Positions 1 to 60,496 of a DNA stretch of 60,496 nucleotides are shown one piece after another. Source of the stretch: Pezizomycotina sp. ARF18 (taxonomy: Eukaryota; Ascomycota); NCBI GenBank assembly GCA_002224055.1, contig AZLU01000242.1, forward strand, positions 1 to 60,496, in the 5' to 3' direction. Within the stretch, counting starts at the first letter, position 1; every line of letters starts with the position of its first letter. A program made the translations under genes and the position numbers. Under the pieces are notes generated by a model. The model made no database searches. It saw only the letters and a list, made by a program, of their open reading frames with translations, and was not told the DNA's origin.

Positions 1-1267
1 CGCGGAATCGTTGGCTTCCCCTGCAGACTTGCCGACGAGGGTCAGGCTCTGCAGAGCAGGGTCACCGCCGAGGGTGTGTGCGCTTGGTCGTCCGGCGACT
101 CCTGACCGGCTTGTATTGGGAATTCCGACGATAATAGAAAGTCGCGATCTTGAACAGTGAATTTTCTTTCGTGTTTAATTTTTCGCTCCGTGGTAATAAG
201 CGCACCTCAAGTGGTCACCAGACTTCTACCTGGCGAGATATTATTATTATTTTATTTTATTATTATATATATATATTTTTTTTTTTAAAAAAAAAGAAAA
301 AAAAATTTAGAAGAAAGGATTTGTTCAACCCCAGGGACTTTATAAAACAATTTTTAACACGCTCTTTGGGTTTTTGTCGTATTTAAGATATCAGGGTTCT
401 CCAAGTGGCGTGAGAGGATTATAAAGGATGATGATGATGAGCAATTGTTTGCAAAGAACAACAACAACAACAACAACAACAATAATATAATAATACTGGA
501 AGGGAAGGGGGGGGATATAATAAAGGGTAAAAGAAAAAAGAAGTATATGATACTATAAGTAGTATTTCAAAAAAAAATTAAAAAAAAAAAAAAAAAGTAG
601 TTAGTGTCTACAAGCAGAAATCTTACGAGAGAAATCCACACAAGTAATAGTAGTAGTATAATAAAAGAGAGGAAGAAAAAAAAAAGAAAGAAAGAAGAAA
701 GAAACGCGCGCGACCACTTTCTTACCTTTACTACTATTCTTTTTTCTTTATTTTCCCTTTTTTTTATTTTTATTATTATTATTTACTTTTTTTTTTTTTT
801 TTTCTTTTGATGTTTGGAAATTTGGTTGTGGGGGTTGGGGAGAAAATTAAAATAAACTTTAAAAAAAAAGGCGTTACTTAAGTGTCACGCGGTAGCGGCA
901 ATGATTGCTCGGTATAACCTTAATTATTACTGGGGTCGCGGTCGAACAAAGAGTTTAACTGAAGAAACCCTTCTTTTCCTCTATTTTTTTTTTCTTTTTT
1001 TTTTTTTTGAGTAGAGAGTTGATGATATAGGAGTGTAAAGATTTATATATATAGAGTAATAATAGTTAATAAATTAATAATAATACACGGCTTCGCTTTG
1101 TTGCGATTTTCTTTTGATTCTAAAGCCCACTTCTATTTTACTACTCTTTTAATCAATTTTACCGGGCCGACTGTATCGTCCGTCATATCAGATCAAAACG
1201 CAATAATATAATAATAATCTTTTCTTCTCTTCTATTGCCAACCACCCGCCGATAACGCATCGTCTAG
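1..1267. other. Non-coding spacer, low complexity
   Basis: No gene is supported here. The stretch is dominated by A/T homopolymers, AT dinucleotides and an AAC trinucleotide run near 456-483. The first ~150 bases are GC-richer and stay open on the minus strand out of the left edge, so they may be the 5' part of a gene lying outside the window. No domain could be recognised in that reading. Confidence 0.6.
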
Positions 1268-4200
1268 ATGATGATTAAGCGCAATGGCAGACATGAAACG
1301 ATGAAGAACTTCCTAAGGGATGAAATTGGTCTCGCGGGAGAAGAAGGTAGGGTATCCATTCATACATCTCGGCTTCTGCCGAAAAACTTTCGTCCCTGTT
1401 CTGATTACTTTTTTTTTTTTTTTTTTTTTGCGATTTATTGTTTTTAAGTGGTTTCAAGCCCTTAAGGAAACTGACCAGGTGCGCACTTGATACGTTCAGG
1501 GCTTTCTATATCGAAAATATGGGAGCTTGCTTCAAGCTCTTTAGCAAAGGACGTTACATGTCAAGCGCCGATTTCACTTCTCACAGAGTTGGATCTGGAG
1601 GCAGACCGTGAATACGATACGCTACCTCCCCGCCATTGGATTCACACCTTAAACGACAGCTGTGGAAACTTATCCAAGAGGATAACGACTTACGAATTGG
1701 CCAGTCTAGTGAGGCATGGGTGACGCTAGACGAGATTGAGGCTTGCCGGCCTCCCCCCAACCCCCGTCAACACGTCGCGACTAGAGATTCGTCTCCACGA
1801 GCTCGTATCTGCTGGTGCGCACAAGAACGGTAGCCCGGTCGCTAGTAAAAGGCAGAGACGTGCCGCGTCATCAAGTTTAGAGCCACTGGGCATTCGGGTG
1901 GAGCTCGCGAGGAGGGAAAGGCTAGTCGAAGTGAAAACGGATCGGCAAGTCCAACTCAACAGGCCACTGAAAACGAATGGAGAGTATTCGCTTCTTCGAA
2001 ACTGATTTGGAATGCTATCGCGGGTCATGATGAAGATTTTGAGAGGGTTAGCCATTTCCAATGGAGGCTGCTGGTCTTAATCGCATCTTCCGGTCCGAAC
2101 GGAATACCTCAGCCCGAACTTGTGTCTCGCTCCGAACAAGACAAGCGATCGGTGCCTTCCAGGACTTATTCCCTTGCCGAAAAGGGTTATATTGTGAAGC
2201 GGCCGATTACACTGCCAAAGTGTAGGACGTCTCTGTTGATACTCAAAAGGTTCACGCAAGGGCCCCTTCATATAGCGCAATCCTGACGAGAAAACGATCG
2301 GTAAAATATCCGATCAAGTTTCTGCGAAATCTGATGATCAATCTGCAATTTAGATTTCAATGGCTTTGACTTGACAGCAATTGTACAAACCATTTTGCGA
2401 GAGCTCAAGGGAGCTCGGAATGGGTCTTGCTGCGTGCCGATCTCAGGAAAAAATGGTAAGCGGGCTGTAGGCTCACCAGCGATATATTTTCCTGGCGGAT
2501 AGACTGGGGAGTTTTTTTTTTTTTTTTGTGCAACAATCTTTCTTGCCTATGGTATTGCTTGGTTATTTCATCAACTCAAAACACACTAAGTTATTTTTCT
2601 TACGATACTTCTAGGGTTTCGAGAATAATTCTACTTTAACCGCATCTTCAAAATGCGCATCCGTCGCCTTGAGCAGATTGGGTGTCTGAGGCGTATCAGA
2701 GTTCCAGTGTTTCCGAATGCCACGACAACAAGTTCCGCTACCGATCCGTCTACAGGAAGCAAGCCATCGAAGAAATCAAGGGGACCCCGATGCACAAGTG
2801 CCTCAAGTATGAAAGGGATCTTGAGCCATCCGAGTGGGTGAAGGCCCTCCAAAAGGTCGAGCCTACGAACTTGGCGGGTATAAGGATGTAACCGCAGAAG
2901 ACGATTCTGACAATGAAGAAATTATAAGCGTCGAAAACGCCATGGATATACCGCAGAATCGCCCTAAAGACTCTCAATCGCCTGCAGACGACGTCACAAA
3001 TGCGATAGATCTTAAAGATCATACGCTGCCCCTGTGGGCGAAGAGTGACCTGCCTAGGCTAATATTTGATTTAGTAAAGGCCGCCGGCTATCCGGTATTC
3101 TGAGTATGGTAAGACATGCAGCGGATTTATTATTGGTGGAAAATAAATAAATAAAAGAATAAAATAAAATAAAATAAAATATGCAAAATATGCTATTGTG
3201 GGTATGATTACTGACGAAGGGATGTCACAAGGATTTGATTCGACAAGTTGGCGGTCCGTTCATGTATCGACCGCTGGAAAAAGTGCTTTCAAGACTGGCA
3301 TCTACCGATCTATCGCTTTTGCGCCCTTCCCTACGACACTTAAGTATCGTACGCCATGCGGATCAGATCGGAAGGGCAAGTGTCTATAAGTATTGGACGA
3401 GGGCTTCGTACGAGGAAATGCTCCGAAACCTGAATCTCATGCATCTATCCGGCCTCCCCGCAACACCTGATACGATAGAGATGGGCGATGTGTTGCAAGT
3501 GAACTTTACGAGACCTTGACGAGAAAGGGTTCGAAATTCTAGATTTCCAAAAAAAAACGACAATAAAGCGGCATCATTTCTAAAGGCGCAGAGTTTCGCA
3601 CAAGTCGCTCTTGTCGATTGCATCGCTCCCTCCGTGCGGCGAGCGCAAACTTCCTCTAATCAAGAAGGTTCTGCAGCCGTACAACAATTGACAAATTTAT
3701 GAATGAAAGTTTACCGCTGTTGCTAACTCGTCTTGCCATAGTCCTTTGTTGGAACGGCCAAACCAGAGCAAGCGAGCAACGCCAGTATGGTGGTCGCTCA
3801 AAGAAAACTCGACGCGGCGCCGACCGTAAAGCTACGCAGGTAGACCCCGCTGCAGATGCGCAAGGAGCCGAGGGCATCACTCCCATCGTTCCAGCGCGTA
3901 AGAGAGGACGACCGCGCAAGACAAAGGATAATCTGGCTGCCAGTCCTAACCAGAAAGGCACAGAAGCCGAGCCCCAATCGGTGCAGGGGCCATCAGTGCG
4001 GAAGAGAGGGCGGCCACCAAAGAAAATACCCAAGCGAAAGAAACTTTGCTTCAAGCTGACGACCAGGAAATTGGAGAAAGCCCCTCGCCTTCCGAGCATA
4101 AAGTCGATGAAGCACCATTGGTGGCCAATGGTACAACCTCCCCCATCTCGGTGCCGATGGATGAGATACGTAATTCTCTGCAAGCGAGCTCGCGGGCCCC

Positions 4201-6187
4201 AAAAACCTAGCTCAACGTTTGGAAAGCCACGCGCCCGACTCTACAGTGTTAGAGTCCAGAGAACCAAGCGTAACTTCGACAAGCGATAGCCACTCACCCC
4301 ACGAGCCGAACACTCCTTACGAGAGCGCTGCGAGTGAACCAAAGTTGGTCGATGCGATTGGCGCCAATAATCAGTTGATTAACGGTGACGAAAGCTCTAA
4401 GGTTTTATATTTCCCGCCAGAATCAACTCCGATGGATTGGACGAGGTCGATCCTGCTACCTCCACGAAAGGATCTATTACACCCTGCGAAGAAAACCTTA
4501 GATTTGGCAGATTGAGTGGGCCGCGAAAACCGATCCGAAAACCACAGCAGACATCAATGCAGAACGTGGACCTGAGGTCAAGGGTCAGCAAAATTCCGAT
4601 ATACGCGATCAAGACAGTATCCCCAATATAAACTCAGCGCCATTATTAACTCCCGTCGTGTCCCCAAGCGGTGAAGAAAAGCTGATCGATGCAGAGGGCG
4701 TTGAACTCGAAGTCGTCTCTGTTCCGAACCTAGACAAAGCGATCAAACCGCATACAATTTATCTGCAGCTAAGCGTGAGTCACTCTGATTGATATGATTA
4801 AGGAGGTAGGAGACGCTATGGGCATGTTCCGCGCCTTCGACATTTACCGTACTCGGTATAAGGAGGAACGCGCTGGGCTGGTACTATGGATAGAAGACAT
4901 TCAACGGCATTGCGGACTCCATCACGCGTAAGAATCTTTACCGGCAGATTGCAGTTTTCTACCAAAACCAGAAAGGACGCAGAGTTCTAGGGAAGATTAT
5001 AGCCAGTCGAGACCTCAGTCTTTCAAGCAAGGAGGTCGAAAGGGAGAAAAATTTTACTTAAGAATTACAGCTTGTCCTACTTGAACAGGTCACGCATGGG
5101 AAAGATCATTCGGAACGAAAGAGAACTACCAATTGAAGTGGTTTCGTACGATAGAATTTATCCTCCGGCCAAAAAGCAGCAGGAAGCCGCAGACCGCCAA
5201 AAGACTAAACGTACGAACGATGCGAGGAAAGCTACGTTGCAACGTATCAAAATGGCTGCCAGCAATGCCCTTGCCAAAGGCAAGCAGAAACTGAAGCGCA
5301 GGCAGGCAAGTCAAATTACAGGCCTATTTTGCCTCGAATTGCCCAAGCACCTCGGATGAAGGCTCACGCCTTGGACCATGCTCGTGGACCAGACGAATTG
5401 AGAACTCGATTTAGGTCCTCAACTTTGCCGCAACAGGTTCAGAGTCGACACCATTTCTCGCAAGGTTTACCTTTATCACGTGGACGCCCACAGGCTCCTA
5501 ATACCTGCCTGGCCGAGTTTTACCGGAAAGGACCGCTGGCTATGATAAATACCACAGCAATCGATTTCAGACATGAATTTTTTTCTAGCGGCTCGGATGA
5601 TAGCGATAGCGATGGTGATGAGGGCGACAGCGAATGGGAAGGCGAAGTTACCAAGTCTAAAGCGATGATTTAGCGCCGGCGCCTTTTGAAATTGTTTGGG
5701 ACAGGTCTAGACAGACTCCCAGTGCACCCATCGTATCTCACAATCCCAACATCGGGTCGCCAACTTCCTCGATCCTGATGAGCGGCTACATGAACAGCCC
5801 AGCATTGCGTAACACGTTTTCAAGGGCCCCGAGCATCCAAAGTCTAGCATGGGGATTCATGGGCCCCAATGGCATCAAGGAAGCTTAGAAAAGGCAAAGC
5901 TTTAGTCAATAGGAAGACGACCGAAGGGCAGCCACATGTCCATCGATACAGGATCAAAACTAGTAACAAACCTAAAGAACCGGAGCCGAGGAAAAGTAAT
6001 CCAAAGCCAAAGACCTCAAAGCGACGAAGATGTTGGAGCTCGAGCGCGTTCAAAATTTCAAGGGCACGGATCTTGAAGAGTCTCCCGGCAGCGAAAACGT
6101 ATTCCGCAAGGATAGTAGTATGTACTACCTTTATGTCCTTTGATGAAAGACCTGGGGAAGCAAGCAATATGCATGGATATCTAACGA

Positions 6188-6227
<40 letters not shown>

Positions 6228-8029
6228 CTTTCCCTGGTAATAGGCAAAGTCATACCGAGACCCCGAAGGAACCGAAGGATTGATACTTTCGACGATAAAA
6301 CGCTAACATTAGCGGTCATCATCTCTCGTGCTTTATTCGGCGGCCCGATGCGCACACTTCGCTGGATGTTGTGCGAAAGGTCATGCCCGACCTTGACGAT
6401 GCTACACTGAAAAGGAATTGGGTACGGATCCGGACTCACGAAAAGGTTCGAATTGACAAGTTACAGCGGCAGTTCGACAAGCTATACCTTGAAGGATTAG
6501 AAAATGCGAACTCCTCTATATGAGAAAGATAATCCTGATGGATTTGACCTCGACCACCACATATCGTGGTTCAACTCTGTCGCCAAACAAACAAAGTAAT
6601 AAACCTTTCCTACTCTTTTGCGCGAGAAGAATACTCTCATTACCCTCCTCCCCTTTAAATCTTTATTTCCTTTTTACCCCTCATAATCATGAAAAGATAC
6701 TAACGTGAAATTTCCTACGCAGCATTTCCGATTGCATTGACCTGCCCCTCAATAGAGCCACATTTGATAAGGAATATCATTATGCTACGATATCTGTTCC
6801 AGATTGGCGCGAGCCCTGTTCAATGTCAACTCCTCTACAATGCTCCGAAAAGACAAATTTATTTCACATACTTTCTGCCTCCCTTGCTTCAAACCAAGCA
6901 AAATAACTATTAATGAATCTATTCACGATGTGAAAAATATCAAAGTGCTGTAAAGGTAAGATTTTCAACGGAGCTTCACTGGCCGACTAAAGCTTTAGCC
7001 TGATATCTTAGCAGAGTTTATTTCTATGTTAAAATTTTTAACACGACTACTAACACCCTTAAATATATAGGCCCTGTTATTGACGGATGACAAGACGTAC
7101 AAGAAGGAACTCGCTTTAGATGTCTTAGGACGTGCTTCTGACGAGGTTGTCAAAGCGGCATTTTCGCAGCTTGGGGAAGAAAACTTGTTATCAATGCAAA
7201 AGGGGACGACTCGAATTCGGAATCACTCTATTAATGCCAAGTTTTTCATCCCGCTCAAAACCGCAATTGCAGATGACACTTTTGAGCAAGCTCTTCGGTT
7301 CGACAAAACCATCCGCCGCGATTTTGCTAACAATGGTGAACTTGAGGTGTCTGCTTTGATCAGCAATGGCATCATGGCCTGGACGACTGACATGCTGGCA
7401 GCTAGAAAGGTGAGGCTCCTTTATTACCCCAAGAATAACTGGAAGAGTTAAACCAAAAACAAGACGCAAAGAGTATTTGGTCTAACCTAACGCTATCCTC
7501 CGCCCTCCTCGGTGGTGATTGGCAAATTTTTTTTCTTCTAGTAAAACTTGACTTGGTAAGACGGGACTCAAGCATTCCTCCATGGGACTTCTCGAAGGTA
7601 CATAACAAGAGGCATGGATGCGGATCTGCACAACTTTGACCTGGTCCTCCGGCCTCTCAAGGACTTTGAAAGCTACCAGCCAGCTTGTTTTCCAAACAGC
7701 ACACAGACATCCCTCTTGGTGGCCTCAAGACGGTTAAAACTCCGCTGTGTATTTGGCAGGATAGCAACGAGAAGGTTATCGTGGGCATGTGGCTAAAGGT
7801 CCTCAAGAGTATACTTGCGATACTTGTCCTTCGCCCCGGCGTTACGGAGGAAACCGTGCAATCTTGCCTCAGCCACTGCTCAACAGGGATGATGCGAAAG
7901 GCACTGGATTGGCTAGCCGAAGCAAAGGCTGTGAAAAAAGGGGACTGCGGTGGGTACACACCGTGTTCCAAATTCTACTCTATTCTAAATATCAAAGCGA
8001 AGCAGAGGAAAGGAGTAGTGGTAAAATGA
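1268..8029 (+). CDS. TFC3: TFIIIC B-block-binding subunit (tau138/Tfc3)
   Basis: Largest DNA-binding subunit of RNA polymerase III factor TFIIIC, which contacts the tRNA-gene B box in the nucleus. Exon 1 (1268-1346) gives the family's N-terminal helix, ending DEIGLAGEEG. A 132-nt intron (1347-1478) follows, and exon 2 resumes with SGLSISKIWEL. The B-block winged helix is at about 2055-2270, with FQWRLLVLIASSGPNGI and QDKRSVPSRT. Two AT-hooks lie near 3890-4040 (KRGRPRK, KRGRPPKK). The C-terminal winged-helix region is at about 7080-8029. Numerous one-base frameshifts split the reading; with the domain order intact, they look like sequence error rather than decay. The ATG at 1268 is preferred because it is the only start upstream of the conserved helix; the ATG at 1301 is an alternative. 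The stop at 8029 is approximate. Confidence 0.85.
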
Positions 8030-8936
8030 CTAGTGCCAACAACAATGTACTTACGCGCGGCCCTTGACAAGATAATTTAAATACATAAATTGCCTATCCA
8101 TATAGTTATACAAAACTTCATTTTACATCATTATATTCCTGCTTCAATATCAAAATAGGCGGGTACTGCTGTGCATATTTCAATCGGGCTCCATTTGATC
8201 TAGAGCGTTGCATGTGCATTTATTGTTACGAACGGGCGGAAGCCGCTCGTTTTTAAAATCTTTAATGAACGGGCGATATATACTACTAGTCTAAATGGTA
8301 TACGTATATGTAATATTTCTTTAACTCCAAGCGCTGTCAGACACAAGTACCTCTCTTGCAAGCGCCGAACGTTATAAGGTATAACCGGTAAGTCGGTTCT
8401 TTCTTTCCTGCTTTCTTTCTATGTAAAGCGAAGTATCCAAGGGAAGCTACAATAAAATACTTAACCTTTAATATTCTTCTTGTATATATAGAGAAATACT
8501 ATTACTTTGTATATAGGTGGTATTCAGCTACTATAAATATAAGCTTTAAGCGATATCGAATTTAAAAATATTTTTGGTTAGAATACCACTATTGGTATTA
8601 TACCCCTAAAGTACCACGATTGTCATCATAACGGGATGATAAGCAATGAGACCCATTAAGTTACAGAAGGGGAAGAAAAGGGAGGCAAAAAGACGACACA
8701 TATTCAACTTTCTTGCCTTTCTATCGTTCATCCATTTGATTCAAATCCTTTCCCTTTAAACAACCATTCATAATATCTGAATCTCTGTATCGATCTCTGA
8801 ATCATACTTTTCTTCGAGTAGGGTACTATCCATTTCTATACTCGGAGCCGGTTAAAAAAAGAAGGAAGAAAGAAGTAAGAAAAAGTAATCACTAGAAGCC
8901 ATCAGGAATTTTCGCAATCAATCTACCCCAATAGTC
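8030..8936. other. Spacer between TFC3 and the E2 gene
   Basis: AT-rich, with no supported coding region. It should hold the 3' end of TFC3 and the promoter and 5' UTR of the downstream E2 gene, but no specific site stands out. Confidence 0.6.
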
Positions 8937-9078
8937 ATGGAGAAGTCATCGGTCACGGTAAACAAAAGGTCGCCGACCATTCGGAAATACGTATGTGAAA
9001 GCAAAAACTTTGAACAAAATAACTGCCTTCCTCTTCCTCTTCATCTTTCCCCCTCTGTTTATCGTTTTCATATTTCAG

Positions 9079-9112
<34 letters not shown>

Positions 9113-10394
9113 AACTTCGCCTTCGAGTTCTGACAAAAATCATAAATTCGCTCCTCATGTAGTGCGGGAAGCGGCTGAAATCCAAAAATCACCATCCCGG
9201 GACTTCACGGCCCGCCCGCTCGAGCAAGACATCTTCGTTTGGCATTTCACATTGCGTGGTCCGCCCGCTCCCTCGCCTTTCGCCAACGGCTTCTACCACG
9301 GCCGTATCCTTCTCTCCGCCAACTACCCCTTGCGCCCACCCATGTTCCGCTTCCTGACACCCTCCGGTAGGTTCGAAGTCAACAGGGACATATGCCTCAG
9401 CATGAGCGGATTCCACGAAGAAACATGGCAACCTGCGTGGGGGATCAGGACGGCTCTCGTGGCACTGAGGGCGTTCATGGATACGGACTCGGAAGGTCAA
9501 GTCGGCGGGATGGATTCGGACGAGAAGATGCGGAAGCAGCTGGCCGAGAGAGTAGGAGCTGGAGGTGTTCCGAGTGCGGAGGGGGCGGGGAGGAACAGGA
9601 GATGCTGCAGCTGCGATGGACGATACGCTTGAGAAAGAAGTAACGATTCCCGAGGAGCTCAAGTTGGGTTACAAGGACCAACTGAAGGGCAAGCAGGAGG
9701 GTGGAACCGAAGGGCAGGCGAGCAGTGCAGGAGACGTTAGCGGAAATCCAGCCGAACCTGGCGCCGCGGCATCGTCGTCACTATCGGAACAAACAGGTCA
9801 GCAACCACCTGTAACGTCGGCACCCGAAATACCACCACCTCCCCCTTTCCAGAGAATCAAGCCCTACATCTAAATCCTGTGCCATTTTCAATATCCCCGA
9901 CCTTCACCAACAGCAGCAGCAGCAGCAGCCCTCGACCCCACCAATTGCAACAACAATATCAACAACTACTTCAGCAATACCAAGCTGCCTTGTACCCGCA
10001 CACATCTATGGCCACCCAGCCTCCAGCAAGGGGAGGTGACAAATGGTCTACAGGATGGGAATCCGCCCTTCGAGGCAGGCCAAGCAACACAAGACGCTCA
10101 AGAGCAGCAGGACCAGCAGGTGCAGCAGCCGGTTCAGCTCGCACACGCGCCAAGAGCAGCCCAGGCCCCGCCGATACATGACTTTTTGCACCCAAATCAG
10201 GACCAGGGAACAGCAGTCATAGGTAAGGAAGAATTAATTCATTTTGGTGTTTAAATACCACTCAAGCTAGAGATGTTTCTTTAGATACAGACTAAAACTA
10301 TATTGTCACCTACTTAGACATCGCTATCGGAATCATCTTGGGTTTAATTGGCCTCCTTTATTTCAGCAAATTTACGACGCCAGTTATTTTTTAG
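8937..10394 (+). CDS. UBE2J-type tail-anchored ubiquitin-conjugating enzyme (E2)
   Basis: E2 of the UBE2J1/Ubc6 class, expected at the ER membrane in ER-associated degradation. Exon 1 (8937-8990) encodes a short start with KRSPTIRKY. The intron holds a 31-base T run (9081-9111). The UBC fold spans about 9163-9540, with HFTLRGPPAPSPFANG and FEVNRDICLSMSGFHEETW; the C of DICLS is the catalytic cysteine. A Cys-rich SWRCSECGG patch matches the J1-type linker but lies in another frame. IPEELKLGYKDQL returns in a third frame, so at least two one-base indels occur at about 9545-9610. A long Gln/Ala/Pro-rich linker follows. The last exon encodes a single hydrophobic tail anchor (IAIGIILGLIGLLYF) ending at 10394. 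The exon 1/exon 2 phase is also off by one base. Confidence 0.88.
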
Positions 10395-11266
10395 GGCCAT
10401 GCGTATTCATACGTTTTTTCATTTCTTCATTTCGAGCTAGATGATTCTTTTTCCATCTCTTTTTGCTTTCCTTGTTCTCACGTGTATGAGTGGCGTTTCT
10501 TTTTTTTCTTTTTTTTTTGGTTAGAATCGGTAGGCGTTGAATGATTGGAGTGGATCCTAGTGTGTCTTTTTTCTTTTCTTTTCTGCATGTATGTGATAGT
10601 TAGCTCTCCCAGGTGAGTGGAGAATATCGAACGATTGTTTCTTCACACGATATTTATTGACCTTGAAGCGGAAGCTACATTTAAATCAACTTTTTTGATA
10701 TATTTAATACATATCTCAAATATCTCTCACTATATTTCAGAACACATAAAATTTACCGCGATATTAGCAATGTTTTCGCCTTTGCCTTAAGCTTAAGTGT
10801 AGTTTGGTCTCCAACATTTTGGTTTTATTTCACAAATTTTCTTTTGCGTCATGATCAATGTTGACTATGATATAAAATACGCACTATTTGACGGCCCCCC
10901 TATGCTAATTAGATACACATTAAAGGCGAGCGATATATAGCAAACGTCCAGTGTTTCTATCATGATATCATTTTCGAATGGCCGAACTACGAGAGCACGA
11001 TAGAAACAACATCCTTTTTCCCAAGCAATTTATAACTCTTCTAAAGGATTTTTCGAGAAGCACAAAAAAAAAAAAAAAGAAAAGAAAAGAAAAAGAAAAA
11101 CGCCCAAGTAATATGGAAGTCTATGAAATGCCAGAAGACTTTATGCATTGCAGATGCAACGAGATCTGCACGTGTATGCCGACACCACGTTATGAAATAG
11201 AGAGTAAGGGAAATAGGAGTAGAGAAAACGAATATATATATTTCTAATAAATAATAAGATATAGAT
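10395..11266. other. Convergent 3' spacer
   Basis: Lies between the 3' ends of the E2 gene (+) and the rhomboid gene (-). AT-rich with T runs. A short plus-strand reading at 11113-11247 has a C-x-C-x3-C-x-C cluster, but it sits in a 3'-UTR position and has no recognised homologue. Confidence 0.55.
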
Positions 11267-13223
11267 TCAGGAATTGCCGTTGGGGTCTAATTGACCGATG
11301 CTACACCAATCTTTGATGGGCTGTTAGGAAGAAATTCACGTTAGCTCAAAGTGCCCATCGTTTATATTGATATTATTTAGCGAGGGGAAAAAATAACGCG
11401 GCAGCAAACTTACCAACACGTCAGGTGCTTGCACACTTGCACTCAGTCCTGTCGCGCGGTAGAAGTTCTTGATGAGGACGATGAAACAGACGAAAGTCAC
11501 GGTGAGCAGGGCCGCCCTAACGATCCACCACGCCCACCAGAACGGCTTGCGACCCTTGAAAAATCCTACGGGACTTTGGCAAATCTCTTCGCGCCGCTCG
11601 GTTGGTGACGGTTGAATAAGAGGGCTCCGAGTCTCCGATCTCTGGCGGAGGGCAGGAGGGGAACGCAGGAGACCAATCCCAATGCGATACCGCAGAGGAA
11701 ACCTCCAATGTGAGCGAAGTTGTCGACTCCCGGGAGGAGACCGATGACGAAGGCGAGTGCCTGAAAAACAAAAGCGCAGAAACGGTTTGGTTAGCAGTAA
11801 AGGCATCATATATTGACTTTGGAGGAGTTTCGGTAACATACCAAGTCGAGAAGCAACCAGATAAGATCTCTAAACGGATGGGACCGTTCGCGCCAGGTAT
11901 AAAACAAGTCGAGCAGAACCAAGGCGACAATACCAGCTAAAGCACCCGACGCACGGTGGATACAAGGCCTGATATATGAAACTGTTAGAAACCAGCGAGC
12001 TAGCTATCTCAGGGTTTCGGAACAAGCAATAACACTTACCTTGAGGCGAAAAGTTGCCCCAAGTATAAAACCCATCTAAAGGAAAAAGACGAGAGAATGT
12101 AAATGGTTAACATAATGCAAGCGGTTTTAATAATTTCCACAGAGGAAAAACGAGAGACACAAAAGAAGCGATGGAGTATTGAAAAATTACCATTCCGCTT
12201 GCCATGTATACGAGGAAAAACCTAATGCTACCGATTCTCTTTCCATCTGGCTCCTAGGAGAAGCTGGACCGCAAGGTTCAGACCGATATGGATGATCCCG
12301 CGTGCAAGAATATCGGGGTGATGAACCTCCACCACTGATAAGGCTGGGTGCCCTGCGTCGCTCCCATCCCGCAAAGCGTCGCCAAAGAGCATCCATTTGC
12401 GCTGATATCGAGGCTCGTCGTGTTGGGGCAAGGAAGAATTAAGCTCCTGTTATCAAATTAGCCTTGGTGATTCTACCCTCCTTCCTCTTTGCCTTCTTTT
12501 GTTTTCGAGTTCGCTAATGAGAAGAATTAAACGTACCACTAGTTATAGCTTTAACTCTGTCATGCAGGGTACGTATCGAGCTCCCATATTTATAAGAACA
12601 TATGGCGACGGACCCAGTAGGATATTGAACTGAGGTTTCGTCTCTTCAACCCGGGAAAAAAGGTCAGCAAACTATAGGCAAAAAAGAAAGAGAGAGAAAA
12701 AAAAGGGCGTCAATAGTCCAAATTTTCGGTGGCACTACCTATTGGTGACTTCGTGAGACTGGCATTTTTTATAAGCTCGCCGACGAAGACGCCAACTTGT
12801 ATCGCGCCAAGCAGGTAACACACCCACGGCCAGTGGGAGTTCTTGTAAAAAGGCACATTTTGATACTGCTTTTTTGGTCGCTGGTGTACTGGCAACGCAT
12901 CCGGTGCTATGCCACCCTGCTGACCGGAGGACTTTGACCGTAATAGCCGTGTTGGGGGTGCTCCGACATGGCAATATTATCTGCGAACGGGTCGGCTGGC
13001 TTGCCGCCTGTTCGAGGATCGTAGCCCGAGTGGTACGATGTATCAGCGAGGTGGCTGTTGCCGGAAGCGAAGGACGCGGCCGAGTGATTGTTGGAATTGT
13101 AGGCGTTGGCGTCAGAAAACGGCGACAGGTGCGACGAGGAGTCTGGGGCTTGATGGCCCTGGTAGGGAGTATTGGTGCTGCCTTGTCCGGCGGGTGGTTG
13201 TTATAATAATCGTTCGCTGCCAT
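11267..13223 (-). CDS. Rhomboid family intramembrane serine protease
   Basis: Multi-pass membrane protease that cleaves transmembrane substrates. The N-terminus (from 13223, MAANDYYNN) is Pro/Thr-rich and frameshifted. A first membrane segment (SHWPWVCYLLGAIQVGVFVG) follows, then the rhomboid hallmark NILLGPSPYVLINMGARYVP. Next come an IIHIGLNLAVQLLLG helix, the serine-motif helix near 11940 and the histidine helix DNFAHIGGFLCGIALG near 11715. The Ser motif reads R-A-S-G in the given bases, but one missing base at about 11953 would make it the standard GASG. The last exon (to 11267) encodes IKDWCSIGQL, resembling the usual fungal C-terminus. Introns with good GT..AG ends are seen at about 11762-11843 and just before the Ser motif. 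At least three frameshifts are present. Confidence 0.87.
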
Positions 13224-15764
13224 TTTTTCTTTGGAAAAAGCGGATCTTCGAATTGTCCCTCTCGCTGTTTGGTGTTTATTAGTCGTATCTTTTTCGTAGA
13301 TTTTTGCCCTCCCCTTTTTACATCTGCTTTAGATCCCAATAAACGATAAAGTATGCTTGTATATGAAGAGCCCTGCAAAAGAAGATTCTAGTGATGAAAG
13401 CCAAGAACACCAAGCTGTTCTCAAAGAAGGGACCGTTTCTGTTAGCCCTTTCCCCAGGTTAGAATCGATTTCGAACGAGCGAGTCCACAAATAATACTGA
13501 ACGATGCAGGTCAGTATTGAAAAAAAAAAAAAAAAAAAAAAAAGGATAAAAGCTGAGAAAATTGGGATCCGGGGAAGCGATAGGTTTATAATAATAAATA
13601 AACTGCTGAGGATTCGATTCTTTTTTTTGGGGAGTTTTTGTTTTTCTTTCTTATTGAATTGCGGGAATTGTGGTTTTAAATAAGGGAAATAAGGGAAAGG
13701 ATGGCTCTTTGGTTCTATCACAATGGAACCTGTAACAAAAGGGGACCCGCAGTTGTACTCGAATTCTCTGCTCCAGTATATATATAGATTAAATTAAGCA
13801 GTAAATATATAAATATATACTTTTGATGTCCAGTAAAGCCCTATTCGCTTTTATAGGTATATTTTCATGTGTGTGTGTAGTAGTAATAATAGAAAATGTT
13901 TAAGAACTGCGGGTTCCTTTCCCGAACAGCGCCACCCACGAATACGCAGTACGAGGATGAATAAACGGGGGTGGGCCAGTTCCAAGAGTCTTCCCTCTTC
14001 TCCTCTTCCCTTCCGTATCCTTTAAGATATATTATATGGCTAGATATCTTCAAGGGATAGCCCGACTGCAGTGAAAAATCGAGTATAAATATATTCGCTT
14101 ACCTAAGTGCTTCCCATCAGAGCCTCGTGCTTAAAGAGTCGAATGGTCCAAGAACGTTATGTGAAAAATTACTATGTTTTTATATATATAACGTCGACAA
14201 GGGAAATGGCTGAACAAAAGGGCCTTTGATGGCTTTAAAAAGTAGAAAAGGGATGCATTTCAGGTATATATATACTTTACATGGGCCATATACACCCACA
14301 CCCAAGCACAACCTCAGTTGTTAAGTAGTAAGCTCATGGGTGCTTGGGGGGTACATGGTGATTTTTTTTTATACTTTTATTTTATAAAACTCCCTTCTAC
14401 TTGTGGAGCTATAAAAGTTACAGCCCTGCCAGCTATCAGGTATGTAGCAAACCTTGTCCCCCATACCTGTTAAAGTTGGTACACCCATGTAAAGCAGCGA
14501 AGGGAAAGTTGAAAGCGGCGTAGCTGGTCTCGTTTGACGCGCCGTCTCGCTACTTCGTTCGAGGAAAAGATAATGATGTACTCTCTTTTTTTTTTATATA
14601 TATATAAATACTCTAAAGTATATCATGTAACATTTTTGTACTTAATAATGTAGTAGCAAGGAGCGTCTACCGATACCAAGAGAGGCGTAGAGGAGTAGAG
14701 GCGTAGGGTTGCATTCGATTTTATCATTTAGTTTAATTCCTGTGTGCTGCTCCAGGCTAAAATGACCATCGACTTTTTTTCTTTCTTTTTTTTTTCGGGA
14801 TTCTTCCTCAGCTACGGAATATAGGTCGGCAGCAGGTATATACTTAAACTAGAGACCTAACGACGTGGAGCAAAACAGCTCTACGTTTTTTTAACATCCG
14901 CTCTATCGCTTTTTTTTTTTTTTTTTTATTTATAAAAAAAAAAAAAAAAAAAATTGCACACCATTCTTGCGTGCGTAATAAGTGCGAATACTATAAACTA
15001 TACCATGCCTACTTAAAACTGGGTCGTACAACCCCCTCAGGCCCGGGATCGTATTGTGTAGATCTGTGCCACACCGCCACCACCACCACCAAAAAAAAAA
15101 CACTGAAAACAAGGGTAAATAAGTAAAAAAAATATCATTTAAGCAGTATATCCTAACCCTTTTTAATTTCTATTCTTTCTTTCTTCTTCTCCCCCCCCTG
15201 CATAATAAGTACTATCTTGAACGTTGCCTTATACTAAAAGAAAAGAAGGATCCGGGGGGGGGGGCTTAAGGGTCCGCCGTCTGTGTAATACAATAGTGGG
15301 GGTGGGGAAACTACGGGAAAGCTTCCTGCTCGAGGTTCATAGATATGGATGAACAAGGTGCCTACCTACGTGAGTAGAAAACTCGTCCTTGAATCACAAT
15401 AATAATATTAACCTAAGTATATATATTGGCAAACAGTTTCTAAAGCACTTATTATTCGTTGAAACCTTCCTTTCTTCTCTTCTCTTCTTTCGAGGATTCG
15501 GCAATTGCAACTTGCAAGTGGTTTTTTCTCTTTTGGGGTTTACCTGGGTAGTTTGCTCCGTGGTGGAACGGAGCTAAGGTATCTATTCTACCCTAGGTAG
15601 GTATTTGCTCGCCGCGCGGGTTTCAAGCACCGTTATACTTGCTTGCTTTGCATCGCGAGTAAAATTAAAATGAAAAACTAGTACCTTACTTTCATTTACA
15701 ACGATCATTAATAACAAATCGCGGCCTCTAGCCTTCTCTCCGTCTCTTTGTAGCCCCGTTCGCG

Positions 15765-15795
<31 letters not shown>

Positions 15796-16533
15796 TTGTG
15801 TGTGTTTAAAAAGAATATCCTCCTCACTTTTCCTTTTCGAACGATGAGTTTGTTTCCGAGAATTTCGGTGAAGATCATTCGATATATTTAGTTATAGATA
15901 TTCAGACAAGTATAAGATAATAGAACAAAATAATAATAACGATCATAGGATTAATAGGAGAGACAAAAGAAAGGCACAACATATATATATACGGAGGCTA
16001 TTCGTAGTATAAGTGTTAAGCGTACGTACCCGAGAGAGAAGATATACGAAAAAAATTCTGTTCGAATTTCCCCTTCCTTTTTCCCCCTTCCTCCCCCCGA
16101 TTTGAAACGGTGGTCCAGCTTATTAGCGTGTCCCCCAAAGTTGAGGTAAAAATGTGTATTACTAGTATTTCATAGAAGGAGGTCTTCCCCCCAAAAATTT
16201 ACAGAAACTTTTTTTTTTTTCTAAGAAATTTTAGTAGCTACCAAAAAACAAGTCATAAAATCATTAATACTCAGCTCCGTCTCCCCTATTTTTCTTTTTT
16301 TCTCAAAGCGATAATGATCTAAGGTAGAACAGGATCCAAGCGAGAAGAGGGAGTAAAGCTCCTGAGGGAAGCAGCAACATTTACTTCTATACGACAAAAG
16401 GTTCCCTCTCAAGCACAGCACGGGGCAGTCATCGTTCGCCGCCAACACAAGAAAAGAAAGAAGAAAGCGAGGGGCCATCTAAGCGAAGAGAAACAACCCG
16501 CTCCGATCCCGATCTACCTTCGAATCCAGAACC
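13224..16533. other. Long divergent spacer
   Basis: About 3.3 kb between two divergently transcribed genes (rhomboid and palmitoyltransferase). It contains A24 at 13520-13543, a T-run/A-run inverted pair near 14911-14952, and a TA/TG microsatellite at 15765-15807. No coding region with a recognisable domain was found. A minus-strand reading at 16221-16478 starts with a short hydrophobic stretch and has several cysteines, but it overlaps the 5' UTR of the next gene and is not called. Confidence 0.55.
15765..15807. repeat. TA/TG microsatellite
   Basis: A run of TA dinucleotides passes directly into TG dinucleotides with one interruption. It is a simple sequence repeat in non-coding DNA. Confidence 0.9.
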
Positions 16534-18451
16534 ATGGCTCTATCGCAAGGGCCCGATTACCTCCGTCGCCTGCAAGCTCGACATCTTCCCTGATATCCTT
16601 AACCTCTGGCTGAAGGCCACGTCGCGGGACCGAAGCCTAGGTTTCTGCGACGGTTGACCTACATCTGCTCAACAATCAAATACTTCCCCTTGCTAATAGT
16701 GTACGGTGCCACAACCTGGGCCGTCTGGTGGAAGCTTGGAGTATCAGCTTTGGATCCATCGGTGAGGAGAGGTAATGCTTTTATTATTACTGGCTTTTTT
16801 TTTTTTTTTTAATAAACATTTATACTTGATGGAGATGAACAGTGAGTATTCTAAGCGGTTCAAGTCTATGAGGGAGAGACACGGCGAACAGTATTCTTGT
16901 CAACTTGGGGCATCATTTCGACGTTATTCAAACTAACTTCTCTTCGTGTATTCTTATTTTTGAACTTATAGGCACTTTATACGGATTCGTTGGGATATGG
17001 CTATATGTTATGCTGATATGGAGCTACTCTGTAGCAACTTTCAGTCGGCCAGGTTCGCCGCTGGATAACGTACGCTCATTAACGCCACATAAGAAAAACC
17101 GAAAAAAAAAAAAAAAAAAAAAAAAAAATAGAGCACCTTCTCCGTGAATGGAAAATCATCAGGACGCAGAACTGACTCGATCCGTGTATAGAAACATTCA
17201 TATTCGCACCTACCGACGTCAGACTTCGGCAACCTCGGTCACCGTCAAATCATCAGGCGAGGACAGATTTTGCAAAAAGTGCAATGCCGAAAACCCGACA
17301 GGACTCACCACTGCTCGACATGCAACTGCTGCGTCCTCAAGATGGATCACCATTGCCCATGGCTGGCCAACTGCCTGGGCTCAATAATTACAAACCGTTC
17401 GTCCTTTCCTTACATACCTTCGTCTTCTGCTTTTCGATTGCGCGGTCAGTTCACGTGGATATACCAGACCATCTTCAAGGATGAACATTACACGAAACCT
17501 ACATGCCTATAATTGGGTCATGCTTGCCGTTATAAGCGGCATCGTAGGGCTCGTTTTGACGGTTTCTCGACGTGGCACTACCTCCTTATATGCGGGCGGA
17601 AACAACAATCGAATCTCTCGAAAAGACGAGGTATACGTCGCCGCTTCGGAGAAGGGCGACGTACCGCCGAGCGCACCTCATGCAGTCCCTAGACCATTCG
17701 TACCCGCACCCTCACCACCGCCCGATATTCCCGACACTCAAGCCGGCGCGAGCGCGAACGGTACAATGCTTATATAATTGAGGAAACGTCCAAGGAGCTC
17801 CCCAACGCATTCGATCTCGAAAGAAGCGAAACTTGAGCAGGTATTCGGAGATAAGTGGTATCTTTGGGGCGTACCGGTTAGAAATTCGTTGGGGATGGAT
17901 GGATATGGGAAACCTCGAGAAGTGGAAGATTGCGCAGCGCGACATACTGGAGCGGCGGCAGTCGGAGATGCTAGTAGAAAATCAACGGAGCGGTATGGCC
18001 GGCTGGGCGGCCCCGACGACTATGGCTACGATAATACCAATCGCAACCCTCCTCTTTCCGACCCCAAGCGCCGCCCAGCAACCGTCATGCCATCCCGAAA
18101 GGGTTTATCAAGGACGGCGTCCTCCGGATCAGGCGCCAGCAAGGCCTCACGCATCCTAGGCGCCAAGGAAGAGGAGTTTTCTGGCGGCTTGGTGGTTCCC
18201 GCTACTCTCCCAAGGTGGCCGCTGCAAACCGAGACTTCTCTAGTTCCGTACTGCTGCAGGACCTCAACGGAAACCGATGGGCAGGGACGAGGTCAGCGAA
18301 GACGAAGATGACGACGATTACGAGATATCCTCGGACGAAGTCGAAGCGAACAACGAGGAATGGAAATGTGTCCAAGCCTTACGTAGTAAATGGAGTGGGT
18401 ACTAATGGTGCAAATAATGACGATGATGATAATTGGGCAGAAGGGTGGTGA
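16534..18451 (+). CDS. PFA3: DHHC palmitoyltransferase, Pfa3-like
   Basis: Protein S-acyltransferase, in yeast a vacuolar-membrane enzyme acting on Vac8. The order fits Pfa3: a first membrane segment ([19 protein letters not shown]), then [20 protein letters not shown], then [10 protein letters not shown]. The zinc-binding domain follows: [25 protein letters not shown] and CPWLANCLG, with the catalytic DHHC intact near 17340. Further membrane helices come next ([16 protein letters not shown]) and [11 protein letters not shown], then an acidic tail ending [10 protein letters not shown] at 18451. Introns hold a T run at about 16797 and an A run at about 17103-17128. The start is uncertain: the frame of the first helix is closed upstream by a stop, so 16534 is only the nearest plausible ATG across a frameshift. 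Several more indels occur in the C-terminal half. Confidence 0.85.
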
Positions 18452-19167
18452 TCCCTTCTCTTACGCTCTTTTTTTAAATGTCTATGCGTAGCTCTTTTTT
18501 TCTTTCCCTTTACTTGAACTTTTCTTTCTTTTCTAGTCTTTTTCAAGGTATAATTCCTTGTACTTGTTAGCCTATACATTCCTTCTTTCCTTTCCTTTTT
18601 TGCGTATATACCTTGCATCCTGCATATGAGATTCGTCCTTCCTCGGAACTGTTTTATACTTTTCCTTTTTCCTTCCTCTTTTTCTTCTCACAGAAATGTG
18701 TCCATCTGCGCTTTTATGGTTCGATTAAATACGTCCTGGCCTTTTTCTTAACAGTACATACACAGCCCGTTAAATCTGGTTATTTAAAGCTTTAGCTCCT
18801 AATGTATTTTATACTTATATGCAATTATTCTATTAGTAGTAAAAGCGATATCTTGCCCTCTTTATTAATTAACGCCGTAGTACCATGCATTAAGATCTAA
18901 AGGAGCTTTACTTTGGAAAAAACATTTGCCCTGGTTCTAAAAAAAAAAAAGGGTAAACCATCCTAGGAAGCCGCCACGATTTCGGTTATTTCTGTATGAA
19001 GATTGGCTCAACTATTTCGTTCCCTCTTCTTCTTTTCTTTCTCTTTATCTCTCCCCCCCTTTTTTTTTCGTTTTCCTGTAAGGTTGCTTAATCCCATGAA
19101 ACCCAAGGGTCATTAGAATCCTCCTTGCAATCACCGACCGCAGTATCCCACGAAACCTCGCCGCTTT
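18452..19167. other. Convergent 3' spacer
   Basis: T-rich stretches and no supported coding region. It holds the 3' ends of the palmitoyltransferase gene (+) and the Hen1-like gene (-). Confidence 0.55.
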
Positions 19168-21429
19168 TCACCATCGCTGCGTCTGATGAGCTATCCACCC
19201 CGGAGCGTCATCCAAGTGTAGAACATTTCCGAGCTCGTGAATCCGTCTCATATCCAAGGAATCCGAATACATCATATCGCAGTTGGTTTCCGGCTTGTGA
19301 AATATCATTACGAGAGGAATATCTACCAAACTGTTGCTCGCCGAGGAAAGGAAGAATTGGGAGTAGCGACTGTTCGCACGCAAACCCGACGTAACGTCAA
19401 GCTTTCTTTGAGTCATCGTCCGTAACAAGCTGCATCGGATCCAAGGAGGAGAGCTGAGCAACGGAGCAACGGAGCGGCCAGATTATTTTGGTTTCTATTC
19501 TGACTTTTTTATCTGGTGGAGGTTGTTCGCCTTGTTCTCCGTCTCTTCATCGCTCTCGTGCTCGTCGCCTCATTGTGAGCTGTATTCCATTGTCGCTGTT
19601 GCAAGCTCCTCATGGCTGCTGTCATCTGGGTTGTTGTAAAGAACATGCTCAATTCGATGGCAATATCGTCGTTCTCTTCGTGGCTTTGGACTTGCTGGTT
19701 TTGTACGGCTTTCTATCCCCGATTTCAACACTATCCTGCATCATCGCACTCCAAAACACGGATGTCTTGTTGCGACAGAGCCTTTGAATCGTCGTTGAGC
19801 GGTTCCCACAGTTTGTTCATGTCCGTTCAATAAGGACGACCTCGTACTCCTTTTCGCCCTCAGCACTGGCGGCCTGCCACCTGTCCTTCGACCACTGTGA
19901 TATGATCTCCGGCGCAAGAAAGATACCGAAACAGCTTCTACTACGTCGAGCAGATCCGTTGTACTGGAGGGTACGCTGACGTCTGCGTAGCTTTGAAACT
20001 CGCGCGACTGGACAAGCCTTACACGTTGATGGGGTATGCCAGCGTGTCCGAGAGGCGATTTGGAAGCTGGTAACCGCTGTCCTCCTCGTATACACCAGAG
20101 CCAGAAGAGGAGGACGATGGGCTGTTCTCGCAAATGTCCAGACGCACGAAGACCGCAATCTGCGTGCAGTGCCGATACCCGCAGCATCGTGTCTTCAAAG
20201 TTTAGCCCGTCAGCTCTTCCTCACTGAGACTTATTATTTCTCGCCTTAAACGCTTCGTTTACATCCAACCCCTACCGTTGATCTGCATGCCTTCGCCGAG
20301 GCGGCCGCATCCGGTATGGCAGTATACCTTGTAGCCATGCTGAGTAGCAGAGTCCTTGTCCATGTCTAAAACAATTTTAATACTTTAATAATGGACTCCA
20401 TTCCTTGTCATTTTATATTCGTCGCTTAGGCACATTTTACGTACTTGAAATTCGGCCCTCGTCCATTCAAACCTGTGGTCGTGGTGCCTCATAGCGTAAG
20501 TTTGCGTATCACGATAGTACGCCTGCCGGCCGCCTTAGGGTCCATAAACGGATCGTAGATGTACGGCTCCTCCGACTCCGGGTCGGGTTCCAGAGATTGG
20601 AACGGCATCTCGAAGAGCCGGTTGAATTCTCTATTTGGCGTAGTCACGATGAACACCTACCGCAGTTCACGGATATTCATCAATATATAAGTATATAATT
20701 TCAGCAATTTTGACAAAAAAGAAGCTTTAAGTCTCTCAAAAATATTATAACGCTTGTAGGACATTTTATCTAACCTTTGGCCTCAACCGCCGAGGAGACG
20801 GGTGAAAAGAGTTCATATATCCGGATCAAGGTGCTCGATAACTTCGCAGGCAGTGATAACATCGTACTCGCCATGAAACTTTGGACAAGCTTGCAAAAGA
20901 CCCTAGTAACCCATATGCATCAATATGTATAAGCTCATTAGATCTCCGCCTCAACTTGTCAAATTTTTTTTCCCTTTCTTTTTTGTGTTGAAAGGAGAGG
21001 AAATCAATAGTCTCTTCGATATACCATGTAGTAAATTGACCGTAAGGTTCTCCAACGGTCCTCTTCTTCATTTCGTTGGCGTCATCTTCACCAAACGCAT
21101 TTTTGACGCCTTCGTCCACAGCCCATCATCGATATCGATGCCCGTCAAGACTTCCAGTGGGAAGTCTTCCTCTGGCGCCGTCAGAGACCGAGGAGCAGCG
21201 CGTCGGTGCCGCAACCAACATCGAGGAGCGACCTCAGGTGCAAAGCTGCGCGCAGAGCTCTAGTACCAAGAATGGACCTTCGCCCTCCTCTGAAGGTAAA
21301 GCGGAGGAAAGAGGTCACACACGGCGGAGTCGGTGGTGGACTTGGAGTCGAGTTGCTGGGTTCGGAGTCCCTAGCGTGGGGGTTCGACACAAAAAAGTCG
21401 GCCGATCTTGTTAGCTTAAATACTACCAA
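19168..21429 (-). CDS. hen1: Hen1-like small-RNA 3'-terminal 2'-O-methyltransferase
   Basis: Hen1 enzymes methylate the 2'-OH at the 3' end of small RNAs and protect them from tailing and decay. The SAM-binding motif LLDVGCGTDALL is at about 21190. The metal-binding core follows: YDVITACEVIEHLDP near 20850, whose E..E-H residues are ligands. Then come VFIVTTPNREFNRLFEM near 20645 and MRHHDHRFEWTRAEF near 20460, supplying the remaining His ligands. This E-E-H..H set separates Hen1 from ordinary methyltransferases. Short introns lie between the blocks. The C-terminal part (19168-20300) is badly frameshifted and could not be matched. Both ends are approximate: 21429 is the first ATG upstream of the SAM motif, and the stop at 19168 may not be the real one. 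Confidence 0.8.
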
Positions 21430-22346
21430 TCATTACTATCAGAAACCTTTTGCAGGTCGTTCATAATAAGTCCACGAGGAATGGGAGTGCTCCAAGCTCT
21501 CCAGATCCATACGTACGATTCATTCATTATTATAGTTATGGCGGTTAGTTTGCTGATTTATACAGTGTGCTAGCTGTGAGGGTTCAATCTCAATAAAGAC
21601 AAAAAAAAAAAAAGATGCGCCGTACAACCAAGCTCTTAGAATTAAATAGAAATCATACTTGATAGACGTACGAACTTTTCTAAATTTTGGTTTTAAGAGT
21701 AGAAAAATCTAGAAAACTTCAGGTTTTATTATCGTTGATGACAGACTTGAAATGAGTTGAGATAATATTCCTCAGGAGAGTGTTAATTGCATTTAATTAA
21801 TGTTATTGCCGAATCTATTAAGGATATAGCTATATATAAAACAAAGGAATCAAAATAGCTACAAAGAAAATATAAAGGGAGAACTAAGTATCTCCTCCAT
21901 AGCTGCTCTTTTGTTGTTAATTGGATTGCCTGTTTGCTGTCTTCGTGATACCTTTTGACAAAAAAGTATAAACATATATATGAGTATAATTATTGATTAG
22001 ATATATATATCGAAAGAATCGCTGAAGAAGTATGCCCGCTTCGAGGATTGATAAATAAATTCCAAGTATTCGGCTTCACTTGCCCTGAACTTCTTGTTGA
22101 TCTTGGTGATATTATTATTATTGCTCCCTTGACTGATAGTTGGACAATACTAATTATTGATATATATCCTTATGTAACGCTTGAGACTTTCTAGTATAGA
22201 GAGCTACGGTGGCCTACTATCAAGTAGTTGATGAATTATACAAACTAACAGAACATATTTCCTACATGTTGCCGTGCCTATGGGATAGGAAGGATTAGGC
22301 CGTAAAGTAGCTGTATTGGGTATTCTAGAACATATTCACAGGATTC
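21430..22346. other. Non-coding spacer
   Basis: AT-rich. No coding region is supported. It lies upstream of the Hen1-like gene and downstream of the small membrane-protein gene. Confidence 0.55.
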
Positions 22347-22998
22347 TTACGTCCCCGCGTAAGGGTTAATCTGTAGTTTTTTCTCCCTTTGAATAGAGGT
22401 TAGAAATCGAATATTATAGATATTCGGTTTAAGTAACAAGGGCGGATGTACGGTACCAGTGGAGATGGCAATTCCGAATAAACAGACAGGTTCGGTCAAC
22501 TGCGCCAGCACGAATACCCGGCGAAACGTTCGAGCGTTCGTGAACATAGTAAGCTGTACACCGTCTCTTTCACTTCTTCGCATCTTCCATCCGTAGCTCC
22601 TCAATGCTCTTAATAACGCTCGGTCGCCCGCCGCTTCCTCCTCCAGCAATCTCTTCTCCCTCGCTTCTCCGTCCTCTTTCTGTCCGCGTTCCAAATTTCC
22701 ATAAGGTCCTTCTGCATCCTCGCGCTGATAGCCATACCCTTTTCTTCCTCAGCTCTCCGCCTCCGCATTTCCTCCTCTTCTTTCGATAGCATCGGGCGAT
22801 TGCCGCGGAAGGGAGAGTAGATCTTGACGTCGTGGGGTTCCGCGACGTGGTTTAGGCAGTACAGCCAGGCCATTCCCAGGCCGAAGGTGTAAAAGTCGAC
22901 CTGCGCGGCGGGAGCAGCATGATGGCTGGCACAACGAATAAGGTGCCGATGGCGACCTTGTAGCCGAGGTCGCGGATCTTTTGGTCTCTGTCCTCCAT
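22347..22998 (-). CDS. Small fungal membrane protein, function unknown
   Basis: Starts at the ATG ending at 22998 (MEDRDQKIRDLGYK). Two hydrophobic segments follow: VAIGTLFVVPAIMLLPPR and, after a one-base frameshift, VDFYTFGLGMAWLYCLNH. Then comes a charged region rich in Glu and Arg (KEEEEMRRRRAEEEK), likely helical. The layout resembles a short two-helix protein family annotated in many ascomycetes as 'rhomboid family membrane protein', but no rhomboid catalytic residues are visible and the likeness is from memory. The C-terminal part is frameshifted, and the stop at 22347 is only the end of one open reading. It is not obviously linked to its neighbours. Confidence 0.5.
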
Positions 22999-23633
22999 TG
23001 GTTCCTTCAGTTTTTTGAGGGGATGAAGTGGGCTTGAATTTAAAAAGTCTGGAGGTGTTTTTTTTTATTTTTTTTTTTTTTTATTGGTTGTTGCTTGGTG
23101 AGCCTCTCTTTAAACGAGGAAAAACCGTGTAACTTGTGCCGAGGTTTTCTTTTTTTCGCTGCAGGCTGGGACACTTAGCGCAACCAGACGCCAGCTAGAG
23201 TAGGTAGTTTCGTACCTCCACTCCAGACCATCTTTCGCTGCAGTGAAAGATTTCAGAGCAACGGAAGAATATTTAGTAAAAGCTCATTTATTATTTCATT
23301 TTGTTTTTATTACTATTAGCTTGTTATTTGAGTCCTGTTTGTCTACATAAAAACAACCCAAAAAGAGATCTCAGATTTTTTTCCCTTGCCAAAAATGTTC
23401 AAACGCAAAAAAAGAAAAGTGGATTGCCTGGCGTGAAGAGGCAACGATGCAATGCTGTAATATCGCCCTCAATAAAAAGTGTCATCATGATAATACAGTA
23501 ATGAATGAGAATGCTGATGTTATACAAACTAGAACGAAAAAAGGAATAAAAGGAAATTTACCGCTTGCTTCGCAAGTCTTGTCATAAGCTTGTTCGACAG
23601 GGAAGAAAACGAGACAAGGTATCATCTAAATAT
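22999..23633. other. Non-coding spacer
   Basis: Lies between the 5' end of the small membrane-protein gene and the 3' end of POL3. It contains a T run near 23060-23082 and no supported gene. Confidence 0.55.
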
Positions 23634-26600
23634 TTACCAGGCCATAACATCGTTATCAAATCTCTTCAATTCTTTTCCGGCATCCTCCACGTCCTTCTTA
23701 GCTTTCATTCTCATATAGAATATAGGACAGTCCTCTGCTGCTGCAAATAACTTCACAGTGGATAGACCCCTGGCATCTGTAAACACGAGCGAGGGATTTA
23801 GTTAGAGGAGAAAATTCATAGAGCTTCAACGAGGTTTAGTCGGAAAGCATACCTTTGACATTGGGTCCATAATCGACCGAACCTTATTTCTAGGTCGGAT
23901 ACCTTGTGCAGCTATATGTACGTTACTTAATGGAAAGGGAAAAAAAAGTCAAGGCTGAGTTTGGCAATTTAATATAATTGGCTGCGGCATCCTTACAGTC
24001 TTCTGGTAGAGCTCTCCAAATCTCGGTCTACAGTTTTCGCAGACGGCACCCTCGGTTTCTATTTCAAAAATTTATATTTAGTTGATCTGTCTCTTCGAGA
24101 TAAAGGAGTGATTCTGTGGTTTAACATACGTCTTTCTTAGTCAGTGGGGCCCTTGCATCCCATGCAGGTTTGGGTCTTCTTCGCAAACTTCATGAGCCCG
24201 CCCATCATCGGCGCTGCTACCGAAATTGTCCTGGTGTGATCACCGGTCACTGTTGCGTAGAGTTTACCAAATTTAGCAAATCAACAAATCGGAAAGCATC
24301 TAGCTATACTATAGTTTGCTATTTCGGAGGGAACTTACGAAGCAAATTTGCTTTCTTTTCACCAAGAATAGGTTCGAAATTCTTGTAAGAGGCTTTGCAA
24401 GCTGATTATCCAAGTAGTAACTTGGTGTCGATGGGGACATTGTTCTCCAGGACATATATAGGATCTTCAGACTTTTCGTAATTTTTGGCGCCTCCAGCTC
24501 CTTTCACTATGACATAAGCCACACGGTCTCCAAGCGCCGGTGCAGAACCTGTTCCGAGTTCCAGGGGATTAGTTCGATGCCTAGGGCCTCTTATTGTTGC
24601 TCTCAATTTAGGGGCACTCACCCGCGTCGCGCTTTCGCATTCTTTCCGCAAGCTCGACGTGAGCTTGCTTGGCAGAGTACTCGGCTTTGGAAAGAGCTTT
24701 CGTAATCACGAGATTTGACATATCAATCTTATTCTGCAACAGGTCGGCGATCATTGTCTTGACGTATTCCTGTGCACCTTCAGGGTTTGGTCGATGAGGA
24801 TCTTCCGTAGCACCGTGTCGATCACAGTTTGCACGAGCCGACAGTTGTCTCTCCTTACGGTTTCGATACCTTTTGTGTCCATCTTATCGTACTTTTCGGT
24901 TCTAGTCCAGTATAAACCAGCGTATCGTTTCTTGTTGATGAGCAGGTAAGGAAAGTACACTTTTCGAATTCGAGCCTGATCGGCTTGATGAACTTCGAGG
25001 ACACATATCCCGCAGCTTCTTCTCACAAGTTCCATAGCAACTTTTAGGTCCTTGGGTCCGAATTTTACCATCACAGAATCCGTGTCACCGTATATGACAG
25101 TGGCGTCGTGGGAATACCCGTTCGCGATGGTGTATTTCTTTTCAACTTCCTGTGGGAATGGTCAGCTCATATCAAGCAAGTATTCATCGTCCTTAAGGCC
25201 GTACCTTTTTGTCATTTCAAATCATTTGGCGACCATAGCTGGTAACTGCTTGCGATAGCTAAACATGGGAGTTTCCCAACCGTTGCTCCAGTTATACCAT
25301 AGACCGAGTTGGCGGATATCTTCAAGGCAAGCTGACGACCGTTCAGCACGGCCTTTTTGAAAGGGTCCGTTTCTTTTTTCAGGTCCTAAATTAAAGTAAG
25401 TTAGGCGAATGTCCTAGTATAAGATTGTGAAGGAATTTGTTCCTACATCTTTGGCTCGCTTTCTGGCACCTAGTAGATCTTCAAAAATAATAGGAAGAAG
25501 ACCCTTTCGACGGAAGATTTAACAAAGAGGTCTCCATTGGGGGTCAACAGAGTAATCGGTATCCTTCTTTGAGACCCAGCTCTCAACAGTCTCTTTCTTG
25601 GTGAGAGTAGTATAACAAAGATTGTGTGCCATCATGATACTCGGATAAAGAGAACTGAAATCCAGGGTTGCGATGGGCACATTGTATATCCGCGAGTCGG
25701 TTCGATAACGGTGGCTCCTTCGTACTGCTCGTCACCGCCACCCTCGTTTCGGAGATTAGGAATGACGAGATTTTGCTCTGCAGCCTTTCGAAACAACTGT
25801 GACAAGAACTTCACCTGCTGACACGAGCAAGAAGATAGTTGAACGGGACACCGGTCACACGAGCCATTTCCGTGTAGTTAACAAGGCACATTAGCTTGTC
25901 CATCAATCTTTGCGGTAAATACGCGTCCTAGTTTCGTGTTAGCTTGCATGATGCCTAAGGAGGAAAGGGCCCATCTGTTACCTTCAAACAGTAGACAGCT
26001 AGACGCCTTCGAGATTCCGGCGTGCCGTTGAAGAGTTCGTAATCATGGTGTGATGCACATCCTCTTTTTGTTCTCCTAGGAAATGTGCGCAAACGGAGTT
26101 GAGGGTATAACTTCTGAGCTGATGATCACGTTGGACGAGTTGCAGAAGATCAAGTTGGATTCTTCATTGGTATTGTAGCTTTAGTGTCCCTGTTTCCCAT
26201 CTGTTTGAGGAGAAAACTGGTATCTTTGGCTTCGGATTTAATGTGCTTATTCTTGTCCAGAACGGGAACTCTCTCAGCTTGAGATGCTTGGCGCGATCGA
26301 GGAGGTAAGGGAAATCGAAGTTCGCAATGTTGTAGCCGATGATTACATCCGGATCCACCTCTTGCAGGAATTCAGACCATTTAAGCAACATTTCTTCTCC
26401 CTTTCAAACTGGAGACTTGTGTATTCACAATGAGAGAGCAGGTGTCCAAACAGAAAACGTTGCGAATGAACGGCTGGGAGTCACCATATGCGAGTGACCA
26501 CACTGGCGATTTGAATGACGGGATCCATATTCGCTTCTGGGAATATTCCTTTCTACCGCACATTCGATATCAAAAGACATGATGCGAAGTGGCGCCATCC

Positions 26601-27832
26601 TTGACCACTCGCCCTCGGCGGCGTGCGCGATAAGGTGGTGGTAATGGCATTGGGCCTCGATCTGAGAAGTGCAAAGCCGGCCAGCGTCTTTGCCCGAGGA
26701 ATATACTTGTATTTATCCTTTTTTACCTCTACCCACGTCATACCTTGCATCTAGATAGAGCCATCATTAGTCATCACCCAGAGGGAAGTCCGAACATTAT
26801 TAATGGTCGTGTCTTCCTACCTTTGTATCACCATGAACCTCATGATATACTGTATATTATCAAAGGTCATGATCCCACATCAGCCCTCTCCACATATTGT
26901 TGAAATTGGCTTCTCCCCTCTCAATAATGCCTCTGACGCGGCCGGCGTTTTTCGGATCGTTACTGAGATTTTTAGGTAAGGCACATTTGGTTTCCCTGGA
27001 ATCCATACAGATTTTCCCTCATAACGATGGCGACGGAGCTGATGACACTGTCGCCTCCCCTGCCACCTGGAAACTTTCGATTCCAAGAATTTCTGGAACC
27101 CTGCGCAATGTTCTTGGGTAAAATTGACAGGCGCTGCCACATAAAGGTAATGCAGAAAATCTGTGACATGCAGTACGACGAATGTCCGCTCTAGTAATAA
27201 AGCCTGATGTAAGTCAATTGAAACCATAAAAATCGTAAGGAGTTCGAAGGTTTCTAACCTCAGTGACACCAAAAAGCTTCACGGATATTGCCATTATAAT
27301 ATCCCTCTTCCGCATCGATCTGTTGGAATACTTTTCATAAAGAAGCAAAGCAATTAGTCCAGTCGTTGGACTCTTCGACGGTCGAGCGGTCACTAATATG
27401 GTAGCAAGTAACTTACGCTTCTCTATTGGTACCCATCATCCAACTTGGGCGGGCCCATTCTGATCGGTTTCGGCGTTGGCTATTGTTTGAAAGCAGTTAG
27501 CATGCCATGGTGGCAAAGAGCCAACGAATGAATTCTTCCGAACAAACTCGGGAATAGAGAAAAAGTTGCAGTCATGAGTAGAATGAACGAGCGAGGAAGC
27601 TGGGTGACGGCGATTAGTGTCTAGCTGACCTCCTTTGAGTTCGCTGATTTCCTGGTTAGCCTCCCAGATCTTCTTCGAACGACGACTTGACTTGCGAGCT
27701 CTTCATCGATCTACTAACTGCCGGAGGTCGTCATTTCGCGCTTCGAGCTTTCGCTTCTTGTGTCAATGTCCCTAGCATTTGCACGTTTGCGTGGTCGTTG
27801 AGGACGCGTTTTGCTGCTGGAGCTGGTGGCAT
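23634..27832 (-). CDS. POL3: DNA polymerase delta catalytic subunit
   Basis: Replicative B-family polymerase with 3'-5' exonuclease, working with PCNA in the nucleus. The ATG ends at 27832 and is followed by [18 protein letters not shown]. The N-terminal domain contains [14 protein letters not shown]. Exonuclease motif II is in [20 protein letters not shown] near 26300. Polymerase motif A is [17 protein letters not shown] near 25650, motif [13 protein letters not shown] near 25310, and motif [15 protein letters not shown] near 25075, with both catalytic Asp pairs intact. The C-terminal cysteine modules are [22 protein letters not shown] and LWTQCQRCQGS, the last being the Fe-S/B-subunit site. 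The end is [20 protein letters not shown], stopping at 23634. It has many introns. Several one-base frameshifts occur, one just before DCPIFY; since this gene is essential they are best read as sequence errors. Confidence 0.93.
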
Positions 27833-29685
27833 CTTTGCTGGTTGTGACCCTTAGTCTGCTCCTTTCGATACCTTGGCCGAGTCTAACGGGGATGAAGAAT
27901 TATACGACAGAAGGCAAATATTCCGAGGATGAACCGCGTTTTTTAAAGCCCTGAAGGAGATTCGTAGGGTTATAAAACTGGATAAGTGAATAGAAAGACG
28001 ATGGTCCGGATGCTATGAAGCTGAGAAGGCGCTGGCGAGCTTGAGGACGACGAGTTTGTTGCCGTTGGGAAGCTTTCGAGTTTCGAAAATTGACAAAAAA
28101 AGCAAGCTGCGGCGCGAGAAATAAGGAAGGAAAATAATAAGTGAAAAGAAGTTGTTGCTTATACGTTAATTTAACAGCAATTAAAAAATAAAACCAGAAA
28201 AAGCCGACTAAGCCTAATTTGTAGAAAATTAGGCGGAATATTACCTAAAGCGGTAAGATACAGTGCACGCTCTGGAGACAAATCTGGAAAGTCAAATAAA
28301 TAAGTGGTCATGTGACTCACGCGACACGCGACACGCGCTTACCTGCTGAAGGTGCACGCAGACTTTGTTGCTCTACTAGAAACAGGACCAATACTAACGG
28401 TCAAAAAAAAAAAAAAAAAAATAGACCAGAGTACAATTCCCCTTTTACAATGAGCACCCGCCTAGACACCTTTCTTTAAATACCAAGTACCGTCTACCAT
28501 CTGTACCTTAAGATTGAGCAAGTACTTTAGGAAGCATATTCAAAACTCAAGCCAGTTTGTCTTGTCTGGCAAAATGAGGTCAAGACATACGAATTGTACG
28601 GCCTAAGTATGACATCTGCTACCACGTCGTATAGAATATCTGCGGAATAAGGTGAACTGGGTTTTCCGGCTTCGAATTGTCACGGGTATATGTAAATTCT
28701 AATAATTGCCCTCGGTTTAGTATTGTTTATAAACATATGAATTCGATTTTATCGAATTTAATTTTAATTAAATTTTTTTTTTTTAACAATTCAAAGTTAT
28801 TTAAAATATCAAAGTTAATAGGAATGCTTCGAAACGTAGGACGGAAAAATAATAATAATGGGTTAAAAGTTGTCTTGTACCCAGCCTCAGTAAATTAATT
28901 TTGGTCCTGCGGGAAACAATAGAGATAGTAAAGAGTCTGGGCACGAGACAAGGTTAAAAGGTGTTTTGCATGTAGTCAATTTTTACGGTATTATCAATCC
29001 CCCTTGTTAGTGAACAATGCTAAGTTCTTGCTGATGTACAGAACAATGTTAAGCAGACCGCGGAACAAACTTAAGTAATGCGTCAACCGCTTTCAGAGGA
29101 ATACTCTGAGATATAGAGAAGCCGAGCCTTGATGAACTAATAACCCGATTTTTGTCCTACGTATCGGCCCTTTGAATTTTCGCCTCTCCTTCGGCTCATA
29201 TCATGGAGAACAAATTTATACTTAGGAGAGTAGTAGCAGGACCTTTAAAGGCTGCTCAGTTAGCAAGCCGATAGCGCTTTCTGTCAGTGATTGGCAGTTC
29301 TACTTACCTTCTTCTCTGGCACTATCGAGTGCTGAAGTCAAGTAGTCAAGAACGAATAACTTGATGATGAAGAACCATATATCAAGATTTGGACACTACC
29401 TTGGTAAAGCAAGAGCAAAATTCTGTGACGCAACTGCTTTGGAAATGTTAAGACAGGAAAAAAAAAAAAAAAAAAAGGAGGCAATAGTAGTCTCTGGGTT
29501 AGTATCGACATGGTTGCTTAGCATTGTTCATAGTTTCGTTTCCGCAAGCTTCCATCCGTCTTATACTGCTGCTGAAATCAAAGCAAAGTCTGATGATATG
29601 ATGGGAAAAGGACCGGTCTCTTGAGATTGTTGCGCTTGCTTAGTTACTTCTTTGCAATTTTATATTTTATTTATTTATTATTATG

Positions 29686-29724
<39 letters not shown>

Positions 29725-30101
29725 TTCTATGAATATTCTTCTAGTTCACGAAAATAAAATCCACTTCACAACTTGTTAAAAAAAAAATTTACCACCTGAA
29801 CTTTTCCAACCAACTTTCCTACATCATCACCATAAATTAAACACTACTTCCAAAAATTACAACCCCACGCCTCAAATCTACGACCAAGTACAAAAACAAC
29901 AAAAAAAATCCTCCAAAGTCTCTCCAAAGAAAAAGAAAAACGGAAATAACCAGATTTCTATAATTCTCCACTTCTAAGCGTCCCCTAATACTACCATCAC
30001 AGCAAAGGTTTGTAAGCACATTCCCTATCTTGCTCATTTCGTCGACTCAGCAGTAATCTATATATCTTATGGAATACATTGTTAGACAGTGATTAACGAA
30101 G
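27833..30101. other. Long spacer upstream of POL3
   Basis: Contains the POL3 promoter side, an A run near 28404, and a TTA microsatellite at about 29684-29723. Short readings at 28677-28898 and 29361-29624 are AT-driven or interrupted by homopolymers and are not called as genes. Confidence 0.5.
29684..29723. repeat. TTA trinucleotide microsatellite
   Basis: More than ten TTA units with a few interruptions at the left end, in non-coding DNA. Confidence 0.9.
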
Positions 30102-30413
30102 ATGGTTTTCATTAGAGAATCTCTGCCTACGGACGAAATGAAGCCTATCACAAGCAATCCGGTGGTTGTTACCATTACTTCTGCTTCCACTGGTACATCC
30201 ACAAGTATCACCGCAAGCGTCGGCCAGGATGCTGATCCTCCCAAGGACCAACGCCGTGGTAAGTATACTAATTCCTTTTGCAGGTTTCTCAGAAGCCTCT
30301 ATTTACCTAAATATCTTCTCTCCCTTTCTTGTTAAAGGCTTCCTTTTACTAACATTGTTCGTATCATCGCGGAAAAAACAGGTCAAGCTTTTTACGGCTG
30401 CATAATCGTCTAA
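30102..30413 (+). CDS. Putative CaaX-tailed small peptide (a-factor-like pheromone precursor candidate)
   Basis: Two exons, 30102-30258 and 30382-30413, with an intron that begins GTAAGT, has a CTAAC branch-like site about 30 nt before the end, and ends CAG. Spliced, they encode 62 residues. The first ~45 are rich in Thr, Ser and Val. Then come a basic DQRR, the short aromatic stretch GQAFYG, and the terminal CIIV. Cys-aliphatic-aliphatic-X at the very C-terminus is a prenylation signal. Known ascomycete a-type pheromone precursors are tiny Ser/Thr-rich proteins with an aromatic/Gly-rich segment before a CaaX box, so the architecture fits; no sequence identity is claimed. It sits alone in a ~3.5 kb spacer, consistent with the long UTRs of pheromone genes. 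The Met at residue 13 is an alternative start. A chance short ORF remains possible. Confidence 0.42.
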
Positions 30414-31318
30414 TCAATATACACACATGCTGCCCGGCACATTCTAACAGACAGCATAGTAATTCAACATCTTTTCACCAATGGAAAAATTTTCTTTCTC
30501 AGTATGCTGCGCATACGCATCGACTTTTAAAAAGGCATTTTATCTTCTTGGTACTGGGATGAAGAAAAGCACCACCGCAAAAGAGATTCCAGGATCAAGG
30601 AGAGAGAAGGGAGATTGCAAAACATCTTCTAGGAAATTCCAAATGTTTTAATCATCTAATCTTTTAATATTTTACCCCCTTTAGTTCCCTAATTCACATT
30701 TAGTTTTATAATCCCGAAGGACGCTCGTTTTTTAATTCATATTCCGCTGTTAGTTTGATAAGATTGTTTATTTACTATTTCCTTTCTTCTATTTCGTTCT
30801 TTCTAAAACCGTTCTTTATTTTTCTCAGTTTTATATTAGACAAATAATAATCATAATATCGTTTCCCATTTCGCGCTATTTGGATAACCTCCCACCCCCC
30901 TTCCTTCTTGCAATCCCCTCTTCACCTCTGTTTTCTATAGAACAATATGCTTGGTTAACGGAGTTTACGAGTCATACGTGTAAAAGTTCTTGTACGAGAA
31001 GTCTATTATATAATACCATTTTCATGAAACAAAACTCGTTATCTCGATAAAATATATAAAGCTGTTTATAATCTACGAAGCGTAAGAATGGGGCTGTTTC
31101 CAGATCAGAATTGCTTGCTTACACACACACACATATATATATATATAATATAAATATGTATAATGATGTATGCTAGTGGCGGCCGGTATACGTAAAAAAG
31201 AAAAGAAGAAAACTCCGAGATCAAAATACACAATGGCCACTTTTGCGCTATGTGGCTTCGCGAGAACACCGAGAATCTTTCGGGAACTACAAGCTGGAGA
31301 TTCCCATTCAAGCCTTTG
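30414..31318. other. Non-coding spacer
   Basis: AT-rich sequence with a CA/TA microsatellite at about 31121-31149. No supported gene. It would be the 3' region of the small CaaX gene and of the next minus-strand gene. Confidence 0.5.
31121..31149. repeat. AC/AT dinucleotide microsatellite
   Basis: An AC run passes directly into an AT run, in a convergent 3' spacer. Confidence 0.88.
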
Positions 31319-33448
31319 TCATCCATTTTCTTTTCGCTCCTCTTGTAACCGTTCAAAGGTGTACGCCATCATATCTAAGTCTAGTTTGGCGGGGGGCAAC
31401 GTCCTAGATAACGCAAAATATTAGTTCATACTCATCAGAAAAGTTATTGAGATAGTAATGGTAGAATGGGCGGAGATTTGTGCTTTTTACCTCCTGATCC
31501 AATCTTCGACACCTGGCGTCCAGGTTCTTCCTAAACGCACTCTCTGCATTCTTAATGACATTCGTCCATCGCTGCTGCGCCTCCTCCACCTTCCCACCTT
31601 CGTATATCCCAAGCTTTTGCCTTAAAATCTCGTTCGCTAGTATTAGATAGTAAAAATTGGCAGTCGTGGTTATCGTAGAATACAATTCCATGAATTTCGG
31701 CCACTCCATCTTAAAGTCCTTGCCCGGAAATCTTCGCTGTAGTCAGGGAACAAGAATTCATGTAGTGATTCTAATAAACCGGCGATAGGAAGATCGAGTG
31801 GTCGGACGCATCTGCTCGGAGCGCGGCCACTACTTCGTCTTTCAGAATACCGATAACGGCAGCCTTGAGAGCTTCAAAGGACAGTGCTCTAGGGTATCTC
31901 TAATGTACGCCAACCGTACCTCTTCTCTCGGGTGTCGATTGAGAATGTCGGCAACATGGGTATGCGCAAGGAACTGATGGCTGGGTCTGGCGAAGTGGCG
32001 GAAATGGCAGCATATTTCTGAATATAAAGTAGGAATTTGTCGTCATTATTGGGGAGATCCGCGGAAGCCTTCGAGTCTGCAGCTTGTGTGTTTGATTTTC
32101 GCCGGAGGATCCAGCTACGAGAAAGAGGAGCGCGTCCACAATCGAAGCTGGAGGATCGCCTTGCAGATGTAGAGAGGAGAGTTGCGCGTGCTGAGGGAAA
32201 ATTTTGAGCTCCGTTAGGTGCGATGCATCGTCTGGAGTTCTTAGGATCTTGGCCGCTAGGAGTAACAAACTTCCCCGGGAGAAAGAGATATGTCTGCGGC
32301 AAACTTGGGGTCTCAGGAGTAACGGGACGCTCGTTGGAATCCGATGAACTAACATCCGAACGTTAGTATATTCTCATGATATTAAAAGCATCCTTAAAGC
32401 GAGTCCAAGAACATACGATCCGGTATCATAGTGGCCCGAGCAAATGGCTGGCGGTAATATTCAATTTTTCGCTTAGGTCCTATTGCTGTTTATTTAGCAC
32501 CAAGCAAGATATATCGTTAATCAACCTTGGGTTACTTACCGCTAACAGCGAACTGAAATAAGACAGCGTCGATCTCTTCTTGCGATTCTACCGGCTCATC
32601 AGGGCCGTGCTGCTGCTTGATCTCTCCGAACACACACCTTCTCCACCTTGCGGCCCAGGAACGATCTTCTTCGGCTGCACGGTCTTGTAATAGCGGCTAG
32701 CAACCTAGCTGTCCTTGCATCGTCGCCGCTTCCGGATAAGAATTCTTCAACCAAGTGCGTTGCGAAAGCTTCCTGGAGCTTCGAACAGACCGGCGCATCC
32801 TCCTCCTCCTCCTCCTGCTCGACTTTCTCCATTGGCACGACCGTATCAAAGTATTTGTCGACAAGGCTTAAAATTTCGGCGTTCTTCTTAGCCGAAAAGC
32901 TTTGCGAAGCTCTCGAAAACATTCCCAGGATGCTGGTCAGACTGCTGGTCAGAAACCTGGACAGCTTCTTGGTTTGGATTCTTGACTGGACGATGGCCAG
33001 TAATTCTAAGAGGAGAAGGGCCTGGTCGGCATATAATCTGATTCCGGACCCAGTCGCTCAAGAGGTTCGTCGTCGGCGTCGAACGATGCCTCGGAACCAT
33101 TCTCGTCGCCCACTTTGATTTTAACGTCCGTTTCTCCACCTTCCATGACCGCCCTCTGTCCGTGGAAATCCATAGAGGATAGCTGCCGGTAATAACCAGG
33201 AAGACCTCGCGAGGGTTACCGATCTTTGTAGATAACGCATCAATTCTTGACAGCAGCTTTCGTCCTATCTTCCGTTGGCTTTACATCACTACTGGCTCCT
33301 GGCTCATGACTACTCGTCGCGGGCTTGTGGGTAACGAATGGTAAAAGTACGGGGATCAAGTCCCATGCAACGTTCGTCGCCAGCTCTTCCTAAAAATCAA
33401 AAATTGATGCTTTGCCTTTAGTATCAAGTAAACAGAGACCATCCAGAA

Positions 33449-33499
<51 letters not shown>

Positions 33500-33898
33500 G
33501 GGAAGATGAGATTGTAATAGAGCGCATACAAAATCTAAAAGGATTTCTTGAAACCCATTTACGAGCTTTTCTCTGTCGCTACTGTTGAATTTTGTCAATC
33601 CGTTTGTGAGGTGGGCGTCCGCAATAGTTGTGTACGTGATAAAGTCCTCTGGCTGCACACGAGATTATGTGTCAGTACTGAACTTGAATGTATATTTCTC
33701 TCCCCCCTCTTTTCTCTCTTTCTCCTTTTTTTTAAATTTTTTCTTTTCTTGCGAGACATGTACTTCTTTCCCCCGTTCAGTGCCTCCTCTTTCTACCAAT
33801 GGCTAGATGCTTATCGTCGGTACCTTCAGACTGGAAGCTGCTTCGCGGAGTGCCTTAAGAGACTCATCGGCCGTTGGGGTTGGGACAAATGACGCCAT
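31319..33898 (-). CDS. YAP-binding/Alf4/glomulin family protein (Ybp1/Ybp2-like)
   Basis: Helical-repeat protein of the family that includes yeast Ybp1/Ybp2, linked to Yap1 oxidative-stress signalling and to kinetochores. The ATG at 33898 gives MASFVPTPTADESLKALREA. Then come PEDFITYTTIADAHLT and EELATNVAWDLIPVLLPFV, the N-terminal pattern of this family. A middle part holds FATHLVEEFLSGSGDD. A C-terminal helical part has MEWPKFMELYSTITTTANFY and DARCRRLDQE, and after an intron the end is KLDLDMMAYTFERLQEERKE, stopping at 31319. The last exon is in phase only if one base is removed from a G6 run (31391-31396, plus strand). Other frameshifts lie at about 32000-32600 and 33000-33250. The first intron contains a long A-run on the plus strand (a T run in the sense strand). 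Confidence 0.72.
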
Positions 33899-34284
33899 AT
33901 CTTCCGAGGAAATGGCTGTGGTGACGGTCCTAGGTGTGCTAGCAAAAAAGTTAATACCGAACGGGACGGGAGGTACTTGAGCTTGAGTATCCAGATCAAG
34001 CCGCTCGACACGATGATAGCTATAATGCATTGGGAAGAGGGGCTACTCTTACCTTGGAATATAAAGATACAGCGAGAAATCAGGATATGAGGAACAGGCT
34101 GTAATGGTTTAAGAGGATAAGTACTTAAGTAATGATTTTTTTTTTTTCGTATCCTTTTAACTAAGGACAAAGGAGGGTTGGATTTTGCTGCAAGCTTTTT
34201 TTTTTTTTTTTTTTTTTTTCTTTTCTTTTTTTTCTTCTTCTCTCTACTGTTTTTCGAGTTTTCAATCATTCGGTGTTATTATTA

Positions 34285-34326
<42 letters not shown>

Positions 34327-34818
34327 GCATAAGAAGCGTCGTGCTTTTTTTTTAAAGGCGGAAAAGGTGAAAAAAGGTATAAAAATAAGCACTTGGGGTG
34401 GGGCTCCGGCGGAGGTTTCCCAAAGTAACACTACTACATGCATGCATGGCAAGTTCTAGAACATATCAACCGGGGATTTTGCTACCAGTCGGCGCTCGGC
34501 GTAAAATGGTTAATTCCGGGATAGTGAATTCGCGTCAAATAATGTATGCACTTCCTTAAAGGAGTGAATGAGAGGTTTACGTATACACGGAAGCAATCGA
34601 CTAACTAATCAACGCGATATAAGAAGCACCGGGCATCGCTACTTCCTTTCACTGAACTATTCGAACCCAGCTTACGAACCCGAAAAACAAGCACAATAGA
34701 CACGTCATCCAAAGTCCTAGGAAATTTTCCTTTTTGGTCTCGTTCTTGCTCCCTATCATCGTCATTGCGACCCGCAGAGGCAGTATTTTGGAGGTTCGGG
34801 ATTATATAAAAAGTCATC
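33899..34818. other. Divergent promoter spacer with low-complexity DNA
   Basis: Lies between two divergent genes (glomulin-family, - and PPPDE, +). It holds T24 at 34196-34219 and a TTA microsatellite at 34276-34325. No coding region is supported. Confidence 0.55.
34276..34325. repeat. TTA trinucleotide microsatellite
   Basis: About 15 TTA units with one early interruption. It is a second copy of the motif seen at 29.7 kb, with no flanking similarity visible. Confidence 0.92.
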
Positions 34819-37200
34819 ATGGCTGAGGGCACCAGGCCAGTCAAGCTTTACGTCTACGACCTCAGTAGAGGTAAGCTGTTAACCACCGAGGGGTTGAAAT
34901 AATATACTCAGAAGATGTAACTAACAAGTTCCCTTGTCTGTTCCAGGCATGGCGCGACAGGTAGACTCCACCGCCTTTACAGTTCCACGAGATCAGATTA
35001 ATCTCCAATGTGCCCATTATGCATATGTTCCGTTGTGGGAATCTAGGGCTGACCACCGCAAATTTGCGCAGCTAGCTCTCACAAGCTTTGATCGGCAGAA
35101 TGATCGAAGCCGTATACCATACTAGCATTGTAGTGGGTGCTACAGAATACTTCTACGGTTCGTGGACGGTCCCTTAAAGCAACTTGGAGAGCTTCCCAAA
35201 TATTTCTTCGAGAAAGTCTAGGGTTTTAACGATTCTATTTATATAGCTATGGCATTCAAAACAGTCGGCCGGCGCGACACATCACGGTGCGCCGATGGAA
35301 GTCATAGATCTAGGCGTCACAGCATTATCTGACGATATAATACGCGAGTATCTTGGTAGCATTGAAGCAGATATATACTCCAGAGGTCAGAGCCAACTGG
35401 CGCATTCCTCCTTTTGCGCGAAAACCGCACTATGCTAATTTTCTTTTCAACCTATAAATAGGCATATGATTTGTTCATGGTACTTGAGCTCCGTTCACCA
35501 ATTTTTATGCTTTATAGAGAGGCAAGCGCTTACCAGCATCACATCTAGAACAATTGTAACAATTTCAGCAATGATTTCGCAATGTTCCTCGTAGGGAAAG
35601 GTATTCCCGACAAGATCACCGGCCTACCCAAGAAGTCCTGGATACTCCGTTTGGGCAAATGCTGCGACCCACAATCGAAGTGAGTATACTTTCGTGAGGT
35701 TTCACTCCAGGAAGCCTACTATTGCGTAAAATCATATAGAATATCTAACCTAGACGCTAGGCCGCGATGCGTCCAATCACAGCAGCTCCACCCGCAGTAC
35801 CCGGCCCTCTCCCGTCTTCGTCGGCTCTGCCATCGACAAACGGCCAAAGTGGCGGCATTCGCGTGATCAGCAACCTGAGGGAGATGGACAACGCGCTGCA
35901 ATCGGCCAAGGACAGAGTAGCCGTCGTCTTCTTCACCTCCGCCACATGTCCTCCCTGCAGGGCCGTCTACCCACTCTTTGAGCAATTGGCTTCGGAATTC
36001 GGTGCTAAGGCGGTTTTTATCAAAGTGGACGTCGGCGAGGCATTCGATGTCGGCAGCAAGTACCAGATCAGAGCGACGCCGACTTTCTCCACGTACGCAA
36101 AGGGGAGAAGATAGATCAGTGGACAGGCAGCGAACGAGAATTCTAAGGGCGGGTGTTAATTCCGCTATCGCCTTCGCTTTTCCGGCGCACCCGCATTGGA
36201 CCTTACGTCTGCCCATCACGTTGAATTCGGTGAAGAATTATCCGGTTCTCTTCCCCAAGCTTCCACCGCTTGATAAAGTCGTAACGAAGATGGGAGATCT
36301 GGGTACGGATCCGGCGGTGGTGTTCATGAAGGAGTTCGTAACCACGAGGCAGACGCTAGCTAGCAACGCTGCCGTCCCTGATCTAGGAATATGGTCAGAA
36401 TTCGTGGAGAAATGTCTCAATACTATACCACTCGACATATGCTTCCCTGTTATTGATTTCTTCAGATTGGCATTGGTGGACCGAGGGTGTCAGCCTGGTT
36501 CGCTGAACAGAAAGGTATGAGAAGCAACCTGCGTCCTTTATGGTTACAGCATTCCTTCCCGCAGTCTGGATTGGAATAGCCATCTAACGAACAACGACTG
36601 ATATTTTAATAGGTCACAATACAATATCAAGGTCCTAATAGCCGCTGATGGAGACACGTGCCGTACTCGTTCCGCCTCGTCACGCTGCAGTTAGCTTGTA
36701 ACCTCTTCTCATCGCCGCTATTCCCACTGCAACTCATCATGCCACCGTTATCTAACTGCTCGTGCTGCTGATAACATCGAGCCTGCTTGACGCAGCCACC
36801 CGCAAAGCCGCGTCGCCGCCTCGTCGCTAGCGTTCAACCTTGCCGCATTCAACCAAAAAAAGCGGTCTGAAGCGACTGAACCTGCTGCCGCTGCGGGCTC
36901 TCCGACGACGACTCTATCCAATTAGTCGCCGGCATTATCGAAGCCATAGATCGTGAGCACTCTGCTGCGGAAGAAAGTCAATCCAGCGAAACGCTAAGGG
37001 CCTGTTGCTGAGCTTGGCGCTGCTGATTTACGGTGTGGACATCAAGGGCGAAATGGCGGAGCTGGTCAGGGTACTTGACGCGGGAGATCTATATCGAGCA
37101 TCGGAAAGAAAGGCTCAGCTGCGCTACTCGCTGCGGATGGTGCGAAGCTGTGCAAAGAGGTTGGGAAGAGCTAATTATTAAGGGTCTGGCGAAGAGTTGA
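34819..37200 (+). CDS. PPPDE peptidase - thioredoxin - PUL domain protein
   Basis: Three domains in one chain. The PPPDE (DeSI-like isopeptidase) domain begins at 34819 with PVKLYVYDLSRGMARQ. Its catalytic His is in AVYHTSIVVGATEYFYG (about 35110) and its Cys in NNCNNFSNDFAMFLVGKGIP (about 35565). A thioredoxin domain lies at about 35850-36110, with FFTSATCPPCRAVYPLFEQL (CPPC active site) and ATPTFSTYAKG. A PUL domain, the Cdc48/p97-binding module of Doa1/PLAA, starts at about 36230 (NYPVLFPKLPPLDKVV) and ends near 37200 (ELIIKGLAKS). PPPDE enzymes remove ubiquitin or SUMO-like modifiers, so a role in Cdc48-linked deconjugation is inferred. Introns split the PPPDE part into short exons. Frameshifts occur at about 35100 and 36105, with more in the second half of PUL. 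Confidence 0.88.
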
Positions 37201-37983
37201 AGCGCGAGCCTCTCAGTGCACTTGATAGGTCTTTTGCGTTTTATTTATTCTACTTTTTTTAGTGATAATTTTAGAAGCGCAGTTTCTTTTATGAGGCAGG
37301 TGTTTATGTTCCTTAGTGTTCATAGCAACCTCGCGATGGTTTCTTCGTATAGACGAATTTGATAATAGATCTTTTATCCTGTTACTCACTAGCCCATTGA
37401 GAATTTGAATGTGACAAAACAGAACAGGCAAGTACTTAAGTACTTAAGTAAATGTGATGAGGAAACAACATTCGAGGTTAATCATGATATACACTAAAGA
37501 TGATAGGCAATATATCTAGATTTAGATAGATGGAGACTATAGGATCCCACGAGAGGAAGCAGTCTGTATTATCGGGGTATCAAACAGCACTTGCGTTGAT
37601 ACCTTAGCTTATGTACATTATAAAGTGTATAGAAAACAAAGGCACGATACCGATATACCTTCAAAAGCAGAAGGAAGAAAAGAATAAGTGCAGTTTTGCC
37701 TGAAATGCATATGCAACTACGTAAATATAATGAACCATAGGTAAACAACGACTACGGAAATAGAGTGACCCGTAAAACAACGCAGCTTTAGTTAAGAAAA
37801 GTGCAAGCATGCGAAGGACGATGTGAATTTTTAAGAATATTAATGATTTTTATTGTTGTTTTTTCCTAGTATCGATGTTATATGTGAGAGTATCCTAGCC
37901 TGGAGGCATATGGTTGAGTGCCTCCAGGCTAAGGGAAATCTTGATGACCTCTCTGTTTTAATCTTATTATGAAAATTTTTTCT
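37201..37983. other. Convergent 3' spacer with a hairpin
   Basis: AT-rich, non-coding, between the ends of the PPPDE gene (+) and the zinc-finger gene (-). Its main structure is the inverted repeat listed separately. Confidence 0.55.
37896..37931. repeat. Perfect 13-bp inverted repeat (stem-loop)
   Basis: The arm TAGCCTGGAGGCA (37896-37908) is exactly reversed and complemented at 37919-37931, with a 10-nt loop. It is GC-rich in an otherwise AT-rich spacer and lies between convergent genes. It could be a transcript-end hairpin, part of a small mobile-element relic, or a small-RNA precursor. The sequence alone does not decide. Confidence 0.85.
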
Positions 37984-39602
37984 TTATTTCCTTTTTAATT
38001 TTCTTTCTTTTGATCCTTTGAAATCATCCCACAAGCCATTTCTAGAAAAAAAAAAAAAAAGAGACACTTTGAAGATAATATCAAATACTGAAGAAATAAC
38101 CTTCGTTTGCTTTTCTTTTCTATTCTTGGCTCTTTCTTTTTCTTGCCGCTTAACGGCTATTTCCAGCTCCAGTTCGTGCAACTCTTCCTGGACAGCATTG
38201 GATATAGTCGTATACGCTTTGGCTCCAAGCCTGCATTGACCAGCTTCGACATGCTGCAAGAGGGCAGAGCTTGAAGAGAAACGACTCATGCAGCCGGGGC
38301 AGCTTAAATACGGGAAGAATAGAAAGATTAGATCAGCGCCTTCGATAATCTAGCGGATCGCCAATGGGAAATTAGACTTACCGGAAGTTCTTCGCCTGAT
38401 GGGTCGAACTGTTGATGTGTTGCTCGAACGAGAGAAGATGCGGGAATGATTTTTTGCAAGGTTTGAAAGGGCAGCACCAAGCCTATTTCGGTATCGGTAA
38501 AAAAATTCAGAAAACCACGTTAAGGAATATTCCAACCAAACTTTATATAGGGAGGATGGAGTTTAAGGAATTAAATATCTCAATGTAGAGAAACAAGGAA
38601 GGGGGGGGGGGGCTTTCTAACCTTCTTCTGAGGATCATACCACTCGTCTGAAATTTCGATGTGTTCATCATGGATCTCCTCACCCTTATCGCGAACATCG
38701 ACAAGCCTGACACGAGGCCTTTCTTTCCCTACAACAGACCCACTGGGAGAAGGGGCTGGCTGAGCCTTGACCGGGCAGGAGCCGGGGCGTTTGCGGCGGG
38801 AGAATTTATAACGGAGCTTTCGAGATTGGAGCATTCGAGACAGGAGTAGTGAGAACAGGCTTCAAAGGCGGACTCATAGACTCGGACGACGAGTCTGCTT
38901 CGTGACATTATCAAGGCGCAGATTGCTCATGGCATCCTGAGACTCTAGAATCCTCTTGTAAATATCCGAACGGCGGAAGCCACCAGCACAGAGATTCCCT
39001 TCGGCATGTTGCAGCAGGCCGCTTGTGGTTGGGAACTTTTCGCCACAGCTCGGGCATTTGGTTTCGTTGCGTTGACGGTGAGCCTTTGCTCGTTGGAAGC
39101 AAAGAAAAAAAAATTGTTAGCAAACAGACAACTTTCTTCTCAGGACAATATTAGATTCAGTTGATATGACACATATGAGAGCATAGATTGTGTTCTATAG
39201 CACGATTTATTGCTTCGTGCAATCTCCTAAAACGACACCCACCTGCTTCATGTGCAATTGCAATCCTCCTTCGCTCTTGAATTCCTTCAGACAGACGCAG
39301 CAAGTCATGTGTTTGTCACTGTTCAGTGGTGCAAAGTGAGCTGATCGTAATCCTCAAAGTCCTCGTCGCAAGTAGCGCAGTAATTGTGGGTATCCTTATT
39401 GGCAGTCTTGTGGGCACGAAGCTGGGGGCAGTGGGAAAGACTCCTTGTACCGCTTGCAATGCTTGTGCTTGCATATCAAGTCCCTCCTCTTCCCTTTGTC
39501 CTCCTGGATTTCGACGGCATCGGTGACAACGCGTGGAGAGTTACTGTCATCGCTGTCGTAATCCGATTCGTCGGAGACGTAGTGGACCAAAGGAGGAGGC
39601 AT
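37984..39602 (-). CDS. C2H2 zinc-finger protein
   Basis: The ATG at 39602 begins MPPPLVHYVSDESDYDSDDS, an acidic N-terminus. Zinc-finger units follow in several frames. One reads CATCDEDFEDYDQLTLHH. Next is TCCVCLKEFKSEGGLQLHMK. Near 39050-38900 lies a unit of the C..C..GLLQHAEGNLC type, visible after a frameshift. Near 38300-38220 is CMSRFSSSSALLQHVEAGQC. The last part is a Glu/Lys-rich, coiled-coil-like helix (LHELELEIAVKRQEKERAK). The repeated 'LLQH..' fingers resemble fungal C2H2 proteins of unknown target; DNA or RNA binding is an inference. The final exon may start after a T-run (sense) polypyrimidine tract at about 38045-38060, in which case the stop is near 38026 rather than 37984. 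Confidence 0.68.
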
Positions 39603-40218
39603 TGTGAGATGTTGTGGATTTCTTAAAAGATATAGGAGGGAGGCGGGAGGGAAGGTTAGCTTGGTGATTCCAAACGTCACAAATATAGGAAAATATACGC
39701 ACAAATGAAGGTTCACTTGGAGTTGGTTGAATCGTGGGGGGATTGCAGGAAGAGAAGAGAGGGTTGTAATAAGTAATATTTACGCGTGGGGGCTTCTTTC
39801 AGCTATCAAAGCTTGAGTGAGACGCAATCGATAACGATAACGCGGTTCTTGAGGAGAATAATGAAACAGAGTGAATTGAATATATACACTCGGCAAATCT
39901 CCCCCAAGGCAAGCTCACCAATATTAGCAGTAGCTAGTCTCGATCAGACTCTCCCGTAGAACAAAGGGCCTCCTACAAAAATAGAGAATACAAAAGATGA
40001 AGAAAAATGAAATCAATAATTGGGAGAAATAGAGCGGAGTACTACAAAATGAAAAAAAAAAAAAAAAAATCCAAAGCAAGATAGCCCTCTTTGTTTTTTT
40101 TTAGAATATATATTATATTATTGTTATTACTATTATTATTATTTATATGCATGGCGGGTTATAGACTTTGTTGGAAAGGATGTTATGAAAAAAAAAAAAT
40201 AATAAAAAAAAAATAAAA

Positions 40219-40249
<31 letters not shown>

Positions 40250-41095
40250 AAAAAATAAATAAATAATAAAATAAATAAATAAAAATAAAATACACTTCCC
40301 TTGTCAGACTTCGTGAACTTGATTTTCGTTTGTTCTCTAGCTAGCAATAGATTACTACTTAGCCTCTTGATCACTAAAATAAGGATCTTCTATCTCCATT
40401 CAATTGGCTATTTGCACTTAAGAATTTTATTTTTCTCTTTGTTCCAGCAGCAGATCGATTTTTGTTTCACATCTTTTCGTAATTGCTACGATACTACTAA
40501 AGAAGAAAAGAAGAAAAAGGAAAAAGCAATTGTGCTCCCCGAATAACTGGTGATCTCGTTCTGTCGCTGAAATCCGCTTAAGCTTATGATTCATTGATCA
40601 CCTTCCAACTATGGATCTGTGCCCCTTTTTTTTTTTTTTTTTTTTTTTTAGAAAGTTAAAATAATAAATTAAAATGCTGTTACGGATCCCGTGTATCCAT
40701 CCATCTCATCTGGTGGGGGCCGACCTCGAGATGTAGATGGAAAAGGTATGACTCTTTTCTTCTGGACCACCGCTTCATGGAATGCGGCAAAGGACGACGA
40801 GAGACTCAAATTGCAATGGCAAAAACATCTACATTGCAAGTTTGAAGTATTTACTTGGTAACAATTGATGGAAAAAGTCATCCTTGAGCATATTTGGGAA
40901 GTTTCTCTATAAATTATTAAGCAGAGTCGACGTCTCTATCCTTCAAGAGTCAGAGAGGAATCCTTTTCTTCCCAGATTGTTTTCTATATCTCACCTATTA
41001 GCTACATAAAATACATTTCAATACTTAAAATAGCTGCTTGCTAGTTGAATAGGTACTTTATTTGATTAAGACAAAAGAAAAAAAAAAAAAAAAAA
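39603..41095. other. Divergent spacer, low complexity
   Basis: Lies between the zinc-finger gene (-) and a methyltransferase gene (+). A long AAAT-type repeat covers about 40199-40290, and T runs occur at about 40627-40650. No supported coding region. Confidence 0.55.
40199..40290. repeat. AAAT tetranucleotide-type repeat
   Basis: Imperfect tandem AAAT units mixed with A runs, in non-coding DNA. Confidence 0.85.
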
Positions 41096-42340
41096 ATGGC
41101 GACCATGGCAGCCAACACCAACGATGAGAAAATCTCTCAGTTGCTTAAATATTACCCTCACGATCCAAAACATTCAAATGTAGCCATCGCCAGCTGCAAC
41201 ACAGGCTTGATATCGTCCCGGCTGGAATATAGCTCCAGGTTTTAAAATTCTGGAAATTGGATGCGGACAAGGAGATTGTAAGGCACATTGCTCTATCGCT
41301 GCCTACCTATATTCACATATTATTCACTCTTCAAAAAATATTATAATATAATTAGTAGTATAATCGTGTTCGTACGAATAGTTACTAACTCAAGTCTATT
41401 GATTTTACACCTAGGTACTATCGCTCTCGCAGATGCTGTTGGGCCGGATGGTCAAGTTACCGCGGTTGACCCTGCGGACCTATCCTATGGTAAACAAATA
41501 GCAATGATTATAGTAATAATCATTGATTACGATATCGAAATATTATAACGTCAGGTAATCAAGTAAACGCATCCTAAACATATATGTATTTTAGGATCAC
41601 CGTACACCCTCGGACAAGCACAGTCGTACATCTCGAACTCGGAGATCGGGTCGAGGATCAAATTCGAGCAGGCAGACCCTTTAAAGTTCCTCGCTTCCAA
41701 CCCAGATCTGAAATTCGATGCAGCGGTGTTATTCCACTGCATCTGGTATTTCCCTGCGCCGGAAACGTTAGCTGAGACACTTTCCGCCTTGCGCGGAAGG
41801 GTCCAGCGGGTTTTGATCGCTGAATATGCGCTAAACGCGACGTTGCCAGCGGCCATCCCGCACGTCCTGGCCGCCATCGCGCAGGGATCACTCCGCGACT
41901 CAAAGCACAATGCGGAAGCGAATATCAGGACGCTGGTGGCGCCGGCCAGCATTAAGCAAATTGCAGAGGAAGCAGGAGGTTGGAAAGTGAAGTATGACCA
42001 CCTAAATTTATACTCCAGCAATTTTTTTTCCCTTCTTTTTTTCGCTCTACAAAATATATATAAGGTATCATTGAACTAACGAAACAAAACCTGAAAAAGA
42101 TCCGAGGGAACCCTAGTTCCGAATGAAAAAATGTTTGACGGTAGCTGGGAAGTCGGAGGCACGCTTGCCAAGGACAGTACGGTGGTGAAAACAGCCAGCG
42201 GGGAGCTCCCCGGAGACGATAAGCGTATGCACGTCATCAAAGCGCAGCTTGAGGCCACAAAGGCGGCCCTCATACATGCGGGAGGCACCTCAAAAGGTGT
42301 GAGGACCATGGATGTCTGGTTTGCCGAGTTTGTGCAGTAA
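41096..42340 (+). CDS. SAM-dependent methyltransferase (class I)
   Basis: The ATG at 41096 follows a long A run and gives MATMAANTNDEKISQLLKYY. After frameshifts and introns comes the SAM-binding motif I, APGFKILEIGCGQGDCTIAL. It is followed by VGPDGQVTAVDPADLSYG (motif II acid), AAVFHCIWYFPAPETLAETL, and VLIAEYALNATLPAAIPHVL. The end is GVRTMDVWFAEFVQ, stopping at 42340. This is a Rossmann-fold small-molecule type methyltransferase. The substrate cannot be told, and no biosynthetic cluster surrounds it. Introns are visible near 41275-41415, 41490-41595 and 42005-42100. Confidence 0.8.
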
Positions 42341-42563
42341 AAAATGACCATGACAAACAGAAAAAGGAAAGGAAAACAAAGCCTTAGCTTTTATCTACAA
42401 ATTGGAATAAGAACGGCAACATTTCTTAGAAATGACTAAGAACATGCCTTGAGAATCACAAAAAGTGATACCGTGAAACATAGAAAGCCCCGCAGGTATA
42501 GCCCAAGGGTGCTGTGGGTTCTCTTGAGAACTAATTTTCTTTTTTTTTTTTTTCCCTCCCTAC

Positions 42564-44054
42564 TTACTCTTCTACTACATTGGCTTTCTTGCCAAATTTA
42601 CCCCACTTGGAGAATTTCCAGGGCTCGCGGGTCTGAAGTGCCCTCCTTCTATCGTCCTGGTCTTCGAGTTCGGCCTGCATGCCGATTTTATTCTCGAACC
42701 GGCTGTACCCAACGTTCTTCATCTTTCTATGATAAAAGTAATTGGCGGGGAAGCTTATCAGAGCCAGGAACGAGAAGCACACAGGACCAATAACGTGATC
42801 CAGGCTCCAGTCTTTAAAAAGGAAGAAGGCAAAGGCAAATTAGTTTTGGATTTTTCCAGCAGTTAAATGAAAAGAGAAGACAGAGGGGGATGCAATTGCG
42901 TACAAGCATGTGGCAATTCCCATCGTAGTAAATTTGGCCTTTGAAGATGGTCGCCTGCGCGGTTCCGTGTCTGGAGCAGGTATAGCTCCAGAAATCGTGG
43001 AAATTGTTGTCAAGCTTGAACGTATAGGTTACGTACCCGGCGCTGAATTATAATTGCCTATTAGCTTCTAGCCGTAATTTATGCTCTCTTGATGGTATAA
43101 GGCTTACTTACGTTGCTCCGAATCCGATGCCGTAGAGGATTAACATTGCTAACGAAAAATATTCCACCCTCTATCGAAATATAAATCAACCGATTTAGTT
43201 AAATCCGTGCAGAGCAACCCTCTAATTTTAAAAATAGATTTTGGAAAATGTTACCGTGAAGAGGACGTAATAGCTTCTTGCGTTCCGGTAGATATTTTGT
43301 AACCATAGGCCGAAAAAAACGACCATACCGGTACCGCAGAACCTGAAAGTCGTTTCGTTAAACATTTTTCAAGATTGTTTTAGAGCATAATGCCAGAAGA
43401 ATTTCACAACATACGCTAAGATCAAATATACGCCCTTCATATCCATATCGGAGAAATACGCTCTCACTCTCATACCCTCGTGGCGGAGGCCCTGGGTTAC
43501 TAGATCCGGCGGCTGCACGGCCCACGTACCGGCGCTGAACGTCCGCGGGACGGATGCGGCGTCTTTATACGGTAGGTAATCCATCTTGTACACCGCAAGC
43601 ACGAGTCCAAATGTCGTTGCCGCCGCCGCGGCTACGAAAAAGTACAGGATCGTCCTCAGGCGTGCCGTCGCCCATTTCCCGCGGATCATCGTGGCTTTAT
43701 ACGTGTGGAAGAGGGGCGGCGGCGCGAGCGCGAACATTATCGGTTTCTCACCTGCGCCGTAAGTGCTGCTGCGTGACCTCCCTCCCGGCGTAGGCGGTTG
43801 CGACGGGGCTTTTTATCCATCGAGGAACGCATGGCTCTCAGAGGCGGGACTTTGGTAGGTGATGCGGGTCCCCTGAGAAAGGGATTCCTCGTCTGAGATC
43901 GAAGCGATCGAAGAATGCCTGGTATGTGCACGGCTGACCTCCTGCTCGAAGTTATCGAAGATTTTCGGTACAGTGAACCTTCGTCGTACGCGTACTGCGT
44001 TGGAGAATGTAGAGGAGGTGACGTTGGTGAACCGCCGGCGTTCTTCTTCATCAT
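42564..44054 (-). CDS. Conserved-looking multi-pass membrane protein, function unknown
   Basis: The ATG at 44054 starts a Ser/Arg-rich cytosolic-type N-terminus (MMKKNAGGSPTSPPLHSP). Membrane segments follow: RTILYFFVAAAAATTFGLVL, CGTGMVVFFGLWLQNIY, VEYFSLAMLILYGIGFGATA, and VCFSFLALISFPANYFYHRK. Between the third and fourth is a Cys/aromatic loop with NNFHDFWSYTCSRHG. The tail is charged (AELEDQDDRRRALQ) and stops at 42564. Introns with GT..AG ends separate the helices, and one frameshift lies near 43750. The layout looks like a fungal-specific four-to-five-helix protein. I do not recognise the family and assign no function. Confidence 0.65.
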
Positions 44055-45417
44055 CGGAGCCGGCCCTCCATTCTATTTATTTGATTTCAATTATTGTTAT
44101 TATCTTAGTTATTTTAAGATAATTCCTTAAGCAACTCTTAAAAGTCCTTTTTTTGAAATACTGAGGATTTATCTTCGTGGATAAAAAAGAATGGAAGGGA
44201 GGCTGTGAAAAAGGACGGCTTTTGGTTAAAACGTGTGCGCTTTTGTATTTAGCTCCAGTTGCTATCTACTTGGTATCTTCTCCAAGATCCCAACAAATGC
44301 CTTGATCCTAAGCTCCTGCGGCTGAGAGCAGGTGGTGTTAATTTCTGAAGCTTCGGGCAATTAGAAAGTCGGAATTAAGATAAAAGTCCTCTCAGATGCC
44401 AGTTCGTAAATAGAATTGAGCAAGGAATCCATGAACTCAGATCAAGGCTTGAAGAGAAGGGGGTGAGAGGAAAGGTTAAAAAGTTCGAAAGAACAGAAGA
44501 ACAAAGAACAGAATCGTCTGTTCGTTCCATTGCGTCCTCTATTTGAGTATTTATCATTTTCTGCGAATTTCAGGCGATGATGCTTCCAAATACTTTAGTT
44601 TAACGGCTTCTAGGGTAAAGTTTAGAATACGATAGCGACAAGTTGTCGCAGTAGCGGTTTAAGCTGTTGAGCTCTTTTGGCGCAGGATGACCGTGAGGCT
44701 GAGCTGCAACCGACGGAGCTAAACCCCACGAAGAACCCATGCAGCGTCTGTGTGTCTGCGCATGCAGGTCAGCCCTTCCAGAGCGAGGGAGGAGGGGAGA
44801 AAGGAGAGAGCCCCACTATCCAAGAAAAGTAGTATAAACCCTGCTTATAGAGTCGCATAGAATAGAATATTACTGGCAAAATTGAGTGCGCTTTGATAAA
44901 AGAAAATAAGGCGTTGTCTCATGGTGGGTTTTTGAGGGATTGATACCACAAGACATGGACCTCCGATATACCGAAATAAACAATCTCTTGATGTGATTAT
45001 TTACAATTACTTTCATAATCAATACGATGTTATAAAGAAGCAGTAAGAGGGTAGAATACGAATATATATAAGAGTTTCCCGATGGAAGATCTCTATCCCT
45101 TTCGATATAAACATTTGAGTTCCGACTGAGGGATAAAAGTATCATGAGAAACAACAAAGAAACAAAGAATAAAGTGGGACAAGGTTTTCATTTTTATCCT
45201 TGGGGGAACGAATCCTACGACACGAACAAACGTGCAAGACGACGAAAAGAAATCATCTTGCTCTCAGCTTCCGCAAGCCTCTACAGGATCGTTTTCTTGA
45301 TCGTTGCTAATTGTATTCAATGTTTCAAGAAATAGCTACAGTAGTGTTCTCATAATTCGATATCAACCCGCACGGTTTTAATATTCCTCAGATTACCAGA
45401 GAAAGAATGTTAATAAA

Positions 45418-45454
<37 letters not shown>

Positions 45455-45490
45455 CATTAGTATTCCATCGAAGAAAGAGCCAGGACCTTC
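44055..45490. other. Spacer with a long A run
   Basis: No coding region supported. It includes an A run of about 34 bases at 45420-45453, just beyond the stop of the phospholipase D gene (T run in that gene's sense). Confidence 0.5.
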
Positions 45491-48400
45491 TCAGGTATAG
45501 ATAGAGTAAGTGATGAGGTTAAACTCAGCCGACTCCTTGGCGATATCCTCGTTCTGAGGAAGTTCATCGCATCTCGACCAAATTTCCACGGATCTGCTGA
45601 GAATCTCCTTGACAGCTTTAACGCCTTCGACGCCAGGCGGGAAGTCTTCCTTGACGACGTGTCCGACGCTATACTTGGACGGCGTGGGTTTCTCCTTACT
45701 TCCTCCCGGCTGGAATAATTTACCGTAGTAATCGTCGTAGTCCTTCCAAGTAAGTACGAGATCATACGGCACGGGCCTGAACACCGACTGGAAAGCGTCC
45801 GTGTTGACCTTCGCGTGCCGTTCCAGAGTTCCAGAAGTCGTCGGACAACGGATCCATCACCATGCGGTCCTCCTGAGAGTCAAAGTCGTAACGTTCGGCG
45901 TAGGGACGGGATCATGTTGTCATCGACCACCTTCAGGTCCTGTGCTGGGATCAAGCCCAGATGCTTGCGGAAGAGGTGGCGTCTGAGGGTTGCGGCAAAA
46001 TGGGAGGCAACGTATTCCCTACCGTTCATGCGGGAAGCGAGCGGCGTAGGGTCTTCGATGCAGATGGCAATCTCGCTGTCGTGGTCACCAAGCTGGCTTC
46101 GGTCTGTATTTTTCTCATGTTAGTTCCCTTCGTTAGCCCATAAGCATGTATATCAGTAAATAAATGATGTTTACCGTTCAAGTTGGCGGAACCGCAGATA
46201 ACAACCCTGTCGTCAGCGATCATAACTTTGGTGTGCACGTAAAGCTCCTCGGTCACAAAGGCGTCGATCTCCGCCGCTGGGTCGCCAGCCCACGGTACAT
46301 CTCGGCTACAAATTTGCCCGTGTTAGCGGTGAAAAGATAATCATACATATGATAGCTCCTTCTAATGGGAAGACTTACATATCTCCACCGCCCAACATAG
46401 CGCAGCCGGCAACGCTGTCCCAGACTCCGAGATCCTTCTGACCGTGCGAAGCTTGCTGCCACTTCTGATACTCGCCACCCTTTGTCAATTCTGAACCCCA
46501 TCCCGCACCAATCTTCGATTCCAAATCAGCTTGAGCGCTTTCGTACGTGACGCCGGCAGACTGCTTGATCTGGCTGAATTCCGAAGACGTGTTGATGCGG
46601 TCGTAATTTCGGAGATTGTAGAATCTATATAGGAAAATAAAGTTAGCTAAAAATTGCATTTTATACAGCTTACTATTCGTCGATGGGAGCGTGAGCAAAC
46701 CTGATGTAATCATATGCATTGATGCCCTGTTTAGAGAGTCGCTCGATGATGGAAGTGCCCTTTCCGCCACGGCAAATCGAGTCATATTGGAATTCCTATA
46801 TATCTCTCTTTAGCGATCAATCTCCTTCATTTCAAGTCTATTGGATTACTCATTTACCATGATTGCCCTCGTTCCGAGAGCCTCCTGTTCTGCAGGTCAC
46901 CAGCAAAGGCCGGAACTTTTGTCGAAATGTCAGTAACAGTAGCTAAGATATTGGGAAAGAGGAGAGGATACATACCTGACGGCATAATCACGATTATTCT
47001 AAATTTCTCGCGGTTCTGGTGAGCCCTCACGATACGGTTCACGATGGACTCTCCAATCTTGTTCTTGACAATTCCTCCCTCGTTCCAGTATTGGTGATGA
47101 AAAATTGTTCTCAATGTATATCTAGCATTTTCGGTGGTTGTTATTAGTGAATGATATTGAAAGGCTAAGACACAGAACGTGTTTTATCGTAGCTTGTCGA
47201 CTTACGAAGTGCTTCGCGTTGGCGATTATATCTGGTAAACTAAATTAGCGGGCTCATTCATAATTTTGGCCGGACGGTACGTAGTCAGAAAACGTACCAT
47301 AATAGGCATTCGCAATGGAATGTTCAGTCTGAGTGCCATTGGACCAAGGCGAGCAGCTGCGGAGGATTGGCATTGAACCCCGAGCGACTGGTCGTCGTCC
47401 CTATTGGATTGCCCGTAGCCTGGAAATAGCGGCTCATGCCATGTCCATGTCCATGTCCATGTCCATGTCCATGCTCTTGCTCTCCCTCGTATCCTCTCGA
47501 TCGCGGCGGGGAATCATCACGTCGTCGGTCGTCTCCCCTCTGTCGCGGTGGAGATTCGCCTCGTCGTCGTTGCGGCTCTTCTTCCTCTGACTCGTCAGAA
47601 TCGCCCCCGAACGCCAATGCATCCATATCTCTATCCTTCCGCCTCTGCTTCTCCTCTTTCCCTCCCTTGACACGGGCCGCCTCGAGAGTCGTCCGGCGAT
47701 TCTCTCATCGTGCCCTTGAGATCGTACGCACCTGTGAATGACCCGCCTTCGAATCCTCCAGTGTCGCCGGCGACCTGCGTCAGGGTCATGGGCGAAAACC
47801 TCTCGTCTTTCCTGACTGCGTATTTCTCGCCGTAGATGAAATTCCAACGGTCGACGAAATGGATCTTGAGGTCTTCCACGCTGGGTCCCGTAAAGCACAG
47901 GGCTACATCCGACCAGCCCATCCTGGAGAACTTGGTCCTGTCGAGCTTGTTCTGCTGCCATTCGTCTACGGTATGGAAGTCCATAACGCTATATTTTCAA
48001 CCAGTTAGCTGGGAACGTTGAGAAATGAATAAAATGGCCTCAAGGAAATTGGGTTACGTACCGAGAATTGTTGTAGTCCTGTCCGATGAAGAGCGTCTGG
48101 GAGACGTCTTCCGGATGAACATCGGATATCCTATGCTCGTCGTATCCCAGCGGCCGAAGCATAGATCGAGGCCACCCATAAAGGCAATGCCGCCGCCTTC
48201 GATTTCTCCATCAATGAGGCAGAGCTTCTCATGGTGTGCCCAATAAAGCGTTACTTTATCGCTGGAGATCTCCTTGGTGAGAGCGGCCAAGGAGACATTA
48301 CCGGACGTGACGGCATTGGAAACAGCTTCAGAGATCGAGATTCTGTCAGGGAGATGGTCCGGATGTCGCATGACGGCGATATTAGGATGAAGCACCTCGA

Positions 48401-50340
48401 GTGCGTGTTTCGTATGCGCTGAGCTCAGAGTGAGCTGTGAGAATAAATACTGTTAGCAACTACCTAATACAAAAGGATCGCATTGATTTTATTGAAAATA
48501 ACTAACCGCTTGAGTGACCTCCTTGTACACGATGATATTGATTTTCACTCCGCGTAGGGCAGCAGCTTGAAGCATACGGTCGAGGCGGTAGTTCTCGTTT
48601 TGCGCAGGCGGGCGACGGAGGTAAAGCTCCGGAGACAGCCACCAATCCAGAATCCAGATGCTCTTGCGGGCGCGCTCAATAGCGCAACTGACGGCATAAC
48701 AGTAGTCTTACCATCCACGAACCATTTTGCAACATTTCCCCGACGAACGGTGGCAAAGCTGTTGAAGCGGTGCTTGCTGCGCATGTGATCGGGATGAGTG
48801 CATTGTGAGCCTGTATATTGAGAAAATATTGTTAGTTGAATCACACATGATAGACGATGAAGCAATGTGATTGATCTTGACCTACCAGTATGAGTATGAA
48901 AATGGCTCGTCGCCTCGGAAGTATTGGTAAGCGTTTTTGCGATTTCGTTAAGCGACGACTGGAGAGCCGACGGAAGCTGCTCAAGAAGGACTTAGCGGGT
49001 TTGGAACGGCCTGCTCGCCGTGCTCTTGCCGCTTCCGCTGGCATCCAAACTCGAGGGAGGCCTAAAGTCCATAGTAGGCACGGGCCTCTCGCGGGCGGTC
49101 CGCTCGGTTCCGGCTTTGGATGATAGTTCGAACCAAGAGGATTGTGAGGTGCCGGCTGAGCATAAATTGACATGTCGGGGTTTCGCACGTGGCCATCTCC
49201 TCCACGGACTGCGGCGGCGCAGCAGCAGCTGACGCGCTGGTGCTGTAAGATGACGTAACGCCCTGCTCGTAACCGCCGCTGGTCCCAGCAGCGTACGACG
49301 GGCTCGAATAATCGGCAGCCGGTAAAGCTCCCGGCATCGACTGGTGCTCGTACGGCGCCGCCTGCGAGTGGAGTAGCTCTGGTGGATGCTTCCTGGCCGT
49401 AACTGCGACTCTTGCGTGTGAGTGCTCTGACTTCCGAACGTGTCGTCTCCGTAGGAAGTAGAAGACTGCGGCTGAGATCCGTACGTCTGACCTCCACTGG
49501 AATACCGTAGTCTCCGGTTCCGGTATGAGTCGTGCCGATATGATATGATGAATCCTGCGGGGGAGGCGCTGGGTAGGAACCCGGAGCCGGGCTTGACTGC
49601 GGGTATTGGCTATGGCTGTAGCTGTCCCCCGCTGGCGGAGCTCCGTAGGGCGCTGTCGACTGGCCAGGGGAATGAGACGGATAGCCGCTCGAGTAATCCG
49701 TTGAACCGTACGTGTGGCTCTGGCCGTAAGCACCGCTCGAGAATGATCTCCAGAGTATTGCCCAGAAGCCGTATCGTGCGGGGACTTCGGAGGCACAGGA
49801 GGGTGCGCGGAGCTGTCACCGCCGCTCCCGTATGTTCCTGGAGTGGTGTATGACGATGGGATCCATAGTCGTGCTGCGGAGTAGAGCCTATTGGAGGCGG
49901 CGGGGGCGGGTAGCCCGTGAATTCAGAGAACTTCCCCCGTAGCCCGATGATGCACCATACCCGGATGTATACTCGCCGCTGCCGGACATCGAGCGGTGTT
50001 GTTGCTCGTAAGAACCACTGCCTCCGGCAGGATACGGCGCCGTTCCTCCTGAGGGTTGGTACGTTGGTGGCTGATACGCGGAACTATCCGGGTAGCTTTC
50101 GAATCCTCTAGAGGTCGAAGTGTCGTCAACCCCTTCCTCCTACGCTTTCTCAGCCTTTTCTCGTTCCTCCTGGCCCTGCGTTCTTCCTTGGTTTCCTCGT
50201 ATCTCCTCCGCGGTCACGATGCTCTCTGCGGTCCCTGCTGCCGCTTCTACCCCACTGGATCTCGAGTCTCGGGACCTCGACCTCGAGTGGTGATGGTGGT
50301 GGTGCTTCTCCTTAGAGGAGCTTCTATGGCTATCCGACAT
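45491..50340 (-). CDS. Phospholipase D with a low-complexity N-terminus
   Basis: Hydrolyses phosphatidylcholine-type lipids to phosphatidic acid. Both HKD half-sites are present: HHEKLCLIDGEIEGGGIAFM near 48220 and HTKVMIADDRVVICGSANLN near 46220. Other matches are SIWILDWWLSPELYLRRP (about 48640) and DVALCFTGPSVEDLKIHFVD (about 47890). The end is NEDIAKESAEFNLIT and a -YT tail, stopping at 45491, like other fungal PLDs. The N-terminus, from the ATG at 50340, is MSDSHRSSSKEK, then six His and an SR-type stretch. About 700 bp of Tyr/Ser/Pro/Gln-rich sequence follows. No PX or PH domain was seen, unlike Spo14-type PLD. A CCATGT hexanucleotide run lies inside the catalytic half. Many introns; many one-base frameshifts, mostly in the N-terminal half. 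Confidence 0.87.
47439..47474. repeat. CCATGT hexanucleotide repeat in the PLD coding region
   Basis: Five perfect CCATGT units and one variant lie in tandem. On the minus strand they encode alternating His-Gly in the frame EGEQEHGHGHG. It is a likely length-variable site. Confidence 0.9.
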
Positions 50341-51367
50341 TTCTGCGGATACAACGTGATTTTTAACACTGAGTAATTACCTATCAGCCGTATCAAGATG
50401 TAAGCAGACCGGAATTTATAAAAATAGGCTTCAGTATACGCAGCGAACCTCTCTTACGTACCTAAATGATGATGATACTTTTCCTTGAATGTGATAAATA
50501 AATAAGAGATTATAATAGAAAGTAATATAAATGAATTGGAAATTGTAATGAGGTGACAATTGCGTCAACTATATATATAAACTGCTTATCTTATTAGTGT
50601 GCCTCTTTTTGCCGTGAGGAGTCGGCGCGGGACAGAGGTGCGGGGTAGAAGAAAAAAGGGTGGTGGTGGCATGGTCAAGTAGCTGCGACTTTCAGCTAAA
50701 AATCAGCAATTGGAATCGTTCTAGCGCTTAGCTTAACGTAGCCTTCTCTTTTTTCCCCCAATGCAAGTTCTCTATTCATATGAAAAAATCTCCATCTGAT
50801 GAGGCGCAAAGACGCATTTCAGATCATGACGATGGCGATCTATCTTGAATTTTGGGGGGGGCAGTGTTATGCAACTCGTTCAAATTGCGACAAGCTAAGT
50901 TGGGACACCAAATCTGTACGTATGCGGCTTCTTCCACCTTCAGCTGTTTTAAGGACATGCGACGTGGACAATTCGCTAGAATATCTCGATTGCAGCGGCC
51001 ATGGCAGCGAACATATCACTCCTTTAGAGCTTATACTGTTGTAGTAAATTCAAAGCGACCGAAATTTACAAAAAATGTGTATGCCTATATACGGTCCTAG
51101 GATCTCTCCTCATCCTACCAAAGAGAGCGCCTAGACCATTAACCAGAAATTCCGAATACCATTCCCCTCTTCTATTCAAATTGTAGCGTCATGAAGTTGT
51201 ATAGCTCGAATCTAGCTGCCCAGCCAGAAAATTTGATCCGCCGAACTCATAATCTCCATATGGTTCTTCCTAAAACCTGGTGTAGGACAACCTATATTTT
51301 TAGAAAAGAAGAAGAGGGAGAGAGGTGTTTTAGCGCTATGCACTGGAGAGATATGGTGAAAAAGTTG
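50341..51367. other. Spacer
   Basis: Contains the promoter side of the PLD gene and the 3' region of the cyanase gene. Short readings at 50799-51100 show no recognisable feature. Confidence 0.5.
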
Positions 51368-52400
51368 CTATAGTGGTCTGGCTAACCATTTGCCGCGGAG
51401 GTTAATATTAACCCACGTAACTAGTTAGTTTAAAAACGTTCGTTAGTACAACCCAAACACTGAAGGTCTCGGAACTTTGCTTCCAAAAATATATCGTACC
51501 TCCGTCCTGGTCCACTTCCTTCTCGACGTGAGTGCCTGTGTTTAAGACAACGAAAGTTGTGATTTTGTCAGCTATTGTTCCACACGAGGGGTTTTTTTTT
51601 TTAAAAAAAAAAGTTTTAACCAGTCGGCTGGGGTGTTCTCAACTGAATGCGATCGCGCTCATAATGCCATCACCGAACTAGTGGTAAAATACGTTAATTG
51701 TTGTCTCTAAAATATGAAGCTCAACTTGACAATATATATATAGAAGCATCTTCCTGGGCCATCCAACTTACCTTCTCGTTGATAACTGCCTTGAAGCTGT
51801 ATCCATAATTCTGGATAATCTCGTACAGCCTGTAAATGAGCGGCTAAGCGGGGAAAATATGAGCAATTAGTATCTCAAAACGTCCCAAACCTAACACAAC
51901 ATTTGCCAGAGCCCCCCGAAACACCGCGACTTTGATAATATACTCTCTCGGCGGCATCTCCACCTGACCCCCTCTGTCCGGGAACTGCGTGAGCTCCTTC
52001 AGTACTCGGAGCGTACGTCCAGAGCCTTTGCCAAGCGCTCGACGTCTTGCTCTGACGCTGGCGTCTGGCGGTAGAATATTGCCCTGCCCCCAAAAAGGAA
52101 AAAAGGATTAGCTTTTTTCGAGAGCATGCGGACTAAAGGGGAAAAGAAGGAAGGAGGTCATTCAAAGACAAGAAGCTTACGCTACTGCAACCTCATCGCG
52201 GTCCAGGATCTTTGCGAGGGCCTCGAAGGAAATGCCCTTGCCCTGTTTCGCTTTAATAAGCGTGCCGGTGATAGTAGAACTCGAAGCCTATAGAAAGCAA
52301 ATGCTGTCCCGTTAGCACCATATTCATTACTTTGCTACCATTCCCACGAAGCAACTGGGTGAGAGTTGAATCAAGTTGTTCTTACGGTTTCCGCAGGCAT
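51368..52400 (-). CDS. cyn1: Cyanate hydratase (cyanase)
   Basis: Converts cyanate and bicarbonate to ammonia and CO2. Seven short exons fit exactly: 52400-52386, 52287-52181, 52083-51944, 51843-51772, 51677-51644, 51535-51500 and 51420-51368. The N-terminal helical domain is [16 protein letters not shown] and [20 protein letters not shown]. The catalytic domain has [20 protein letters not shown] and [12 protein letters not shown], carrying the family's Arg, Glu and Ser active-site residues. The end is [14 protein letters not shown]. Length is about 152 residues, close to fungal cyanases. Two one-base deletions are needed to keep it open: one at about 52000 (GAGTAC-TGAAGG) and one at the exon 3/4 junction. 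The active form is a decamer in the family. Fungal cyanases are generally regarded as related to bacterial ones, but the intron-rich structure here shows long residence in a fungal genome. Confidence 0.95.
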
Positions 52401-53320
52401 CTCTGAGATTGTTGTATGGATTTATTATCTGAGCTTGAAAAATGTGTAACTATGAGATAGATACCGCTGTTTAGCTGGTCAATTGTACTTCGATATGAAA
52501 GACGAATTGTTCTCAGGCATACAAGAGTAATTCAATTGGACCTTACCTTTTCCAATGGATTTTTATATACTTAAGTAGGTAATGAAGGAATGGGAGATAT
52601 TAATTAGGAGGACGGAGACTTAATTAGTAAGTAAGCAGTAATGCACTCCGGGGATGCGTCATCGTTGTGGTTGAAAGAAATCACCGGAGGGGCCTAACAG
52701 GGGATACACGCAGCACAACACACACTGAGTGATTATAACCAAATCCCAATTCTCCCACACCTTTTTTTCTTTCTTTTCTTACCAAAGCTTCATCTCGTAT
52801 CCGAACTCTCGACTTCTTCATCTGAGTCCTTTTTTTTTGTTCGCTCCCTATAATATTCCTTTATAATCAAAGGTTACTTACGATAACATTTATTTATAGT
52901 ATGAAAAAGACAAAGAGTGTATAGTAAAAAAGAAATTGGAGCTCATTCAGAGCTTTTGATTCCTTGAGCTGAAGGATTAATAATAATCGACTTAACTTCT
53001 CTTTGAACGGTCGAATATAAAACGCGCTTAGTCCATTATATATAGATGGCCATAAGTAGGTTCTTTCCCAGGCTCTAGATCGAGAGAGGTTGATGAAAGA
53101 CTAGATGTTGCTAGGACACAGCCTCAGAAACTCGTGTCAATAATTCTACAATAGCGATTTGCAGAGCATCTTGAAGTGGCTTAATACTTTACGTGCGATT
53201 CATTGATGGCACTGTGTAACAATCGATCATCGATAATCGTTTTTACGGAATTGATTCCTCACTTCATAAGTCAGGGCTAGGTACAGCCATTGACACGTAG
53301 CAGCACTTTAAATAAGATGA
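52401..53320. other. Spacer
   Basis: AT-rich and non-coding; it holds the cyanase promoter and the 3' region of the kinase gene. No specific element is recognised. Confidence 0.5.
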
Positions 53321-55196
53321 CTATATGAATACTATATTGTTACTCGATATCAAGTTAATCGTCCACATACTCCGGTGCAAATGGATTTGGCCCAATGTCT
53401 TCCGGGTAGTATTTTCTTTGGTAATGGGGAGGGGATGCTGTTGCAGAGGTATTCGACGGTGCGGTGCAATGAACCCCATTCGAGCGTTCTCCGCGATATC
53501 GCTAAAGGTCTTCCACATTGTCGAAACGGCTCCACGTCTTCCTGGGGCGAGACTGAGCGCCTGAAGAAGTGGAGCTTGGAATGATGATATTGGTTGGGAA
53601 ACAAGGGGTTCCATGACCCACCGGACAGCTTTATCCAGTGCTTCCTGGGTTTTGATTGTAACCCCGGCCCATATACACCAAACCCGGTCTCATTATTCTG
53701 GATACGCTCCCAGGACCGTTTGATACTATCCACCTTCAACAAAATTTCAATAATAATCAAAGAAACACTCCATATATTTCCCTTGGCACTATACTTTGAG
53801 TGAGACTCAGCAATTCTTTCTGGCGGTTTGTAGAACATGCTTCCCGTACGAATTGTCGGTTGAGTTGGAGCTCGAGTGGATGTGAAGACGAGCGGATGCA
53901 CCAAAGTCGGTTATTTTAATGATCGGGGATCGTTTGTGCCCTCCTCTGTTCAGATTTTAATTAATAAAATTCGACGATACTATCATGGGAGTTGGTACAC
54001 TAACCTTGGTAAAGTAAAATATTAGATGGTTTTAGGTCATTGTGAACGATTCTATTTTGATGGAGATATGCAAGACCCGCCAACAGGGATGTTGACGTAT
54101 TTATCAAAAAACGGTTTCCGTTCTTCGAACAACTTGTTGATGTTTTTATAAATGGGGTAGGATTTTTCGTAGAAAAGTGTCCAGGTCACACTGCAATACG
54201 GTCAGCCAAAGTCAAGTTCTTCCGGAGTCCTTATTGTCAAACTTACGTACACCATGGCGATGTTAATAAAGCCACACCTTCAACTGTATCTTGTACAAAC
54301 GCGGCATACAAAGAGATAGTATGTGGGTGTCCAAGACTTTGGAGAAGAGCTACTTCATCATGCTCACTTGGCAAGAAGTCTTTGACTTTTTTTCTGCGAG
54401 CAATGTTCCACAAGCCAGCTTAACGCATCGTACAACGCCGAATCCTCCGGCACTGGTAGGCTTCGTATTATCTAGGTTCCGGTTCTATTTAGTTCCTAGA
54501 ACCAATATGTAGTTGGGGTTGGATTGCGTACCTCTTTCATAATTCGTGACTTCATTCACTGCTAGTTGACTAAGTATCCCCGAGGTTAAATCAACATAGT
54601 GAACTTTTGATTCAGCTGCTTTTCTATAAAAGCCTTTAGTAACTTGTAGACCTGACCTGGCTTCGGCTTCTTCATGTCGTCGGTTAGCATCTGCGCCAAC
54701 TCCGCCTTCAGCGTGATCGTTGCCTGCAAGAGGGCAATCTTTAAAGAATCCTCATCCCTCCGAGTCATAAGGTGACATTCTCTGGCAATATCGATAATGT
54801 CCCGGTCTTGCTTCAAGACCCCAAGCGTCGTAGATCTTGTATTAAAAGGCTCACGACGTGGGATGGACCCCGCCCTTGGTTGTTCATCGTCCCGTTAATT
54901 TCACACTATTACGAACGGCAGGAGATACTATCCAATTGTTAGAATCAGGCGATCTTAGGGGCTTATTCAGCAAAAAATAAACGAATGCTCCTTTTGATGA
55001 AAGTCGTGATGTGAAAGTTGAGTCAAGTAAGATATGTGGCTTCGGGGAGACTTTGGAGAATGAATTATGTCTTTCGTTCGTTTGTCCCCTCGGAACTATA
55101 CTCGGGTTTACCAAGCTCTTCTTCTCACTATCGAAGAGTCTCCACGATCTCTCTCTTTTGCTTTTTCAATCTAAGGACAGCAGAGATGTAGTGCAT
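53321..55196 (-). CDS. Serine/threonine-type protein kinase (non-RD), frameshifted
   Basis: Protein kinase fold with a helical N-terminal extension (DIIDIARECHLMTRRDEDSL, KAELAQMLTDDMKK). The Gly-rich loop is AGGFGVVRCVKLACG near 54440. The catalytic loop is YLHQNRIVHNDLKPSNILL (about 54030), with Asn where most kinases have Arg (HND instead of HRD). The metal-binding motif is ITDFGASARL (about 53910). GSMFYKPPERIAE (about 53830) is the activation/P+1 region, GNIWSVSLIII a later helix. Several frameshifts separate these blocks, so a pseudogene cannot be excluded, though the density is like that in neighbouring essential genes. The start at 55196 (MHYISAVLRLKKQKREIVET) is a weak choice. The C-terminus is uncertain. 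The target is unknown. Confidence 0.7.
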
Positions 55197-56479
55197 ACGT
55201 ACCGAAAAGAAAACCAAACGAAAGATTGACAAAATGGTTTCCCCACGGGCAAGTTAACCCTTGGGTAATGATAACTTGAGGTCGAGAGCTAAAAGCCGAT
55301 GGATACTTCTCCCAACAAAAGAAAATGAGATAGTTCGTAGTTTGATTTCGATAAGAGCTACCGGAAGAGGGGTGGGCGGGCTGTCTGAATGTTTCCCGCG
55401 GGCGAGTTAACCCTTGGGTGCGAACTGCTACAAGATTCAAGAGCAATCACAGTTGAGAGAAATGGTTTGAGCGGTGATCGCCGAAATCCTTTGTTCGAGT
55501 TCAGGGCGCAGAAAAGGAAAAGCCAGAATGCTTGAGAAAAGGTCTCAATGAAATTATGAGTATATTTCGATATTTTCGAGAGACTTAAATCTGAGAAGTT
55601 GAAGTTCCTTTTTCGTTTTTCTCTCCTTTCCTTTTTTTTTTTTTTTTTTTTTTAATATATATATATATATATATTAGTTTATGTTATTTGATTGGAAAAA
55701 ATTGTATATACACTGTCAGTGAGAGTGCAGGAGAAAAAAAATAGAGGGAAATGAAAGGGTAAGAAGCTATAGCTAGAGGTTGAACAGATAGATACTACTA
55801 ATAATCGTTCACCTAGGTATACTTCCTATGCCTCTTTGGCTTTTGTTTCATATTCTTAACTACTTCTAGTACATCTGTAATAATCATAATTGTTGCGCAA
55901 TTCTCCTCTGCTGTCCGAATACAATGATTCATAGTTCTTTCGTTGAGCGACCTTCGAAACTACTCAACGAAGCACGAAACCAGTTTCAAAACGTCTTTAT
56001 AACTTTTTAATATCTTTAGGAAGGTTGATCTCGCGTTTGATGTTTTCCGCGAACTCATATTCAACGTTTCCCATTGATTCCTTGCCTATTACGTCGATTA
56101 CTGTAGACTAAATCTCCAATACGTTCGTTTTTTCTCGATCTTTCTCTCTCTCACGGCTTTCTGGACTTCAACGAGCTCCTACAACAACCAATAAGACTAT
56201 CCGTCTGATCGCGAGCGTTCTGATCTCTATATTCCCTCGGTCTTTAAATACTCAGGCTTCTACTGCAGAGAGGGCAATAATTCCTTAATTTCTTATTCCG
56301 CTAACGTACTTATTTCCGCAATCTTCATAAAAGTCACTTTCGAGTCGTGGATCTCTCTCTTTCATCATAGGTATTATCCGGAGGTTTTCTTGCCGAAGGG
56401 GAAAATTTTCTACATATAGTTTCAATACCGTCGTCCGTTTTTAGTTTTCCCTTGGTCTATAGTGATCCTTTGTTTCAAC
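55197..56479. other. Divergent spacer between kinase and helicase
   Basis: Contains the repeat pair at 55.2-55.4 kb and a T run followed by a TA run near 55630-55675. No coding region is supported. Confidence 0.5.
55237..55419. repeat. Two near-identical ~28-bp direct repeats
   Basis: Copies at 55237-55266 and 55391-55419 share GTTAACCCTTGGGT and most of the preceding GTTTCCC..CGGGC. They lie about 40 and 195 bp upstream of the kinase's suggested start. They could be paired regulator-binding sites or the remnant of a small duplication. Confidence 0.75.
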
Positions 56480-59046
56480 ATGGATTCTAGTGTAGCGGTC
56501 AACCCAGCGAGAGCAGAGGTAACGCGAATATCCTGAGTGGTATATTATGGTGCATCAACATGCTAACTTCTAGGCTCAGGCTACTATGGAAGCGGCCGTA
56601 CAGTCTAGGCCTCCGGAAGCGAAACCAATCATCAGTCTAACAATAGATAAGGTTGAACAAGCGTGCAACAACCTCTACCTCCTTGTTGTGGATGAAGAAG
56701 AGAGGTTTTTTGTTGTTAGGGTCATGTGTGAGAACTGTACTCGAACAGAAAAGTTTCCCGCGTATGTGGTTCTTTATTTTGATGACGTGAAGAACCTGAG
56801 ACGGATAATACATCACAGAAGACAAAAATATTTTGTGAAATTTACAACCTCAAGAGTGCCTTTCCATTATATTACAAGTCCGGACCTCGTGGTTGAGTCG
56901 CCAGCGCTCAAAACCCTATCACGACTAGCCGTAGAAGGATGCGAGGTGTATATCATAGCGTGGCAGACTTTAACGTTGAAAGATATTATCACAAATCTCG
57001 GCGATGTGGGGCGGCGGCCCGTAAGTGCACCCGCCAAGGGACCAGTTTTACGGGTTTCGGGATCATTCTCTTCACTGGCGACGTATCGTCCAAGAAAAAA
57101 AAAAAAAAAGCAATATGAACTCGCTCTTGGTTTAGTCGCCGAATTATCGGTGACCTCGAATGTCTTGGTAAAACAAGTGACCAAGCCAAGTGGGCTTGGA
57201 AATAGACGTCGTTCTCCGTATCAACGAAAAGGTTGCGAAACAAAAAGTAGTAGAAGACTACTTCAATATACACCAGGGCAACGCGTAATTTTAGATTTTC
57301 ATAAACGAGTCCGGCAAGGTAGTTCCCATAAAGGACATATACCTAGAGAGCATTTTTCCAAACAAGAAAAGGAAAGATCCCAGTAATATATCTTACACAT
57401 GAGTTCGATGGAATTTTCGTCCCGGAAGGACCCAAACGTTGCGTATTGAAAAATATGAGATGCTTGCCGGATGAAAAGATTTGGAAGACAGAACTACGGG
57501 GCATTCGAGATCTAGGTAAAAGGGTAGACAATATGCGCCACAAATCATACGCGGGCCCCGATTTCAAGCACATGTTTAGCCGTGTGCCAATACCCTCGTT
57601 TCCCAATTAACCTTTCAGCTAGTGAGCTTGCTTGTCTCCATACTTTAAATCCACCAAAGAATTGCTGCCGAACATGCCCTCACCAACCCGCAACGTATTG
57701 CCATTATAGAGGGCCCCCAGGAACGGGGAAAAGCACGACGACTACAACTATTGCCGAGACCTGGGTCACCGCTAACTTAGGCTCGCAAGTCCTTATTTCT
57801 GCCCATTCCAAATACCGCCGTAGATGAGTCTTTGACATGATTCATAAACATAGGTCTCGATAAAAGCTACAGAATGTTACTCGTACGCTCATCAATCTTG
57901 GAAGCTGACAGGGAACTACCACATTTGAATTTACTCTATATTATTATCAGATAGCACGCGAATATACTGCCGGCCCAAAGGTTTTTTATGAGAGGTCGCG
58001 CCAGCACCGGACTGGGCAGATGACAAAAGATGACTCTCGAGATTTTCAAGAAGAGTGTGGTTCATCACCGCTAAACTATTCGGCGAAGCAGACTTCGTTT
58101 TTGCACCAACCACCGCCACCGGCGGCAAATGCTTCCGGGAAGACTGGTGTAGAGCATCACTAGTAATCCTTGATGAGAATTCACAGTGTTCGGAACTAAG
58201 TTTTGTTATTGCCCGCCACATTCGAAATGTGAACCTTCTTATATACGTTGGAGATATAAAGCAGCTTTGTCCAATGTCGCCAGTCCCTCAGGAGCGTTTA
58301 AGCATAACGGAGCGGCTAATGAGATAGGTTATCCATCCCATATGTTGACCATCCAACATCGGATGGCGCCAGCCATTTCCTACTTTATAAGCACCATGTT
58401 TACGGTAAATCCCTCATCGATGCAGAGACTGTGAAATTAGTAAACTCCGCCGAGAACAGGAGAGCAAGGGCAATAGCGAAAGCTGTTTCGGCGTTGAGGA
58501 CAATATTCTGTGGATTGATTCTGGGATGAACAACGAAAGAAAGTTTGAATATTCTTACGTGAACGAAAAAGAGACAGGCATCGTAGAGCAAGTCGTTAGA
58601 AGGTTACGCGATCGCGGCGTAGCTCCAAAGAAATGGCCGTAATAACTCCGTATCTTGCGCAAAAATAGTGTTTGGAGGTGCAGCCGCTTCTCGAGGACTA
58701 TATACGTGAGGGACTTACATGTTCGGTGGTTGATAAACGCAAGGAGCGAAAATGATATGGTGGTATTATCCTTCGTTCGAAGCAATGCCGACGATATAAA
58801 AGGCTTCTTAAAATCAAGTCATCGCGGAAACGTCAGTCTAAGCCGTGCAAAACGCTTGCTGGTTATTGTTGGGGATTACCGTATGCTCGGAAAGGTAAGT
58901 TTATATTGCCACCGTCGCGATGTATTCTTTGGGATAATATACTGATAGGAGAACCGTGGATACAGTTATGCTCGGGGGAAAACAAGGTCAAGTACCTCAT
59001 GGAACTTTGCAAATATCTCCAAGGCAGGAGGGGAAGACTTTTGTGA
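56480..59046 (+). CDS. SF1 (UPF1-like) helicase, frameshifted
   Basis: Superfamily 1 RNA/DNA helicase. Exon 1 (56480-56518, MDSSVAVNPARAE) joins in phase across a 55-nt intron to AQATMEAAVQSR. A ~180-residue N-terminal region of unknown fold follows (ACNNLYLLVVDEEERFFVVR). Walker A is GPPGTGKSTTTTTIAETW near 57710. Next come FGEADFVFAPTTATGGKCF and LVILDENSQCSELSFVI, the Walker B/motif II (DENS where DEAS/DEAQ is usual). LLIYVGDIKQLCPMSP is motif III, TIQHRMAPAISYFISTMF motif IV, and GNVSLSRAKRLLVIVGDYRM motif VI. After one more intron the end is IQLCSGENKVKYLMELCKYL, stopping at 59046. At least four frameshifts. It may be intact with sequencing errors or a decaying copy next to a RIP-like block. 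Confidence 0.75.
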
Positions 59047-60496
59047 AACGATTAAACACCACGATCAAGCTGTTACGCGAACTCTTTTCTCTTCTCTATA
59101 TTATTTCAAGCCCCAGAGCCAAGTAAACTCTTCTTTACGATATTACAAGCCCTGTAGAGTCAACTAAACTTCTCTCCCTTCCTATTTCTTTCTCTATCTC
59201 TCTGTTTCCGGTTCCTTTTATATCGATTATGGTTCGATGAGTAGTGTAGTGTATTATAACTTATATCAACACAATACTGACACTAAAAAACTGAGTAAAG
59301 TATTGCCGTCACTGCATTCCAGCCCCGTCAAGCTCTCTCAACACCGTATTATTTGGTACTTAAGTACTATATATGTTGGTGGAATTTGTCCATTTTTAAT
59401 AACCAAATTAAAAAAAAGGTTTTTTTTTTAAAAAATTTAAAAGCAAGGGTAATATACAAAAAAAAACCAAAAAATACTTTTTTAATTTTTTTTAGTATAA
59501 TAAAGTATGTAATTTTATAAGTTGGGCTATATTATAAAACAACTAAAAGGTTTAATATAGCTTTAATATTTACGGTAAATTAATAAATATTTAAATTTTT
59601 ATATTATAATTTAAGATATAAAATTTTTTTAATATAACGTTAAAATAAATATTAATTTTTTAAATATAATATTTAAAAAAAAAATTTTGATTTTTTTAAA
59701 TACATTATATTAACTTAAGGTATTAAATTTGTTGATGTTAGCAATAGCCATGTGTAGTCTTATTATTGGATTGGTTAGAGTTGTAGAATAGAGACTCTCG
59801 ATATATATTATATATATATATAAGTACGTTACTATAAGGGCCCTCAGTGACATTATAAGGCTTAATTATACGGTTCTAAGATTCATAATCGTATTTTATA
59901 ATAACACTTCGGCTTAATTATAGTCTTTAAGCTTATATAAAAGATTTTTTTTTTTATATTTAGATTATTATAAATCTTAAAGAGTTTATTTTTGATTATA
60001 ATTATTTATATTATACGAGATCGATTTCTTTAATTTTATAAAGAGATTAAAGTTATATAATATCGCGATAGAGGCATCGAGACGCGTTAAACGCTTTTTT
60101 AATATTTAATATAAATTAATTATATATTTTATATAATATATAATTTATTTTTTTAAGAGTTTGCTTGCTCTTATTTTTTTATTTTAAAATAATAGCTTAT
60201 TTTATAAGCTTATTTTATTTATTTTTTTATTTAATTATAACTGTCTATATTATAGATTTATTAATAAAATCTTTAAATTAATTATATTAAACTAATTTAT
60301 ATTTATTTAAAAAAAAAAGTAGAGTAAAATACTCGATAAAATTCTAAACTTTTATTTTTAGCTAGTTTTTTAAGATTAAAAAAAAAGTGTTATATAATAG
60401 AGTATTTTTATTTTCGATCTATCTTTTTTAATCTTTTTTTTTTAATTATATTTTTTTTTTTTTAGATTTTTTTTTAATTTTATTTTTTAGCTTTAA
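59047..60496. repeat. AT-rich block with RIP-like signature
   Basis: From about 59400 to the window end the sequence is almost entirely A and T. In 59881-60496 I counted by eye 3 CpA, 5 TpG and 12 CpG. CpA loss with CpG kept is the pattern left by repeat-induced point mutation (RIP), which fungi aim at repeats. No coding capacity remains. It probably is a degraded transposon or the edge of an AT-rich isochore. Confidence 0.7.

Follow-up and report, generated by a model that had tools for sequence, protein, structure and literature searches.

A two-exon mini-gene with a predicted CaaX end, a candidate a-factor-like lipopeptide precursor, in Pezizomycotina sp. ARF18

The maturation of fungal a-factors through prenylation, cleavage, methylation and export is well established, and the genes that encode these lipopeptide mating signals are very hard to detect through similarity. 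In basidiomycetes, pheromone genes are located near genes for Ste3-type receptors, and the protein described here may resemble the mature a2-type pheromone of Ustilago maydis, in which Arg-Gly-Gln stands close to the N-terminus and aromatic residues precede the Cys; the text of PMC3248468 was searched for this peptide sequence and did not yield it. The a-factor precursors described for Sordariomycetes, among them Neurospora mfa-1 and those of Magnaporthe and Chaetomium, are tiny and CaaX-ended, with Ser and Thr present (PMC3068285; PMC10569646), and several are encoded beside the genes for cyanate lyase and EBP2 (PMC3068285). In Leotiomycetes, a putative a-factor (Botrytis BCIN_13g03330 and its homologues) has 45–64 residues, a Ser/Thr-rich start and a CaaX end, an end that is not exclusive to a-factors (PMC10569646). 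The Trichoderma protein HPP1 represents an h-type, or hybrid, precursor (PMC3068285).

The locus analyzed here lies in a window of 60,496 nucleotides, the whole stretch of DNA under study, which is an entire contig (C242) of a genome of 46.36 Mb in 408 contigs. A preliminary description, made from this DNA alone, had proposed a mini-gene with exons at 30102–30258 and 30382–30413 as an a-factor-like precursor. These exon and intron coordinates were exact when checked against the sequence and its translation, and the features of the locus are as follows:

29780–30101, plus strand: probable 5′ leader, C- and A-rich, without coding bias
30102–30258, plus strand: exon 1, 52 codons and one base, moderately Ser/Thr-rich, with Arg-Arg at its end (from sequence and coding bias)
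30259–30381, plus strand: intron of 123 nt with GTAAGT, CTAAC and CAG signals (from sequence, with actin introns for comparison)
30382–30413, plus strand: exon 2, remainder of the Gly codon, QAFYG, CaaX box CIIV and stop TAA (from sequence)
30402–30410, plus strand: Ile-Ile-Val following the Cys, which would be the target of a CaaX protease if the frame is right (from sequence)
30414–30900, plus strand: probable 3′ untranslated stretch, without coding bias, outer limit approximate

The splice signals that had been proposed were all in place, with the donor GTAAGT at 30259, CTAAC at 30349–30353 and the acceptor CAG at 30379–30381; CTAAC lies ~30 nt upstream of the acceptor, with no AG in between. 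The intron length fits the 78–154 nt of the actin introns in the same genome. Translation of the spliced frame gave a protein of 62 residues with a single Cys and the C-terminus DQRRGQAFYGCIIV, followed by a TAA that ends at 30413, in agreement with the earlier reading of the end as RR-GQAFYG-CIIV. The statement that the unspliced frame runs into a meaningless tail was also borne out, as this frame continues for 25 codons beyond the donor to give a 77-codon ORF, and the codon model gives that extension a negative score. The start codon at 30102 has A at −3 and G at +4, and an in-frame stop is found upstream at 30090–30092. This stop closes an upstream ORF of seven residues (30069–30092), which is in the frame of the mini-gene and ends nine bases ahead of its ATG. 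In terms of composition, Ser and Thr make up 15 of the 52 residues at the N-terminal end, with 13 falling within residues 16–40, and the overall fraction of 0.24 was not the highest among 61 spliced mini-ORFs, of which the best reached 0.37. No signal peptide is evident in the predicted precursor when its sequence is read by eye. A search of its own genome found the mini-gene at one place only. The best matches of the 62-residue protein in Pfam (E 0.13) and PDB (E 0.49) were at chance level and were rejected.

The mini-gene is flanked on the left by POL3 (DNA polymerase delta; minus strand, inferred start 27832) and on the right by a Ybp2/glomulin-like gene (minus strand, inferred end near 31.4 kb). 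The spacer had been described as otherwise empty of genes, and indeed no Pfam family was matched at E up to 1 in the six frames of 28250–31500. The domains found within ~10 kb were POL3, Ybp2/glomulin-like, PPPDE, thioredoxin, PUL and a weak C2H2 match. On the plus strand at ~35000–36800, the domains for PPPDE peptidase, thioredoxin and PUL follow one another in this order, and they may belong to one protein. A tblastn plasmid search gave no match.

The locus was compared with the described systems. The protein is shorter than 100 residues and, if there is no indel here, carries a C-terminal CaaX box, and its 62 residues fit the size of the Leotiomycete putative a-factors (PMC10569646). The end itself differs from those published. 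The Leotiomycete homologues mostly end in CTVM, and CIIV is absent from the ends listed in PMC10569646; Gly-Tyr occurs near the end in 87, not all, of these homologues, which come from at least 111 species, and is lacking here. Gly-Tyr is also found near the Cys in the Sordariomycete a-factors described in that source, and the Magnaporthe candidate ends in HYCVIM (PMC3068285), whereas the end found here reads YGCIIV, with FYGC rather than Gly-Tyr directly before and at the CaaX Cys and without the usual final Met or Ala. HPP1, like the mini-gene product, has a dibasic pair and a Gly adjoining the CaaX Cys on its N-terminal side, but it is described as having three (L/I)GC(T/S)VM motifs (PMC3068285), a repeat that a protein with one Cys does not possess. 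The neighborhood differs as well, with POL3 and a Ybp2/glomulin-like gene in the place of cyanate lyase and EBP2 (PMC3068285); no cyanate lyase, EBP2 or MYND zinc-finger gene was found within ~10 kb, a Sordariomycete arrangement that is not defining outside that class. The basidiomycete P/R arrangement was not seen, since neither an STE3 nor a mating-type domain was matched in six frames within ~10 kb (18260–41490), where frame breaks reduce sensitivity.

Coding potential was assessed using a codon model for which 876 actin and POL3 codons of the same genome served as the training set. Exon 1 scored 0.239 nats per codon, which is inside the range of the held-out actin and POL3 blocks (−0.015 to 0.42). 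This score was reached by none of 2000 letter shuffles of exon 1, and by none of the 560 ORFs of at least 45 codons that arose when the spacer was dinucleotide-shuffled 150 times. Scored in sliding windows, the frame-0 coding signal began at the ATG and ended at the donor, while the intron as a whole and the presumed untranslated stretches scored −0.13 to −0.33 in all three plus-strand frames. One 42-base window in the intron scored 0.17, in a third frame. From ~30114 to 30200 a second frame scored about equal to the proposed one, and an indel within exon 1 is therefore possible. When ranked among the 61 spliced mini-ORFs from the window and the control DNA (22 of 83 were left out because they contained N or had a very short first exon), exon 1 tied at ranks 5–7 by total score and 9–11 per codon, the ties arising because it was counted with three acceptors; at least one mini-ORF ranked above it was a fragment of POL3.

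The rarity of the CaaX end was estimated against control DNA of 196,878 bases in 20 stretches; of the 21 contigs with the lowest numbers among the 408, 20 contributed a single 10-kb stretch apiece. In a strict CaaX, the C had to be followed by A, V, I, L or T at the first position, by V, I, L, M or A at the second and by V, I, L, M, A, S, Q, T, F, C or N at the third. At three strictnesses of the splice signals, one of 6, one of 10 and one of 26 spliced mini-ORFs in the window had a strict CaaX end, compared to 0 of 11, 0 of 17 and 0 of 57 in the control; these rows are not independent because one exon 1 is recounted with each acceptor. With a broad definition and the loosest setting the window gave 2 of 26, the second being an unrelated frame at ~8.9 kb. 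Among all stops, 17 of 16,989 in the control and 6 of 5,424 in the window were preceded by a strict CaaX (82 and 23, respectively, by a broad one), and single-exon mini-ORFs had a broad CaaX in 3 of 389 cases in the window and a strict one in 1 of 1,330 in the control. From the stop and mini-ORF rates, about 0.006–0.03 spliced strict-CaaX mini-ORFs are expected by chance per window and about 3–13 per 46 Mb, so that such a mini-ORF is rare within one window but not unique in the genome on its signals alone. The coding bias of exon 1, the fit of the intron and the rarity of the CaaX end indicate that the locus is likely a small spliced gene.

The exact end of its product must be read against the quality of the assembly. 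The actin gene (on C382) matched a fungal actin sequence at 364 of 375 codons, and four frame breaks were required to do so. POL3 (23900–27832, minus strand) is scattered across all three frames, and a part of it 3.4 kb from the mini-gene needed 12 breaks over 526 aligned codons; the reference in this case was the distant yeast Pol3, so a few of these breaks may be alignment effects, and the actin figure is cleaner. Further family B polymerase matches were found on C35, C53, C196 and C257, and the gene at this locus could in principle be a decayed copy of POL3, but an actin that is almost identical to its reference shows breaks of the same kind, which makes errors in the assembly the more likely source. 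An actin-family locus on C15 was left out of the indel count owing to its poor alignment to conventional actin (142 identical codons). The assembly thus appears to be error-rich, with small indels, which makes ORF lists of this genome unreliable and any single reading frame uncertain. At the break rates of actin and POL3, the 189 coding bases of the mini-gene would be free of indels with a chance of about 0.51 or 0.24, respectively, and it is mainly because of these indels that caution is needed over the exact CIIV end.

Other observations were made in the same assembly. The alignment of the actin gene (L004, ~600–2430 on C382) has six introns, with a four-base exon between the third and the fourth. 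On C189 the rDNA repeats follow one another at intervals of about 10.83–10.87 kb, and 1616–1896 of L014 (C189), close to where an SSU rRNA gene ends, is occupied by a group I intron; this locus in part reads N.

It is possible, if somewhat doubtful, that the spliced gene is real and its CaaX end an accident of an assembly indel or a wrong acceptor, the true protein being unprenylated and having another end. The indel density in actin and POL3 speaks for this, as do the further acceptors downstream that yield different tails, and exon 2, with 32 bases, is uninformative (−0.005 in the spliced frame over 9 codons versus 0.034 in another frame). Against it, the acceptor used is the first AG following a CTAAC, and a strict CaaX arises by accident at only ~0.1% of stops.

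It is unlikely, though less so than a chance structure would be, that the product is indeed small, prenylated and CaaX-ended but acts outside mating, for example as a lineage-specific membrane-anchored peptide. Each of the seven annotated Leotiomycete genomes treated in PMC10569646 encodes 2–12 small CaaX proteins, and a CaaX end alone is therefore insufficient to define a pheromone. In addition, PMC11304957 names Val as one of the final residues for GGTase-I, and CIIV obeys the rule given there, Caa[L/F/I/M/V]; the sequence of this end is compatible with either geranylgeranylation or farnesylation. In yeast, mating is reported to be less efficient with a geranylgeranylated a-factor (PMC9231725). 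The short length, the lack of any Pfam match above the cut-off and the aromatic residues and Gly before the Cys are, by resemblance, more pheromone-like than such a role would suggest.

That there is no gene at all, and that an open frame and splice signals have come together by chance in a long spacer, is quite unlikely, for although a striking case could have been picked from the 3–13 equally good ones expected in the genome, the coding bias of exon 1 spans the stretch from ATG to donor, the start context is good and the control DNA gave none in 57.

Searches for partners and for known a-factor patterns were also performed in this genome. The STE3 family search and a yeast Ste3 query gave no candidates, and the same family was found in 0 of 14 control genomes, leaving the search with no positive control; the ICMT (Ste14-type) family search also gave none, with ICMT found in 5 of the 14 control genomes. 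All of these searches went exon by exon through the error-rich assembly. For these reasons the empty results were not counted as absence. The pattern GYCx(V/I/M)M-stop occurred at three places in the whole genome, none of which had an ATG between the nearest upstream stop and the end in the frame read, where splicing or indels could conceal a start. The third lies in or beside what we take to be, from its translation, an alkaline-ceramidase-like gene. The pattern GC(S/T)VM-stop had no match in this genome, compared to 1 and 2 in the reversed control, and a literature search found no paper with CIIV together with CaaX.

Returning to the proposal of an a-factor-like precursor, the small spliced gene was supported, but the pheromone role is a matter of resemblance. 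On the basis of its size, moderate Ser/Thr content, aromatic residues and Gly before the Cys, and CaaX end, we tentatively regard the product as a credible a-factor-like lipopeptide precursor. It also speaks for this reading that the searches with the two known a-factor patterns brought up no usable competing end in the genome. The two-exon mini-gene, present at one place in the genome, would be transcribed and spliced to encode a precursor of ~62 residues. Prenylation of the Cys in Cys-Ile-Ile-Val would then be followed by loss of Ile-Ile-Val and methylation of the Cys, and a cut that removes the N-terminal part, perhaps close to the Arg-Arg, would release a short lipopeptide ending in FYGC. 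This lipopeptide may be exported through a Ste6-type ABC transporter and recognized by a Ste3-type receptor, and in this way may function in mating. A more far-reaching version, which we consider quite unlikely, is that this is the a-factor of a fungal lineage from which no a-factor is known so far. With a CaaX box ending in Val, a YGC end, possible geranylgeranylation and a dibasic cut, it would have reached the same lipopeptide signal by a route of its own.

Where an assembly is error-rich, a CaaX end obtained from one frame is to be weighed against the local indel rate. If confirmed, an a-factor in a further fungal lineage would help to test how lipopeptide mating signals have diverged.
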